A DNA stretch of 49,119 bases from IMG/VR virus record IMGVR_UViG_3300050821_006554, positions 1 through 49,119 of that record. The stretch is one strand, 5' to 3'. The DNA is from a virus. Both the position numbers and the translations under genes were made by a program. How positions within the stretch are numbered: position 1 is the stretch's first letter; each line of letters begins with the position of its first letter. This document shows positions 1 to 49,119 of the stretch, piece by piece. The notes beneath the pieces are model-generated. The model saw only the letters and a list, made by a program, of their open reading frames with translations. It did no database searches and was not told the origin of the DNA.

Positions 1-83
1 ATAGCACGCGCAGGGTGCGGGTTTTCTCTTTCCAGCTCTTATCCCAATTGCCGTCAATCAGGCACATCTTGGGAATCCAACCC
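1..83. repeat. 83-bp terminal direct repeat (left copy)
   Basis: These bases are identical to the last 83 bases of the window. The copy lies inside the terminase large subunit frame, which continues across the join, so it is more easily read as the overlap left when a circular or circularly permuted genome was assembled than as a physical terminal repeat. Confidence 0.95.
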
Positions 84-520
84 CAATGACCCTTTTCGCT
101 GCCCGCCTCGCCCGCGCCGGTCCATTTCCACCATTGCAGCTTTGGCAAAATCACCTGATCCAAAACGGTTGTCAGCGATTCAACCACGATGCGGCATGCG
201 ACCGGCCCGCGAAACTTCAGCTTGAATTCCTTTTCGAACAGCTTCGGGAAAAGCCCGGTCGCCAGCGCGGAGATTTCCGCCAGCACCGTTTCGGATTTGC
301 CCGAGCCGTTACCGCCGCCGACACCGACAACGCGCGCCATGCTGCGATGCACATCGGCCGCGCGCTCAGACGCCGGACGATAGAACAGCAATTGATTTTG
401 CTGCCGGTCCTGTTCCTGCAATTCCAACAGATGCCGCGCGATTTCGGCAATCTGCCCATCGTTCATGCGCTGAAAATCGGTCTTGTTCAGGCTCAGCAAG
501 CGGTCGATGTTCACGCCCAT
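1..520 (-). CDS. terL: terminase large subunit, N-terminal part (ATPase)
   Basis: N-terminal 173 codons of the DNA-packaging motor ATPase; the gene runs off the left edge and continues at the right end of the window. The Walker A loop GGGNGSGKS is at residues 68-76. The start ATG overlaps the end of the upstream gene by 10 bases, as do most junctions in this operon. When the circle is closed, the frame meets TGA at codon 174, formed by base 1 and the last two bases before the right repeat; beyond it the same frame continues with Walker B and the nuclease domain. Either the stop is an assembly or sequence error at the join, or the gene is broken. Identification as TerL is firm from the two halves together. 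Confidence 0.93.
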   Translation of the reverse strand, partial: MGVNIDRLLSLNKTDFQRMNDGQIAEIARHLLELQEQDRQQNQLLFYRPASERAADVHRSMARVVGVGGGNGSGKSETVLAEISALATGLFPKLFEKEFKLKFRGPVACRIVVESLTTVLDQVILPKLQWWKWTGAGEAGSEKGHWGWIPKMCLIDGNWDKSWKEKTRTLRVL

Positions 521-1002
521 TTGCGCGCCTCATCGTCCAGCTCTGTCACGGAATGCAGCTCGCTTTGCGGGACGAAAAACGCCGGTCGGCTGTTGCGGCA
601 TTTATCGCCCCAATAATGATCCACCTTTGCATCAGCTCCCCAAAACCATCCGCGCAGAATCAAATTTGGCGCTGTGCAAGCTACAAGGATGTATTTCCTA
701 TCGGGACGGCAGCGTTTTTGAATTATCAAATCCAAATCGTGCTTCGAATGCTTCACCTGAAAGGGGCCGACATCATCGCCGCCAACTTCACCCACCGAGC
801 CGGACCAATAGAGCTTGAAATGTTTCGCCACCGCCATTTCCGCGAGCGCGCCGCGAACATGGGCTTCCCAAGGATTTTCCAGCGGATCATCGCTGTTCGT
901 ATCCTTCAACTTGCCGTAGATCGCATAGCATTGCCGACGCGCGCCGATTTGCGAGCCCGTTATCATTTCGCACATCGTCAGCACGACCGGGATGTTATCC
1001 AT
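511..1002 (-). CDS. PD-(D/E)XK-like phage protein
   Basis: A 163-residue protein of a type often found next to phage terminase genes. Residues 60-110 show a Glu in an AEMAVAKHF helix, then GDDVGPFQVK, the spacing expected for the E...D...(Q/E)xK core of restriction-like nucleases; this fold is inferred, not proven. The start overlaps the previous stop as TAATG, which fixes it over an upstream in-frame ATG 22 codons earlier. It ends inside the terL start. A role in packaging or DNA processing is suggested only by position. Confidence 0.7.
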   Translation of the reverse strand: MDNIPVVLTMCEMITGSQIGARRQCYAIYGKLKDTNSDDPLENPWEAHVRGALAEMAVAKHFKLYWSGSVGEVGGDDVGPFQVKHSKHDLDLIIQKRCRPDRKYILVACTAPNLILRGWFWGADAKVDHYWGDKCRNSRPAFFVPQSELHSVTELDDEARKWA

Positions 1003-1271
1003 TAGAACCGCGCCCACTCGCCGCAGTTCGGGCAGAAACAGCCATCGCGCGAGACAAGGAAAAAGCAATTACCGCAACGGCAATGCCACATTTCATCGCG
1101 CCGATGCACCGTCCCTTTCATTACGCCCTTGTCGCATTCGCATTTCGGGCATTGCAGCAAATAGACGCCGACCGGCGCGACACTCATCCATTCGTGCGAG
1201 CACGCGAGGCATTTCGCCATACCCAGCAAATGCGAATCGTCTTTGCGCGTGATCGTGACGACATCACCCAT
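1002..1271 (-). CDS. small multi-cysteine zinc-ribbon protein
   Basis: 89 residues with CxxC pairs CLAC, CPKC, a CRCGNC cluster and a C-terminal CPNC, so probably two zinc ribbons. The start is chosen because its ATG overlaps the upstream gene's stop (ATGGGTGA); the open frame extends 34 codons further without support. It lies between the TerS candidate and terL in a chain of overlapping cistrons. Function unknown; DNA or RNA binding is a guess from the ribbon. Confidence 0.75.
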   Translation of the reverse strand: MGDVVTITRKDDSHLLGMAKCLACSHEWMSVAPVGVYLLQCPKCECDKGVMKGTVHRRDEMWHCRCGNCFFLVSRDGCFCPNCGEWARF

Positions 1272-1452
1272 CGGCAGATACCGTGATGGTGATTTGGCGC
1301 ACGTCAGCGTACCTATTGCGTGCGGCCTTCTTGTTGGTGAAGATCGCTGGCACATTACCAGGATCACCAACATAACCTTCGTACATTTGAAGGGTATCGA
1401 GCTTTCCGTTTTCGAAACCGCCCCACATTTTCAATGTGCGCCGCCCGCCCAT
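1264..1452 (-). CDS. small hypothetical protein
   Basis: 62 residues, no recognised domain; rich in Gly, Lys and Tyr in the first half (MWGGFENGKL, MYEGYVGDPG) and ending in a beta-like stretch. Its ATG overlaps the stop of the upstream gene as TGATG and its own stop overlaps the next ATG, so it is held in a tightly coupled operon, which is the best evidence that it is real. Confidence 0.7.
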   Translation of the reverse strand: MGGRRTLKMWGGFENGKLDTLQMYEGYVGDPGNVPAIFTNKKAARNRYADVRQITITVSADG

Positions 1453-1673
1453 CAGCCGGATTCCCCGCCATGGCTCCGCACCATGACCCTTTCCAGCTCG
1501 CCGCCGCAGGCGCAGCGCAAATGATCCTTGGGCTCCGCGCCAGCGCGCGCCTTCAGCTTGTGTTCAAAGACGCCGGTATGCTTCGACGGATCGGGTCCGG
1601 CCGTTTCCACGGCTTCGACATCGTAAAGAAGCGCGCCGCATTTCATGCACCCAAGGTGCGCCACGACCGCCAT
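1452..1673 (-). CDS. small zinc-ribbon protein
   Basis: 73 residues with CMKCG near residue 9 and CACGG near residue 53, the two knuckles of one zinc ribbon separated by an acidic then basic loop. The ATG shares a base with the end of the TerS candidate. One of several zinc-ribbon proteins of this phage, none with an assignable function. Confidence 0.75.
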   Translation of the reverse strand: MAVVAHLGCMKCGALLYDVEAVETAGPDPSKHTGVFEHKLKARAGAEPKDHLRCACGGELERVMVRSHGGESG

Positions 1674-2533
1674 CAGCTTGGCGCTCCTTCCGCAACCTTC
1701 GGGGTCACATCGAGCATTTCCCCAACACCCGGAATCGTCCGGCCGCGCCGAACCATTTCGGCAACCAGCAATTCGCCCACCTTTTCAAGCGTGGCCCGAT
1801 TGTCGTTCCGCACGATCTGCGTCGGCTCTCCGCGCAACAGCGCGCGCTTTTCCAAAAGGCTCGCCGCCGCAGCCGCCAATTCCCGCCCCGACATCGCGCC
1901 GATTTTCACATCGTCCAATTGCCGCAAAATGCGCCACAGCGCTTCATCAACGGCACCTTGGAAATACGCCGTATCAAGCCGGATCGGCGCTTTCTCTTTG
2001 CGCAAAATCGCCGCGCGGCCAACCGCTTCGACAACCGCGCTATCATCATCCACGATTTTGGATTTCAGCGAGGGCGCTTCCCCAAAGCCAAGATCGGCTT
2101 TCGCCATCTTCAGCAATTCATTGGTTTTTTCGCGCCGCCTTTTATCCCGCGCACGCCCGCGAATTTGCCGATCCAATTTTTCCCGCGCGCGTTTTTGCCG
2201 CTTTTCTTCATCCGAAAAACCAAAGCGCGCCAAATCATCCGCAGACGGAATGCCGCTTTCTTCCGGCACCCGCGCCAAATTGATTTCATTCCAAATGCGG
2301 ACCTTTACCGGGTCTTGCTGCCAATGTTTCCCCAGCATGATCGCCTGCACCGAACGTTTCGTCGTCCCAAGCGCATAGGCAATCCTTTGAACCCCGGCAG
2401 GCGGCTTTTCCGCCAGCATCTTTTGCGCAAGGCCCAAATCCAAAAGCCGCGCAACTCCCATGCACGCTTGAAGCGAAACTTCCCGCGCACGCGTCGCATT
2501 ATAAACCGCGATGCCATCCCACTTTCGAACCAC
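1673..2533 (-). CDS. putative terminase small subunit (TerS)
   Basis: 286 residues. A helix-turn-helix-like stretch near residues 45-70 (GVQRIAYALGTTKRSVQAI) would bind packaging-site DNA; a long, very basic coiled region follows (residues 110-145), then an Ala-rich helical segment with SGRELAAAAASLLEKRALL, reminiscent of small terminase oligomerisation regions. First large gene of the rightmost-to-left structural operon and five genes upstream of terL, the usual place for TerS. GTG start preceded by GGGAG at good spacing. The assignment is from layout and architecture; no signature motif was seen. Confidence 0.6.
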   Translation of the reverse strand: MVRKWDGIAVYNATRAREVSLQACMGVARLLDLGLAQKMLAEKPPAGVQRIAYALGTTKRSVQAIMLGKHWQQDPVKVRIWNEINLARVPEESGIPSADDLARFGFSDEEKRQKRAREKLDRQIRGRARDKRRREKTNELLKMAKADLGFGEAPSLKSKIVDDDSAVVEAVGRAAILRKEKAPIRLDTAYFQGAVDEALWRILRQLDDVKIGAMSGRELAAAAASLLEKRALLRGEPTQIVRNDNRATLEKVGELLVAEMVRRGRTIPGVGEMLDVTPKVAEGAPS

Positions 2534-3561
2534 CAGACAGACTCCCGGCTAAAAAAACTCCTTCCATGCCAACCCCTTACCGCCCCTTTCCGCCTGACGG
2601 CGGATGCTTCGCATCGCTTTTTCGGATATTCGCCTGAAAGATCAATGCCTTAAGAGCCGGACCCACTCACAGAAACCGCTGCGCGCCTCGGTAAGGCTGC
2701 GTGGGACCCATGCTCATGTTCCCGCCACCCATGGGTGAGCCCAACCACTCCCCCCGGTTGAAAAAGCCGTGGCAAATGCACGCCCTGGTAGAAAGCTGCC
2801 GGGAAAAACGCGATTGAAACGCAACCGGCAAGCGATTGCCCGGAGGGTTCCAAAAAGAAAAGCCTGCAATATCAAGCGCTTAGCGGCAGAGTTCCCATAA
2901 TGGGGCTTATCAAACAAAGCGCGGATAGGCTTAAGCCGCTGGAAAATAAGGGGAATTTCGCGCCGGACGCGGCAAGTCTTAACCGGCGCTATTTGTAGCC
3001 CATGCTGGCGCATTGGAGCTTGCGGCGCGGTCTCGGGCGATTGCGTCCGGTCTTTGGCGATTGTGCCAAGGTTTGCGCGGCGATGCCATGGGCGCGCGCT
3101 ATGGGGCGCGGTTTGGAGCGTTGGAGGGATTCCGCCCTATCCCTTCCGTAGGTTTCCCTTTCCCAAAAATTGGAGCTTCCGTGGTTTGGGAGCTTTTTTG
3201 CTTGGCAAGCTTCCCATTTCGCAATGGGGCGAGTCGTTGCGCGCGGTTATCGAGTCTCGCTTGCGTTTGCTGATGCGCAATTGGAAATGCCTGCGGTTAC
3301 AGGTCTTAAATTCCGTCCGCTGATTCCCGTTTTAAGCTTTGCCCGTTGCGCGCGGCCGGTCCTGTGTTCCGGCTCCATTGGGGCGAATAGCGCGCGATAT
3401 TTATGGGGCGGGCGGGAATTCGAGCGCTCCAATGGGTCGGAAGCCTTATATCGCTTTCTAGGCGAAATGCAAAGGATTGAGTCAATCGGAGGCTGCAAAA
3501 TGCGATTTTGTATGCTTTTCGCATTGACTCCAGTTTTAAGATTCGGCAAATTCAATTCGCT
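2534..3561. other. 1-kb region with no convincing gene between divergent operons
   Basis: Separates the start of the minus-strand structural operon from the first plus-strand early gene. Open frames here look like random translations. It holds a recurring ATTGGAGC word (3012-3019, 3169-3176, inverted at 3425-3432, near copies at 3113, 3186 and inverted at 3372), a CACCCATGGGTG palindrome at 2726-2737, and many TTAA-containing words in otherwise GC-rich DNA. Candidate location for both divergent promoters, a packaging site next to TerS, or an origin; none is proven. Confidence 0.5.
2667..2732 (-). CDS. possible 21-residue leader peptide
   Basis: ATG-to-TGA frame encoding MGGGNMSMGPTQPYRGAQRFL, preceded by a GGGGGGAG purine run about 20 bases upstream, in the leader of the TerS operon. 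The composition looks peptide-like rather than random, but it is short and the spacing of the purine run is poor. Listed as a possibility only. Confidence 0.2.
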   Translation of the reverse strand: MGGGNMSMGPTQPYRGAQRFL

Positions 3562-3610
3562 GAAACGCGGCAATGACGCTGCGCAAAAGGGAAAAAGGAA
3601 CTTCCGAAAA
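3562..3610 (+). promoter_or_regulatory. two-hairpin leader, copy A
   Basis: Most divergent of four related leaders. GAAAC then stem GCGGC (3567-3571), 6-base loop, GCTGC (3578-3582, one G-U pair), an A-rich linker, then AAGGAACTTCC in which the Shine-Dalgarno GGAA can pair with the TTCC after it, then CGAAAA and the ATG of the DUF932 gene. Confidence 0.6.
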
Positions 3611-4627
3611 ATGGCACACAACATTGATATGACGGGCGGGCGGGCGAATATCGCGTTCATGGGCTCGCGCAAGGACATCTGGCATCAATTGGGAACCGAA
3701 ATGGCTCCTGGTATGTCGATTGAAGATTGGGCCGTCGCGGCCGGTCTTAATTGGCAAGCGATTAAAAGCCCCGCGCGGCTTTCACTTCATGGTCCCGAAT
3801 TCGCGCATTTATCGGAAGCGGAACGCGCGGCAATTGTGCCGGATCGTTTCGACATTGTGCGCAGCGATAATGGGCATCCGCTAGGCTATGCATCGAACGT
3901 GTATCAGCCTTGCCAACCTCGCGACGTTCTTTCGTGGTTCCAACAATATATCGGAGTCGATGATAGGTTTTCGATTGACGTTGCGGGCTCGCTGAAAAAC
4001 GGGGAAATCATTTGGGCAACGGCCGGTTATAATGGCGATATCTCCGTGGCGGGCGATAAGCATCGCGCGCGCCTTTTGATGACGACAACGTTTGACGGCT
4101 CAGGCGCGACAATCAACCAAGCAACCATGACTCGGACGGTCTGTGAAAATACGCTCCGCGCCTCTTTGAGCGACAAGCGCGCGATTGTGAAAACCCGGCA
4201 CAATACGAAATTTGACGCGCGCGCCGTTGGCAAGGAATTGGGCGCCATCGCGCAAGGCTTTGCCGAATTTAAGGCAATGGGCGACGCTATGGGCTCCGTC
4301 CATATGTCCGAACGTGACACGGTAGCGTTTTTCAAAGCTTTGCTGGACATCCCATTCGATGCAACGTCTGCCGATATCAGCGGCAAGAAACGCAATGCGT
4401 TCGATGCTTTGGCGAACGCCTATGAAGTGACGCTAAACGAAGGGACTCCAGCTTGCACGCAGTGGACGGCGCTTAACGCGGTAACGCGCTATGTAGATCA
4501 CGACAAGAACGTGAAAGGCGACGACAAAGCGGAGTCGCGTTTTCTTTCGTCCAATTTTGGATCGGGCGCGGCCATGAAGGCTAAAGCGATTGGCCTTTTG
4601 ATGCCGCGTCTTGCGGTAGCGGCTTAA
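3611..4627 (+). CDS. DUF932 / TIGR03299 phage-plasmid protein
   Basis: 338 residues. Opens with MAHNIDMTGGRANIAFMG and carries the family's usual features: WHQLGT near residue 25, an SPA...SDN...YQP block near 55-105, and the central VCENTLRAS segment near 180. The family is widespread in phages and plasmids; its biochemical role is unknown. The start agrees with the family's usual beginning. An in-frame ATG 37 codons upstream (3500) has a stronger Shine-Dalgarno (GGAGG, 8-base gap), so a longer form is possible and would translate through leader copy A. First gene of the early plus-strand block. Confidence 0.85.
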   Translation: MAHNIDMTGGRANIAFMGSRKDIWHQLGTEMAPGMSIEDWAVAAGLNWQAIKSPARLSLHGPEFAHLSEAERAAIVPDRFDIVRSDNGHPLGYASNVYQPCQPRDVLSWFQQYIGVDDRFSIDVAGSLKNGEIIWATAGYNGDISVAGDKHRARLLMTTTFDGSGATINQATMTRTVCENTLRASLSDKRAIVKTRHNTKFDARAVGKELGAIAQGFAEFKAMGDAMGSVHMSERDTVAFFKALLDIPFDATSADISGKKRNAFDALANAYEVTLNEGTPACTQWTALNAVTRYVDHDKNVKGDDKAESRFLSSNFGSGAAMKAKAIGLLMPRLAVAA

Positions 4628-4691
4628 TCCCGTTTGGCGGCTCATTGGACTCGGTTAAGCGCCGAGTCCCTTGACCTGCAAATGGGTGCGG

Positions 4692-4737
4692 GAAACGCGG
4701 CTTAAGAGATGCCGCAAAATAACGGAGTGACTCCGAA
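4692..4737 (+). promoter_or_regulatory. two-hairpin leader, copy B
   Basis: GAAACGCGGC, 9-base loop, GCCGC (stem 4697-4701 with 4711-4715), then AAAATAA and the perfect 13-base palindrome CGGAGTGACTCCG (4723-4735), which contains the Shine-Dalgarno and ends two bases before the ATG. Confidence 0.75.
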
Positions 4738-5112
4738 ATGAAACTTTCCTTTGACGAACCGTTGAAGCTTGCCACGGGCGGCAATGGCGGTGGGTTAGTT
4801 CCGCCCGAACGTCGCGCCTTTGCCACGCCACGGCCGGACAATAACGGCGCTAGACGCGAACAAGAACCGGAACCTATTGCCGCGCCCGCGCCAGCTCCTA
4901 CGCCTAACGCAATCGCGCGCAAGGCAAAGCTCCTACGCAAGCTCATGCGCCGCATACCGCGCGCGCGTATGGCAAAAGAGCTTGCCGAATTCCGCGCCGG
5001 TCTCGCCGCGTGGCAAGCAAGGCAACCGGGTTACGATCCGCACCTAATGGCGCGACGCGCGCACGAGTCCAAAATCCGCGCGGCATTTCGCGCCAAGCAC
5101 AAGGGAGTCTGA
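4738..5112 (+). CDS. hypothetical basic protein
   Basis: 124 residues: a flexible N-terminal half with a PEPIAAPAPAPTP linker, then a strongly basic helical half (KAKLLRKLMRRIPRARMAKELAEF, AFRAKHKG). No family recognised; the basic helices suggest nucleic-acid contact. First gene after leader copy B and four bases upstream of the next gene. Confidence 0.7.
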   Translation: MKLSFDEPLKLATGGNGGGLVPPERRAFATPRPDNNGARREQEPEPIAAPAPAPTPNAIARKAKLLRKLMRRIPRARMAKELAEFRAGLAAWQARQPGYDPHLMARRAHESKIRAAFRAKHKGV

Positions 5113-5116
5113 GTCC

Positions 5117-5644
5117 ATGTCGGAAGAAATCGAAAAAGAATTCGGCTTTTTAATTCAGTCTGAAATGAAATACGGAACGCAATATTTGAGCGCAAGCCTT
5201 ATCGGCCGCGAAAATGGGAAGGAATACCCCAACGGCATCAGTTCCGACACATACGGCGCGAAATATGCTTTGGACGGACTCACGCTTCGTGGATTCCTTT
5301 CGCGTTGGAAATTGGAGGAACCCAATTTTCTGTTGCACGATCCAGAATATAGGGACGTGCATGTGGATAGGCGCAACGTGCATTTAATGGCGAAAACGCT
5401 TGATAAAATCACGAAGCGAATCCAAGCGGATGGCGCGCGTGAACCCGGCGAAATTTTCCTCGCAATGGCACGCGCGCTTAAGCTTTCCTTCGTGGTCGAA
5501 AAAAACAAGCGGAGTCCGTCCCATGGCTCCTCATGGTCCGATTCCGATTGGGTTTGGCACGATATCCCGAGCGGCAAGAATCTCTTTGTCGCGCGGATTC
5601 GGGAATTGTTGGACGAAGCGAAAGGCGCAACGGTCGCGGCATGA
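5117..5644 (+). CDS. hypothetical protein
   Basis: 175 residues, mixed alpha/beta, no motif recognised. Its N-terminal half has many aromatic residues (FGFLIQSEMKYGTQYLS, NFLLHDPEYRDVH). Starts four bases after the previous gene and its TGA overlaps the next ATG (ATGA), so the two are translationally coupled. Confidence 0.7.
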   Translation: MSEEIEKEFGFLIQSEMKYGTQYLSASLIGRENGKEYPNGISSDTYGAKYALDGLTLRGFLSRWKLEEPNFLLHDPEYRDVHVDRRNVHLMAKTLDKITKRIQADGAREPGEIFLAMARALKLSFVVEKNKRSPSHGSSWSDSDWVWHDIPSGKNLFVARIRELLDEAKGATVAA

Positions 5645-5820
5645 CTTGGGTAACAAACGATCCAGAATGGGCGGCAAAGCTTAAAGCGGCCGACGCACGC
5701 TATGAGGCGGCAAAGCTTGCCGCGTCTAGCCTGTGTCTTGCCGATAAGGTTTCCGCATTGCGCGCGGCAAAGCATGAACGCGCGGAGGCGTATCGGGCAA
5801 TTATTGAAACGGAGGCGTGA
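5641..5820 (+). CDS. small helical hypothetical protein
   Basis: 59 residues, almost all helix-forming and rich in Ala, Lys and Glu (KAADARYEAAKLAASS, AKHERAEAYRAIIE). The ATG start overlaps the upstream stop; an open extension upstream lies inside the preceding gene and is ignored. No function assigned. Confidence 0.65.
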   Translation: MTWVTNDPEWAAKLKAADARYEAAKLAASSLCLADKVSALRAAKHERAEAYRAIIETEA

Positions 5821-5877
5821 TTCCAGCGCATTGCCCGTGCCACGCGCGCGGGCCTTGCGATGCAATCCTGCATCATA

Positions 5878-5918
5878 GCGGCACAAATGCCGCACTGTAA
5901 CGGAAGGACTCCGAACCT
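5878..5918 (+). promoter_or_regulatory. two-hairpin leader, copy C
   Basis: GCGGC, 6-base loop ACAAAT, GCCGC (5878-5893), then ACTGTAA and CGGAAGGACTCCG (5901-5913), where CGGA pairs with TCCG around the Shine-Dalgarno, then AACCT and the ATG. Lies in a 98-base gap between genes. Confidence 0.75.
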
Positions 5919-6440
5919 ATGAATATGAACAACTTAGCGGCACAAATTGCGGAAGCGGAAGCGTGCGGCAATGCGCAGTTATTGGCCGATATCGCGCGGC
6001 AATTGCTTGAGCGCCCTAGCGCGCCTCCCACAACGCGGAAACGCAAGGCGACGGCCGGACATGACGCGGCGGAATTTTGGACGCGCACGGAGCGCCTAGC
6101 GGCCGGTCTCGCGCCTATAAAAGACGGCAAAATAAGCGGCGGTAAATATCGCTGGGTTCTTGTCGAATTCGAGAACGGAGTCCGCATGGTGACGGGCCAA
6201 TATCCGCGCGTGAAGGAACCTGAAAGCTTGGCTCCGTCCATAATCAGCGCGCGCGCGCGGTATCTTGGCATTTTGTCCGGCCGCGTTCTTGACGCTGCGC
6301 ACGCACATAATGTGCCGCAAGTTATAAATGCGCGCGTCTTGACGGAAGTGGAGGCGGAAATGGAGCGCCGCCCATGCATGCGCCAACGCGCGGCGCTTGA
6401 GGCGTTCGCGCCTATCGCCAAAGTGGAGGGCGGACAATGA
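5919..6440 (+). CDS. hypothetical protein
   Basis: 173 residues. An Ala-rich helix (residues 5-30), a Pro/Lys linker, then a beta-rich middle (KYRWVLVEFENGVRMVTGQYP) and helical C-terminus. No family recognised. It follows leader copy C and its stop overlaps the next start as ATGA. Confidence 0.7.
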   Translation: MNMNNLAAQIAEAEACGNAQLLADIARQLLERPSAPPTTRKRKATAGHDAAEFWTRTERLAAGLAPIKDGKISGGKYRWVLVEFENGVRMVTGQYPRVKEPESLAPSIISARARYLGILSGRVLDAAHAHNVPQVINARVLTEVEAEMERRPCMRQRAALEAFAPIAKVEGGQ

Positions 6441-6655
6441 CTCGGGCTGAAAAGATCGCGCACAATCGCGCGGAAGCTCGCATCGAGCGCGCCTATACCG
6501 CGCGATGCCAGGGCGTTCAAATTTCGATTATGAAAATTCCCGACGTTTTCAAGTTCGGGCATCGCGTAATCGCGGAAGGCGCGGACGATGCCACGTTGGG
6601 CGACAAAATCGCCGCATACGTCGCGGAAATCACCAAAGCGGAGTCGGGCAAATGA
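6437..6655 (+). CDS. small hypothetical protein
   Basis: 72 residues: a charged N-terminal helix followed by a compact C-terminal part (IPDVFKFGHRVIAEGADDA, LGDKIAAYVAEI). The ending AAYVAEITKAESGK resembles the AKAESSQ and AKAEGGQ endings of neighbouring small genes. ATGA overlaps on both sides. Function unknown. Confidence 0.65.
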   Translation: MTRAEKIAHNRAEARIERAYTARCQGVQISIMKIPDVFKFGHRVIAEGADDATLGDKIAAYVAEITKAESGK

Positions 6656-7089
6656 GCGCATTTTTAATCGAAGAAGAAACGATGCAACGAGTCGCAATCG
6701 GCTTCTTGCTGGCAACCATGACTCGGGACCAAGAGCCAGCATCCGCCGAACGCGTGACGGAGACCGGCGCGCAATTTTACGCCATGAATTGTAGCGCCTT
6801 GGTCGAGCGCTATCAGTCGCGCGCGTTTGAATATTTCGGCTTTACCGATCCACCGAGTCCGCCGCTTAAGGAAATGCGTTGGGGCAATATCGTCCACTAT
6901 CACACGGACGCTTATTCTATTGATGAATTGGTGCAGATTTACAAATCAGTGCTTTGCTTCCTGTACCAATGCGCGGAAGGCGGCGTCGTTGAATCCGACC
7001 TGTTCAAACGTGTCGAGGACGCATCGCGTGTGCTCGCGTGTCGCATCGTGGATAGGCTTCCGGCATATGAGGCCGCGTTATGGGGTTGA
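6652..7089 (+). CDS. hypothetical protein
   Basis: 145 residues, mostly helical, with an aromatic middle (AFEYFGFTDPPSPPLKEMRWG) and a Cys/Leu-rich helix (LCFLYQCAEGG). The start is the ATG overlapping the previous TGA; the frame is open further upstream inside that gene. No family recognised. Confidence 0.65.
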   Translation: MSAFLIEEETMQRVAIGFLLATMTRDQEPASAERVTETGAQFYAMNCSALVERYQSRAFEYFGFTDPPSPPLKEMRWGNIVHYHTDAYSIDELVQIYKSVLCFLYQCAEGGVVESDLFKRVEDASRVLACRIVDRLPAYEAALWG

Positions 7090-7247
7090 CCCACCGCGAC
7101 CGCGCGCGCCGTAGCGCCATCATCCGCGAGCTGTCGGACCTATCCCGCAACGGATGGAGCCAGGCGCGCCCCTGCGATTATCAGCCGCTAGAGCGCGAAT
7201 TGGAGGCGCTGAACGCAAAAACGCTGACTCCAGGGAAACGCGGCTAA
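7080..7247 (+). CDS. small hypothetical protein
   Basis: 55 residues beginning MGLTHRDRARRSAIIRELSD, basic at first and then NGWSQARPCDYQPLERELEAL. The ATG lies 10 bases inside the preceding gene, the overlap style of this operon. Its TAA falls in the loop of the first hairpin of leader copy D. Confidence 0.55.
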   Translation: MGLTHRDRARRSAIIRELSDLSRNGWSQARPCDYQPLERELEALNAKTLTPGKRG

Positions 7248-7279
7248 CTTGCCGCAAAACAACGGAAGGAACTCCGACA
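7233..7279 (+). promoter_or_regulatory. two-hairpin leader, copy D
   Basis: GGGAAACGCGGC, 6-base loop TAACTT, GCCGC (stem 7240-7244 with 7251-7255), AAAACAA, then CGGAAGGAACTCCG (7263-7276) sequestering the Shine-Dalgarno, ACA and the ATG. Closest to copy B over the whole length. Confidence 0.75.
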
Positions 7280-7693
7280 ATGCAATTCCCTCGCATCCAC
7301 CTAAACGGCTCTCACGGGCCGACTCTGTTGGCGCAATATCTTGAAGCGACAACCGCCGCAAGCGAAGCGCTCAAGCTGTTGCTCGCCATCGACGTAAACG
7401 GGCGGGACTATTATGTAATTTCGCCCAACGCGGCGAACGTCGCAATGGTCGAGCATAGCGCCCGCTGCGCGGCGCTGCGCGCAATCTTCAATGACCTCTG
7501 CGCCATTGCCGACAATATCGACTCGCAAGTAGAGGCACGCAAAGCGCCCGCGCCCGATACGGTTAAGGCGGAATTGCTCGCGGCGCTCAAGGCCCTTCTA
7601 TTTGACTGTGAACACGGTAACGGCGCGGCCACATGGGAAAGCCACAAAGGCCAAGCGCGCGACGCTATCGCCAAAGCGGAGTCGAGCCAATGA
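7280..7693 (+). CDS. hypothetical protein
   Basis: 137 residues. Starts behind leader copy D; the frame is open 42 codons upstream but the leader fixes the start. A helical, Ala-rich protein with a small beta element (VNGRDYYVISPNAANVAMV), ending in AATWESHKGQARDAIAKAESSQ-like sequence shared with other small early proteins. No known family. Confidence 0.7.
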   Translation: MQFPRIHLNGSHGPTLLAQYLEATTAASEALKLLLAIDVNGRDYYVISPNAANVAMVEHSARCAALRAIFNDLCAIADNIDSQVEARKAPAPDTVKAELLAALKALLFDCEHGNGAATWESHKGQARDAIAKAESSQ

Positions 7694-7911
7694 GATACAC
7701 CGACTCCCACATTGCATTCGAGACCGCGTTAGCGTCCGGCGCGCTTTCGCATGATCGGGCGAGTGTGCTTTTCGTTGGCGATTTCATGTACATGGGCGAC
7801 AACGATTCGGGCGAGCACCTATTCAAGCACAAGTTAACGCGCAAATACCTGCCGCCAGTTACGCCGGTCAAAGCGCCGGAAGCAAAACGCGGCATGTTCC
7901 GCATATCGTAG
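7690..7911 (+). CDS. small hypothetical protein
   Basis: 73 residues, ATGA overlap with the upstream stop. Contains HIAFETALASGALSHD and a run of Met, Asp and Phe (FVGDFMYMGDNDSGEHLF), then a basic tail. No family recognised. Confidence 0.6.
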   Translation: MRYTDSHIAFETALASGALSHDRASVLFVGDFMYMGDNDSGEHLFKHKLTRKYLPPVTPVKAPEAKRGMFRIS

Positions 7912-7922
7912 GAGGGCAAACC

Positions 7923-8039
7923 GTGATCGGCTGCGTGGCACTTCTTTTGATCTTGGGCGGAATCGCGATGCTGACCGGCTTTTGGCCGTTGGCCTTGATT
8001 CTCGCTGGTATGGCGCTATTGGCGTTTTTTGGTGACTGA
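7923..8039 (+). CDS. 38-residue two-helix membrane protein
   Basis: GTG start behind a near-perfect Shine-Dalgarno (AGGAGG, 7-base gap), which is the main evidence. The product is almost wholly hydrophobic: VIGCVALLLILGGIAMLTG, then FWPLALILAGMALLAFFGD, i.e. two membrane helices with a tight Gly/Trp-Pro turn. It would sit in the inner membrane. A holin-like or other small membrane effector role is possible in a phage where no lysis gene is recognised. Confidence 0.6.
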   Translation: MIGCVALLLILGGIAMLTGFWPLALILAGMALLAFFGD

Positions 8040-8120
8040 ATCCAGACCTGGGCGCATGGCGCTGCCGTGCGTCCTAGCCTGGGATCGTCCAGGGCAACAT
8101 AACAAAGGGCAAAATAACGA

Positions 8121-8447
8121 ATGAGCGCGACACATACGCCGGGGCCGTGGTCCTACGGATGCACGGACAAACGACACAAAGAGTTCGCCATTATGGCGGA
8201 AGGCGGCAAAGTCGGCGCTGTGTTTGCCGGGTTCGGCGCGCATTTCGATTGGGAACAATCTGAAGCTAACGCGCGCCTGATGGCCGCTTCGCCGGAATTA
8301 CTCGCGGCGCTGAAGGGATTGGAACAAACTTTGCGCATTGCCGCGCACGGCACCGGAAGCGCGTCACAGGCCGATTGGAGAGACTTCGCGCGGGCGCACG
8401 CCGACGCTTGCCGTGATGCCGTTGCCAAAGCGGAGGGCGGGCAATGA
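8121..8447 (+). CDS. HTPGPW-type phage hypothetical protein
   Basis: 108 residues. Has the two signatures of a common but uncharacterised phage family: THTPGPWSYG at the start and SEANARLMAASPELLAALK in the middle. 81 bases without a gene precede it, holding a weak CCTGG/CCAGG inverted repeat and an AAAGGGCAA purine stretch. Its stop overlaps the next ATG. Confidence 0.75.
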   Translation: MSATHTPGPWSYGCTDKRHKEFAIMAEGGKVGAVFAGFGAHFDWEQSEANARLMAASPELLAALKGLEQTLRIAAHGTGSASQADWRDFARAHADACRDAVAKAEGGQ

Positions 8448-8656
8448 GTGAACAGCCGAAGCGCGACCGCGCGGCGGAACTTGAGCAACAGATAATTGAC
8501 CTCGGGGAACGCGCAAAAATCGAGATTGCTGGATTGATAGAAACCACTTCCGCGATACGCGAACACGCGGAACGGCTTTCGATTTTGGTCCACAATTGGG
8601 GCGAGGTATTGCGGCACCTGCATTCACAATTGCCAAAGCGGGAGGATGAGGAATGA
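8444..8656 (+). CDS. small coiled-coil-like hypothetical protein
   Basis: 70 residues, nearly all helical with heptad-like hydrophobics (ELEQQIIDLGERAKIEIAGL) and acidic ends. ATGA overlaps at both ends link it to its neighbours. No known family. Confidence 0.6.
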   Translation: MSEQPKRDRAAELEQQIIDLGERAKIEIAGLIETTSAIREHAERLSILVHNWGEVLRHLHSQLPKREDEE

Positions 8657-8865
8657 CCGAATTGGAAAAAGAAACCATCCGCGCGGTTATCGTGGCGCTG
8701 CGTAAGCCGCGCAATAGATTCGGCAAGATAGAATCGAGCCAAGGGTGCATGAGTGAGCACGCGCGCCGCCTGCAAATACCGCGTGGCGGATCGGACTCGG
8801 CGGACCAAGCGCAAATGATCCTTACCGCCCTGATTGGCGATACACCGAAATCTATTTTGGATTGA
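8653..8865 (+). CDS. small hypothetical protein
   Basis: 70 residues. Basic and helical, with RAVIVALRKPRNRFGKIES and a Ser/Gly turn before a C-terminal helix. Coupled to the upstream gene by an ATGA overlap and followed after four bases by the next start. Confidence 0.6.
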   Translation: MTELEKETIRAVIVALRKPRNRFGKIESSQGCMSEHARRLQIPRGGSDSADQAQMILTALIGDTPKSILD

Positions 8866-8869
8866 CCCA

Positions 8870-9106
8870 ATGCGAAGTCTACGGGAACCGATGAAATTCC
8901 ACCGGGTCGAATACGTCAAAGACAAAGCCGGATGCGTTGGCTTTCAATGGTTTACGACCGAAACGGAAGCCCGTAAAGCCGCGCGGGCTTTTATGAGAAC
9001 AGGCAAGGATTGCGGCGTGCGTATGAGCGTTCACGATATAACACAGTCAAAAATGGGCATCTTAGCGGCGCTTAATTCCTTCGCTGCGCACCCTGACAAC
9101 GGATGA
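8870..9106 (+). CDS. small hypothetical protein
   Basis: 78 residues, or 71 if the second ATG (MKFHRVEYV) is used. A compact alpha/beta pattern: VEYVKDKAGCVGFQWF, TTETEARKAARAFMRTG, then GVRMSVHDI. The stop overlaps the next start by four bases. Confidence 0.6.
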   Translation: MRSLREPMKFHRVEYVKDKAGCVGFQWFTTETEARKAARAFMRTGKDCGVRMSVHDITQSKMGILAALNSFAAHPDNG

Positions 9107-9384
9107 AGGCGGCACTAATGAATTACGACACAAAGACGCTGCACCAGATCGGCCTCACGCTTTACGGGCCGGGATGGGTTGAGGCGGTAGCCGACAAGCT
9201 GGAAATCAATTTGCGAACGGTTCAGCGCTGGGCGTCCGGCCAGTATCATATTCCCAAGGGCATTTGGAACAAGCTCGCGGCGCTATGCTTGACGCGCATT
9301 GCCGAGCTTCAACAGCTCGCGGCCACGTTCGCGGAAGATGGAGTCGTGCCGGACAATGGGGCACCCGATGTACCCCATGAATGA
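9103..9384 (+). CDS. helix-turn-helix DNA-binding protein
   Basis: 93 residues. Residues 12-55 have the pattern LGxGW-VxAxAxKLxINLRTVQRWASGxxxIP, a phage helix-turn-helix in which NLRTVQRWASG is the recognition helix; the C-terminal half is helical and acidic. Likely a transcription regulator of the early block, target unknown. ATGA overlap with the gene before. Confidence 0.75.
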   Translation: MKAALMNYDTKTLHQIGLTLYGPGWVEAVADKLEINLRTVQRWASGQYHIPKGIWNKLAALCLTRIAELQQLAATFAEDGVVPDNGAPDVPHE

Positions 9385-9640
9385 CCTACGCTACCGATAC
9401 CGTCCGTGGTCGGAAGAACGGCGACGGAAAGCGAGCGAGCGCGCGAAGGCACGTCTCGGGCAGACACCCACCACGGCGCTCGTATATGGCGTGACTGTGC
9501 CGGTCGCGCTCGCGCCCGCCATACGCCGGTCGGCTTACCGCGCCTCGCGCAAACGGAAGGGCGGTGAATTGGCGGCGATGAAGGCCATCGCGGATATGCT
9601 CGCGGCGGCGCTCCTGGGAGGCAAAGATGGGCAAACTTGA
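9377..9640 (+). CDS. basic hypothetical protein
   Basis: 87 residues, very Arg/Lys-rich near the start (RRRKASERAKARLG) and again near residue 50-60, with an Ala-rich helix at the end. Start chosen where ATG overlaps the end of the HTH gene by 8 bases. Could bind nucleic acid; no family recognised. Confidence 0.6.
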   Translation: MNDLRYRYRPWSEERRRKASERAKARLGQTPTTALVYGVTVPVALAPAIRRSAYRASRKRKGGELAAMKAIADMLAAALLGGKDGQT

Positions 9641-9887
9641 AGAACCGGCAACGGGCGAATTTTCCGTGTACCAATTTTTCCCCGATGGTTTTTACGAGCG
9701 CGTCCTTGCCTTTGTCAGTGATGCGGAAGCCGTGCACGGCGCGGCTAAGCTTTGCAGATCGGTAGGCGCGAAGATCGGCACCACGCAGCGCGTTATAATC
9801 ACGGACGGCGGCGATTATACCGTCTTTGAATGGCGCTTCGGCTTGGGGATCACCTTCCCGCTGCAAGACGGCGAGACGCGGCAATGA
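9627..9887 (+). CDS. hypothetical protein
   Basis: 86 residues with an alpha/beta look: FSVYQFFPDGFYERVLAFV, DAEAVHGAAKLCRS and VIITDGGDYTVFEWRF. The YQFFPDG...F..D.EAV..A......SVGA...T.RVIITDGGD..VFEW pattern is common among alphaproteobacterial phage proteins of unknown function. Overlaps the upstream gene by 14 bases. Confidence 0.7.
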   Translation: MGKLEEPATGEFSVYQFFPDGFYERVLAFVSDAEAVHGAAKLCRSVGAKIGTTQRVIITDGGDYTVFEWRFGLGITFPLQDGETRQ

Positions 9888-9976
9888 ACAAGCGTTCAGG
9901 AGGGCAAATGAACGGCGGGCAAGCCGACGTAATGACTTCCGGTCAACAAGTCGAGCAATACCAGAACGACAAGTAA
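9884..9976 (+). CDS. possible last small gene of the early block
   Basis: 30 residues from an ATG overlapping the previous TGA, or 22 from a second ATG behind a strong AGGAGGGCAA Shine-Dalgarno. Hydrophilic and Gln-rich. It overlaps the end of the convergent membrane-protein gene on the other strand. The strong ribosome site is the only real support. Confidence 0.3.
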   Translation: MNKRSGGQMNGGQADVMTSGQQVEQYQNDK

Positions 9977-10096
9977 GACGAAGATAACGCGAATTACCCA
10001 AGAGAACGGTTCCGGCACCGGGATTTGCGAAATACCCCACCAAACGATTGCGAAGATCAAACCCCAAATTATCAGACTAATGAGCAATCCGATCAT
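9896..10096 (-). CDS. small phage membrane protein (Thivi_2564-like)
   Basis: 66 residues with two membrane helices (residues 2-22 and 32-50) separated by the conserved-looking IPVPEPF loop; small proteins of this build are common in phages and labelled hypothetical membrane protein. Last gene of the minus-strand replication block, overlapping the end of the plus-strand block. Role unknown; a membrane effector or holin-like function is possible. Confidence 0.7.
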   Translation of the reverse strand: MIGLLISLIIWGLIFAIVWWGISQIPVPEPFSWVIRVIFVLLVVLVLLDLLTGSHYVGLPAVHLPS

Positions 10097-10102
10097 GGCG
10101 TT

Positions 10103-10747
10103 TCATCCTTTCGGCAAAAGCGCCTGCGCTGTCTCTACCCTGCGCATCAAGTCCGCAACGGCTTCAGGGCCGTCCTGTTCCGCCAGCTCGCGCAACTGCG
10201 GAAACCCACCGTCAATTGACGCCTGCACTTCCGCACGCGTGGCATAGCGTCCTTCGGTCCACCACGACACGGACTCGGGTTCACCGATATTGAGCAAGTA
10301 CCCACCATTCGCCTTAAACGGCTTAAAGCTCTTTGTGATCCACATGCACATTACGCCGGGGTTCCGGTCCACATGGATTCCGGCCGGGTTGCGATAGTGT
10401 TCCGGCAAATCTACGGTGTTTCGTTTCATCCGTGGTCTGAGCATGAACGGGCACGCCTGCACGGCGAATTCGGCGCACTCGCGATGTGACGGAGGTTCGG
10501 ACGTAATGCGGTTGATGGCGCACATCGGCCCAATGACGAAGGCCAGATGCCGCCCAAGCTGTTGCCCGCATATCCAGCACCGTTGTTGCTTGACCGCGAT
10601 GGCGAGGCCGTTCGGCCGGATGATGCGAAAATCGGGCTCACCATCAAGCCATGCCACGAACCACGGCACCGGAAAGCCGCGATGATCGACGGGACGCCCG
10701 CGCATCCGATCCGGCAAACGTGGCAGTTCTTTGCGCAGCGCGGTCAT
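10103..10747 (-). CDS. conserved phage protein with CxxC motif
   Basis: 214 residues. Carries the typical features of a widespread unnamed phage family: RMRGRPVDHRGFPVPWFV near the start, a CWICGQQLG zinc-like knuckle near residue 55, CAEFAVQACPFMLRPRMKR, and a later GVMCMWITKSFKPF block. The start is behind GGAGTCGGAG; an upstream ATG adds 22 residues and is less likely. Function unknown, possibly nucleic-acid related. Confidence 0.75.
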   Translation of the reverse strand: MTALRKELPRLPDRMRGRPVDHRGFPVPWFVAWLDGEPDFRIIRPNGLAIAVKQQRCWICGQQLGRHLAFVIGPMCAINRITSEPPSHRECAEFAVQACPFMLRPRMKRNTVDLPEHYRNPAGIHVDRNPGVMCMWITKSFKPFKANGGYLLNIGEPESVSWWTEGRYATRAEVQASIDGGFPQLRELAEQDGPEAVADLMRRVETAQALLPKG

Positions 10748-10869
10748 GGCTCCGACTCCATCAGATCGCGCATAGGTGAGCCATGCTGACCACGTTCCTT
10801 CCGGTAGCGGCATCCCTCCGTAGAGGGGATGTGACCATCAGCAATGGCTCGCCAATGCCAAATCCTCGT

Positions 10870-11046
10870 CTAGTTGGAAGGTTGGGAATTGGCACGGGCA
10901 AGCGCGTAATACTTTTCCTGAATGTCTCGCGCCAAGCCGTCCCAGATTATATCCGCCGCGAAACCCGATGGCAGTTTGGCATCGGGGCCGCGCATCTGGC
11001 GGAAGTAAAGCTCTTGCGCCTTCGTCAATGTATCGTCTGGATGCAT
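10870..11046 (-). CDS. small hypothetical protein
   Basis: 58 residues beginning MHPDDTLTKAQELYFRQMRG, helical, with a GFAADIIWDGLARDIQEKYY segment that looks like a genuine amphipathic protein. It starts 10 bases after the upstream gene ends. About 120 bases without a clear gene follow before the next start. Confidence 0.65.
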   Translation of the reverse strand: MHPDDTLTKAQELYFRQMRGPDAKLPSGFAADIIWDGLARDIQEKYYALARANSQPSN

Positions 11047-11055
11047 GACCTACGC

Positions 11056-11241
11056 TCATCCGTTAGAGGTTGTGGCTTTGGCATTCTCAGTCATGCCGAT
11101 AGCCATATCGAGAGCGCGAAGAAGGGCGTCCGTCTCGCTCCTGCCATCCCGCCGCGCGAGCCAATAGGCGTCCTTGGCGGACTCTACTATCTCGCGCCAT
11201 CCCGCGACGTTTTGGGGCAGATGCTTGTAATCATGTGCCAT
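11056..11241 (-). CDS. small hypothetical protein
   Basis: 61 residues, helical: LPQNVAGWREIVESAKDAYW then RSETDALLRALDMAIGMTE. Overlaps the end of the upstream gene by 11 bases. No family recognised. Confidence 0.65.
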   Translation of the reverse strand: MAHDYKHLPQNVAGWREIVESAKDAYWLARRDGRSETDALLRALDMAIGMTENAKATTSNG

Positions 11242-11488
11242 GACAAATCCTCCAATGTTCTGTTGCGGCTATTACGGCTTCGGCTTGTTGTTCCGATCCG
11301 ATGTAGCATTTTCGGCTTGTGTCATAGGCCATTTCGCCGGGATGCTCGCGCATGAACCGGGCGAAATCCTTCGCGGCTTGCGGCGTTGAAATGTCGAACT
11401 TGCGCATCAGGTGAACGCGGTTGATGTAGCCGAACACGTAAAGCGTTTCCGCGATCCAGTTTTGCCGGTAATCTTCTGCCCAAGCCAT
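11231..11488 (-). CDS. standalone winged helix like the CapW/BrxR N-domain
   Basis: 85 residues. The order RQNWIAETLYVFGYINR, HLMRKFDISTPQAAKDFARF, then MAYDTSRKCYI matches the pattern of the N-terminal winged helix of CapW/BrxR-type regulators (FIE..L...G.INR..LM..FgIS.PQAS.DL..Y....P.nl.YD.s.k.Y). Those proteins continue with WYL and WCX domains that sense a ligand and control anti-phage systems; here the protein ends after the DNA-binding domain. It probably binds DNA as a dimer; target unknown. Lies directly downstream of the helicase gene. Confidence 0.65.
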   Translation of the reverse strand: MAWAEDYRQNWIAETLYVFGYINRVHLMRKFDISTPQAAKDFARFMREHPGEMAYDTSRKCYIGSEQQAEAVIAATEHWRICHGT

Positions 11489-11509
11489 ACCAATACATTT
11501 TGCATATTT

Positions 11510-13039
11510 TTAGCCACCCGTCCACGCCGCGATATCATCTTCTGGCGCAAGTTCCGGTTTGAAGCGTCCGGCAATCTGATCGAACTTCATAACGTAGCTC
11601 CCGACCACGCCGGATTCTTCGAACCTAACCTTTTGAATATGAACGGTTGTGACATTTCCGCGCCGCTCAACGATGATTCCATGATCCGCTTTGTTAAACC
11701 AAGCGGCGCTGCCTTCCACATCGTACAGCGTCACCGTTCTGTGCCTGCCGTCCTTCCCGACTTCCTTCGTGGGATGGGCAACCACGATCACCACCACGCC
11801 ATAAAGCCTTGCGAAGCGCTTCAGCATGCGAATCCCGCGCGCGATATAATCGGACGTGGATTCCATCTTGCCGCGCGCGTGCTCGATTTCATTCCACGGG
11901 TCAATAACCAGGGCGCGGATGCCGTCGCGCAATACCGCATCGGTCGCGCGTTCTATGATCCATTCCAGATCGAAGTTTTCGTCCGACTCGCCGGTCCCGG
12001 TCGGGTCTGTGTCCAAGAACACAAAGTTCCGTTCAATCCAGTCATCGGCGCGGGCGATTAGATCGGGCTCGCTCAGCACCGGCTTGTGGCCGATATAGAA
12101 GCGCCGGAACCTATCGCGGATTACCGGCACGGTCGGCATTTCGGGGCTGCATATCGCAACCGGCCATCCGTGCAGCGTTGCCAGATTGGCGACAAGATTC
12201 AAAACCCAAACCGTCTTGCCGTGCGAGGGCACGCCGGACACAACCAAGAATTCGCCTAAGAACAGCCGCAAGATATGTGTCCAGCCATCCCAGCCGCATG
12301 GGAAGGTTTGCAGCTCAAGCGCGCCGGGGTATTCCGAGAGGCGATAGAGGCCGCGAACGGGGTAAGGCTGCGCACTGTTAATAATTTCCATCACCTTGGA
12401 GGAACCAAGCCGCTGGCGCACGTCGTTTAGGTCTTTGCATCCGTCCGGGTACAGAACAAAGCTGCATTTTGCCGCCGATAACCGGCGCACGATTTCGGCC
12501 GCGAGCCTTTGGCCTGGTGCGTCGGCATCCGCCGCGATGATGAAGCGCTTAATCTTCTTCAGCCGCTCGCGATTGTTCCACATGTATTCGAACTTGCCGG
12601 ATTGATCGTCCGTAGGCGTCACCGGCTCTAAATCGTCCGGCCGCTTGCCGTCCGGCACCGGGGGCGCACCGTCCGGCACCGATGCCGCGAACGGATAGCC
12701 GCAATCAATCGCCGTGAGCGCGTCAATCTCACCCTCAGTGATGACAAGCGCGGCGCGTCCATCGTGGAGGGCCGGATCGTCCAGCACGTCGGCATTCCAG
12801 AACGTCTTTTTGCCGCCAGTGCGTTGCCAGAATTGCTTGGGATGCAGGCGGTATTTTTCGCCAACATCGACTCCATGATCGACATAGGGGAAAACCAGAA
12901 TGTTCCCGCGAGGATTGGGAATTACCGCGCCGTCAAAATCGGATTTGCTACCGGTATAGACGTTGTAGCGCGCGGCGGTCTCGGCTGAGATGCCACGCTT
13001 TTCGAACCATATCCCCGCCGCTTGCCCCAGCACGCGCAT
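11510..13039 (-). CDS. TOPRIM primase-DnaB-type helicase (T7 gp4/Twinkle-like)
   Basis: 509 residues. Residues 1-35 (IWFEKRGISAETAARYNV) are the usual link between zinc and TOPRIM domains; TOPRIM acidic residues are TEGE at 101-104 and DADAPG at 171-176. The RecA-like helicase follows: Walker A SGVPSHGKT at 268-276, SPEM at 298-301, Walker B ALVIDP at 376-381, and AHPTKE at 421-426. It unwinds DNA and primes lagging strands at the phage fork. The zinc domain is missing here and is found in another frame of the overlapping upstream gene, joined at a T6 run. ATG start with GGGGA eight bases upstream. Confidence 0.92.
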   Translation of the reverse strand: MRVLGQAAGIWFEKRGISAETAARYNVYTGSKSDFDGAVIPNPRGNILVFPYVDHGVDVGEKYRLHPKQFWQRTGGKKTFWNADVLDDPALHDGRAALVITEGEIDALTAIDCGYPFAASVPDGAPPVPDGKRPDDLEPVTPTDDQSGKFEYMWNNRERLKKIKRFIIAADADAPGQRLAAEIVRRLSAAKCSFVLYPDGCKDLNDVRQRLGSSKVMEIINSAQPYPVRGLYRLSEYPGALELQTFPCGWDGWTHILRLFLGEFLVVSGVPSHGKTVWVLNLVANLATLHGWPVAICSPEMPTVPVIRDRFRRFYIGHKPVLSEPDLIARADDWIERNFVFLDTDPTGTGESDENFDLEWIIERATDAVLRDGIRALVIDPWNEIEHARGKMESTSDYIARGIRMLKRFARLYGVVVIVVAHPTKEVGKDGRHRTVTLYDVEGSAAWFNKADHGIIVERRGNVTTVHIQKVRFEESGVVGSYVMKFDQIAGRFKPELAPEDDIAAWTGG

Positions 13040-13238
13040 TAAAAAATTCCCCGCCGCTCCATGCGCAATTGTGGCAATTCCAGCACACGCCTTCCTTCGT
13101 TATGAGCACGGATAAACAACGGTCTGTCTTGTGCTTCCGAAGTGCGCTGCATCGTGGGCAACGTGTCTTTGTGCTTCCCTGCCGGATTACCGGAATGCTG
13201 ATTCCGTTTTCGATGAAAATGTCCGATGCGGTTTTCAC
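12948..13238 (-). CDS. primase zinc-binding domain in a separate frame
   Basis: 96 residues. CPRC at 27-30 and CWNCHNCAWSGG at 52-63 form the zinc ribbon that recognises primase sites in T7 gp4-type proteins; residues after 65 in this frame lose family likeness. The frame overlaps the helicase gene by 92 bases. Removing one T from the run at 13026-13031 fuses zinc domain and helicase directly. GTG start overlapping the upstream TGA. Confidence 0.8.
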   Translation of the reverse strand: MKTASDIFIENGISIPVIRQGSTKTRCPRCSALRKHKTDRCLSVLITKEGVCWNCHNCAWSGGEFFNARAGASGGDMVRKAWHLSRDRRALQRLYR

Positions 13239-13540
13239 TCATTCGGACTCCAGCCACCGGGAATCGTTTCGCCGGATAACTTCCCTTCCGGGTCTTTGCA
13301 GCTCCAGAGATAGGCCGCGAGCCATGACGCGGGATTGCGATGCTCTGCGGCGTCCTCAATCTTCGCCATGACTTTGCTTGGCTTGTCGTCAAAGAGCTTG
13401 CGCAAGAGCGTGATTTGTCCGCCTGCGGATCGTCCGAGAACGGCCTTGCCTCTGGCGTAAATTGCAATCCACGGGTCGAAGGCGGGACGCGGCGCGCGGG
13501 GCGCACGTTGGATCGGGAATAGTTCGTGTTGCATGGTCAT
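13235..13540 (-). CDS. hypothetical protein of the replication block
   Basis: 101 residues. Basic N-terminal half with Pro, then GGQITLLRKLFDDKPSKVM and NPASWLAAYLWSC. The ATG overlapping the previous TGA fixes the start. Position directly upstream of the primase zinc domain suggests a replication-linked role, but no family is recognised. Confidence 0.65.
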   Translation of the reverse strand: MTMQHELFPIQRAPRAPRPAFDPWIAIYARGKAVLGRSAGGQITLLRKLFDDKPSKVMAKIEDAAEHRNPASWLAAYLWSCKDPEGKLSGETIPGGWSPNE

Positions 13541-13737
13541 TGCCGCCACCGACGCGGTTCTTGCCACGGGAAAACCGGCGCGTTGTTGGTGGCGTAAACC
13601 CATCGGCCTTTCAGGAAGCGCACGAGGTACGGCAGTTCGTGAAAGTCGCCCGTGCCAAGATCACATCGGCCTTTCACCGCGACCGTGATCGGCCGACCGT
13701 CACGCGGCGCTGTGCTGATGGGTAGCCATTCTTGCAT
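13537..13737 (-). CDS. small DUF551-like phage protein
   Basis: 66 residues starting MQEWLPISTAPRDGRPITVAV, the opening of a common phage family (W.PI.TAP.DG), with WQEP near the end. The start follows AAAGGGCAA, the same purine stretch seen before the genes at 8121 and 16360. Function unknown. Confidence 0.7.
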   Translation of the reverse strand: MQEWLPISTAPRDGRPITVAVKGRCDLGTGDFHELPYLVRFLKGRWVYATNNAPVFPWQEPRRWRQ

Positions 13738-13942
13738 CTGTTTGCCCTTTCTTAAGATGCGGATTTGACCAATTGCATTGCAGGCAATAATTCGCGCGCA
13801 GCACTCGCGTTTTCTGACCGAAGGGATGGCTGCGCGCAAAGACGCGCGTGCTGCCGCATTGTGGGCACACATTGATAACCGGCACGCCGCGCGAATCCTT
13901 TCCGCGTGGTGGTCTGCCGCGCCCGAAAGCGTCCTGACTCAT
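13700..13942 (-). CDS. zinc-ribbon protein
   Basis: 80 residues. CPQCGS at 26-31 and CLQC at 53-56 make one zinc ribbon with a basic loop (RSHPFGQKTRVLRANY). Overlaps the next gene by 38 bases, unusually long for this phage, and shares four bases with the resolvase gene upstream. Confidence 0.65.
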   Translation of the reverse strand: MSQDAFGRGRPPRGKDSRGVPVINVCPQCGSTRVFARSHPFGQKTRVLRANYCLQCNWSNPHLKKGQTDARMATHQHSAA

Positions 13943-14466
13943 GCCGCCGCTCTAAGATCGAAACCCGGACGTTTCAGACAAAGGCCGTAAGACAACAGCG
14001 CCAGCGCGTCCGCGTCGTTATCGTCCGCGACGTGAAAGCCGCGCGATCTGCACTCGCTTATGATTCTATATTTGAGCCATCCGCGCCGGTCCTGTTTGCG
14101 GATTTCGACCGGCGCTTTTCGCATGCCGATGAAGTGTTGCCGGATCGAACCCAAATCCGCTTCTTCGCATTGAAGCTCATGGTCCCATGCCACAAGCTCC
14201 GCGATGCCAGATAGGCACCATAGCTTGCTGACGGTTGCGACCGTCGTTTTCGGCGTGAGGATTGGGCTTTCAAAAAGGATGCCGGTCGGGGCCATCGACT
14301 TGATAGCCGCGTCCAGCCAATTGCGGAACGTCGCGAGATAGCGGCCACGTTCGCGGCCGGTATGCGGCGGAAGGTCTACAACGCCATAGGCAACGGGCGG
14401 CGTGTTCTCAAGCGAACCACATGCCCAGCCGACACGAGTCGCCAAATCGAGACACAACAGCCGCAT
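13939..14466 (-). CDS. RuvC-like Holliday junction resolvase
   Basis: 175 residues with the RNase H fold acidic residues in order: LCLDLAT (Asp7), FESPIL (Glu66) and DDNDADALAL (Asp149-153). The length and the GWA segment after the first strand fit phage RuvC relatives, which cut branched DNA during recombination and before packaging. Coupled to the zinc-ribbon gene that follows. Confidence 0.85.
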   Translation of the reverse strand: MRLLCLDLATRVGWACGSLENTPPVAYGVVDLPPHTGRERGRYLATFRNWLDAAIKSMAPTGILFESPILTPKTTVATVSKLWCLSGIAELVAWDHELQCEEADLGSIRQHFIGMRKAPVEIRKQDRRGWLKYRIISECRSRGFHVADDNDADALALLSYGLCLKRPGFDLRAAA

Positions 14467-14493
14467 CCGAACGCCCCATGCCCAAAGGGATTC

Positions 14494-14907
14494 TTACGCA
14501 ACGATTTGCGGTCCACTTGGATGTGCTGCCAGCGCCGCCGCGCCGAGCGGCAAATCGGCCAAACCGCCGAGGGCCTGAAGCACCATGTCGTAGGCGTCAA
14601 CATCCTGCGTATCTTCCATGTCGGCGCGGATGTTTTCGATTTTGTGTTCAAGAAGCCGACGCTTCACCGCTGCCTTGAGGCCGCGTTTCGGGATGCCTTT
14701 GTTGTCGGCCTCTTTGTAAACTTCGGCCATGTCCGAACGGATGGATTTGCAGGCGTTCATGTAGTCGCTGCGTTCGCCGTCCAGCGAGCCGTAGAGATTG
14801 AGGATGCGATCCATAAACCCGGTGGTAAGTTGCGGGTCCAAGCCGTTGGGGCGGATCGGCGTTACATTACCCTCGCCGTCGTTTGTCCGTTTTGCGCGTC
14901 GTGCCAT
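14494..14907 (-). CDS. GapR/DUF2312-like DNA-binding protein
   Basis: 137 residues. The central helical part (residues 30-95) has the arrangement IR.DM.EVYKEADNKGI....LK..VK.R.L, close to the ERIE..I..DIKEVYAEAKG.GFD.K..RKI..LRK pattern of GapR, the alphaproteobacterial protein that grips over-wound DNA ahead of forks. The C-terminal part is Ala/Leu-rich. First gene of the replication block, so a helper of phage replication is likely. Similarity is by eye and incomplete. Confidence 0.55.
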   Translation of the reverse strand: MARRAKRTNDGEGNVTPIRPNGLDPQLTTGFMDRILNLYGSLDGERSDYMNACKSIRSDMAEVYKEADNKGIPKRGLKAAVKRRLLEHKIENIRADMEDTQDVDAYDMVLQALGGLADLPLGAAALAAHPSGPQIVA

Positions 14908-14943
14908 ATCAAAGTTCCCTTCCTGTTTTTGAGTGATGCGGAA

Positions 14944-15306
14944 ATGTCACATTGGACCAAGGTCCAATATGCGAAGCTCATAAATCAGCGATCTGGTTGG
15001 GATTCTTTCCGGGGGGTTTTCGGAATGACGAAAAAGGCTTCGCCCGAGCTTTTGTTAATTATTTCAATGCTTGAGGCGTTCCGCGCGATGCAGGGCGATG
15101 AATGGTGCCGCGACAATCTGGTAGGCCGGATGCGGCAAACCCTGTCCCGGTCTTTCCCGGCCGGTGTCGTAGAGCTGGACTCCTCACAGACTGTTGACGT
15201 GGTGAACTTCATGGGCGCGCAACGTGAGGCGAGCGAGCTATTGACGCGGCTGTGTGAAGCCTGCGGCGGCTGCGAGCTGGCTAGTCTCAAATCCGTCATG
15301 CGCTGA
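14944..15306 (+). CDS. hypothetical protein of the switch region
   Basis: 120 residues from this ATG, or 93 from a second ATG at 15025 (MTKKASPELLLIISML) that has GGGGGG upstream and would leave the palindrome outside the gene. Helical, with EAFRAMQGDEWCRDNL and a Cys-rich end (LCEACGGCELAS). An opposite-strand frame over the same DNA is Ser/Arg-rich and looks like a shadow. Overlaps the convergent repressor gene by 11 bases. Confidence 0.6.
   Translation: MSHWTKVQYAKLINQRSGWDSFRGVFGMTKKASPELLLIISMLEAFRAMQGDEWCRDNLVGRMRQTLSRSFPAGVVELDSSQTVDVVNFMGAQREASELLTRLCEACGGCELASLKSVMR
14951..14968. promoter_or_regulatory. perfect palindrome between divergent genes, likely operator
   Basis: ATTGGACC, AA, GGTCCAAT: 8-base arms around a 2-base centre. 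It lies 44 bases upstream of the GapR-like gene, at the place expected for its promoter, and upstream of (or just within) the plus-strand gene on the other side. One of the switch-region regulators is the likely ligand. Confidence 0.6.
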
Positions 15307-15556
15307 GCCTCGCGGGCGGGCTATGCCGCCTGCGTCGTGGCCTTGCCGGTGGTGCCGGTGGTGCCAGCTTTTCGGCTTCCAAAAGTGCCATGAGTAAAAG
15401 CGCCGTCTTTGGCGGGCGCGAAACCCCTGATTCCCAACGGCAAACGCTCGCTTGATGGACGCCGCCGAGGAGCTTTGCCAGTGCGGTTTGGCTGATCGGC
15501 TTACCCGGCTTTCCGAGGATGGACCGCAATCGGGCAATATCGTAAGGCTTTGCCAT
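15296..15556 (-). CDS. XRE-family helix-turn-helix regulator (Cro/CI-like)
   Basis: 86 residues. Residues 10-60 form an XRE helix-turn-helix: ISQTALAKLLGGVHQASVCRWESGVSRPP, followed by a helix and a Pro/Arg-rich tail. No dimer or peptidase domain, as in Cro. It is divergent from the S24 repressor across a 141-base promoter region. No Shine-Dalgarno precedes its ATG, and the predicted transcript begins about two bases before the start codon. Confidence 0.85.
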   Translation of the reverse strand: MAKPYDIARLRSILGKPGKPISQTALAKLLGGVHQASVCRWESGVSRPPKTALLLMALLEAEKLAPPAPPARPRRRRHSPPARLSA

Positions 15557-15564
15557 ACCGCAAA

Positions 15565-15593
15565 TCTATGCCGTTTGCACAGACATTTGTCAA
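15565..15593 (-). promoter_or_regulatory. sigma70-type promoter of the XRE regulator
   Basis: On the minus strand TTGACA, a 17-base spacer, CATAGA. Transcription would start near 15558, two bases ahead of the ATG, so the mRNA should be almost leaderless, as for lambda cI from PRM. The -35 box sits within overlapping short inverted repeats (GACATTTGTC and TGTC..GACA), likely operators. Confidence 0.65.
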
Positions 15594-15697
15594 TTGAGAC
15601 AGTCGAAGAAACAAAAGCGGATTGCATAGAAACAAAAAATTATGCAGAGTGCATTGAGAGAATGCGATTCTGGATTGGCTCAGGGGGAAAAGGGATT

Positions 15698-16306
15698 ATG
15701 GCCGTGGATGAAAATGCCGCCAAAGCTGCAAGATTGCGCCAAGCGCGCGAACTTCATGGTGGTTTCAAGCGTGCCGCTAAAGCGGCAAGAGCGCTGAAGC
15801 TGTCGGAACCAACATACCAATCGCACGAAAACGCATCGCGCGGGATTACAACGAAAGCTGCGCAAACCTATGCCAACTTTTACGGCGTGAGTCTGGAATG
15901 GTTGCTGACCGGACGCGGGACGCCGACTGGAAGTCTTTCGCCGGTCGTCGGCATCATCGGTGCCGGTGGTGAAATATCCAAACCGGACAATTTCGATAGC
16001 GACCAAACCGAACCGCAACCGCAAGGGCGCACCGATTGTATTGCCGCTCGCATCCAAGGCGATGCACAATTCCCGCTGCGGCACGGATGGCTTATTTTTT
16101 GGGCGAACCATTCCAAACGGAAAACCGTGCCGGAATCGTGCATCGGTCATCTTTGCGTTGCGAAGATCAAGGATGGGCCGATGGTGCTGAAGGAAGTCCG
16201 GCGCGGCCGGAATGGCAAATATGATCTTCTGACTTGGAACGCTGCACCACGCGAAAACGTGGCCTTGGAGTGGGCGGCGCTGGTTGTTGAGATAAGGCCA
16301 AAGTAA
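15698..16306 (+). CDS. S24-type phage repressor lacking the catalytic serine
   Basis: 202 residues. An N-terminal helix-turn-helix (residues 12-72) is followed by VVGIIGAGGEI with the usual Ala-Gly cleavage pair at 89-90 and an S24/LexA-like domain. The nucleophile motif GDSMxP reads GDAQFP (121-126), so Ser is Ala; the expected base Lys165 is kept (VLKEVRRG). It should hold lysogeny but be unable to cut itself in an SOS response. ATG behind AGGGGGAAAAGGG; frames upstream belong to the promoter region. Divergent from the XRE regulator. Confidence 0.85.
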   Translation: MAVDENAAKAARLRQARELHGGFKRAAKAARALKLSEPTYQSHENASRGITTKAAQTYANFYGVSLEWLLTGRGTPTGSLSPVVGIIGAGGEISKPDNFDSDQTEPQPQGRTDCIAARIQGDAQFPLRHGWLIFWANHSKRKTVPESCIGHLCVAKIKDGPMVLKEVRRGRNGKYDLLTWNAAPRENVALEWAALVVEIRPK

Positions 16307-16359
16307 TGCGCGCGATTGGTTCCGCTGGGTACGTCTATCAAAAGAGAAAGGGCAAGCAA

Positions 16360-17031
16360 ATGATGCCGAATGGGGCAGCTTTAGATTACGATAGTCTTTC
16401 CAAGGCAGGGAAACGGGCGGCGGCAATGGCCGCGCCCAAAGTATCAAGCGCCTTCCTTGCCGACATGCCGAAACAACTCGGAATGAATATAAAGCCGTTC
16501 TGCAAAGAGCTGGGCATTAGCGATCCGATTTTTTACAAATACAGAAATGACGGCGAGTGCCCCGATTACGTCCGCGCGAAAGCTGAAGCGATGGCCGAAA
16601 AAAGGGGAATCACGTTAGCCACGGCCGACACCATAAAACCGAAGCCGAAACGGACCCCGAAAGCCGACATGGTTCCGTCGAGCTTTCTGGATGGGATCGA
16701 GGAAAAGCTTGGCGTGACTCAAGTCGCATTGTGCGAAGTGTTGGGTATGAAAGTGGTGTCATTCCAGAAGTACAGACAGAAAGGACGCTGCCCCATCGGG
16801 CTGCGGACGGCGATCAATGGGCTATTGGCGGAACGCAAACTGCAAAACGGCGAGTTGACGGAACGCAAGCCGAGAGCGCCGAAAGCGCAATTGCCGGTTG
16901 TGAGCTATGCGCAGCCTGTTCCGCAAACTGGCGACATGGTGGCGCTGTATGTCATGGTGCCGCGCGATCAAGTGCATGTCGCATCGGCTATGTTGGCGGC
17001 GTGCGGCTATCCAATTCAGGTGGGGAGATAG
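16360..17031 (+). CDS. protein with two tandem helix-turn-helix repeats
   Basis: 223 residues. Residues 32-82 and 108-158 are the same domain twice: FLADMPKQLG...CKELGI...YKYRNDGECP...RAKAEAMAEKR and FLDGIEEKLG...CEVLGM...QKYRQKGRCP...RTAINGLLAER, each with a helix-turn-helix look, joined by a Lys/Pro linker; a further domain follows. Start chosen behind AAAGGGCAAG; an ATG at 16306 overlapping the repressor stop (TAATG) would add 18 residues. Likely a regulator acting with the repressor. Confidence 0.7.
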   Translation: MMPNGAALDYDSLSKAGKRAAAMAAPKVSSAFLADMPKQLGMNIKPFCKELGISDPIFYKYRNDGECPDYVRAKAEAMAEKRGITLATADTIKPKPKRTPKADMVPSSFLDGIEEKLGVTQVALCEVLGMKVVSFQKYRQKGRCPIGLRTAINGLLAERKLQNGELTERKPRAPKAQLPVVSYAQPVPQTGDMVALYVMVPRDQVHVASAMLAACGYPIQVGR

Positions 17032-17034
17032 GAT

Positions 17035-17388
17035 GTGAGCAAGGAACTAACCGGCTATCGCTTTCTGGATAAAGACCCAATCATTGATCTGTATCGCGAA
17101 GCGCTGCGCAAGTCCGGCCTGGACCCGCAAGACATAAGCAATTCAGGCGGGCCGACCGTAAGCACGCTGAAGGCTTGGGACCTGGGCAAAACCCGCAAGC
17201 CGCAACGGCTGAGCATGGCATACGCTATGATGTCGCTGGGCTACCACGAAGAATGGATCAACAATCGAACCGGCGATGTGCTGAAGCCGAAGTTCAAGGA
17301 TTTCCCCACGTCCAAGGTCGTGCATTTCGAAGATGCAAAACGCGCGGCGGCGGCGCGGAACGTGCCGCGCAAAGTCGCCAAGGGGTAA
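17035..17388 (+). CDS. putative DNA-binding regulator
   Basis: 117 residues, GTG start four bases after the previous gene. Residues 10-70 (IIDLYREALRKSGLDPQDIS, STLKAWDLGKTRKPQRLSM) have the layout of a phage helix-turn-helix with STLKAWDLGKTRKP as recognition region. Basic C-terminal tail. Third DNA-binding type gene in a row after the repressor. Confidence 0.65.
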   Translation: MSKELTGYRFLDKDPIIDLYREALRKSGLDPQDISNSGGPTVSTLKAWDLGKTRKPQRLSMAYAMMSLGYHEEWINNRTGDVLKPKFKDFPTSKVVHFEDAKRAAAARNVPRKVAKG

Positions 17389-17718
17389 GTGCCCGTGCCG
17401 AAGCCCGGTTATTACGTCTTGCTTGGAAAGCTGGCCGTTCCCGAGCCTGACGTAATGAAGTGGGCGCATTGGTTGGGCACGGCCAATCGCCACGTCGCCC
17501 AAGATAAAATCGGCGGCGTTATGGTGAGCACGATTTTCCTTGGCTTGGATCATTCGCACGGACGCGGCGAATTTCCCGTCCTGTTTGAGACCATGGTTTT
17601 TCGTGGCGGCGATCCACAAGAACAGGACCGCTACGAAACATGGGAGCAAGCCGAAGCGGGCCACAAGGCCATGGTCGCGCTCATTCGTGCCGAGCTGATC
17701 GCAAAGGCCAAAGCATGA
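17389..17718 (+). CDS. conserved phage hypothetical protein
   Basis: 109 residues. Contains VSTIFLGLDHSHGRGEFPVLFETMVFRGG, a block common to a widely distributed but uncharacterised phage family, followed by YETWEQAEAGHKAMV, which is also typical. GTG start; a second GTG two codons later is equally possible. ATGA overlap with the next gene. Confidence 0.75.
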   Translation: MPVPKPGYYVLLGKLAVPEPDVMKWAHWLGTANRHVAQDKIGGVMVSTIFLGLDHSHGRGEFPVLFETMVFRGGDPQEQDRYETWEQAEAGHKAMVALIRAELIAKAKA

Positions 17719-18236
17719 GCGACCGGCATTGCGGGACCTGCACGCTTTGTTGCCGAGTCCTGCCCGTCAAGGAGCTGCACAAGGACGCGGGCGTGCGCTG
17801 CCAGCATCAACGGCACACCGGCTGCGCCATCTATGCGACCAAGCCCAGCGGGTGCTCTATTTGGTCCTGCGTGTGGCTGACCGGGAAAGACACGGAAGAT
17901 TTGGCGCGGCCGGATCGGTCCCATTACGTCATTGACCCGATGCCGGATTACATCACGACGGTGAACAACGAAACCGGGCACCGCGAGAACATCCCGATTG
18001 TCCAAATCTGGATTGACCCGCGCTTTCCCGACGCGCACCGGGACGAACATTTGCGGGCCTATCTGTCGCGGCGCGAAATACCGGCGCTGATCCGCTACAA
18101 CGCGACGGCGGCTATGGTGCTGTTCCCGCCAGAATGCGTCCACGATAATCAATGGCATGAAGTGACCACGAACCATGGGACCAAACAGCACGATTTCGCG
18201 GACATTCACCGCGTAGTAACGGGGCAATCACTATGA
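17715..18236 (+). CDS. YkgJ-like cysteine-cluster protein
   Basis: 173 residues. The first 50 hold CGTCTLCC, GVRCQHQ, GCAIYATKPSGCSIWSCVW, the cysteine order of the YkgJ family of presumed zinc/iron-cluster proteins; the rest is alpha/beta without motif. Phage copies are common and of unknown function. Start fixed by ATGA overlap with the gene before. Confidence 0.8.
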   Translation: MSDRHCGTCTLCCRVLPVKELHKDAGVRCQHQRHTGCAIYATKPSGCSIWSCVWLTGKDTEDLARPDRSHYVIDPMPDYITTVNNETGHRENIPIVQIWIDPRFPDAHRDEHLRAYLSRREIPALIRYNATAAMVLFPPECVHDNQWHEVTTNHGTKQHDFADIHRVVTGQSL

Positions 18237-18541
18237 CCGAACTGAGCGAAGCCTACGCCGCCGTCGATGACACATGGCGAAAGGCTGGACTGTATGGAGC
18301 CCGAGTAAAATTGGATACGCCAGTGGCGGGGTCGGTGATTGCGGCGGTATGGCGATACGCCACGGCGAAGGGATGGCGCTGGGAAACGCTGATGGGGCCG
18401 GTATCAAGCGACACATGGGGTTATTGGGTACACATCTTTTCGCATTGTCTCAAAAGCGGGCACAACCTCGAACATGCGAAAGCCGAGATGGAGCTTTCGA
18501 TAGTGGTAATCAACGCACTATGGGACGAATACGATGGATGA
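18233..18541 (+). CDS. hypothetical protein
   Basis: 102 residues, helical, Trp-rich (WRKAG, WRYATAKGWRWETL, WGYWVHIF). No family recognised. Overlaps both neighbours by a few bases. Confidence 0.65.
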   Translation: MTELSEAYAAVDDTWRKAGLYGARVKLDTPVAGSVIAAVWRYATAKGWRWETLMGPVSSDTWGYWVHIFSHCLKSGHNLEHAKAEMELSIVVINALWDEYDG

Positions 18542-18944
18542 TGATTGCTATATCGCGATTCCGAAATCGCATTTGCGCCAGTGCATCAACACGATAGCCA
18601 ATTACCTGCACGATGGGAGGGACAAGGCAGACCTCGCCATTGCGTGCGAAATGCTCCACGCCGATTCCCAGCAAGGGCCGACGCTTCCCGAGCTGCGCGA
18701 AGCGGAACAAATGCTGCGGACGCAAATCGAACGCCTTGATGCTCTGTCGCACAAAACGACGAATTTGATGTGGTTCCAATCGTCGGCGTTTCTCGCGTGC
18801 TGCGCCATGAACGTCGCGGTGTTTTGGACCTATGGCGCTTCGATATGGGCCTATGTCTCACAGGTGCTCGCCTTCGCCGCCATCGGAATCATCACACTCC
18901 GCGCGAGGAAAACCCATGCTCGCCATCGACGCAGCCACTTGTGA
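18534..18944 (+). CDS. hypothetical membrane protein
   Basis: 136 residues. A soluble N-terminal half with a helical ELREAEQMLRTQIERLDALS stretch, then two membrane helices (about residues 80-98 and 103-120) and a basic tail (RARKTHARHRRSHL), predicting N- and C-termini on the same side of the inner membrane. A coiled-coil plus hairpin layout like this occurs in several phage membrane proteins; a link to lysis or exclusion is speculative. Confidence 0.65.
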   Translation: MDDDCYIAIPKSHLRQCINTIANYLHDGRDKADLAIACEMLHADSQQGPTLPELREAEQMLRTQIERLDALSHKTTNLMWFQSSAFLACCAMNVAVFWTYGASIWAYVSQVLAFAAIGIITLRARKTHARHRRSHL

Positions 18945-19320
18945 AAAGATAGACGCCGCCATAGCGCGAGCGCGGGCAAAACCGACATCGGCCGAAACGG
19001 TCACGGCAACCGCTGTCGCTGTCGATGACACAATTCACCTTTCTGATTTGCCGCCCGATTTCAAAAGCACGCTGAACCCGGAATGCGTTGCATTTCCATT
19101 CGGCTATATCGCCTGCATCACTTTTGAAATGCAGCCGGAAGCCGGACTGTGCCGCCATCTATCCGTTTCGCGCGAGGGCGGCGCACTAGAGCAAAGCGCC
19201 TTGGTTGCGATCTGCACGCTGTTTGGGTTTCAACGCGGGCACATCACCATGTGGGAGGAAGAATTTCGGCCGGGTGAATTTGCCGTCAACTTCGTACAGC
19301 CGGTGGAAATGAACGCATGA
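18916..19320 (+). CDS. hypothetical protein
   Basis: 134 residues. An Ala-rich helix at the start, then a beta-rich body (CVAFPFGYIACITFEM, LCRHLSVSREGG) and EEEFRPGEFAVNFVQP at the end. Overlaps the membrane-protein gene by 29 bases and the next gene by four. Confidence 0.65.
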   Translation: MLAIDAATCEKIDAAIARARAKPTSAETVTATAVAVDDTIHLSDLPPDFKSTLNPECVAFPFGYIACITFEMQPEAGLCRHLSVSREGGALEQSALVAICTLFGFQRGHITMWEEEFRPGEFAVNFVQPVEMNA

Positions 19321-19568
19321 CGGGCCGCGATGACATGATGGAAGCGGTGCAAGAGGTCGTTGCCGCTATCAAGCCGCTTCTTAGCGGCAAAGGCCCTGAA
19401 ATCCAGAGCGCGGCGCTGGCTGAGCTTGTCGCCCTTTTGCTCGCTGGCCATCATCCGAAATTGCGCGACGGATTGCTTAAGATATGGCTCAATACCGTGC
19501 TCGATCTTGTGCAGCCTTGCGAAAATGAAATATTTGGCGACGGTCCCCGACCGGAAGGATGGGAGTGA
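19317..19568 (+). CDS. conserved small phage protein
   Basis: 83 residues. LSGKGPEIQSAALAELVALLLAGHHP and LLKIWLNTVLDLVQPCENEIFG resemble a helical phage protein family often seen with the YkgJ-like gene. Function unknown. ATGA overlap with the gene before. Confidence 0.7.
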   Translation: MTGRDDMMEAVQEVVAAIKPLLSGKGPEIQSAALAELVALLLAGHHPKLRDGLLKIWLNTVLDLVQPCENEIFGDGPRPEGWE

Positions 19569-19987
19569 TGGAAAACGAAAATGCACCAATGAATATCTGT
19601 TTTGACATGGAAGATAACAAAGACGCCGGGAGCATAGAGCTGAAGATTCATCTCCGAAAACAGTCGATCATAGCGATTATGGAAATAATCCGCGACGATC
19701 CGGTGTTCCGACAAACCGGCGACGAAGTGGTCTATTATTTCAAGGAATGGCGAATCCACGCTGGCCTGTCAGAGCAAGTCGCATCGGCCGAGTTTGGGAT
19801 GACGCGCAAACGTTTTCTCAAATTCGAATCCAACGGTGCTTTAGGTTCGCACTATCGCGACGATTTCCTCAAGCTCGTTGCCCGCACATACGGATGTGAC
19901 GATCTAACCAAGCCACCACCGGATTTGATCGCCCAAGAAAAAGAAGCGCAACTTGCCGCCGAACTGAAAGAGCTTGGATTGGATTGA
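19568..19987 (+). CDS. hypothetical protein with HTH-like segment
   Basis: 139 residues. The middle (WRIHAGLSEQVASAEFGMTRKRFLKFESNG, positions 60-90, read in two parts) looks like an XRE-type helix-turn-helix. The N-terminus is acidic and the C-terminus a charged helix. The ATG with GGGAG just upstream is preferred over one three codons earlier. TGATG overlap with the next gene. Confidence 0.6.
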   Translation: MENENAPMNICFDMEDNKDAGSIELKIHLRKQSIIAIMEIIRDDPVFRQTGDEVVYYFKEWRIHAGLSEQVASAEFGMTRKRFLKFESNGALGSHYRDDFLKLVARTYGCDDLTKPPPDLIAQEKEAQLAAELKELGLD

Positions 19988-20325
19988 TGCAAGTCATTGA
20001 CCAGGACCGGAGCGAGCGCGGGCCGCAACGCCGCCAGGAAGGCAACCGCCTTCTGCATTGCTGTTGCATCTGCGGCAAGGTTGCCGTTTGGGATTCAAAT
20101 TGGTGCATGTACGGCAGTGAAAAAGATTTGGACGATGGCATAGCGGTTGCGAAATTCTGTTCGAAACGATGCAAGATCGCGGCGGGGCCTAACGGTCGTA
20201 ACGTCTTGCCGGAAATGAAACGCACCGCCAAAAGCGCCGAATGGCGCGCGCCGGAAATCGTCTATCGCGAAGCGACCGCCCGCGAGAAATACCGCGCCGC
20301 GTTGGATCGGCAAAAACCCCGTTGA
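19987..20325 (+). CDS. small zinc-finger-like protein
   Basis: 112 residues. CCCICG at about 26-31 and CMYG...FCSKRCK near 41-65 suggest a treble-clef or similar zinc site; the rest is basic and helical. Last gene before a regulatory gap, coupled to the preceding gene by a TGATG overlap. Confidence 0.65.
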   Translation: MQVIDQDRSERGPQRRQEGNRLLHCCCICGKVAVWDSNWCMYGSEKDLDDGIAVAKFCSKRCKIAAGPNGRNVLPEMKRTAKSAEWRAPEIVYREATAREKYRAALDRQKPR

Positions 20326-20512
20326 TGCACAGATTGTCGCAGCTTTGGTGCATACAGTTTGCACGCGATGGCCGGAACGACATGCAAAAAACCCTTATAA
20401 CATCGGAGTCAATAGCGCCGGTTTCGCAAAACGAGTCTTTGTAAAACGGCACTTTCCGCACGCGGATCGTCGGCACACGGAAATTTCGCGAATCCCATTT
20501 GCTATCATGCGC
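20326..20512 (+). promoter_or_regulatory. regulatory gap with extended -10 promoter
   Basis: No gene seen in this stretch. It carries several TGCAY words, including TGCACAGATTGTC at 20326-20338, which matches TGCACAGACATTTGTC in the repressor promoter region except for a three-base insertion. An extended -10 element, TG-C-TATCAT (20500-20508), would start a transcript near 20515, exactly at the first hairpin of the following leader; no -35 box is seen. Confidence 0.45.
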
Positions 20513-20556
20513 GCGTCAGTTCAAACGGGACTGACGCCGGGGCGGGAACCCCGGCG
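20513..20556 (+). promoter_or_regulatory. two overlapping hairpins in the leader of the C39-like gene
   Basis: Hairpin 1: GCGTCAGT (20513-20520) with ACTGACGC (20530-20537), 9-base loop. Hairpin 2: CGCCGGGG (20535-20542) with CCCCGGCG (20549-20556), loop CGGGAA. They share CGC at 20535-20537, so full formation of one disturbs the other. The gene's Shine-Dalgarno GGAG lies about 16 bases downstream. Confidence 0.6.
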
Positions 20557-20584
20557 CTCTTTGACACTATTGGAGAATGAAGGA

Positions 20585-21037
20585 ATGGAAGCTCTATCAC
20601 CGAGCGGAAGCCCTATCAAGCTGCGTGCGCCGATCAAGCGCGGCAATCGTTATTGTGGGCCGTCCGTAATCTCAGCCATCACCGGGCTTGATACCGGCGA
20701 AGCGGCGGCGGTCATACGAAGCATCACCGGGCAGCGCGCCGTCACCGGCACAAGCTATTCGGGATGCCGCCAAGCGCTTCGCCAACTCGGATATAGGACG
20801 CAAGTTCTGTACGAGGCCGAGCGCGGCAAAGGCATCACGCTCGCCGCATGGCTGAAGCAATCGAAAGAGATTCGGACGGCTGGCCGGGTGTTCCTGATTT
20901 GCGCCGGTTGGCATTGGCAAATCGTGAGCGGCCGACGCTACACCTGCGGGCGCGTTGGCGAGGTTGTTTCGATTCGGGACAAGCGAGTTAAGCGGCGTGC
21001 CAGAGTCGCCCGCATCTATGAAGTATCCGCCGTGTGA
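20585..21037 (+). CDS. papain/C39-like cysteine peptidase fold protein
   Basis: 150 residues. NRYCGPSVISAITG (Cys24) begins a helix as in C39 and papain-like folds, TSYSGCRQALRQLGY is a second helix, and AGWHWQIV (His110) supplies the likely His, followed by beta strands. No signal peptide. It could be a protease or an inactive relative. It stands alone between two regulatory gaps with its own structured leader and a strong hairpin after its stop, so it is probably expressed separately. Confidence 0.65.
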   Translation: MEALSPSGSPIKLRAPIKRGNRYCGPSVISAITGLDTGEAAAVIRSITGQRAVTGTSYSGCRQALRQLGYRTQVLYEAERGKGITLAAWLKQSKEIRTAGRVFLICAGWHWQIVSGRRYTCGRVGEVVSIRDKRVKRRARVARIYEVSAV

Positions 21038-21045
21038 CAAAAAAG

Positions 21046-21077
21046 TTCCCTCCGCTGGCTTCGGCTGGCGGGGGGAA
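21046..21077. terminator. strong hairpin with UUCG tetraloop, bidirectional terminator candidate
   Basis: 12-bp stem (three G-U pairs on the plus strand), arms 21048-21059 and 21064-21075, closed by C(TTCG)G, extendable by two A-T pairs. It begins 10 bases after the C39-like gene ends. The plus-strand tail (AATTAACCTTTG) is poor, while on the minus strand the stem is followed by AACTTTTTTG, a classic tail. Confidence 0.7.
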
Positions 21078-21121
21078 TTAACCTTTGTCGGGATTGTGAC
21101 TTTAATTCAAAATCTGTGCAT

Positions 21122-21178
21122 ATTGCATTGACAAAAGTGGGCCTGATGATTTACCCATGAAACTCTGAGTTTCACGGG
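21122..21178 (+). promoter_or_regulatory. promoter-like site with palindromic operator or hairpin
   Basis: TTGACA at 21129-21134 with a weak -10 region, then a 17-base palindrome TGAAACTC-T-GAGTTTCA (21158-21174), extended to CCC/GGG at 21154-21178. The outer GGG is part of the Shine-Dalgarno GGGAGGG of the next gene, so the element may act as an operator on DNA or mask the ribosome site in RNA. Confidence 0.5.
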
Positions 21179-21190
21179 AGGGCTCACGCA

Positions 21191-21394
21191 ATGTCCGGTA
21201 ATAAGGCGGCATCCGGCGATTGGGCCGACCAAGCCGCCGATGAATTGCTCTATTTGCTGGCGGTAATACGGGACGAACGAAGCGCCCGCGAGATACTTGC
21301 CGCCAAGCTCCGCGAGATTGAATCCGGTGGTGCCGTTCGCGGCGCGGAACAAATCGCTGGCGCAATCGCGAACGCGCCCGTGGGGGCGATATGA
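21191..21394 (+). CDS. small hypothetical protein
   Basis: 67 residues, helical: WADQAADELLYLLAVIRDER then REILAAKLREIES and a Gly/Ala-rich end. Shine-Dalgarno GGGAGGG eight bases upstream. First gene of the recombination block; ATGA overlap with the next gene. Confidence 0.65.
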   Translation: MSGNKAASGDWADQAADELLYLLAVIRDERSAREILAAKLREIESGGAVRGAEQIAGAIANAPVGAI

Positions 21395-21549
21395 AGCCCT
21401 ACGATCCGATTCCAGACTTCGAACCTGAGAATGATTTTCACAAAGTTCCCATGCAGCACCCTTGGGCCGAGGTTGTCGGCATCTGCCTCTGGGTAGCGGC
21501 GGCGTTTTTCTGCGTGCTCTTGGTTATGCGCGTCGTGGTGCTGCCATGA
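21391..21549 (+). CDS. 52-residue single-pass membrane protein
   Basis: Acidic, Pro-rich N-terminus (MKPYDPIPDFEPEND) followed by one membrane helix, VVGICLWVAAAFFCVLLVM, and a short RVVVLP tail. ATGA overlaps on both sides. Predicted inner membrane protein; role unknown. Confidence 0.6.
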   Translation: MKPYDPIPDFEPENDFHKVPMQHPWAEVVGICLWVAAAFFCVLLVMRVVVLP

Positions 21550-22460
21550 CCGAAATTACGAAACCCGGATTCTACAATCTGGCCGATGACCTTTACCACG
21601 CTGACCCCTGCCCGGTTCCATCGCTGAGCTGTTCCATCGCGAAGATGCTGGTAACGCGGGGCACGACCCCGCTGCACGCTTGGTTCGCACATCCCCGGCT
21701 CAATCCCGAGTTCAAACCCGAGGAAAGCAAACAGTTCGACTTGGGCCGCGCCGCCCATAGCCTGATACTGAAAGACCCGGAAGATTTCGACATCGTTTCC
21801 GCCGAAGATTGGCGGACCAAGGTCGCGCAAGAGCGGCGGGAGTTGGCGCGAAAGGAAGGCCGCATTCCGATTCTGGAGCATCAATACCGTGAAGCTCTGG
21901 CGATGGTCGAAGCGGCCGATGCCCAATTGGATATGAACGAAGAAGCCTGTGATTTCTTCAAAGAAGGCTTCGGTATTCCCGAGCAAACGATGGTTTGGCG
22001 GGAAGGCGAGGTTTGGTGCCGGTCGCGGCTCGATTGGCTTCCCGAGAAACAGACGTTTTTCCCCGATTACAAGAGCACGTCGAAAAGTGCTGACCCGAAG
22101 CTTTGGGAAGGCGTTGCCATGGGAACCGGCTTCGATATTCAGGCCGCGTTCTATTGCCGTGGCTTGAAGGCGCTTGGCGTCCAAAAACCTGAATTCCGTT
22201 TTGTGGTGCAGGAAAACTATGCGCCATATGCTCTATCCGTGATCGCGCTTTCTCCGAGCGTCATTGATCTTGCCGAGCGCAAAGTTGAGCTGGCGATTCA
22301 GATTTGGCGTTCCTGCATGCAGCAAAACACTTGGCCGGGTTATCCGCCGTACACGTCCTATCTGGAAACGCGGTCTTGGGATGAAGCCGATTTTCTCATG
22401 CGCGCCGATGCCTATGCCGAAACCTTGCGCGCCGGGAAAAATGGGGAAGCGCCGCCATGA
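21546..22460 (+). CDS. RecE-like PD-(D/E)XK exonuclease (DUF3799 type)
   Basis: 304 residues. Typical opening for the family (KPGFYN...YHADPCPVPSLSCSIAKML), GRAAHSLIL with the conserved His, then RLDWLPEKQTFFPDYKST holding the Asp and DxK of the nuclease core near residues 160-180, and a C-terminal ALERK-like helix. Related enzymes chew 5' strands to start single-strand-annealing recombination. The ATPase gene two places downstream is the likely partner. Start set by ATGA overlap. Confidence 0.85.
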   Translation: MTEITKPGFYNLADDLYHADPCPVPSLSCSIAKMLVTRGTTPLHAWFAHPRLNPEFKPEESKQFDLGRAAHSLILKDPEDFDIVSAEDWRTKVAQERRELARKEGRIPILEHQYREALAMVEAADAQLDMNEEACDFFKEGFGIPEQTMVWREGEVWCRSRLDWLPEKQTFFPDYKSTSKSADPKLWEGVAMGTGFDIQAAFYCRGLKALGVQKPEFRFVVQENYAPYALSVIALSPSVIDLAERKVELAIQIWRSCMQQNTWPGYPPYTSYLETRSWDEADFLMRADAYAETLRAGKNGEAPP

Positions 22461-22636
22461 GGGCGCATTACATTTTCATTCTGGATGAGCTGTTGAACCG
22501 GAAGCCGATAGTCGCGCCGGACAATATCAATGGCGATGTGACGCCGCGCTTTGCCTGGAATGCGGGGTATCTAGCCGCGATTGAAGCCATACTGGAAGCG
22601 TTTCAATCGAACCCTGACAAAGACTCCGTGCAATGA
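22457..22636 (+). CDS. small hypothetical protein
   Basis: 59 residues, MRAHYIFILDELLNRKPIVA then NAGYLAAIEAILEAFQS; a small alpha/beta fold. ATGA overlaps link it to the exonuclease gene and to the next gene. Not recognised. Confidence 0.65.
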   Translation: MRAHYIFILDELLNRKPIVAPDNINGDVTPRFAWNAGYLAAIEAILEAFQSNPDKDSVQ

Positions 22637-22995
22637 CCGCATGCCTCTGCGTCGAAGATTGGAACGGTAAAGTGCTGGTTTCCATGTTCACCGACAAGGC
22701 GACGGTTCCTTCTTCCCTGAAGGACCGGAAGCATCACTTTATCGACATTGACGACAAGGACGCTGGCTTGGCGCTGTCGCTGTTGGAGCGGCTTTATATG
22801 CAGCAAGTCCAAGTGGATGTGAAAAGCGCCGAACAAGCCAAGACCGAAACGGCGAGCCCGCAATCGCGCAAAATGCCCAAGAGCGAATTGTTACACATTC
22901 TGGACGGCATCATTCGCACGTCCAATCAGCAAGGCGAAATCGAAGCCGCCCTGGCGATCTATAAGCGGATCAACGGCGTGGAATGGCGGTGTTAG
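22633..22995 (+). CDS. hypothetical recombination-block protein
   Basis: 120 residues. Beta-rich first half (CLCVEDWNGKVLVSMFTD), charged middle, helical end (SELLHILDGIIRTSNQQGEIE). Sits between exonuclease and ATPase genes, so a recombination accessory role is plausible but unproven. Confidence 0.6.
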   Translation: MTACLCVEDWNGKVLVSMFTDKATVPSSLKDRKHHFIDIDDKDAGLALSLLERLYMQQVQVDVKSAEQAKTETASPQSRKMPKSELLHILDGIIRTSNQQGEIEAALAIYKRINGVEWRC

Positions 22996-22996
22996 G

Positions 22997-23950
22997 ATGG
23001 CAAACGATTTCCGCCCCGCCGTTCGTGAGAACGTCGGACTGATTATCGGTCTCGCGGGCGGCACCGGTAGCGGCAAGACCACATCGGCGCTGCGTTTGGC
23101 TACCGGCATGTCGGGCGGTAAGTCCTTCGCGGTGATCGACACGGAAAGCCGCCGCGCGCTGCATTATGCCGATGAATATAAATTCGACCATTGCGAGCTG
23201 CGTCCGCTGTTCTCGCCAAACGCTTACGCCGACAAGATCAAGACGGCCGATGACGCGGGCTATCCGGTAATCGTGGTCGATAGCGCCAGCCATGAGCATG
23301 CGGGCGAAGGCGGCTTACTGGACATGCACGAAGCCGAGCTGAAGCGCATGGCCGGGAACGATTGGCAGAAGCGCGAAAACTGCAAGATGGCCGCATGGAT
23401 CAATCCGAAGGGCGAGCACAAGAAATTCGTGAACCGGATTTTGCAGGTCCGCGCGCATTTGATCCTGTGTTTCCGCGCTGAAGAAAAGGTCGAAATGGTG
23501 CGCGGCGAAGATGGGAAAATGAGGATCATTCCCAAGCGCTCGCGTTCCGGCAAGGACGGCTGGATTCCGATTTGCGAAAAGAATCTGCCCTATGAATTGA
23601 CGGCTTCGTTTCTGTTGCTTGGCGAGCGGCCGGGATACCCGCTGCCGATCAAGCTCGAAAATCAACACCGCGCGCTGTTCCCGCTCGATAAGGCGATCAA
23701 TGAAGATTCCGGCCGCGAGATTGCCGCATGGGCGGCGGGCGGCACATCAAGGTCAACGCAACCATCGGCTGCGGATCGTCAACCGGGCACGCTGTTTCGC
23801 GAGGCCGAACTTGCCGCATCGGCCGGTTACGAAGAACTGCGCTCATGGTGGAACGGTCTTTCCGAAGGCGACAGGAACCTACTCAACAACGACAAGACGC
23901 GGCTTCAGGAAATCGCTCGCGCCGCCGACAAGAACCGAGACGCCGCATGA
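22997..23950 (+). CDS. AAA/RecA-like ATPase of the recombination module (Sak-like)
   Basis: 317 residues. Walker A AGGTGSGKTTS at about 20-30, FAVIDTESRR near 43-52, Walker B VIVVDSAS near 90, and HLILCFRAEEK near 150. This layout fits phage ATPases grouped with Sak3/Sak4 recombination functions. It lies next to the RecE-like nuclease, the usual pairing. The last 75 residues are a variable, hydrophilic tail. The exact Sak type cannot be set by eye. Confidence 0.75.
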   Translation: MANDFRPAVRENVGLIIGLAGGTGSGKTTSALRLATGMSGGKSFAVIDTESRRALHYADEYKFDHCELRPLFSPNAYADKIKTADDAGYPVIVVDSASHEHAGEGGLLDMHEAELKRMAGNDWQKRENCKMAAWINPKGEHKKFVNRILQVRAHLILCFRAEEKVEMVRGEDGKMRIIPKRSRSGKDGWIPICEKNLPYELTASFLLLGERPGYPLPIKLENQHRALFPLDKAINEDSGREIAAWAAGGTSRSTQPSAADRQPGTLFREAELAASAGYEELRSWWNGLSEGDRNLLNNDKTRLQEIARAADKNRDAA

Positions 23951-24165
23951 CCATCGCCACGCCGGAAACGAAACCCATTATTCGCGGCGTGTGCGATCAT
24001 TGCGGCAATGTTTCCGAGCCGCTTGAAGTTTGGAAACTTAGAACGGTTGACGCATGGGACGCGCGGGATGTGATCGTGCAATTGGTTGGTCTAAATTGGG
24101 AAATTGACACAATGGTAGACGCGCCTTCCCCACTATTGTACTGCCCCGATTGCTGCGAACGATGA
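23947..24165 (+). CDS. small zinc-ribbon protein
   Basis: 72 residues. CDHCGN at 16-21 and CPDCC at 66-70 make a zinc knuckle pair around a beta/helix middle. ATGA overlaps with both neighbours. No function assigned. Confidence 0.7.
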   Translation: MTIATPETKPIIRGVCDHCGNVSEPLEVWKLRTVDAWDARDVIVQLVGLNWEIDTMVDAPSPLLYCPDCCER

Positions 24166-24761
24166 CCGTCGCCTATCCCCTGCAATGGCCTGACGGCTGG
24201 CCGCGCGCGAAGTATCGCAATGTCGCGCCGTTTCAGGTGACGTTCGAAAAGGCGCGGAACGAACTCAAGAATCAATTGCGGCTGATGGGCGTGGCAAGCG
24301 ATTTCATCATTTCGTCCAACCTGCCCTTGCGCCGAAACGGCGAAGCCTATTCCGACGATGCGACGGTGAATCTTGAGGACCCAGGAGTCGCCATCTATTT
24401 CACGCGTCGGGGGCGGCAATTGGTGATGGCGCGCGATGCCTACAAAACCGTGCTTGGCAACCTGCGTTCGGTCGGCCTTGCCGTGGAATATCTGCGCGGG
24501 CTGGAGCGGCACGGCGGCGCACCGATGCTTGAGCGCGCCTTTGATGGCTTTATGCGGCTGTCTCATGGCGGACCCACCAATGAGCCGAGCTGTTGGGAAA
24601 TTCTGGACGTGAAACCGGGTTGCGGGCGCGAAACGATCCTTGAGCGCTTCCGTCTTTTGGCGAAGGACGCGCACCCCGATCTTGGCGGCACGGCCGAAGC
24701 ATTCTCACGGCTGAAGAAGGCGCGCGACGAAGCATTGGCGGGAGGGAGGCACGCGACATGA
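24162..24761 (+). CDS. J-domain protein
   Basis: 199 residues. The last 55 are a J domain: CWEILDVKPGCGRETILERFR, HPD at 171-173, then GGTAEAFSRLKKARDEAL. The HPD triad stimulates host DnaK. The first 140 residues are specific to phage proteins of this type (PLQWPDGWPR start) and likely bind DNA or a partner. It may remodel replication or repressor complexes as lambda-type phages use host DnaJ. Coupled on both sides by ATGA. Confidence 0.85.
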   Translation: MTVAYPLQWPDGWPRAKYRNVAPFQVTFEKARNELKNQLRLMGVASDFIISSNLPLRRNGEAYSDDATVNLEDPGVAIYFTRRGRQLVMARDAYKTVLGNLRSVGLAVEYLRGLERHGGAPMLERAFDGFMRLSHGGPTNEPSCWEILDVKPGCGRETILERFRLLAKDAHPDLGGTAEAFSRLKKARDEALAGGRHAT

Positions 24762-25093
24762 ACAACGAACAGAAAAGCCTATATCTCAGCATGGCCGACG
24801 AAACAGACCATCCAGAGGACAAGCTTTATTATCGGATGATGGCCGAGATTGCGCCTACCGTGAGCACGATGGCGGCGGCTCACATCAATCATGTTGGCGC
24901 GCAAATGTTCTACAACGCTGTCGTGCAAGTGGCGGCGGCTATTGTTTTCGAAGTTGCCTATAATGTTGGCGATGTAGAAAATAAAAATAACCAAAAGCTG
25001 ATCGTTAGCGATTTCAGGCGTGTGCTGAAGGATCATGCCGACAAATTCATAGACCGGGGATCAATCCCGTGTTCAGCGCCACTGAATTCCTAG
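24758..25093 (+). CDS. hypothetical protein
   Basis: 111 residues, helical and acidic at first (LYLSMADETDHPEDKLYYRMM), with an Ala/Val-rich centre (VVQVAAAIVFEVAYNVG) that is too polar for a sure membrane span. No family recognised. Confidence 0.6.
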   Translation: MNNEQKSLYLSMADETDHPEDKLYYRMMAEIAPTVSTMAAAHINHVGAQMFYNAVVQVAAAIVFEVAYNVGDVENKNNQKLIVSDFRRVLKDHADKFIDRGSIPCSAPLNS

Positions 25094-25098
25094 AACCC

Positions 25099-25287
25099 AT
25101 GAGCGCGTCCGAACCCTCGCGGCTGCAAACGATCTATCGGCTGAGCCCTTCCGAGCTGATCGCGATTGGTGCGCGTCTTACGGCCGGTTGCCCAACACCC
25201 GGCGTGAGTCTGTCGCCATGGGCCGAACAGCTCCAGAAGGACGCGAAGGCGCTGTTCAATCATATCGTGGTTTCGCGAGGGAGTTAG
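25099..25287 (+). CDS. small hypothetical protein
   Basis: 62 residues from the ATG just after the upstream stop; a GTG 10 codons earlier overlaps that gene and is also possible. Helical, with YRLSPSELIAIGARL and AEQLQKDAKALFNHIV. No clear Shine-Dalgarno. Confidence 0.5.
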   Translation: MSASEPSRLQTIYRLSPSELIAIGARLTAGCPTPGVSLSPWAEQLQKDAKALFNHIVVSRGS

Positions 25288-25289
25288 CG

Positions 25290-25544
25290 ATGATTGGCGA
25301 CAAACCGATTGAATCGAAGTTCCGTGAACGGATGCTCGAAATCGCCCGTAGGCTGGACGAAAGCTTCAATCCAGATGCGTCAGAGCGCGAGGTCGGATTC
25401 GTGCTTCTGGTTTTTCCGTTCGACGCGACCGGCAATTGCCGATGCAACTACATTTCCAACGGTAATCGCGCCGACATCATCGCCATGTTCAAGGAACAAA
25501 TCGCCTACTTCGAAGGGCACCAAGACATCAAGGGGCATGCGTGA
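25290..25544 (+). CDS. small hypothetical protein
   Basis: 84 residues, alpha/beta: FRERMLEIARRLDESFNP, VGFVLLVFPFDATGNCRCNYISNG, then IIAMFKEQIAYFEGH. The pattern of a strand pair flanked by helices (FGFxLLVFPF...NYISN..R.DI...KE) recurs in many phage hypothetical proteins. Confidence 0.7.
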   Translation: MIGDKPIESKFRERMLEIARRLDESFNPDASEREVGFVLLVFPFDATGNCRCNYISNGNRADIIAMFKEQIAYFEGHQDIKGHA

Positions 25545-25547
25545 GCG

Positions 25548-25856
25548 ATGCGTCTCGTAACCGAAACAAACGAAGCGCCGCGCCGCCCAAGCGCCCGCAT
25601 TAAGACGGTCGCGAAAGATTTGGACACGGATGCAAGCGCGATTCGCCGGTTGATTGCGGCCGGTGAACTTGAGACTCATACCATCGGCAAGCGCGGCGTG
25701 CGGGTTTACCTAGACTCCGTTGCCGCCTATCAGGACCGGCAGACAAGGCCAGTCAAGCGCGGAACGCCAGCCAATCGGCCAAAACCCAGCCGAGCCACGA
25801 AAGCCGCCCATGCCGCTTCCATAGACTATCTGAAGCGCAAAGGACTGTTACCTTGA
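25548..25856 (+). CDS. putative excisionase / MerR-type winged helix protein
   Basis: 102 residues. Residues 18-60 (TVAKDLDTDASAIRRLIAAGELETHTIGKRGVRVY) fit the small winged helix of excisionases and HTH_17 proteins; the tail is basic. Directly upstream of the integrase, the normal place for a recombination directionality factor. A perfect TGCAT-T-ATGCA palindrome lies in the gap between the two genes. Confidence 0.65.
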   Translation: MRLVTETNEAPRRPSARIKTVAKDLDTDASAIRRLIAAGELETHTIGKRGVRVYLDSVAAYQDRQTRPVKRGTPANRPKPSRATKAAHAASIDYLKRKGLLP

Positions 25857-25886
25857 CTCCCTAACCTTGGTTCCCATACGGTTTAA

Positions 25887-25897
25887 TGCATTATGCA
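25887..25897. promoter_or_regulatory. TGCAT-T-ATGCA palindrome upstream of integrase
   Basis: Eleven-base perfect palindrome 11 bases before the integrase start, followed by CAGGGGCAAG, the Shine-Dalgarno region. TATGCACAG here resembles words in the repressor and 20326 regions, so it may be an operator that ties integrase expression to the switch. Confidence 0.4.
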
Positions 25898-25908
25898 CAG
25901 GGGCAAGC

Positions 25909-27084
25909 ATGACAACGTTTTTCGATAAAAAGCGCAAAAAATGGCAGTACGAATTCGAGCTGGACGGCCGACGCTACGGGCCGCGTGCCGCCGTTCACCC
26001 GGTCACGAAACAGCTCGCCACAACGAAGCGCGAAGCCGACGCGGTTGAGGAAACCGTCCGCGTTGCAGCGCGGATGGCCCCGAAGATCGCCAAGGCTGGC
26101 GAATCCATCATCGCGGATATTGTCGCCGCCCTGCATCCGACATGGGAAGGGCAAGCCCGCGCGAAAAACATCGAAGTCTATGAAAAGGAAATCCTTCAGT
26201 TCTTTGGTGCCGAGTCATCTGTCACGTCGGCGCTTACGCAAATCAGAGTCGATGATTTCGTAACCCACCTGAAAATAAGAACAATCAAACGATGGCATGG
26301 CGGGCCAAAGCTCAAGCCGCATGATCCGGTGAACGCCCGCAAATGGAAGGATAGCGGCAAGAAACTGAGGCCAGCGACAATCAATCTGTATCTTGGAGTC
26401 TTGGCTCAAATTGTTGAGCGCGCGGCATTGCTTCGCGATGAAGCAACAAAGGAACGTGTCCTGAAAGAGCCGCCGACCGTCCCGCATCAGAAAAAGGACA
26501 AGCGCAAACCGCGCCCGGTGCCCACCGTCATTTGCGGCTGGCTCTTGGAGAACCTCGCGAAACATGCCGGGGAAGCGTTCGGCGCGAGTCTCCGTTTCGG
26601 ATTTCGGCGCGGCGAAATTTTCTCGCTGACAATTTCCGATGTCGATTTCGAGAAAGGCGGCGTCAATTTGCGGGCCGAAAGGGTCAAAGACAAAGAGGAC
26701 GAATTTCTACCCGGCACGGCCGACGACATGGCTTTTATGCAGGCGTTGGTAGACCAAGCGAAAGAGCGCGGGACCAAATTCCTGATTACCTACCGGCGCG
26801 GCAAAAATCACTCTTGGGAGCCGATCAAAAAACCCAAAAGCGCTTGGAAGCGCGTCATGGCGAAGGTCAAGGAAGCCTATGGGGAGACGTGGCGCTGGCA
26901 CGATGTTCGCGCCGCCTACATTTCGCATATCGCTAAGACAAACCCGCTTGGGGCGCAAAAGCTCGCCCGCCATTCCGACTACGCGACGACGGCGCTTTAC
27001 GTTGGGATTGACGATGATTTCAAACGGCAAGTCATCGAAAAGGCCGGACAACACCCGGCGCTCAAAATTGTCAAAGCCGCTTAA
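25909..27084 (+). CDS. int: tyrosine-family integrase
   Basis: 391 residues. N-terminal arm-binding region (FFDKKRKKWQYEFELDGRRYG, a beta-sheet like other arm-binding domains), core-binding domain (about 70-200) and catalytic domain. Catalytic residues seen: Arg in LRFGFRRGEIF, HDVR at 331-334, LARH with His355, and nucleophile Tyr364 in ALYVG. It joins phage and host DNA at the tRNA-Pro attachment site 400 bases downstream. The ATG behind GGGGCAAG is preferred to an upstream in-frame codon. Confidence 0.93.
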   Translation: MTTFFDKKRKKWQYEFELDGRRYGPRAAVHPVTKQLATTKREADAVEETVRVAARMAPKIAKAGESIIADIVAALHPTWEGQARAKNIEVYEKEILQFFGAESSVTSALTQIRVDDFVTHLKIRTIKRWHGGPKLKPHDPVNARKWKDSGKKLRPATINLYLGVLAQIVERAALLRDEATKERVLKEPPTVPHQKKDKRKPRPVPTVICGWLLENLAKHAGEAFGASLRFGFRRGEIFSLTISDVDFEKGGVNLRAERVKDKEDEFLPGTADDMAFMQALVDQAKERGTKFLITYRRGKNHSWEPIKKPKSAWKRVMAKVKEAYGETWRWHDVRAAYISHIAKTNPLGAQKLARHSDYATTALYVGIDDDFKRQVIEKAGQHPALKIVKAA

Positions 27085-27096
27085 GGGGAACTTTCA

Positions 27097-27456
27097 ATGA
27101 GCAAGACCAAGCAAAAGCCAGCGCCTACGGTGCCCGATGTACTGAAACACCACCATCCCATGCATAGGGTTTACCCGCTCACTCAATTTGATGAAAACGG
27201 CTTCACCGCTGATCTGGAAAACGGCAAGGAATTTTTCACCTTCGAACGCGCCCGCGCCTATGCTGTCACTCTGCCTGCGGCCATCATCGAAACCGTTGCC
27301 ACAACCGGAGTGATCGCCGGTCAAGTAATCCCAAATGAATGGTCTCCAGATGAAGAAATTGTTGGGTCTGATGACGCTGGGGATTTCAACATGGACGAAG
27401 AAACGGCTTCCGAGTCCCAGCAAGGAGTCCCAGCAAGCGAAAGTTTGGAAACATAA
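27097..27456 (+). CDS. hypothetical protein between integrase and attP
   Basis: 119 residues. YPLTQFDENGFTADLENGKEF and PAAIIETVATTGVIAGQVIP suggest a small beta-rich protein with an acidic, Ser/Gln-rich tail. The tail's DNA contains the left pair of attP-flanking repeats, which may explain its odd composition. No family recognised. Confidence 0.65.
   Translation: MSKTKQKPAPTVPDVLKHHHPMHRVYPLTQFDENGFTADLENGKEFFTFERARAYAVTLPAAIIETVATTGVIAGQVIPNEWSPDEEIVGSDDAGDFNMDEETASESQQGVPASESLET
27412..27437 (+). repeat. left pair of attP-flanking direct repeats
   Basis: Two adjacent copies of GAGTCCCAGCAAG (27412-27424 and 27425-27437), 44 bases left of the attP core. With a 13-base period the two copies are read in different codon frames, so protein coding does not explain their identity. 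Candidate arm-type integrase sites. Confidence 0.65.
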
Positions 27457-27481
27457 AAAACACCTAACCCATTGATTTAAT

Positions 27482-27526
27482 TGGTCGGAGAGAGAGGATT
27501 TGAACCTCCGGCCCCCACGTCCCGAA
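27482..27526 (-). other. attP: attP core: 3' part of tRNA-Pro(CGG)
   Basis: Read on the minus strand these 45 bases run from the anticodon loop (TTCGGGA, anticodon CGG) through anticodon stem 3' side, variable loop, a paired T-arm (GGAGG/TTCAAAT/CCTCT), acceptor strand CTCTCCG, A and CCA. The 5' half of a tRNA is missing, so this is not a tRNA gene but the sequence by which the phage restores the host gene on integration. Confidence 0.88.
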
Positions 27527-27590
27527 TTTGAAGGCTACCAGCTAAGTACATGAAATCATTGAGTCCGAAAAGAACGAATTGGGGCAGAAT

Positions 27591-28193
27591 ATGAACGAAA
27601 TAGCACCCGAGTCCCAGCAAGAGTCCCAGCAAGAATCCAGCACGGCGACAATCAAAGACGTGCTGGACTCGGTCTATGAGGCGCACGAAGGCAGCGAAGC
27701 GTCACACGCCTATTCGCGCCGCCATGGCGTCGTGTCGGCGGCGGTTCTCACGGTCTACGATGACGCCACCGCCGCGACCGTAGCGCTATCGCTCGCGCCC
27801 CGGATCACGGGGAAGGTTGTCGTGGAGGTCGGCGGCGGCATCGGCCTCCTGGCCTTCCATTTGGGCTTGTACGCCGAGCGGGTGTTCTGCATCGAAGCCA
27901 ATCCGGTTTGGACATCTTGCTTCCTCGCGGCGCTGATTTCCGAGAAGCCGAAAAATGTCTCGTACCTGTTCGGCGCGGCCGACGAATTCGCTGGGCTGAT
28001 CCGCGCCGATGTGGCCCTGTTCTGCACGCATTCAGGCGTGTCCGCGATGCGAGCGGCGGCGGCGTTGTTCGCGCCGGTCGTGATCGACGTTTGGGGGGAG
28101 GTCTTGAAGGACGCGGATTGGAAGGATTTCGATGCCCTCGCACTCGCGCTGCGGGAGTCATCCTTGAAAGGAAAAGGCCGTCCCGTACGGTGA
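27591..28193 (+). CDS. SAM-dependent methyltransferase-like protein
   Basis: 200 residues. GKVVVEVGGGIGLLAFHLG (about residues 75-93) is motif I of class I methyltransferases, VFCIEANP the acidic end of strand 2, and ADVALFCTHSGV strand 4; no DPPY-type motif, so DNA base methylation is not indicated. The first 20 residues repeat ESQQ because the right attP-flanking repeats lie there. ATG behind GGGGCAG; a TTG start four codons earlier is possible. Last gene before attP-side terminator and between integration site and structural genes: a lysogeny-conversion type cargo position. Confidence 0.7.
   Translation: MNEIAPESQQESQQESSTATIKDVLDSVYEAHEGSEASHAYSRRHGVVSAAVLTVYDDATAATVALSLAPRITGKVVVEVGGGIGLLAFHLGLYAERVFCIEANPVWTSCFLAALISEKPKNVSYLFGAADEFAGLIRADVALFCTHSGVSAMRAAAALFAPVVIDVWGEVLKDADWKDFDALALALRESSLKGKGRPVR
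27609..27633 (+). repeat. right pair of attP-flanking direct repeats
   Basis: GAGTCCCAGCAA (27609-27620) and GAGTCCCAGCAAG (27621-27633), same orientation as the left pair, 82 bases right of the core; a decayed copy GAATCCAGCAC follows. Here the period is 12, so both copies read ESQQ. Confidence 0.65.
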
Positions 28194-28211
28194 CAGCGGA
28201 ACGGCCTTTTC
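28171..28211. terminator. bidirectional terminator between convergent operons
   Basis: Perfect 11-bp inverted repeat, GAAAAGGCCGT (28171-28181) and ACGGCCTTTTC (28201-28211), giving a T run after the stem on both strands. The methyltransferase stop codon lies in the loop. It would end both the plus-strand lysogeny/recombination operon and the minus-strand structural operon, whose last gene stops 70 bases away. Confidence 0.85.
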
Positions 28212-28280
28212 TGCAATCGCGCGCCAAGTGGGGCAATGCACTCAACGACCGGTTTAATTTAGGACCGAACCAAACGTGTT

Positions 28281-28682
28281 TCAAGCCCGCCACGGCTCAA
28301 CCAAGAATTTGATGAAGCGAGGTCTCTTAAGGGGTTCAAGAAAAATGCCGCCGCGATGGTGCCAGATTTCCCAGCCTTGCTGTACTGCCTCAATTTGTTC
28401 AGCGACTTCGAGTTTATATTCCGCTCTTTCGCTTTTGCTCAGGGCGTCGAATCGGGCTTTCCCATTCTTTCGCAAGTCAAACCAATGGGCGCGCATGGCC
28501 TTAAAATTCGCAAAGCCGCGCTCCATTACGCGCCGCTCAAGATCGGCATAGATATAGGCGTAGTCCGCGCCCGTTACGGCGGCGATTTCTTCGGCAAAGG
28601 CGCGGACCTTGCCCCGCTGGTATGTCGTGATGCCATGACGCCGCTCGCGTTCTGCACGTGTCACACGCTGGTTTAGCGCCAT
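28281..28682 (-). CDS. hypothetical protein, last gene of structural operon
   Basis: 133 residues. Basic and helical (TRAERERRHGITTYQRGKVRA, ALSKSERAEYKLEVAEQIEA), with a WEIWHHRGGIFLEPLKRPRF end. The ATG follows CAGGGGG; an open upstream extension through the gap is Gly/Pro-rich and not believed. Its place would suit a lysis or late regulatory gene, but it shows no such motif. Confidence 0.65.
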   Translation of the reverse strand: MALNQRVTRAERERRHGITTYQRGKVRAFAEEIAAVTGADYAYIYADLERRVMERGFANFKAMRAHWFDLRKNGKARFDALSKSERAEYKLEVAEQIEAVQQGWEIWHHRGGIFLEPLKRPRFIKFLVEPWRA

Positions 28683-28867
28683 GTAAGCCCCCTGTGAAAA
28701 AGGCGGGCCGAGCGAGCCACCACAACCCCCCGGCCCATGGGTAACTGTCGGACAAATCAGCCAACCGTGCGCCAAAGGCTTAAAGCGCAAAAGCCGATTT
28801 GACGGACGCTACCGCTATGAAAATTGCATTACCGGAAACGTGGCGTCAAGCGCGCCTATGGGACGAT

Positions 28868-29308
28868 TCAGGCCGCTTCGTAGACCAGGGAAAAGAAAAA
28901 GCCCTGACCCGAATTGGAAAGATTGGCGGCTGTTAGCGCGGAAAATGCGCCGGATGAGCCCATTTGATAGAGCGTGCAACTTCCGGGGTTGTTCGCCCCG
29001 AACACGCCTGCCAAAGCATAGGAATTAGGGGCATCGAACAGAAAGCCGGTGCCTGGGCCTGCCATCATGATGGCGTTGCCTACGGCGACTGCATTTGCCG
29101 GTACGGGAAGATTGAGCGTCAGAGCGCCGGTCAAGGTTCCTTTGGTCGCAAGCTGGACGCCATACGAAGCGAGCACGAGACTTCCCGCGCGAGTGAATCG
29201 TCCGACTCGTTGCAAATAGCTGTCGGGTGCTCCGCTTGCACCTGAAAGCGTCGGCACGAAGGAAATGCCCGGTGAGGATTGTTGACCGGATGAAAAATAG
29301 CCAACCAT
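28868..29308 (-). CDS. putative virion protein
   Basis: 146 residues, rich in Gly, Ser, Ala and small hydrophobics (ALTGALTLNLPVPANAVAVG, GTGFLFDAPNSYALAG), a beta-rich composition like the neighbouring fibre-type gene. Strong AAAAGGAG Shine-Dalgarno. Possibly a head- or tail-fibre tip; no family recognised. A 185-base gap without a clear gene follows, containing GGGCCG/CGGCCC repeats. Confidence 0.55.
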   Translation of the reverse strand: MVGYFSSGQQSSPGISFVPTLSGASGAPDSYLQRVGRFTRAGSLVLASYGVQLATKGTLTGALTLNLPVPANAVAVGNAIMMAGPGTGFLFDAPNSYALAGVFGANNPGSCTLYQMGSSGAFSALTAANLSNSGQGFFFSLVYEAA

Positions 29309-29323
29309 TAGGGTCTCCTTTTT

Positions 29324-29452
29324 TCACCAAGCCGTGTCGTCGGTCGTGATGTCGTCGTCAGGCGGCTTCTTCCGGTCGCGAAGGGTAGCCCAAATGGAGA
29401 GGGCCGCGACGGCGGCAAGGAGCAAAATCGCAATGGCAAGGTTCGTATCCAT
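29324..29452 (-). CDS. 42-residue membrane protein
   Basis: MDTNLAIAILLLAAVAALSIW is an N-terminal membrane helix, followed by LRDRKKPP and an acidic tail (DDDITTDDTAW): a single-pass inner-membrane protein, N-out by the positive-inside rule. Located among the last late genes, where lysis genes often lie; a pinholin, antiholin or spanin-like role is conceivable but unproven. Confidence 0.6.
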   Translation of the reverse strand: MDTNLAIAILLLAAVAALSIWATLRDRKKPPDDDITTDDTAW

Positions 29453-29486
29453 CTTATGAAGATCGCATCATGCCGAGCTGGGCGCG

Positions 29487-30134
29487 TCAAGTTCCTGCGC
29501 AAATGTTGAAATAAAGGGTAAGGCCGGAAAGATTGGCGTTCGTGAGTTGAACGCCAGCGAGGCTCCAAAAGTCCATGTAAGTCCCGGCCGCAACAATGCC
29601 ATGGACCTTCCCGATATAGACGGTGCCCGAACTGACGCCGACAAGGCAGGTCCAATTTTCAATGTTGGTGTCGGAACTGCCGGGGAGTCCGCCCATAATG
29701 GCGACGTTTCCGTTTGCATTTGCGCCGATTGTGACCTTGCCGCTAATGCCAAACGCCGCGCCGGATTTGACGTAATAGCAATCGACGCCCGTATAGACGA
29801 TGCCTTGCGAGCTGCCATCGAACGGGTTCCAGTTGGTCTTGCGCACTGTGGTTGCGACAATGCCGCTTGAAACTGTGAGCGATACGTCGGCATCGCCGGT
29901 TAGGAAGGTGAGCTTGCGGTCGGACGTTAAATTGCTGCCGGGAAGGAAGGTCAGATAATTCGAGCCGTCCGGGTCTTGCGCCTGGAGGCCGGTGTTCACG
30001 GCTTTGAACGTGCCACCGTAGGAGCTGCCGCCGCTGAGCGAATTAAGATAGCCGAGGATGTTGTTGAATTCGGTGTTCAAATCCAACGGCGTGAGGATTT
30101 CCGTTCCCCAAACTTTGATGCGAGCAAGCGCCAT
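29487..30134 (-). CDS. fibre-like virion protein
   Basis: 215 residues. Short N-terminal anchor-like part with TPLDLNTEFNNILGYLNSL, typical of small phage fibre proteins, followed by a Gly/Ser/Thr-rich beta domain (VTIGANANGNVAIMGGLPGS). Starts one base after the ejection-protein gene upstream ends. Likely a minor tail fibre or its adaptor. Confidence 0.6.
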   Translation of the reverse strand: MALARIKVWGTEILTPLDLNTEFNNILGYLNSLSGGSSYGGTFKAVNTGLQAQDPDGSNYLTFLPGSNLTSDRKLTFLTGDADVSLTVSSGIVATTVRKTNWNPFDGSSQGIVYTGVDCYYVKSGAAFGISGKVTIGANANGNVAIMGGLPGSSDTNIENWTCLVGVSSGTVYIGKVHGIVAAGTYMDFWSLAGVQLTNANLSGLTLYFNICAGT

Positions 30135-31838
30135 TTATTGTTGCCCCGCAAGATAAAGGTTCAAAGCGTTCAACGTCGGCGGGAGATGCCGCAAGCCAAG
30201 CACCGGGCTACGGACGTTACGCGAAGCGTTTGCCCCTGCCTGCACCTGCGCTTGATAGGGCGCGAACGTATACGGATGACCGGGCAATGGTTCGGGACCA
30301 AGCGGCTGTTGCATGATCCGCGCTTGATTGAATTTCGATGATAGGTACGGGCGGGCGGCTGTCCGTAGGGCAACAGCGACGGCGCTGGGAACATTGCCGT
30401 GCGCGATGGCATTCGTCATCAGGTAATAGTCTACCACGCTCGAATGCTCCATGCCGTTAATCAGTCGTGTCGGCTGCGTTGAGCCTGGGAAATTGCCAGC
30501 CGCTTCCGCAAGCTTCGCAAGATTGCCGCTGAGCGGTCGGCCGTTTTCCGAGAGCTTGTGGATCGCGTGCGCATTTACGTCGCCGGTCGTGAAATCGGTC
30601 ACATCCGCAATGTCGTAGGTTTTCGCCATCAGCTCGCGGGCTTTTTTGTAATTCGCGACCTGTGCCGCGCCATAATAAGGGTCGTCCTTGGGCGAGTTTT
30701 TTATAAGATTGCGCGCGATAAGATCGTCCAGCGCATCCGCCGCCTGTTTTTCGGCCAAGCCCAAAGCATGTCTTTCCTGATTGCCCGGTCCAATCGCTTT
30801 CAGATTGCCGCTGGCTTGGTCGCGCAACATACTCACACGCCCAGCCGCCGCGCGTGGCGGGTATGAATCGGCCTGCCAATCTGGACTCGTTGCCAGCTTT
30901 TCAATTTCTGGATCGTGCGCAAGGTGGGGGAACGCCTTTGCTACATCGCTTTGCCTATTGCCAACCGCCGCCATCGCGTCCTTGAATGTTTGATCGTTTT
31001 CGACGGCTGGCAGACTGTCAACAATCGCCGCTTTATCCGCCGCGAATTTCGCGCGTTGATCGGTAATCATCTTTTCAGTCAGGCGCGTGGTGCCTTTGGG
31101 CAATTCGATATCTTGGGCGGCAAGGTCGTTTATGACCGGCCGGTTTTTCAGCGAAAAATACTGACGCGTTTTCACGTTGCCGCTGGCGGCTTGGAAGGCT
31201 TGCTGTTCGATGGATTGTCCATCTTTCGAGACCGATCTTGGTATTAGCGTCAATCCGGCGTTGTGGGCGTTTATCGCCTCTTGAATCGGCTTGCCCTGGC
31301 CCAACTTTGTGAGCGTGCCAACTGTCGAAGCGCCGCCTCTTAGGAGAGGCCCTGGCCCAACGAGCTGCCCCACCTTGCGGAATGCCGTGACTTCATCGTT
31401 TTCAGGTTGTCCGGCGATGAGGTTTCCGAATTGGTCCATATTCGGGAGCGGCAAATAATCCCTGATGCCTTGCGCGAGCCCGTGAAAGCCCGTCAAATCC
31501 GAAAGTCCAGAAACGGTATTCAATATCTCACCGGGCAGACCGCCGATTCGGGAAACCGCGCCGGTCAGAACACCAGGAAGTGCATTCATTTGAGCATCAG
31601 GCCCAAGCGCGGCTATTGCTTTGTCGCGTTCCGCTTGATCGCCACCGGCAAATGCAGCGTCGATTCTGGCGCGATAACTTTGCCCCGGCGTAACGTCCGG
31701 CCGCGTCGGGTCCATGAGGTTTAGAGCTGGTGGTGTCGGCGGAAGTGGTGTTTGGCTTTTCGGGACCAAATCATCGAACAACCCACCGGACGCTTGCGGT
31801 GTTGCTTTCGGGATTAGATCATCGAAAAGTCCAGCCAT
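30135..31838 (-). CDS. internal virion / ejection protein with GLFDDL repeats
   Basis: 567 residues. The N-terminus repeats AGLFDDLIPK and GGLFDDLVPK, a motif found at the start of many large podovirus virion proteins. Then Pro-rich linker, small helical domains and long helical stretches (about 240-450), and a Pro-rich end. Size, place after the tail genes and helical make-up fit a DNA-ejection protein delivered into the host. ATG overlaps the upstream stop. Confidence 0.7.
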   Translation of the reverse strand: MAGLFDDLIPKATPQASGGLFDDLVPKSQTPLPPTPPALNLMDPTRPDVTPGQSYRARIDAAFAGGDQAERDKAIAALGPDAQMNALPGVLTGAVSRIGGLPGEILNTVSGLSDLTGFHGLAQGIRDYLPLPNMDQFGNLIAGQPENDEVTAFRKVGQLVGPGPLLRGGASTVGTLTKLGQGKPIQEAINAHNAGLTLIPRSVSKDGQSIEQQAFQAASGNVKTRQYFSLKNRPVINDLAAQDIELPKGTTRLTEKMITDQRAKFAADKAAIVDSLPAVENDQTFKDAMAAVGNRQSDVAKAFPHLAHDPEIEKLATSPDWQADSYPPRAAAGRVSMLRDQASGNLKAIGPGNQERHALGLAEKQAADALDDLIARNLIKNSPKDDPYYGAAQVANYKKARELMAKTYDIADVTDFTTGDVNAHAIHKLSENGRPLSGNLAKLAEAAGNFPGSTQPTRLINGMEHSSVVDYYLMTNAIAHGNVPSAVAVALRTAARPYLSSKFNQARIMQQPLGPEPLPGHPYTFAPYQAQVQAGANASRNVRSPVLGLRHLPPTLNALNLYLAGQQ

Positions 31839-33799
31839 CAGAGTCCGCTCGCGTCATAGCCTGAATCTTCAAGGCGCTTCTTAACCGCTGCCGGATCGGC
31901 ACCCTTGGCGATTGCAGTTCTGGCGTCATTGAGAACGTTGGCCGGTGGGGGCGTTCCGGTCGGCGCTTTTGGTCCGGCCGCTGGTGCCGATGCGGCGGGC
32001 GCGGCCGATGCGGCGGGCGCTGTCTGTGGCGGCGCGATGCCTTGCTTCGTCGCGAAATCGCGGATCGTCAGGCTCTTGTTGTTTTTGTTCATCAGGTTGA
32101 TGACATCTTCCGGCAACCACGGAATCGTTTTCGCGACTTCCTTTTGGTAATTTCGGATTTGCTCAGCCTGCGCCTTTGTCACCATTGGTGAAGTGTTGAG
32201 CTGTTCTAATCCCGCTTCGATGGCTTGGCGCATGCCGCCAAACTTTTGCAACACGGTTAGGCCGGTGTCGCCTTTTTGCGGAATATATTTCTCAACTTGC
32301 CCCGTGAAGGTTTGGTTTGGGACAAGGCCGGTTGCTTCGATAGCTGCCAAAGATCGCGAAAGACCAATGGCCGCTGTTCTCATTGCTTGGTCGCCTTGCG
32401 GCGTAACGGTGCGCGCGAGCGCTGCCAAAGGAGTCCCGGCCATGCTGGCATCGTTAAAAATGCCGGTTGACGCACCGGCCGAGATTTTCGCCATATTCGA
32501 CAATTCGCGCGTGGCAAGTGCCGTGCCGCCCAAGACGCGGCTGACCAATATCTGCCCGCGCTGCCCGCCTGGGATCGCATTGCCTGAACCGGTAATTATG
32601 CGGAAATTGTCGCCAACGTCGATTGGGGTTTTCTTGCCATCAGCCGAGACCCAAGTCTGATCGTCGCGGTTCTGTTGCGCTTCGACTTGCTTGGTGCCGC
32701 CCTGCCCGTCGTCAATCTCAAGCAAAGTTGGCGAGCTGAATTGCGTCCTGTCCGGCTTTTCCGGTTTGGCTGGCGGGCCGGTCGCAATGGTTTGGTTGTT
32801 CGAGTCCTTGATTACTTCGCCGGGGCTGAGCTTAAACGTTTGCAGTTTGCCGCTTGTCCGGTTGTCGAAAATGATATTTCCCTGCGCACCAATCACGACT
32901 CCACCGGCCGGGACATCGTAAGTCTTTGGTCCAGCCCCGAGCGTCTTGCCTTGTTCCTTCAAGATCGCTTCGGAAAAGACGTTCACGAGCTTTGGATTTG
33001 CCGTGATTAGCGCCGCCAGTTTCGGATCGGTGACATAGGACTGAATCGCCTTCACCGAGTCGGAAGCATTTTTGATTTGGCCGCTCGCTACCGCCTGGAA
33101 CAGCGGCATGAAATCATGGCCGATAGTGCCGCCCACGGTATCCTGCAAATGCTGCGCGACATCCAATTTCTGATCGTCCGGCGCGGCTTCGATAAGCGGG
33201 ATCGCCTTGTCGAGAAAGTTCATGCCGAATTCGAGCTTTTTGTAAGAAAGCGCTTGTTGCTCAAGCTTTTGCTTATCGAATTGCGCCAGCGGTCCCTCAT
33301 TCGGCGTGCCATTATATCCCGCCGCGAATTGCGCCATTGCGCGACCGAGCGAGCCCACCGGGTTATTTTCGAAATCGTAAAAGCTTTCTTGCGAGGCGCG
33401 CTTGGCTCTGTCGCCCCAGCTTTCTGTTGGCGTACCGGTCGGCGTAGCCACCGATGACGGATCAACTGGCGCAACCGGAAGCTGTTGTTGCGGTTCTGGA
33501 AGCGCGTTTACGAGCGGCGCGGGTGGCCCTGCGCTGGCAAGCAAAGCGTCCCTTTGGGCGGTTGAAATCTCACCACGGTTGTACGCGGTCAAAATATCGT
33601 CGGGCGTGGTCGGCGTTGCATCGGATGGCGGTGTTGCATCTGGCGGCGGCGGTGCGGCGGGCGCGGCCGGTACGCTGCCGGTCGGCGTAAGGCCCAATGA
33701 TTGCGGGCGCACGGAAGCGGCGATGTTCAACGCGGACGAAAGTTCGGGGAGCCGATAACCGCCGCTCAATGTGTCGGGAACGAGTCCAAGACCGGCCAT
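31838..33799 (-). CDS. large internal virion / ejection protein
   Basis: 653 residues. Pro/Ala-rich low-complexity segments near 40-115 and 595-620 enclose a mainly helical body (150-270 and 410-570) with a short beta domain (300-400). No enzyme motif seen. Second of three large genes in the place where P22-like phages keep ejection proteins. Shares one base with the next gene. Confidence 0.65.
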   Translation of the reverse strand: MAGLGLVPDTLSGGYRLPELSSALNIAASVRPQSLGLTPTGSVPAAPAAPPPPDATPPSDATPTTPDDILTAYNRGEISTAQRDALLASAGPPAPLVNALPEPQQQLPVAPVDPSSVATPTGTPTESWGDRAKRASQESFYDFENNPVGSLGRAMAQFAAGYNGTPNEGPLAQFDKQKLEQQALSYKKLEFGMNFLDKAIPLIEAAPDDQKLDVAQHLQDTVGGTIGHDFMPLFQAVASGQIKNASDSVKAIQSYVTDPKLAALITANPKLVNVFSEAILKEQGKTLGAGPKTYDVPAGGVVIGAQGNIIFDNRTSGKLQTFKLSPGEVIKDSNNQTIATGPPAKPEKPDRTQFSSPTLLEIDDGQGGTKQVEAQQNRDDQTWVSADGKKTPIDVGDNFRIITGSGNAIPGGQRGQILVSRVLGGTALATRELSNMAKISAGASTGIFNDASMAGTPLAALARTVTPQGDQAMRTAAIGLSRSLAAIEATGLVPNQTFTGQVEKYIPQKGDTGLTVLQKFGGMRQAIEAGLEQLNTSPMVTKAQAEQIRNYQKEVAKTIPWLPEDVINLMNKNNKSLTIRDFATKQGIAPPQTAPAASAAPAASAPAAGPKAPTGTPPPANVLNDARTAIAKGADPAAVKKRLEDSGYDASGL

Positions 33800-33800
33800 T

Positions 33801-34901
33801 TCAGGCCCTCACTTTTGCATAGTCCACGTATTTGAGCCCGAGCCCGTTCGTATAAACCGCTTCGGGCTGAATCTTTTCGGCTTCCTGCGCGAGCACACCA
33901 ACGCGCGTGAGGTTGTCAGGATCGCCCTTGTACTTGAAGGAAACCCAGCGATGGCCCTTGCGGTCTAGCCCGAGGGTGCGAATTTCCTTCTTTGCACGAA
34001 CGTCCGACAATCCGCTTAAAGCGTTGCCGATGCCGCCAGCGAACTTTGCGGCGGTTCCCCATGGATCGCTTGCCGTTGTCGTGGTGCCTTGATTGAAGGA
34101 GAGCGGATTTCCGCGTGACGCGCTCGCCAACCCGAGACCGCTTTGAAGGCCAAGGCCGGTCGCTTGCGTTCCCGCTTGCATCAGGTTGAGCCGGTTCGTC
34201 GCGGCGGCTTGCGCCAGCGCGGCTTGGAAATTCTGTTGCGCCTGCGTGATTGACGCCGCGTTCTGTGATCCGGCTTGCGAAATTTGCTCCGACGCGAGCG
34301 GGTAATTCAGGCGCGCATTGGCGTTCGCTTGCGCAAGCCCGCTTGCCAATTGTCCGGCTTGGCGTGTCGCTTCCTTTGCGATCAAATCGCCACGGTCGAG
34401 AATGGGCGTATCGGTCGGCCGGAATCCAAGAGACGGCGCGAGCGTATCGCGCAATTGCTGCAATGAGGTTTGCGATGCCTCGTTTATGTCGGACATGCCG
34501 CTTGCCTGCGCGGCCTGCGTCGCCGCGTCGATTTGGGCAATTTGCTCTGGCGTCGCATTGTTGCCCTGCAATGCCTGTTTGAGCTGGGCTTCCAACACTT
34601 GCTGTTGGAGCGGAGCCAATTGTTGCTGGCCTTGGATTTGCTGCATGAGCAAATCGTTCGCGGCCTTCTGCGCGGCCTGCGCTTCCGGTGTATTTTGCTG
34701 TTGGGCTTGCGCAAGCTCTTGCTGCCAAAGCTGCGTCTGCGCGTCCATCGCTGGCTTGATCGAAGTCAAATAATCTTGCTGTTGCGCCGCCTGTTGATTC
34801 AGGAAATCGAGCTGTTTTTGCCCGAGCGCGAGCTGTTGATTTTCATAGGCAATTTGCTGTGGCGTTTGCGGGCCGGGTGTAACGGTCGTTTTGCTACTCA
34901 T
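33801..34901 (-). CDS. Gln-rich virion protein ending in an S74 chaperone-like domain
   Basis: 366 residues. Residues 15-280 are Gln/Ala-rich helix (QQIAYENQQLALGQKQLDFL and similar), likely a long coiled bundle as in ejection proteins. The last 65 resemble the intramolecular chaperone of tailspikes: LSDVRAKKEI with the Ser and Lys of the self-cleavage dyad, FKYKGDP, VGVLAQEAEKIQPEAV, LKYVDYAKV. S74 domains normally fold trimeric spikes and cut themselves off. TGA overlaps the upstream gene's end. Confidence 0.65.
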   Translation of the reverse strand: MSSKTTVTPGPQTPQQIAYENQQLALGQKQLDFLNQQAAQQQDYLTSIKPAMDAQTQLWQQELAQAQQQNTPEAQAAQKAANDLLMQQIQGQQQLAPLQQQVLEAQLKQALQGNNATPEQIAQIDAATQAAQASGMSDINEASQTSLQQLRDTLAPSLGFRPTDTPILDRGDLIAKEATRQAGQLASGLAQANANARLNYPLASEQISQAGSQNAASITQAQQNFQAALAQAAATNRLNLMQAGTQATGLGLQSGLGLASASRGNPLSFNQGTTTTASDPWGTAAKFAGGIGNALSGLSDVRAKKEIRTLGLDRKGHRWVSFKYKGDPDNLTRVGVLAQEAEKIQPEAVYTNGLGLKYVDYAKVRA

Positions 34902-35365
34902 GCTGCAACCCTGTATTTGTCCTTATGCGGAGTGTTCCGAGTCGCGGCTTCCATGTTGATGTGCCACATCATCATATTCCCACTGTCGGCAACGGCACTA
35001 CCGCGCTTCTTCAGCCATCGCTTATAGGCGCGCAATTCGAACGGCACGAAACCGGCCGCGACGACGGCGCGGTTAAGATGCAGGCATGTGATGCCGCCGT
35101 AAAACAATTGGCGCACCACGGCACCGCGTTCCCTTGGCGTAAGATCGGCGGCAACCGCCATCATTTCCAATCGGCCGATTGGGCGCGATGGACAAGTTTG
35201 CACGCAACCGACGATTCCGCGTCCCGGCAATTCGACAACGATCCAATAGGGGTGAATGTCATCGAAGGGCAACGTCGCGTCGAAAGGTCCGGCCGCGATT
35301 AAGAGCGCTTTCACCGCTTCGCCATCGGTGTTTTCTGCAAGGCGCGCTACTGCGGCCGGAACCAT
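34898..35365 (-). CDS. GNAT-like acetyltransferase fold protein
   Basis: 155 residues. The order PYWIVVELPGRGIVGCVQT, RLEMMAVAADLTPRERGAVVRQLFY, LHLNRAVVAAGFVPFE fits a GNAT fold: strand pair, long strand, helix, last strand, though the pyrophosphate loop is weak. Genes like this occur among podovirus structural genes; the substrate is unknown and a structural role is possible. Confidence 0.5.
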   Translation of the reverse strand: MVPAAVARLAENTDGEAVKALLIAAGPFDATLPFDDIHPYWIVVELPGRGIVGCVQTCPSRPIGRLEMMAVAADLTPRERGAVVRQLFYGGITCLHLNRAVVAAGFVPFELRAYKRWLKKRGSAVADSGNMMMWHINMEAATRNTPHKDKYRVAA

Positions 35366-35377
35366 TTCAACCTCTCC

Positions 35378-35704
35378 CTATTTCGGCTGTGCCAAATTGA
35401 CAACCACGTAACGCACGCCGTAGCCGGGAACGGCAACGATAATCACGGCCTTTCCTGGCGGCGTACCGGGCGGCAACGGAGGCCAAATCGAACCTGGCGG
35501 CGGATCGGGCGGCACGATGGGCGGATTGACTTCTGGCGGGTAGGGCTGACCGGGCGGCAACACGATGGGATGACTTGCCATCGGCGGCGGGCCATCGGGC
35601 GGCGGCGTGGGCAAGGGATTCGACGGATGCGGCGGTTGAGGCCACACACCGGGACGGTCGCCGCCAAGATTCGAGCCGTCAACCGGAATGACGAATGCCA
35701 GCAT
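35378..35704 (-). CDS. proline-rich virion-region protein
   Basis: 108 residues; residues 18-85 are about half Pro with Gly (PQPPHPSNPLPTPPPDGPPP), then a beta-like VIIVAVPGYGVRYVVVNLAQ end. Such Pro-rich linkers are common between tail and ejection genes in podoviruses. No enzymatic motif. Confidence 0.65.
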   Translation of the reverse strand: MLAFVIPVDGSNLGGDRPGVWPQPPHPSNPLPTPPPDGPPPMASHPIVLPPGQPYPPEVNPPIVPPDPPPGSIWPPLPPGTPPGKAVIIVAVPGYGVRYVVVNLAQPK

Positions 35705-35744
35705 AATGGTTCTCCTTCGTTTGCTACCGATGGCGGGATTGCCA

Positions 35745-37331
35745 TCATTCGTAACTTTCAGCGTCTACGGTGATTTCGGTCGAAAAGGCGTGTAGCTCCA
35801 AATCCTGATCGGCGCTGTTGTTGATAAATTGGAACGCAATCGTGCGGAACGTTCCGCCTTCCTCTGCGCATCGCGTGTACATATTCACAGAACGCCCGCC
35901 GCCAAGAATGTCCGTCCCAAGCAAGAATGAGCCCAGCAAGACCGCGCCGGTTTGCACCATATTGATTTGCTGCAATGGCTGATCGTCGCGCGTCCAGCCG
36001 AAGAACAAATCCCCGCCTGTCCGTGGCTGAATAGTGACCGATGCCCCTTCAAGGGTCTTGAAGCGATACGGCACCTGATAATCGAAGTCCGGGGTTTCGA
36101 CGTGGAACGGAATGCCGGTCGTGCCGTCGATATTGCGCGGCGTTGCGCCAAGCATCCGCAAGATGCCGTCCACGCCGCCCGCCAATAGGGTTCGGATTTT
36201 GAATTGCCCGGTGCCGATGCCGCTCGCAATCGAAGCGATATCGCGGAAGGCCGTCCAATTCGCCCAGCGCGGCGGATCGAAGCGGTAATCCAGCATCAGC
36301 ACGCAATTGTTCAGCGGCGCTGCATCCACCGGTAGGGTGAAGATCAAAAGGCTATAGGCAGGCCAATTCGTCACCTGCGCATAGCGGAGCGATGGGATAT
36401 AGACGTGCTCGCGCATCCACGATTGAATTTCCCTGGAAAGCGCCGACTCGTTGAAATCGCCAAAGCTTGCCGTGGCCGAAAGCGTATGAATCGAAGCATC
36501 CGACCACTGGAAAACCACATCGTTCGCGTAGGCCGCGATAGAGCGATGGTTAGCCGCGCCGATGCTGGTCGCAAAGACTTCATGGGCGAAATCCGTGGGC
36601 GAGCTGCCGGTGATCCGGTGAATCGAGCCCTTATAGGGGCCTTTGAAAACCCATAGGTCGTCACGATGGCTGATGATGCCGGTAATGCGGTCGCCATCGG
36701 CCGGGTCCAAGTCAATAAAGCCGGAACCGGCACCCACCCAATCCGCGCCGTTCAACGTCACGCAATAATACAACCGCGATGGCTGCGTATGATCGCCAGC
36801 CGCCCAAACCTTATTTTTGTGGACCACGGAAAAGGCGAAGGTCGGCGGGGAGCCGCCCAGGTTCGACGTGGACGCCGCTACGCCGTCCCAAGATTGGGGG
36901 ACATCGCCGCCCGAATCGTTGGAAATAATGCAGACGCCTTCAAACATCGTGTAACAGGGCACCGCGCCCACTGTGAGGCCGGTTTTGATGTCAACAAAAT
37001 TGTTGTCCGCGTTGTCCTTTTTGATCTTGGTCCCGACATGCATCAAACGGTGTTGCACGGGTGCAGGCGCGCCGCCGCCCGTAACGATGAACCAAGCATC
37101 GAACACGCCGAGGATGGCCGCGCCGCCTTCCAATACCGGTGTGTTGATAACGCGCCCCGGCATTTTGTGCGGCCCGCCGTCCAGCTCATAGGTGACGTTT
37201 TCCGCGACCGTGAGGAACGGCACCGCGACGATTCCACCGGGGGCAATCGGGATCGAAACCGAATGGCCGAAATCGGTCGCCCAGCCGCCCTGGAAAATGT
37301 GCTTGAGGAAGCGCGAACGGGTGCTCACCAA
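35745..37331 (-). CDS. P22 gp10-like tail accessory protein
   Basis: 528 residues, beta-rich throughout with repeated strands of the kind seen in P22 tail-needle-base protein gp10 (phage stabilisation protein): GGWATDFGHS near the start, PQSWDGVAAST, GDRITGIISHRDDLWVFK, SNDVVFQWS-like repeats suggesting a propeller. It closes the portal channel with the adaptor encoded just upstream, with which it overlaps by 7 bases. Confidence 0.75.
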   Translation of the reverse strand: MVSTRSRFLKHIFQGGWATDFGHSVSIPIAPGGIVAVPFLTVAENVTYELDGGPHKMPGRVINTPVLEGGAAILGVFDAWFIVTGGGAPAPVQHRLMHVGTKIKKDNADNNFVDIKTGLTVGAVPCYTMFEGVCIISNDSGGDVPQSWDGVAASTSNLGGSPPTFAFSVVHKNKVWAAGDHTQPSRLYYCVTLNGADWVGAGSGFIDLDPADGDRITGIISHRDDLWVFKGPYKGSIHRITGSSPTDFAHEVFATSIGAANHRSIAAYANDVVFQWSDASIHTLSATASFGDFNESALSREIQSWMREHVYIPSLRYAQVTNWPAYSLLIFTLPVDAAPLNNCVLMLDYRFDPPRWANWTAFRDIASIASGIGTGQFKIRTLLAGGVDGILRMLGATPRNIDGTTGIPFHVETPDFDYQVPYRFKTLEGASVTIQPRTGGDLFFGWTRDDQPLQQINMVQTGAVLLGSFLLGTDILGGGRSVNMYTRCAEEGGTFRTIAFQFINNSADQDLELHAFSTEITVDAESYE

Positions 37332-38356
37332 TCCTCCATCCGGTCAAAGCGCGAGCCTGTGCTATAGGCGCTGCGTCCAGTGCCGCGCCGGTATGGCGAG
37401 CGAGCGCGCCCGCGATATCGGCTCATTACCGGCTGAATGGTCGGTCGGCGTTCCCCCACTTCGGTATCGCCCGCAATTCGGATCATCAAATCGACAAATT
37501 CTTGGCGGGTTTCGGCGCTGCGCGTGTCGTCCTTTTTGTCCCGATACCAATTGAACAGGCCGTGCAAAATGATGGCGTGCCGGTATTGCAGGGGCACAAT
37601 CGGTTCGTCGGTATCGGCCACAAGAGAGGTCTGCGCTACGCCGGTTGCCGAGACCGCGAGCTTATTGGTGACGAAGCTGTAGGGGATCGAGAAATTGGCG
37701 GACGGCGCGCGATAGAGCGCCACACGGCGCACCGGAACCGTATTGCCGACAAAGGCCCGATCCAAGATGCAGGCAATTCCCGGTTTGCCTGGGATGCTGT
37801 TTTTCGGGAAATTCCGGCGAAAGCGGTTGCGGTCGATAATCTTGATTTCGCTGCGCGTGTCGAAATACTGCATATCGAGCGGGCGCAAAAAGTCCGCGTC
37901 CAAATCGTATTCATCTTCGAAGTACAGATATGGACCGTTGACCACGCTGGAGTCCACGTATGGACTCGTGAGCGTCAAAGAGGTCGCGCCAATCGCCGCA
38001 TTCGAAATCTCATAAATCGGCGCGCTGCCGTTGATGACAAGCTTTCCGGTCGGCCGGACATTGGGGATTCCGAAGCTGTTGGCCGTCGCCCAATTGGTGC
38101 CGGTGCCGGTCAAATTCACGGAGCCTTTCGCAATGCTCACTGTGCCGGTCGAATATGGGGCCATCGTGGTCAGGCGCGCTTGGCGTTCGGCCCATGGGAA
38201 GCGTTCGCCCCAACCGATGTGCATGTCCTGCAAGCCGGTGTTGATGTAGCTCTTGGCCTGATTGACGGTCGCGGTTTGGCTGGTTTGCTCGCGCACCTTA
38301 TTGAGCAACGAAATATAAAGATCGTTGAAGGTCTGCGGCTGGGATGTGTTCGTCAT
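37325..38356 (-). CDS. head-tail adaptor (P22 gp4-like)
   Basis: 343 residues. The N-terminal helices (FNDLYISLLNKVREQTSQTA, SYINTGLQDMHIGWGERFPW) match the usual opening of podovirus adaptor proteins, followed by a beta insertion (TVSIAKGSVNLTGTGTNW) and a helical bundle with HAIILHGLFNWYRDKKDD. It sits between capsid and tail genes and would form the ring under the portal. Confidence 0.75.
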   Translation of the reverse strand: MTNTSQPQTFNDLYISLLNKVREQTSQTATVNQAKSYINTGLQDMHIGWGERFPWAERQARLTTMAPYSTGTVSIAKGSVNLTGTGTNWATANSFGIPNVRPTGKLVINGSAPIYEISNAAIGATSLTLTSPYVDSSVVNGPYLYFEDEYDLDADFLRPLDMQYFDTRSEIKIIDRNRFRRNFPKNSIPGKPGIACILDRAFVGNTVPVRRVALYRAPSANFSIPYSFVTNKLAVSATGVAQTSLVADTDEPIVPLQYRHAIILHGLFNWYRDKKDDTRSAETRQEFVDLMIRIAGDTEVGERRPTIQPVMSRYRGRARSPYRRGTGRSAYSTGSRFDRMEDW

Positions 38357-38387
38357 CTATTTTACCCCTGAGTTGGGGCTGAGCGGG

Positions 38388-39401
38388 TTATCCTCCACGC
38401 GCCAAGCGCCGCACACCCGCGTCATCGTAATAGGTGGGACCAAAGACGCCGCGCGCCGGGTCTGACCGCACGAGCATGACTTGCCCGATTGCGTTCGCGC
38501 CCGTGAGCTGCATGTAACAGCCGCGTTCGAAGAAGATCGGCCCGCCGACACTCGTTTGCATCGCGGCATCGAGATAGACCGTATAGGGCTGACTCGTGTC
38601 CCCAATGTCGGTGTCATAAAGCGCCATGGTCGGCATCGTGCCGCCCAAGATCGCCGCCGCCGATATGTAACCGGGTCCGACGAAGGCATGGCCGCTTATG
38701 CTGAGAACCGGATCATTGTCGTAACGCTGGCGTGGACTGAGGCGCGCGCTATCGACGCCCAAGCTTCCGACAAGGATCACGCCTTGCGTCGTGGCAAGCT
38801 GATCTTGGACGCCAAGAACAACAGCGGTGACGGCGATATTGGTTTTGGCCGAGAGCTGCGCGACCGGTGCAGGCGCTTTGGGGCTTCCGTCGCGGCTGAT
38901 GTAGAGGTCAACCAAGCCAGCGCCGCTGGTGGAGATGCCGAACTTGGTTTCGATGACGTACCAAACGCCCCGGTCAATGACTTGCGGCGCGAAGGTCGCC
39001 GGGACCGCCGCCGCCGCCGCCGATCCGATACCAACGTTGATTTCCTGCGTAGCGGCGGTAATGCGAAAGCCGATTGAACCGGTGATTGCGGAGGCTGCAC
39101 CCTGCAATTCCAGAATCGAGAAAACATCGTCGGCCGTCGCGCGGAAGTCGGACGAAAACATGACTTCGAAGCGGAAGAAATCGGCCGTTGCGTCCGCGAT
39201 GGCGATAGCCTTGGTGAAGAACGCGTCGGCCACGCCGCCATTCAGAACGATCCGCGAAGCGAAAGCGCCGGTATAGGGAACAGCGGCCCAAGGGTAATTC
39301 CCAAGCGCCTTGTAATTGACGATATCAAGCTGATTGCCGACATCGGTCTCGCTGTCAAAATTGCCGCGCGTGCCGCTTTCGAAGTTTTCCGCGAAGATCA
39401 T
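38388..39401 (-). CDS. putative lectin-fold structural protein
   Basis: 337 residues, almost all beta. FEVMFSSDFRATADDVFSILEL and GVWYVIETKFGISTSGAGLVDLYI resemble a concanavalin-like jelly roll, as in phage capsid-decoration or fibre proteins that bind sugars. Compact C-terminal domain with GPGYISAAAILGGT. Likely exposed on the virion; function inferred from fold likeness only. Confidence 0.6.
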   Translation of the reverse strand: MIFAENFESGTRGNFDSETDVGNQLDIVNYKALGNYPWAAVPYTGAFASRIVLNGGVADAFFTKAIAIADATADFFRFEVMFSSDFRATADDVFSILELQGAASAITGSIGFRITAATQEINVGIGSAAAAAVPATFAPQVIDRGVWYVIETKFGISTSGAGLVDLYISRDGSPKAPAPVAQLSAKTNIAVTAVVLGVQDQLATTQGVILVGSLGVDSARLSPRQRYDNDPVLSISGHAFVGPGYISAAAILGGTMPTMALYDTDIGDTSQPYTVYLDAAMQTSVGGPIFFERGCYMQLTGANAIGQVMLVRSDPARGVFGPTYYDDAGVRRLARGG

Positions 39402-39410
39402 TGATGCGCC

Positions 39411-40202
39411 TCACGCCTTGGCTTCCATCGCCTTCAGATCGGCTACAATGTCCTCACGCTTGCGGCCGAAGGTTTTTACGCCCACACGTCCGGCCGCGCG
39501 GGTGACTTCGGCAAAAGAAGCGGTTTCCAGCGATGCGGCTGGGACCGGATTAAGCATTTCCTGAATGTGCCTTTTCAGGATGGCGCGCTGTTCGTTGTCC
39601 ATGACCGCGAGCGCGCCCGCAATATCGGGGTCCAGCTCATCAGCGGCCTTGAGTTCTTCGTCCGAAAACAAGACCGAAGTCGCGACTTCCGCGCCAAAAT
39701 GGTAATCGGTGGTTTTCGGGATTTGCGCGCCGTCAACGAGGTCATTCGGCGTATCAAGCGGGCGCAAGCGCTCAACGTTCGTGATGTCTCCACCGTGTTT
39801 CAGGCTGTCAGGCACCGCGCCGGTCGCGAGCAAGCGAAGGCCGATGTGCTTATAGCAAGGGATGTTGGTTTCATTGCGCTTTTCCCAAGACATGTGCTTG
39901 CCGACCGCACCGGCCGGATTGCGCCGCATTTCGGCGGATGATGGCATGTCCCGGTGAATCTCATCGGCAAGCCGGTTGAATTCCTTGATTGCCGCGTCGA
40001 GTTCGCTTCGCGCATAGGGGCGCGGCGTGTAGCGGTCGAGCTGTTCACGAAGGGCACGGCGGCGCTTTTGCATCGCGCGCGGATCGCTGATTCTGGCGCG
40101 GACATGGGGCGGCGCGTTCAAGGTCGCGTCGATGTGCGCCAATTCTTCCTTGGCTTCCTGCACCTGATTCGGCTTCATCAAATTGGTCGTGTTGCCGTAC
40201 AT
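39411..40202 (-). CDS. hypothetical structural-block protein
   Basis: 263 residues. Charged helical N-terminal half (QVQEAKEELAHIDATLNAPP, AMQKRRRALREQLDRYTPRP), then mixed alpha/beta and a basic helical end. No family recognised; its constant position after the capsid suggests a head or head-tail role. Two bases separate it from the next gene upstream. Confidence 0.6.
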   Translation of the reverse strand: MYGNTTNLMKPNQVQEAKEELAHIDATLNAPPHVRARISDPRAMQKRRRALREQLDRYTPRPYARSELDAAIKEFNRLADEIHRDMPSSAEMRRNPAGAVGKHMSWEKRNETNIPCYKHIGLRLLATGAVPDSLKHGGDITNVERLRPLDTPNDLVDGAQIPKTTDYHFGAEVATSVLFSDEELKAADELDPDIAGALAVMDNEQRAILKRHIQEMLNPVPAASLETASFAEVTRAAGRVGVKTFGRKREDIVADLKAMEAKA

Positions 40203-40203
40203 T

Positions 40204-40410
40204 TCACAATCCGTCGCTATCTGGATAAATCTTCGCGCGCTTGACGCCGCCCGAACGGTCCTTGCTCTGTTTTTTGCCGGGGGCGCTGGTTTTGAATCCT
40301 GGCTTCAGGCCCAGCGTTGTGGTGGCCTTGCCGCCCTTTTGGCCGGTCGTGGCACCCTTGCCGCCCTTTAAGCCTTGCCGCACCTGATTGTTGAAATAGC
40401 CGTTGGGCAT
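40204..40410 (-). CDS. small basic Gly/Lys-rich protein
   Basis: 68 residues, with repeats of GGK and TTG(QK) (LKGGKGATTGQKGGKATTT), then GKKQSKDRSGGVKRAK. Such small disordered basic proteins next to the capsid gene may contact packaged DNA or the shell. Start at MPNGYFNN, 8 bases below the capsid stop. Confidence 0.65.
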   Translation of the reverse strand: MPNGYFNNQVRQGLKGGKGATTGQKGGKATTTLGLKPGFKTSAPGKKQSKDRSGGVKRAKIYPDSDGL

Positions 40411-40418
40411 TGTGGGCC

Positions 40419-41342
40419 TCAAACGTTGCTGCCAAGAACCCAGCGCCAATCATCGTAAGACGGCGAATAGCGCATATAGGCCCGCCATTTCGCGATGATG
40501 GTGTCCAAATCCTCCGCATAGGCGAATTCCAGTCCAACGCGGTCAACCCAATGCAGGTGCATCTTGCGGGTCTTGGAATCCATGAAGAACCAATTGTTCG
40601 TGTCCGTCAGGTAGTTCCATTCGATGACCGTGTAGACGCCTTCATGCACGTTGCGGTTGTTGTTCGGCGTATCCGGCTTACCGGCCGACTTCACGATTTC
40701 AAAGGCCACATCGTACAGGTCTGGAGGGATAAGAATTTCGTCCGCCATCGCGTCGTAGCGGTTGCCGCGATCATCGCGGAAGCCACGGAATTTGATCCGC
40801 GCTGCGGTTACTGCCGTTGCCGAAAGTGCGACGGTCGAAGAATTGTTGAAGCCAACCGATATATCGACGCCATCGGCATTCGTAAGATGCTGCGTCGAGC
40901 ACAGCGGCACGCCTTCGGAATTCACCGAAAACAGCGTGTCAACCATGAACGCATTGTTGAAGATTCGCGCGGCGTGCTTCTGCCGGGTCCGCATCGCTGC
41001 ATTGGCGAGACCGGCCGGACGCTGATCCATGATGTTGTATTGGTCATCATCGAACAGCTTGCGTTCGACCTGGAACCCGGAGGCAAATTCGATGTGGGTT
41101 TGAATCACATCGTAGCCTTGCGCAACGTCGTCATAGGTGACGTTCCCGGTGAACTGCGTAAAGTCACCGAACGCGCCGACACTGGACCACCGCATGTCTG
41201 CCCGCCCGTTATCGTCCGGCTGGCCGTAAATGGTCGGAATCATGTCGTCCAGTTGGTCGCGGTCCACCTGTTCATTGAAGATGCGTTGGAATCGCGGGTC
41301 CAAAAGATCGCCAAAATTGGCCGATGTGCTGGGTACTGGCAT
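40419..41342 (-). CDS. major capsid protein
   Basis: 307 residues. Has the layout of an HK97-fold capsid of the Mu-F/podovirus type: N-terminal arm (FGDLLDPRFQRIFNEQ), FTGNVTYDDVAQGYDV, spine-helix-like RPAGLANAAMRTRQKHAARIF, GVPLCSTQH, and a C-terminal strand FFMDSKTRKMHLHWVDRVGLEF. It lies downstream of scaffold and decoration genes, the usual order. No frameshift product seen. SD AGGGAGAACC. Confidence 0.85.
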   Translation of the reverse strand: MPVPSTSANFGDLLDPRFQRIFNEQVDRDQLDDMIPTIYGQPDDNGRADMRWSSVGAFGDFTQFTGNVTYDDVAQGYDVIQTHIEFASGFQVERKLFDDDQYNIMDQRPAGLANAAMRTRQKHAARIFNNAFMVDTLFSVNSEGVPLCSTQHLTNADGVDISVGFNNSSTVALSATAVTAARIKFRGFRDDRGNRYDAMADEILIPPDLYDVAFEIVKSAGKPDTPNNNRNVHEGVYTVIEWNYLTDTNNWFFMDSKTRKMHLHWVDRVGLEFAYAEDLDTIIAKWRAYMRYSPSYDDWRWVLGSNV

Positions 41343-41354
41343 TGCGGTTCTCCC

Positions 41355-42086
41355 TTAGACCACGAGTCCGGCCGACCAGACCGAACCGTTCGCCATAATC
41401 AGCGCAGCGCTGTTGAAAGCGCCGTTATTACCCGCATCCTGAAGGGCCAATTCGACCACGCGGAAATTGACGTTCGTGGTGTTGACCGCAACGCTGCAAT
41501 CAATCTGCGTGAGAAGCGTTGTGAGCTGCACGTATTGCGTTTCGTACCCGTAGGGCGATGCGCAAAACGGGATGCGGATGAAATTGTCGCCAACGCGCGT
41601 ATCGTTCGGGAGCGGCACGCCAAGAGTCGCCAATGTGGCGGCGCTGGCGATGATCTTCCGGCCCTTGCCCATGTTCGCGCCGTCATAGCCGAAAATGACG
41701 CCTTCATCGGATTCTGGTGCCGTCCAGTCGGTGCCGGTCGTGACGGTCAAGCCGTCCGAAGAAACAACCGTCACCGGCACGCGCGGAAGGCCGGTGTTTT
41801 CAGCCGCGCCGCCTGAAAGCTTGGCGCGATAAACACCGTTCGGATTGATGATGACCGTTACCGCGCGTTCGGTATCGGAATTGTCCGCCTGTTGCGCGTT
41901 CACGAAGGTTGCGATGTCCGTCGTGACTCCGATCACACCCACCGCTGCATTCACGGTACAAGCGGCGATGCCTTTCGAATTCGCGCCGCCCTTGATGACC
42001 GGAACGCCGGGGGTCAGGAGTGAGGCGTTCACCTGAAAGCGCTTCATGTGCGGAGCTGCGCCGCCAAGGTCATAAGCAAATTTCAT
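41355..42086 (-). CDS. putative capsid decoration protein
   Basis: 243 residues, beta-rich, with VNASLLTPGVPVIKGGANSK and AVTVIINPNGVYRAKLSGGA resembling head-decoration or head-fibre base proteins that lie between scaffold and capsid genes. Start chosen behind GAAGGGAGAG; the open frame extends 32 codons upstream over the preceding gene. Confidence 0.65.
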   Translation of the reverse strand: MKFAYDLGGAAPHMKRFQVNASLLTPGVPVIKGGANSKGIAACTVNAAVGVIGVTTDIATFVNAQQADNSDTERAVTVIINPNGVYRAKLSGGAAENTGLPRVPVTVVSSDGLTVTTGTDWTAPESDEGVIFGYDGANMGKGRKIIASAATLATLGVPLPNDTRVGDNFIRIPFCASPYGYETQYVQLTTLLTQIDCSVAVNTTNVNFRVVELALQDAGNNGAFNSAALIMANGSVWSAGLVV

Positions 42087-42099
42087 AACCGCTCTCCCT

Positions 42100-42384
42100 T
42101 CAGCGAGGCATTTGCTGATGATGGATGAACAATTGCCGGTCGCGGCCTTCGTCCTTGCATCCGTCGCAAGCGCCGGAAACAAGCGGCAAGCCGTGTTTGG
42201 TCGTGTAGCCGTATTTCGGCGCGTGAAATTTCGGCGCGCAGGATTGGCAAAGCACGATGGATTTTTTGAGCGCCGCGAGGTCCGCGATATAGGAACCCGC
42301 CGTGATGCCCGCTTTGCGGCCGGTGTGTTCGGACGCTTTCGCCAAGCGTTCTTCGTCCCAAGGCACCAAATGCAAAGCTGGCAT
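42100..42384 (-). CDS. small zinc-binding protein
   Basis: 94 residues. CQSC at about 46-49 and CDGCKD near 73-78 form a zinc knuckle pair; the N-terminus starts MPALHLVPWDEERLAKASEH. ATG overlaps the scaffold stop. Function unknown; another member of this phage's unusually rich set of zinc-ribbon proteins. Confidence 0.7.
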   Translation of the reverse strand: MPALHLVPWDEERLAKASEHTGRKAGITAGSYIADLAALKKSIVLCQSCAPKFHAPKYGYTTKHGLPLVSGACDGCKDEGRDRQLFIHHQQMPR

Positions 42385-43175
42385 CAGTGCAACGCCTTCT
42401 GTTCGCGCGTTTTGCGCGCAATGGCGACTTCCGCAAGAAGGTTCTTATCGGTCGTGCCCTTGTAGAAGTTTTGGTCGATTTTCTTTTTGTAATAAGCCTT
42501 CTGCGCAGGTGTCAGGCCCTTCGCCCAACCGTCATCCCCGCCGCCGCCTTTCGTGGCGACTCCATCGGAACCACCGGTTTCTTCGCTGGCTTCCGGTTCT
42601 TTCTTCCGGCCTTTGGGCGCGAGCGCGCCGACCGCCGAACGGATCGCCTTAAGCTCCGTGCGCTTGTCCTTCGGATCATCGCCGCAAACGCCCACCAGAT
42701 AATCGAATTCCGTCTGCACCTTCTTGCGAAGATCGCTTTCGGTATCGGTCAAATCGGGATGGGCTTCGATGTAGGCGGATATTTGGGAATCGACTCCCAC
42801 GGTCACGCGGGTTTCCGCCGACACGTCATCCATCTTCGCGGCGAATTTGCGCTCAAGCTTGGCTTCCAATTGAGCGTCAAGCTGGGCGTCCATCTGTTCT
42901 TCGGTGATCTTGTCGCCATCCACCAAGGCGCGGAGTTCGGCGCGTGTCCAAATCCGTGGCGGCGCTTCGGGGGCGGCTGGCCGCGCCTTTAAGCCTTCAA
43001 CAGTTCCTTCCAAGCGCGCGAGCTTACTTGCAAGGTCCTGTCGTTTCTCGCGCTCGGCCAAAAGCGCGGCCTTCAGCCCTTCGGCCTCTTTCGGATCGGC
43101 GGCATCCGCTGAACCCTTACCCGCTGTGTTGTTGGGATCGGATTCATCGCCCGTTTTTTCTGAGACCGGAGGCAT
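42384..43175 (-). CDS. scaffolding protein
   Basis: 263 residues, charged and Gln/Glu/Lys-rich, with a predicted coiled coil (AEREKRQDLASKLARLEG near 40-58, MDAQLDAQLEAKLERKF near 98-115) and a basic C-terminal helix (PAQKAYYKKKIDQNF) that could bind capsid protein. Size, composition and position just ahead of the capsid are typical for a scaffold. First gene after an intrinsic terminator. Confidence 0.75.
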   Translation of the reverse strand: MPPVSEKTGDESDPNNTAGKGSADAADPKEAEGLKAALLAEREKRQDLASKLARLEGTVEGLKARPAAPEAPPRIWTRAELRALVDGDKITEEQMDAQLDAQLEAKLERKFAAKMDDVSAETRVTVGVDSQISAYIEAHPDLTDTESDLRKKVQTEFDYLVGVCGDDPKDKRTELKAIRSAVGALAPKGRKKEPEASEETGGSDGVATKGGGGDDGWAKGLTPAQKAYYKKKIDQNFYKGTTDKNLLAEVAIARKTREQKALH

Positions 43176-43192
43176 TGTGTGACCCCAAACGC

Positions 43193-43228
43193 AAAAAAGC
43201 CCGCCCCAGGCTGGTCCCTGGTGCGGGC
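43193..43228 (-). terminator. intrinsic terminator inside the structural operon
   Basis: On the minus strand a GC-rich stem (GCCCGC with GCGGGC, extended by CCAGG/CCTGG) is followed by six Ts. It lies between the DUF2292-like gene and the scaffold gene, so head genes downstream depend on read-through or on an undetected promoter. Confidence 0.75.
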
Positions 43229-43252
43229 TCGGATTCCCCGATGACCTTCGAA

Positions 43253-43444
43253 TTACGGAATTTCGTGCGGCGGTACGTCTAAGTTTTCGGTGACGTGCAA
43301 ACCGCGAATTCTTCCATTCCGTATTAGGAGTTCCACACTCCCGTTGAAGTTGTCAAGGGCCATCTTGCGCAACCTGTCGGCCACGGTGGGCGGCAAGTGC
43401 CATTCTGGACGGCGGATAATTTTGGTTTCGACCATTACGCTCAT
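43253..43444 (-). CDS. small DUF2292-like protein
   Basis: 63 residues. NFNGSVELLIRNGRIRGLHVTE matches the beta-hairpin pattern GSVE..IRDGRI..i..TE of a widespread small phage/bacterial family of unknown function. Starts six bases after the tailspike gene ends. The terminator follows its stop after 24 bases. Confidence 0.7.
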   Translation of the reverse strand: MSVMVETKIIRRPEWHLPPTVADRLRKMALDNFNGSVELLIRNGRIRGLHVTENLDVPPHEIP

Positions 43445-43450
43445 GGTGCC

Positions 43451-44749
43451 CTACCCCATTCCTTCATCGCGCTTTTTTTTGTGGCCGTGCCGCATGCCGT
43501 CATCATCGCAGCCATCGTCATCGGTGCTCTGTGGATCGTCGGCGGGCGGCGCATCGGTAACGACGAATTTGTTGTTCGGCCCTTCGACCAGACCGGGCGG
43601 TAGTGGAATCGGCCCATAGCGCACATCATTCCAAGGAAAGACCATCTTATTTTGGCCGGTGGCGGGATCGTAGCCGAAATGATTCCGCTGATCGGGATTA
43701 ATCAGAACGATATTGTTGTCCACTATCCCAACCATGTCGCGGAATTCGCCCTGGACATAATAATTTTCGCCTTTCTTGTGGAATTTGCCATCTTCGCCAA
43801 TGCCGCCCGTGCCGTTATACAAGATGCGCGGATCGACAACGATGGGTTTTCCGGGGGCCTTTCCGCGCAGATCGAACAAATTATATTGGATATCAATTTC
43901 GACATCCTTGCTCTGTGGCTCGATATAAATATGCACGCAACCCTTCGGCTGTGACGAAAATGGCGCGAGGTTTTGGAACGTGTTGAAATGCAGTTCGTTT
44001 TTCCCGCCCATGGAATCGTAAACCCAGGAATTGAATCCACTTCCGGTCGTGAGCAAAGTGCTTCTTACGCGGGTATAGTCGGAACGGGTTTTGAACGTGT
44101 TTCCTTCGCCAACCGCATGTGTGAAAATACTGTCATCGACAAAGCACGTAATGGTCGTGCCGCAGTACAGTAAATGCGCTTGCCCGCCAAATCCGCAGCA
44201 CGAAAACTCGCACGTCTTGATGATAAGATTGCCGCGTTCGTCGGCCTCGGTCGCTTCAAGGTCTTGCGGCGAAATGAGCGCGCCGTTTTGGCAATAGCGG
44301 AAAATCATCCTTTCGAGCGTCAGGTTTGTTCCACGGTCCATTCGCACGCCAGAGCCATTATACGCGCCCGATTGCGAGCGCGCGCCTTCTACTTCGAAGC
44401 CGCGAATGACGACATCGACGCCAGCATCCCAAAACAGGCCCTTATCGGCACCGCTGCCGGAAAATGGCTGGCCGGGAACTTGCGGCATTCCAGAGGGACG
44501 CCGATTGATGATGCGGGCTTTGGCACCGGAATTGCCGCCGCCGTCGAGTGTGAAATTGCGCGTGACCTTGGGCATCCACCAAGTATCGTTTTCATATTCG
44601 GTCGGCCGTCCAACGGGGCCAGGGTCCACAATGATGCTGACATCCTGAAACATGGACATATCGCCCTTGCGCTGCAAAGCTCCCGCGACCTGTCCATAGG
44701 TGACTCCGTTCGGTATCTGCCGACCGGGACCGACAAGAAATTGCTGCAT
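43451..44749 (-). CDS. beta-helix tailspike / putative depolymerase
   Basis: 432 residues. Residues 70-330 show the repeating short strands of a right-handed beta-helix: FTLDGGGNSG, VVIRGFEVEG, LTLERMIFRYCQNGALIS, LIIKTCEFSCCGF, ELHFNTFQNL, VEIDIQYNLFDL. Such folds serve as receptor-binding or polysaccharide-cleaving spikes. The C-terminus is charged and disordered (DDDGCDDDGMRHGHKKKRDE). Unusually, it lies between portal and scaffold genes rather than at the end of the late operon. Confidence 0.7.
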   Translation of the reverse strand: MQQFLVGPGRQIPNGVTYGQVAGALQRKGDMSMFQDVSIIVDPGPVGRPTEYENDTWWMPKVTRNFTLDGGGNSGAKARIINRRPSGMPQVPGQPFSGSGADKGLFWDAGVDVVIRGFEVEGARSQSGAYNGSGVRMDRGTNLTLERMIFRYCQNGALISPQDLEATEADERGNLIIKTCEFSCCGFGGQAHLLYCGTTITCFVDDSIFTHAVGEGNTFKTRSDYTRVRSTLLTTGSGFNSWVYDSMGGKNELHFNTFQNLAPFSSQPKGCVHIYIEPQSKDVEIDIQYNLFDLRGKAPGKPIVVDPRILYNGTGGIGEDGKFHKKGENYYVQGEFRDMVGIVDNNIVLINPDQRNHFGYDPATGQNKMVFPWNDVRYGPIPLPPGLVEGPNNKFVVTDAPPADDPQSTDDDGCDDDGMRHGHKKKRDEGMG

Positions 44750-44763
44750 GATTTTTCTCCTGT

Positions 44764-45138
44764 TTAACTATCCTCGGAAATGTCTCGTAGCTTCATCGCC
44801 GCCAGATCGCCTGCCCGCTTCAAATGCGCTGGCATGCTCAAGACGAACTGGAGCACATCAATCCGTTCCGCCAGCCGAATAATCGCGATGCGCCGCTTGG
44901 CGACTTCATCGGCGTTGACCAGAAGCGGATTGAGTAGGTCGTTCAGGAATGAATCGCGTTGCGCGCAATTGGCCTCAACCGCCGCCTGCAAATAGGTCAA
45001 GAATTGGTCCCAATGCGGATCGCCGGTCATCAGGTGCGCGGAGATTCCCGCTTGCCGGATCATCGCGAGCTGGTGACGCTCATCGCGTGGCGGCTGGCGC
45101 GGCTTTGTGCCTGTGAATTCCTCGCGTTCGAAGGTCAT
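44764..45138 (-). CDS. hypothetical head-region protein
   Basis: 124 residues, helical, with FLTYLQAAVEANCAQRDSFL and AKRRIAIIRLAERIDVLQFV. TGA/ATG overlap with the portal gene. Similar small helical proteins often follow podovirus portals; function unknown. Confidence 0.65.
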   Translation of the reverse strand: MTFEREEFTGTKPRQPPRDERHQLAMIRQAGISAHLMTGDPHWDQFLTYLQAAVEANCAQRDSFLNDLLNPLLVNADEVAKRRIAIIRLAERIDVLQFVLSMPAHLKRAGDLAAMKLRDISEDS

Positions 45139-47531
45139 TGGCTATTCGCTCCTCCCCCTGCACCGGGTAGGGTTTCGTTCATCAGCTCACCCGGCCCGCT
45201 GATTTGGGGCGGCTGATTTGGCGGGGCTTGCGGCGGATTGGTCGGTGGGGCACCGCCCATCGGTGGACCGGCCGCACCGGCCGAACGCTGATTCTGGAAT
45301 TGCGCGGCGTTGTTCTCCAATTGCTGTTGTTGCTGTTCTTGCTGCGCGAGAACGCCCAAATGCTGCATGTAGGTTTTGAAGATCGCGATTTGCGGCGGCG
45401 TGAGGAAGCCGAAATTATCGCTCTTGGCGAATTCTTCCATTTTGTCGATGTGTTCTTGCACGCCGCCCGCTTCCGCAGGCACGCCGAACGGCATTTGCGT
45501 ATTCATTATCGACATGATGGCGTTCTCAGCCAAAATGCGCGGCATGGCCGCTTGCGGGTTCGGCGGCGAAACGTATTTCGTCACGTCCTGACCGAAGGAC
45601 CGGCCGAAATCGACGGCCATCCGATACATATTGTCGGGTTTGACAACCCCCGATTGAAGGAACAGCGGCGTAAGCAATGCGCCCATGATGGTTTGCAGCG
45701 CGCTTTGCAGCGCCGCCTTGGACGTGTTGAGAACGTTGGCGTCGAAGGTGAATTGGTAATTGCCGGAAATCGCCGTGCGATCATTGATCTTCAAATAGGG
45801 ATCGGCCTCGGGTAGCACGGGTCCGGCGATACGGAACTGTTTGTTCTTCGGCAGGAACGATTGGTTTAGCCGGTGCATTTGCGTCCAAACGCCCGTGAGC
45901 ATGATGAAAAAGCGGCGAAGGATGCGTTCGGGGCGCGCTTCGTTTTGGCCGGACACAAGCGACATATTACCGGTGGTGCGCAGCGCCGATGACGAACCCG
46001 GCGCGACTTGCCCGAAGGAATGGTCCGTAACCATCGTGAGCTTGTCTTGCCATTGGCCGAAAACGGTAATCATGTTCATGGCCGCTGCCATGCCTTGCGG
46101 ATTGCCGATTTGCGGGAAGCTCAAATCCTGTTGCGGGTTCTGGAGCGGCCAAAGGGTGAAGGGCTCGACTCGGATCACTTCTGGATTGAGCCCGCCCGCA
46201 GGCCGGTAAAAACCGGGCGGCGAAATCGAAAGATCGTTGGCGTTCAAGCTTTGATCCGTGAGCACCTTCACCGCGTCGTGCATCGACTCCATGGTTTCAA
46301 GAAGGCTCATGCCGTCATAGCGCCCGCCGACCGGCAAGAAGCACGCGCCATCGAGCGGCCGACGCGGCGGATTGCCGGGATAGAGGTCGGACAAGAGACG
46401 CACCTTGAGAAGCGTCTTGGTCTCGTAGATCACCCAAAAAATGACATCTTCTTCGATGCCGTCGCCGTCGATATCGTAAGTGTCGAAGCAAATCAGCCGG
46501 GTAAGCCGTTTGTGCGCTTTGTCGCGGGGCTTGAGGTTCGGCACCGCGCCCGCGAGCGCGTCTTTCTGGCGTGCGGATTCCTCTTTCGGGTTTGCCGCTT
46601 CGCTTGCCGCGACGTTCGCCAAAGCGTCCATTTCGTCTTTGGTCGGCAGATCGTAGAAGCCGGATTTCTTCAGCCGCTTCAGCTCTGCCAGCGTCGGCTT
46701 GTCGCGCAAGATCACATAGGGTGCGCCGTTCGGGTTTGACGGTCCCGGCATTTGCAGATTGGCCGAACGCGGCGGGTACGCCACATCATCGTAATCCTTC
46801 ACGAAGGGGCGCGGCGCGTCGAAAACGATGGCTTCTTCTTCGATGACCATTTCAACCTGGTCGGCCGGATCGGTGTAGAAGCAAACCGTCAATTCCTTGT
46901 CCTTGGCATCGGTGACGGTCCATTCCCAGCCGCCCGCCTTGGCATCAAACCGCTTCGCGGCGGGGAATTGATTGCGGACAAGCCGGAAAAAGTAATCGCG
47001 CGGTTCTTCATCGGGCGGGATTTCATCAAATTGCATGATCGTCGCGACTTGGCGCTTTTCGCGCACCCATGGCGTAAAGACCGTGCAAGCCGGATCGTTG
47101 ACGAATGATTCCGCCATTTCGCCCACGGACAGCTCGCCCGTGTTCTCCACGAAGAACTGAAAGTTCAACAAATGGTCGATAATGACTTGCTTTTGCTCAT
47201 CGTCGGGATTGCTCGCCTTCGACGTGACCGGTGGATTTTGCGACATGACCGCATTTACGAGCGTGTCCTGTATGCGCAGCGAATCTTGAAGCATGTCGGG
47301 AATCGCCACATCGGCCGCATTCGGCCAAGGCCAATCCGTGCCTTCGCTCCATAGCCGGTATTTGGCGTAACGCTGCACCCGCGCATCGCGGCCCACTTGC
47401 CGGTTCGTCCATTCATCGTCCCAAAATTTGACAACCCGATTGGCGATTTCAACGCCTTCATCCGCGCTTACGCTATTGCGCTTGCGGCGGCGCGGAGCTG
47501 GCGCTTTTACAACATTGTCCGTATACGCCAT
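45135..47531 (-). CDS. portal protein
   Basis: 798 residues, in the size range of podovirus portals. Opening region (residues 25-110) with RYAKYRLWSEGTDWPWPNAA and ALVNAVMSQNPPV-like helices, long alpha/beta wing, LLETMESMHDAVKVLTDQ and stem-like helices, and a Gln then Pro-rich C-terminal tail (QQEQQQQQLEN, PPNQPPQISGP). It is the dodecameric ring through which TerL pumps DNA and lies two genes from terL. Confidence 0.85.
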   Translation of the reverse strand: MAYTDNVVKAPAPRRRKRNSVSADEGVEIANRVVKFWDDEWTNRQVGRDARVQRYAKYRLWSEGTDWPWPNAADVAIPDMLQDSLRIQDTLVNAVMSQNPPVTSKASNPDDEQKQVIIDHLLNFQFFVENTGELSVGEMAESFVNDPACTVFTPWVREKRQVATIMQFDEIPPDEEPRDYFFRLVRNQFPAAKRFDAKAGGWEWTVTDAKDKELTVCFYTDPADQVEMVIEEEAIVFDAPRPFVKDYDDVAYPPRSANLQMPGPSNPNGAPYVILRDKPTLAELKRLKKSGFYDLPTKDEMDALANVAASEAANPKEESARQKDALAGAVPNLKPRDKAHKRLTRLICFDTYDIDGDGIEEDVIFWVIYETKTLLKVRLLSDLYPGNPPRRPLDGACFLPVGGRYDGMSLLETMESMHDAVKVLTDQSLNANDLSISPPGFYRPAGGLNPEVIRVEPFTLWPLQNPQQDLSFPQIGNPQGMAAAMNMITVFGQWQDKLTMVTDHSFGQVAPGSSSALRTTGNMSLVSGQNEARPERILRRFFIMLTGVWTQMHRLNQSFLPKNKQFRIAGPVLPEADPYLKINDRTAISGNYQFTFDANVLNTSKAALQSALQTIMGALLTPLFLQSGVVKPDNMYRMAVDFGRSFGQDVTKYVSPPNPQAAMPRILAENAIMSIMNTQMPFGVPAEAGGVQEHIDKMEEFAKSDNFGFLTPPQIAIFKTYMQHLGVLAQQEQQQQQLENNAAQFQNQRSAGAAGPPMGGAPPTNPPQAPPNQPPQISGPGELMNETLPGAGGGANSQ

Positions 47532-47532
47532 A

Positions 47533-47868
47533 TCATTCCCCGTTGACGCTATGAGCTGCGCGCACCATTGCCAGCAAGCCGGGATCGTTCAAATCGGCCG
47601 GGTCTGCCGTGGTGACGGAATAGGCCGTAAGCGGACGATTAGGCTTGTTGTCGCGCCGCCTCGGCCGCAGCATTGATTCCTGTTTCCAGAAGCTGAAGAA
47701 TTCTTCCGACGTTTTGAACAGCTTCGCTTCGGCGGCATTATCCGTCCAATAGGCGCGGCCGAGTCCGCCGCCGTAATCGGGATCGAAGCGCAGCAAATAC
47801 TTGCCCACATCTTCGCACGGATCGCCGTTCGCAAAGCCAAGGCAGACCATCAGCATTTTCCCAGCCAT
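47533..47868 (-). CDS. conserved hypothetical protein between terL and portal
   Basis: 111 residues. MVCLGFANGDPCEDVGKYLLRFDPDYGGGLGRAYWTDN is a pattern common in alphaproteobacterial phage proteins of unknown function, usually near terminase or portal genes. Start chosen at ATG with GGGG seven bases upstream; the frame is open five codons further. Confidence 0.7.
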   Translation of the reverse strand: MAGKMLMVCLGFANGDPCEDVGKYLLRFDPDYGGGLGRAYWTDNAAEAKLFKTSEEFFSFWKQESMLRPRRRDNKPNRPLTAYSVTTADPADLNDPGLLAMVRAAHSVNGE

Positions 47869-47879
47869 CGCAAATCCCC

Positions 47880-49034
47880 TCAATGTGTGTATGTGCGGGC
47901 GCGCTCTCCGCGTCCGTAACGGATAACGGGTGCGCCGTAATTCAGTACCGCAAATTGCGGGTCGGTGTTCATCAGATATTTCAGCAACGTCGGGAAATCA
48001 TCGTTCTTTTGCTTCGGCGTTTGCTTGAGGTCGCGTTCTTCCTGTCGCCGGTAATTGTCCCAAACGTAGCGCTTCATTTGAAAGATCGTGCGAGCGCAGC
48101 GCGCGGCAACCCTAAGCCGTGGCCGCAGCGTGCGTTCATCGGGGCGAAGATATTCATTCACCCGGCCGCGCCCGACATCGGAATCATCGGCCAAAGCGCA
48201 TTGCAGGCCGACCTTGCCGAATTCATCCTGCCATGTGACGCCGCGAATGGCCGATGCTGGCGAGCGGCCCATATTGGGATCAATCAGCCGGTCGGCAATC
48301 CGAATCCCATAGGATTCTTCGATATGGCGCACATGATCGCGCAAGTCTGCCGGATCGGCGTCCAGCTCGCCTTCCTCCACGATTTGAATGTCATCGTTGG
48401 CGTCGATTTGCGCCCATAGGAAGCAATGCGGCTTGCGCGGGTGCGGGTCTATCAGCCAAACGGTCGGCCATACCCGCGACGGCATGAATTCATCAACATG
48501 GATAAAGGAGACCACATCATGCGAGCCGGTCTCTGGGCATTTGCCATCCACCGGCACCACCACGCGACCGGCCGCAAAGCTCCACGATAGCGGCGTATCG
48601 GTAAAGAGCGGATGGATGCGGTTTGAAAACCGGATCGGTTGCCCATAGATGCGAACGCGCGTCGTTTCATCGGACCATTCCGCCATTTGCTTGGCGATGG
48701 ACTCCTGGTCGAGATTGCGGTTCTCCGTGGTCCACAATTCGAACCAATCAATGTCCTTATTCTTATGCGGTCCAGGTGCGCCCTTGTCGTAAATCTCATC
48801 GTGAATCCAATCGACCGCTATTTGCGGATCGTCCGGCCACGTCATCGAAAGATAGAGCCGCCCCTTGACGCGCATCGTGCGGGCTTCATTTTCCCGCCAG
48901 ATTGCCAAGCGCGGCGGCTCATCCATCATCACATGATGGAAATCGCCCGATGCGAAATCGGACGGGTCTTGATCGTGCGAATTGAATTGGAACGTGCTTT
49001 CGCCAAGAACGCGGTCCAGGTCGTCGGGATCGCG
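47880..49034 (-). CDS. terL: terminase large subunit, Walker B and nuclease part
   Basis: Open frame continuing the gene that starts at 520 across the circle join. In full-length numbering Walker B VMMDE is at 209-213 (the GTG listed as a start there is not a real start). The C-terminal nuclease shows WLIDPH and DRLIDPNMG Asp motifs and cuts DNA during packaging. Together the two parts would make a 558-residue TerL of normal size. An in-frame TGA at 49035-49037 separates them. Confidence 0.93.
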   Translation of the reverse strand, partial: RDPDDLDRVLGESTFQFNSHDQDPSDFASGDFHHVMMDEPPRLAIWRENEARTMRVKGRLYLSMTWPDDPQIAVDWIHDEIYDKGAPGPHKNKDIDWFELWTTENRNLDQESIAKQMAEWSDETTRVRIYGQPIRFSNRIHPLFTDTPLSWSFAAGRVVVPVDGKCPETGSHDVVSFIHVDEFMPSRVWPTVWLIDPHPRKPHCFLWAQIDANDDIQIVEEGELDADPADLRDHVRHIEESYGIRIADRLIDPNMGRSPASAIRGVTWQDEFGKVGLQCALADDSDVGRGRVNEYLRPDERTLRPRLRVAARCARTIFQMKRYVWDNYRRQEERDLKQTPKQKNDDFPTLLKYLMNTDPQFAVLNYGAPVIRYGRGERARTYTH

Positions 49035-49036
49035 TC

Positions 49037-49119
49037 ATAGCACGCGCAGGGTGCGGGTTTTCTCTTTCCAGCTCTTATCCCAATTGCCGTCAATCAGGCA
49101 CATCTTGGGAATCCAACCC
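49037..49119. repeat. 83-bp terminal direct repeat (right copy)
   Basis: Identical to the first 83 bases. Closing the circle here gives 49,036 bp and restores one continuous terL frame except for the stop codon that straddles the join. Confidence 0.95.

Follow-up and report, generated by a model that had tools for sequence, protein, structure and literature searches.

A two-hairpin leader repeated before four early genes of a phage and its likeness to the SAS/ESAS elements of cluster K mycobacteriophages

The SAS and ESAS elements of the cluster K mycobacteriophages have been known since 2011 and their function is undefined (PMC3203893; PMC11373665; PMC12699233). They are short repeats located just 5' of the starts of several nonstructural genes, including non-homologous ones, they usually follow an intergenic gap, and the consensus differs from one phage group to the next. 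The leaders described here share these traits, together with an upstream inverted repeat and a 3' part that holds the Shine-Dalgarno (SD) sequence between complementary ends (GGG-ATAGGAG-CCC in SAS, CGGA-AGGAC-TCCG here). As with SAS/ESAS, the four copies are start-adjacent repeats in one orientation.

There are also differences. The phages are different and probably infect hosts of a different phylum, and the 13-bp SAS consensus GGGATAGGAGCCC, with up to 2 mismatches allowed, has no match in the window, i.e., the whole stretch of 49,119 nucleotides that was analysed (IMGVR_UViG_3300050821_006554). The ESAS are imperfect inverted repeats with 17-bp arms and SigA-like promoter hexamers, whereas the arms here are 5 bp and the leaders have no promoter-like site on the sense strand. 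Moreover, the changes in the first stem described below keep RNA pairing, whereas the departures in the ESAS do not support RNA pairing according to the ESAS authors. The best reading of these sequence comparisons would be that the leaders resemble SAS/ESAS in anatomy, are unrelated to them in sequence and have better support for RNA pairing.

Other well-known leaders include the E. coli ompA stem-loop, which is a hairpin-protected 5' leader, and that of T7 gene 10, which is a translational enhancer. Like these, the leaders described here have a stable hairpin or an A/U-rich stretch just 5' of an accessible SD; however, the ompA and T7 gene 10 leaders are single leaders at transcript 5' ends, whereas here one module is present at several internal starts of a single genome. 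Still other leader hairpins sequester the SD, for example, those of T4 late genes on early transcripts and RNA thermometers.

The four leaders are each located directly 5' of an ATG on the sense strand (Table 1) and follow one plan: a 5-bp stem (stem 1, GCGGC/GCYGC), a linker rich in A and a small hairpin at the SD (hairpin 2). Stem 1 ends 28, 22, 25 and 24 nucleotides before the ATGs at 3611, 4738, 5919 and 7280, respectively, and the SD hairpin ends 2-5 nucleotides before them. AAAA, GCAAAA or ACTG follows stem 1, and the flanks common to the copies include GAAAC 5' of the stem. In copy 4, the loop of stem 1 contains the TAA stop codon of the preceding ORF (7081-7247). The copies stand at the head of gene clusters in which the later genes overlap (ATGA) or nearly abut; other early genes of this phage and of its close relative IMGVR_UViG_3300046683_000394 (referred to as G001) are without the module. 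Both phages have a terminator-like hairpin 3' of the first gene (4648-4668 in the window).

Table 1. Positions of the leaders, their hairpins and the genes behind them in the window
Feature	Position	Strand	Details
Leader, copy 1	3567-3610	+	
Stem 1, copy 1	3567-3582	+	GCGGC-AATGAC-GCTGC, one G-U pair; extendable to 6 bp at 3566-3583; model R1 30.4 bits
SD hairpin, copy 1	3590-3605	+	GGAA-AAAGGAAC-TTCC, SD core in loop; fold and complementarity test
DUF932/phrog_1221 protein, 338 aa	3611-4627	+	PHROG 2.4e-57; Pfam PF06067 4.3e-40; G001 orthologue (79%) with the same leader
Leader, copy 2	4697-4737	+	
Stem 1, copy 2	4697-4715	+	GCGGC-TTAAGAGAT-GCCGC, 9-nt loop; R1 21.8 bits, copy absent from R1 training
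SD hairpin, copy 2	4723-4735	+	CGGAG-TGA-CTCCG; sole window copy burying its SD
Gene behind copy 2, 124 aa, no assigned function	4738-5112	+	G001 orthologue (43%) with leader
Leader, copy 3	5878-5918	+	
Stem 1, copy 3	5878-5893	+	GCGGC-ACAAAT-GCCGC; R1 33.8 bits
SD hairpin, copy 3	5901-5913	+	CGGA-AGGAC-TCCG
Gene behind copy 3, 173 aa, no assigned function	5919-6440	+	G001 orthologue (56%) with leader
Leader, copy 4	7240-7279	+	
Stem 1, copy 4	7240-7255	+	GCGGC-TAACTT-GCCGC; R1 45.8 bits
SD hairpin, copy 4	7263-7276	+	CGGA-AGGAAC-TCCG
Gene behind copy 4, 137 aa, no assigned function	7280-7693	+	no homologue among relatives compared
Variant leader hairpin	35729-35746	-	GATGGC-AATCCC-GCCATC, before late gene ATG at 35704
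Late gene behind variant leader, proline-rich small protein, 108 aa	35378-35704	-	orthologue in G001

A preliminary description of this DNA had reported a repeated two-hairpin leader before these four genes, and the sequence, the folds and a covariance model (R1) all confirm it. Single-strand folds of the leaders consist of exactly two hairpins each (z of -2.6, -3.6, -3.0 and -4.5 for copies 1 to 4), and the stem-linker-CGGA pattern has 3 matches in the window versus 0.17 expected. For the four copies of hairpin 2, the complementarity score is 29 versus 11.6 ± 5.8, and none of 2000 shuffles reached 29; covariation in this hairpin, with the 3' parts exchanged among the leaders, is not significant. 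R1, which was trained with three of the four window copies (the copy at 4738 was left out), recovers all four with E values from 5e-12 to 2e-4 and finds no further copy in the 49-kb window better than E 0.1. In a set of 15 stems, some of them chosen for having a hairpin, 98.7% of the pair cells are paired, three of the five pairs change on both sides and the covariation score was reached by 0 of 500 shuffles.

G001 has six copies, located before three orthologous and three other genes, some of them unrelated. The preliminary description had named genes kept without their stems as the result that would speak against it; all three orthologous early genes of G001 keep stem 1, as do the other three copies, and the loops are free. 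Hairpin 2 is absent from two of the six. A distant phage, 3300005529_000010 (G014), has three copies, each with both hairpins. The version of the SD hairpin is phage specific, for example, TTCC or TCCG in the window and CCG, CCT or CCA in G001. One G001 leader, r2631, is preceded by a second, overlapping inverted repeat (TTACCGC...GCGGTAA).

GCGG/CCGC hardly varies from copy to copy, and an identical 20-mer is located 5' of unrelated genes in two phages. The leader is kept at orthologous genes of phages that are ~65-78% identical in DNA, and in one phage at 33% protein identity. The statement that stems are kept while loops differ was also borne out, since pairing is maintained and loop sequence and length vary. 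However, the G-U pair that had been called compensating (GCGGC/GCTGC in copy 1) is a tolerated wobble and compensates for nothing. The sequences support a shared leader element, kept in relatives, that would be best explained at the RNA level because pairing persists through U-A, A-U and G-U changes, the loop varies from 4 to 9 nucleotides and stem 1 ends within a narrow range, 19-28 nucleotides 5' of the start codon.

The distribution of the element is narrow. In an all-against-all comparison of gene starts in 30 contigs, repeated leaders are clear only in the window phage and G001, and weaker or different start repeats occur in a few others; a general habit of these phages was thus rejected. 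The exact two-hairpin pattern occurs in 39 stretches in all of IMG/VR, of which only the twin contig of the window and G014 have two matches as well as matches adjoining a real gene start. The remaining matches look like chance. A pattern hit in L019 has no start codon correctly placed behind the SD hairpin and is probably also due to chance. Among DUF932 orthologues, 14 of 44 have a stem ending 17-25 nucleotides 5' of the start versus 2.5 ± 1.5 in shuffled sequences, with a positional peak, but the enrichment is just ~2.4-fold over background because ~13% of generic genes in these phages also have a stem of some kind at 14-22 nucleotides. About a third of the distant DUF932 relatives have a stem at the leader position. 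No nucleotide relatives were found among isolated phages, and the best DUF932 relatives there, of the matches listed, are ~32% identical or less.

The preliminary description had envisioned a shared switch in the early block. The shared leader stands, but its restriction to the early block does not: a late gene on the opposite strand has a similar leader (Table 1), which on sequence grounds would extend the element class beyond the early genes. Its G001 orthologue has the leader GGCGGC-AATTCC-GCCGTC at 22628; between the two phages one pair has changed on both sides (compensatory) and one has gone from A-U to G-U.

The SD had also been described as sequestered. As in the SD-sequestering hairpins noted above, the SD purines have a complement 3' of them with which they can pair, but the pairing is weak and the SD core AAGGA is mainly in the loop of hairpin 2, and so the claim finds no general support. 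In a comparison based on predicted folds alone, the median unpaired probability of the SD core is 0.84 in 12 leaders versus 0.47 in 129 other starts of the same phages (p 0.03), and the leaders, taken together, have less structure than the other starts (MFE -17.0 versus -20.5, p 0.007). The core is mostly paired in three leaders (r2631 and two of G014) and fully paired only in that of 4738, the one window copy that resembles sequestration and for which the earlier claim survives. A core paired in the predominant fold, which would be the mark of an SD-sequestering switch or thermometer, is thus not the rule.

Several other sources and classes were rejected. Rfam covariance models give no match above the gathering threshold in the whole window, and so a known RNA family is not indicated. 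The 5-bp stem brought to mind a lambda-type boxB/nut site, which was set aside because no loop sequence is conserved and the copies are placed at start codons. An intrinsic terminator at stem 1 is not indicated, as no U tract follows and a scan of the sense strand reports none of the four. On the minus strand, the SD hairpin is followed by TTNTTTT, but a terminator there is not general, as the G014 copies are without the T run. Single matches near 26-27 bits were obtained in 14 of the 296 Rhodopseudomonas-family genomes; among the ten inspected, about half mark true gene starts and three represent the same conserved coding stretch. Because 98 host leaders have no positional hairpin peak, there is no support for a general host leader. 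Finally, a Cys-rich gene (17715-18236) was considered as a regulator; it was confined to the three element-bearing phages only in a first comparison set, and eight other carriers have no significant element.

We favor, with a probability of roughly 0.4, the explanation that a single cis-acting RNA start module is present in four copies, one at the head of each early gene cluster, and, judging from the sequences, probably marks or tunes the site where protein synthesis starts. The position of the GC hairpin would roughly coincide with the 5' border of a 30S subunit during initiation; the A-rich linker would be unpaired, with the SD exposed in or next to the loop of the small hairpin. We infer that stem 1 walls off the RNA lying 5' of it and thereby keeps the linker and SD single-stranded in a polycistronic transcript that is rich in GC; the stem may also protect the mRNA against decay from the upstream side. 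Hairpin 2, which is weak, would present or mildly tune the SD without locking it. Only the first gene of a cluster would need the module because the later genes, which overlap or nearly abut, can use translational coupling. A dedicated ligand or protein would not be required, though one may exist, and recognition of the loop is argued against because its sequence and length are free. However, the near-invariant GCGG/CCGC exceeds structural need and would fit recognition or recent duplication, and the complementarity of hairpin 2 is above chance, which an open-SD insulator does not need. That other early genes are without the module also counts against this explanation.

The kept stem sequence and the complementarity of hairpin 2 would agree with another possible, if doubtful, explanation, already put forward in the preliminary description, namely that the leaders are a common binding site by which a phage or host RNA-binding protein (repressor or activator) coordinates the four early cistrons. 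Such a protein would bind by way of the GCGG/CCGC stem in combination with either the A-rich tail or the SD hairpin; in its favor, the stem sequence is kept across copies and phages beyond mere pairing. The same element precedes non-homologous genes and each phage has its own SD hairpin, as if tracking a factor; yet no shared candidate factor was found among the proteins compared and no known RNA-binding family among those scanned, the loops are without a common sequence and two G001 copies dispense with hairpin 2. A broader proposal, which we consider rather unlikely, is that a portable RNA start module was copied to the heads of unrelated clusters and that one host or phage factor sets translation of the early regulon. 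The module would be an RNA counterpart of SAS/ESAS that arose independently in phages of probably alphaproteobacterial hosts.

Messenger RNA processing or stability is a distinctly unlikely role. The early polycistronic RNA would be cut into units that each begin with stem 1, and this stem would serve RNase III, RNase E or a 3'-5' exonuclease as a site of recognition or as a boundary. However, a stem of five base pairs falls short of a classical RNase III site, and even though the copies are at cluster borders, their position is tied to the start codon and not to the cluster ends. The second inverted repeat before r2631 and the terminator-like hairpin after the first gene of both phages would agree with processing.

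It is quite improbable that the leaders act as a DNA-level operator or promoter in which one helical turn separates two GCGGC half-sites. Such a role has been proposed for the ESAS, which hold putative promoters (PMC11373665). Most copies have exactly 6 bp between the arms (11 bp centre to centre), but the spacing is 9 in copy 2 and 4 in one G001 copy. Symmetric changes (GCGGT/ACCGC, ACGGC/GCCGT) also keep a DNA palindrome; in contrast, the one-sided changes in the window and G001 (copy 1, r2631 and the G001 late leader) are G-U wobbles, which count against a DNA site because they break the palindrome and not the RNA stem. In addition, a sense-strand search at the leaders found nothing resembling a sigma-70 promoter, and the fixed place beside the SD and ATG has no DNA-level reason. 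Lastly, a leader without function, in which recent duplication and recombination spread an initiation region and the hairpins are passengers of GC-rich DNA, would account for the shared flanks and the 20-mer, but is very improbable given that pairing in the stems persists although loops and flanks have diverged, that the leader is kept at orthologues and that host gene starts are without such a positional peak.

In conclusion, these leaders of about 45 nucleotides would be a second independent case of start-associated repeats, in phages other than the cluster K mycobacteriophages. Because pairing is kept through sequence change in this independent case, the element would seem to act on translation initiation. 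Were there a trans-acting factor, it would allow the phage to control several early genes together through their RNA.

The four leaders directly before genes 3611, 4738, 5919 and 7280 agree with the preliminary description: in each, an upstream 5-bp hairpin (stem 1, GCGGC/GCYGC; loop lengths 6, 9, 6 and 6 nt, respectively) is followed by a linker rich in A, then by a small hairpin that includes the Shine-Dalgarno sequence (SD), and finally by the ATG. Each of them, folded alone, gives exactly these two hairpins, with z-scores of -2.6 to -4.5, and the stem-linker-CGGA pattern has three matches in the window against 0.17 expected. The end of stem 1 is 19-28 nt from the start codon. Later genes in each leader-headed cluster overlap as ATGA or nearly abut; the exception is the solitary gene behind copy 1 (3611), which belongs to the DUF932 family. 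A covariance model trained on three window leaders and six leaders of a close relative, with the copy at 4738 left out, recovers all four window copies including 4738; its search of the window gives no further significant copy, and the leader has no Rfam match in the whole window.

The nearest relative, IMGVR_UViG_3300046683_000394 (G001, 51 kb), has a primase 84% identical to that of the window phage and a DNA identity of about 65-78% over most of the aligned part. All six of its leader copies are in the early block; three precede orthologues of window genes 3611, 4738 and 5919, and the other three precede genes without a homologue behind any window leader. Stem 1 is retained in all 10 leaders of the two phages, the deviations being a U-A pair (GCGGT/ACCGC), one U-G and one G-U, and the 20-mer GCGGCTAACTTGCCGCAAAA is identical in both phages upstream of unrelated genes. 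A distant phage, IMGVR_UViG_3300005529_000010 (G014, 65 kb), whose DUF932 protein is just 33% identical to that of the window, carries the leader three times; all copies share stem 1, have a six-base loop and include an SD hairpin (CGGA/TCCG in two, AGGA/TCCT in one). The exact two-hairpin pattern occurs in 39 stretches across all of IMG/VR; multiple matches combined with a position at real gene starts are seen only in the window's twin and G014.

A late gene on the minus strand, 35704, has a leader of like architecture (GATGGC-AATCCC-GCCATC, hairpin end 24 nt before the ATG), and in its G001 orthologue (GGCGGC-AATTCC-GCCGTC) one pair is altered on both sides and another goes from A-U to G-U. 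The sequences of these two leaders indicate that this class of element is not restricted to early genes. When 15 stems with six-base loops are compared, 98.7% of the cells are paired, three of the five pairs are changed on both sides and the covariation score is reached by none of 500 shuffles; this result is supportive rather than independent because several of the rows were picked up through having a hairpin.

The best non-member matches of the covariance model in 631 kb include the leaders of DUF932 genes in three phages that are more distant (L008, L007 and L009), with 17.5, 17.2 and 13.2 bits, respectively. Of 44 non-redundant DUF932 leaders, 14 have a stem of 5 bp or longer that ends 17-25 nt upstream of the start codon, where the hairpin profile peaks, compared with 2.5 +/- 1.5 after shuffling (maximum 7 in 300 shuffles). 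These stems are highly varied in sequence (GGCCG/CGGCC, GCGCC/GGCGC, ACGGC/GCCGT and others). About 13% of generic genes in the same phages, a listing that contains several terminator-like leaders with a U tract after the stem, also have a stem at that position, so that the DUF932 enrichment is only about 2.4-fold over background. Gene starts lack the positional peak across 400 kb of Rhodopseudomonas, whose genome has a DUF932 relative within a provirus.

Of 13 leaders, 11 have complementary bases on either side of the SD, and the complementarity score is 70 (shuffled, 31.9 +/- 9.5; reached by none of 2000). The SD hairpins of G001 form the series CGG/CCG, AGG/CCT and TGG/CCA. This series is suggestive and stays a lead, because the complementarity in G001 alone, where two copies have no SD hairpin, is not significant (reached in 145 of 2000 shuffles) and neither is the covariation of the SD hairpin when 3' parts are swapped among leaders. 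The proposal that the hairpin sequesters the SD is not supported in general, because in predicted folds the SD core is mainly in the loop (median unpaired probability 0.84, compared with 0.47 for 129 other starts; p 0.03) and, overall, the leaders are less structured than other starts (p 0.007). The copy at 4738 is the window's clear exception.

Several other features of the window, which is a 49,119-base record of an uncultured virus, were observed.

Coordinates of additional features in the window
Feature	Position	Sequence or setting
Record ends, apparent repeats of one another	1-83; 49037-49119	
Terminator-like hairpin	4648-4668	GACTCGG-TTAAGCG-CCGAGTC; after the DUF932 gene
Inverted repeat	5859-5874	GATGC-AATCCT-GCATC; just upstream of leader 3
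Second repeated start module	6632-6655; 7670-7693; 8424-8447	coupled early-block genes
Cys-rich protein, phrog_9155	17715-18236	CGTCTLCC...C..H...GC.IY

Since another contig, IMGVR_UViG_3300021475_000099, spans both ends, the record probably represents a complete genome that is circular or terminally redundant. The second start module sits at the 3' end of the preceding gene as CCAAAGCGGAG followed by the ATGA overlap (AAAGCGGAGTCGGGCAAATGA and relatives), with three matches to its pattern against 0.15 expected. G001 retains the hairpin after the DUF932 gene as GACTCGG-CCGGAA-CCGAGTC, and a repeat like that upstream of leader 3, GATGC-AATCG-GCATC, precedes its leader r3215, the genes being non-homologous. 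Among the compared contigs the Cys-rich protein is found only in the window, G001 and G014; elsewhere it also occurs in phages without the leader. Another DUF932 phage, L093 (contig G015, also L116), has leaders at 2861, 4057 and 4514 with quite different strong hairpins and, ahead of the ATG, a common tail resembling TAGAAAGGATAGC; perhaps these are a parallel start module. At several gene starts of L130 and L138 (contig G029), a GGTATAATAGA-like stretch lies 30-45 nt upstream, beside similar SD regions, and these stretches are probably repeated promoters.

Stem 1 ends at about the upstream boundary of a ribosome during initiation. We infer that the leader is most likely a cis-acting start module, in which stem 1 would serve as an insulator or protector and both the linker, rich in A, and the SD in its loop would stay open. 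The main rival is that the leader is a protein-binding site, as the almost invariant sequence of stem 1 and the SD hairpins specific to each phage would suggest; however, the loops vary freely and no candidate protein was found. A site acting at the DNA level is less likely, since the arm spacing varies, changes on one side only are G-U wobbles and a search of the sense strand found no promoter-like site at the leaders.

The closest known counterpart of this putative start module is the SAS/ESAS repeats of cluster K mycobacteriophages, which are located at the start codons of several nonstructural genes and whose role is undefined in the literature (PMC3203893; PMC11373665; PMC12699233). Both elements are at the start codons of several genes, but their sequences are unrelated and their upstream arms differ in length. 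Furthermore, departures in ESAS reportedly fail to keep RNA pairing, unlike those in stem 1, and ESAS contain putative promoters, whereas no promoter-like site was found on the sense strand of the leader. Because of these differences in arm length, RNA pairing and putative promoters, the leader is an analogue of SAS/ESAS and not a member of that group.

Follow-up and report, generated by a model that had tools for sequence, protein, structure and literature searches.

The stretch of DNA analysed here (the window, the 49,119 nucleotides of IMG/VR virus record IMGVR_UViG_3300050821_006554) carries a tyrosine integrase gene followed by a tRNA-derived phage attachment core that is flanked on each side by a pair of direct repeats, and the features of this region are collected in Table 1. 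The listed open reading frame of the integrase begins at a TTG (position 25867), upstream of the ATG used in the table. Its catalytic residues (R233, K260, H331/R334, H355 and Y364) are invariant across 13 sequences in an alignment of the integrase family described below. In the AlphaFold2 model (mean pLDDT 82) the N terminus forms a three-stranded sheet (strands at residues 3-6, 11-18 and 21-27) and a helix (residues 40-56), after which come helical core-binding and catalytic domains; its best Foldseek matches are Xer, Tn1549 Int and lambda Int, and over the whole chain it matches lambda Int 1z1b with an E value of 1.8e-7. On this model the integrase is predicted to have the lambda-type (heterobivalent) fold, in which a small N-terminal domain would bind arm sites. 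In nearly all members of the family a homologue of the small HTH gene, found after one profile iteration, directly precedes int. Elsewhere the window encodes a DUF932 protein (3170-4627, + strand; Pfam E 1e-39) and an AAA_24 ATPase (22997-23950, + strand) that is possibly a phage recombination protein.

The 12-base sequence GAGTCCCAGCAA is present in four exact copies, all on the + strand, at 27412-27423, 27425-27436, 27609-27620 and 27621-27632 (start-to-start spacings of 13, 184 and 12 bases). The left pair is separated from the core by 44 bases and the right pair by 82 bases, and these gaps are exact because the core is 27482-27526; the positions, shared orientation, periods (13 and 12) and gaps given in the initial annotation of this DNA are thus correct to the base. 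In the 49 kb window the only other 12-mers found at least three times on the same strand inside 300 bases belong to a CCG run. Contig L002, a separate IMG/VR record, is 99.98% identical to the window over the attP region and therefore supplies no independent evidence.

The attP core shares its 45 bases with the tRNA-Pro(CGG) of alphaproteobacterial genomes, the presumed host attB, and its anticodon middle base is 27523. It is present in 26 public-genome stretches, Rhizomicrobium electricum among them, nearly all within an intact alphaproteobacterial tRNA-Pro(CGG) gene, and some of these stretches differ from the window at one T-loop position. The host anticodon stem (CCACG/CGTGG) is an inverted pair that flanks the 7-base loop and could correspond to the inverted core-type sites that a lambda-type attP has around its 6-8 base overlap; attP keeps one half of it only.

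Table 1. Features of the integrase and attP region of the window (distances are from the anticodon middle base)
Feature	Coordinates	Strand	Remarks
Small HTH gene, candidate excisionase (recombination directionality factor)	25548-25856	+	weak HTH_17/MerR match
Tyrosine integrase, 391 aa from ATG	25909-27084	+	Pfam Phage_integrase 1.3e-9; PHROG integrase
Short ORF, 119 aa	27097-27456	+	from ORF list; last codons hold left pair
Left arm site copy 1 (GAGTCCCAGCAAG), putative	27412-27424	+	AGTCCC 6-mer starts at -110
Left arm site copy 2, putative	27425-27437	+	-97
Predicted IHF site	27465-27477	-	perfect match to WATCAANNNNTTR (TAACCCATTGATT on +), centred at -52
attP core	27482-27526	-	45 bases identical to tRNA-Pro(CGG) 3' half, anticodon loop to CCA
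Degenerate IHF-like site	27543-27555	-	2 mismatches, centred at +26; better versions in L079, L064, L066, L067 and L059
Gene with methyltransferase-like glycine motif (by eye), candidate	27591-28193	+	first ~20 codons hold right pair
Right arm site copy 1, putative	27609-27620	+	6-mer starts at +87
Right arm site copy 2, putative	27621-27633	+	+99

Single-protein searches with the integrase found one near-identical contig (another record) and no matches among bacterial genome contigs, and the phage and plasmid collections gave distant catalytic-domain matches only. The productive route to relatives was the use of the tRNA core as a DNA probe, which identified contig JAFKEW010000058.1 (L028, L012), where a 54.8-kb prophage (G002) whose integrase is 45% identical to that of the window lies in tRNA-Pro(CGG). 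The G002 integrase gene (L028:5121-6572, + strand) encodes a C-terminal extension of ~80 residues that runs through the arm pair to the tRNA edge. Profile searches added L059, L060-L064 and L079 from IMG/VR and G435, G366, G488, G527, G515, G490 and G550 from bacterial genomes, and class-wide genome samples contained few additional family members. There are more than 12 elements with related integrases, whose identity to that of the window is 26-46%; among themselves these integrases mostly share 31-57% identity, L067 and L079 being a close pair (86%). Their integration targets are tRNA-Pro, -Arg, -Thr and -Gly, in the 3' or the 5' half.

These attachment regions were compared in a canonical orientation, in which AGTCCC is read from the tRNA end towards the anticodon and distances are from the anticodon middle base. 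In the readable regions, the corresponding side of the tRNA core carries a tandem pair. The first copy of the tRNA-end pair, whose period is 13, lies at -109 to -111 in six of eight elements: -110 in the window, L069 and L064, -111 in G002 and L059, and -109 in L079. The outliers, G435/L047 at -134 and G554/L105 at -87, are shifted by about 23-24 bases. The first copy of the anticodon-side pair, whose period is 12 (but 13 in L059), lies at +86 to +88 in 10 of 11 elements: +87 in the window, +87 and +88 (including G002 and L059), +86 in two more, +87 in L049, L066 and L065, and +86 in L067 and L068. A truncated integrase remnant in R. electricum retains a pair at +91, the stretches read of L050 and L062 showed no pair, and the L061 contig stops at int. 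Both arms are present in five elements: the window, L059, L064 and L079, where they are in a single unintegrated sequence, and the G002 prophage, which has one at each end. When int is on the anticodon side (L049, L065-L068 and L079) the int-adjacent pair is the period-12 pair, reversed, and the layout is a mirror image. The R. electricum stretch L051:11100-11800 has an integrase remnant by a tRNA-Pro-like fragment and many scattered CACTACCA units past the expected pair.

The letters of the arm copies match within an element and vary between elements (AGTCCCAGCA; TTCCCTCACG; TCCCCCACG; AGTCCCACAT; AGTCCCGATG), as would be expected if they co-evolved with a DNA-binding protein. The earlier suggestion that the window repeats are arm-type sites gains strong support from this comparison of related attP regions, in which tandem pairs of different sequence stand at near-invariant distances from the anticodon. 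Motif similarity correlates with that of the Int N-terminal domain (r 0.47) and with that of the rest of Int (r 0.49) in a Mantel comparison, and specificity is therefore not pinned to the N-terminal domain.

How often would such pairs be met by chance? Among 40,000 random anchors in family sequences, 0.13% (left) and 0.35% (right) have a pair at 9/10 identity at the expected offset, and at the same identity 5 of 8 left and 8 of 11 right family sites do; the binomial p values of about 2e-13 and 3e-18 are uncorrected for shared descent and are indicative, since the elements are not fully independent. At control tRNA-Pro(CGG) sites without this integrase (26, among them L034 and L035, which are on other viral contigs) no pair was found in 24 even at 8/10 identity; L010 (left) and L031 (right) each show a pair of 8/10 identity where the family rule would place one. 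That of L010 (ACCACACGCC/AGCCCCACACG) lies about 111 bases away from the anticodon of tRNA-Pro(CGG), with no integrase nearby, and is perhaps a scar left by an element since lost. When IMG/VR was scanned for four AGTCCC units, 16 stretches were obtained, namely the sister contig, the distant relative L092 and 14 that are unrelated, so the four-AGTCCC pattern alone is not diagnostic and the distance from the tRNA core is needed as well. The unrelated stretches (L080-L091, L093 and L094) are nearly all long coding-type 12-base arrays (CCGAGTCCCNGA and similar). In L092 (617-842) AGTCCC pairs flank a tRNA-Pro-derived core next to a distant truncated integrase (profile E 3.8e-8), and their orientation and distances deviate from the family rule.

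Sites for IHF are predicted between the arms and the core, as a lambda-type attP requires. Matches to WATCAANNNNTTR with no more than one mismatch lie at -51/-52 in G002, L069, L064 and the window (where the match is perfect), and at +25 to +27 in L059, L064 (perfect), L079 (perfect), L066, L067 and L051; these share one orientation, and the background of such matches is 0.2-0.65 per kb. L047 has a match at -51 in the opposite orientation.

We infer from these features, with high confidence, that the tyrosine integrase encoded next to the four repeats uses them as its arm-type sites. In each of four Int subunits the N-terminal domain would sit on an arm site, and the core-binding and catalytic domains on a half-site at the anticodon loop, in the core derived from tRNA-Pro(CGG). 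IHF would bend the DNA between arms and core at the predicted sites (a perfect one at -52 and a weak one at +26) and so allow distant sites to meet, as in lambda, and the product of the HTH gene upstream of int is likely the excisionase.

The arms are overlapped by the two flanking ORFs, which puts the repeats within coding DNA (the left pair in 27097-27456, for which searches detected no relatives, and the right pair in 27591-28193, as had been noted before), and this raises the question of whether they are anything more than coding sequence. On that explanation an ESQQ peptide repeat was copied between two gene ends and has no role as DNA; the inclusion of both pairs in ORFs and the single frame of the right copies (MNEIAPESQQESQQESS..., read as ESQQESQQ) would agree with it, but the two left copies are read in different frames (...ESQQGVPASES...). 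The argument of the initial annotation from reading frames is accordingly good for the left pair only. Its conclusion, that selection acts on DNA and not on protein, gains support from an independent test: gene 27591-28193 has homologues in four other phage contigs (57-60% identical) that start past the ESQQESQQ position and so do not have the segment, and the stretches fetched around them contain no integrase relative, tRNA or repeat pair. Among the relatives, which can encode other peptides, the int-side pair is inside the 3' end of int in G002, L047, L064, L065 and L069 and at or after the int stop in L049, L066, L067 and L079, so the pair is kept whether it is translated or not. Since the right-gene homologues have no repeat-encoded N-terminus and several relatives have their pairs outside the int gene, the coding is incidental, and with the anticodon distance also fixed across elements we find a purely coding origin scarcely credible.

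Could the tandem pairs be bound by the HTH protein, as an excisionase, and not by the integrase? Excisionases commonly bind direct repeats near attP, and the constant place of the HTH gene beside int speaks for this explanation. Against it, both arms carry the same pair, which gives four sites for four Int subunits, and in lambda the Xis sites are in one arm while the Int sites bound by the N-terminal domain are in both (PMC4880445); we think it improbable. It is also very unlikely that the repeats are methylation-sensitive CcrM switches that gate integration by cell-cycle stage. The GAGTC that had been pointed out earlier is indeed in all four window copies, but it arises from a G that precedes AGTCC, and GANTC is absent from G002, L059, L047 and L064, which have the same architecture; a role for CcrM methylation was rejected because GANTC, found in 14 of 36 family copies, is not conserved.

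With the repeats taken as integrase arm sites, a wider proposal can be made tentatively, and we regard it as possible but rather doubtful: that these elements form a hitherto undescribed family of integrases whose attachment module is both rigid and reversible, and in which the arm-IHF-anticodon-IHF-arm distances are held within a base or two, arm sequence, tRNA target and int side vary, and arm sites are tolerated in, or recruited as, coding sequence, with a stand-alone arm-binding domain in L059 that could compete with the integrase. This domain, a 60-residue copy (profile E 1.8e-14), is encoded at L059:2304-2555 (+ strand) directly after int and was not found in the other members checked; it may be a competitor or a regulator of the integrase.

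The window offers an attP ready for experiment, with predicted Int, IHF and excisionase components, from a phage that probably infects relatives of Rhizomicrobium, alphaproteobacteria that have been little studied. The tandem 12-13-base pairs 110 and 87 bases from the tRNA anticodon supply a simple rule by which attP can be found, and the arm specificity of the integrase read, from sequence alone. The family, in which the scaffold stays fixed and the arm sequence changes, provides a natural series in which to study site choice by the N-terminal domain.

This element is of a kind already known, with a lambda-type anatomy and paired arm sites; what we would not have expected beforehand is a geometry that stays rigid, yet can be reversed, across targets, and the location of arm sites in gene ends. 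Rhizobium phage 16-3 integrates at a tRNA-Pro(CGG) gene, the target that it has in common with the window; a tblastn search of the phage collection with the window integrase gave one weak match, to another phage, and did not find 16-3. In the lambda intasome the Int N-terminal domain is on arm sites and the rest of Int on the core, and IHF folds the intervening DNA (PMC4880445). The window shares with the lambda attP/Int/IHF/Xis system the heterobivalent Int fold (predicted here), arm sites to either side of the core, IHF sites (predicted here) between core and arms, and a small putative DNA-binding cofactor gene beside int; however, the arms of lambda are unequal and carry five sites, and its core is not derived from a tRNA, whereas the window has two plus two sites in direct orientation at fixed distances from a tRNA anticodon-loop core. 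Paired putative arm-type sites also flank the tRNA or tmRNA core of mycobacteriophages L5 and Giles and those of cluster K (CrimD, Pixie), and in cluster K their sequence differs between related integrases (PMC3203893). The two pairs of CrimD are mutually inverted and Pixie has six sites, and the hosts and sequences of these phages differ from the window's. KplE1 (IntS/TorI, at argW) has a tRNA-targeting integrase and arm sites that overlap functional sequence, as the window does, but there it is the int promoter that is overlapped (PMC2951348) and in the window it is coding ends.
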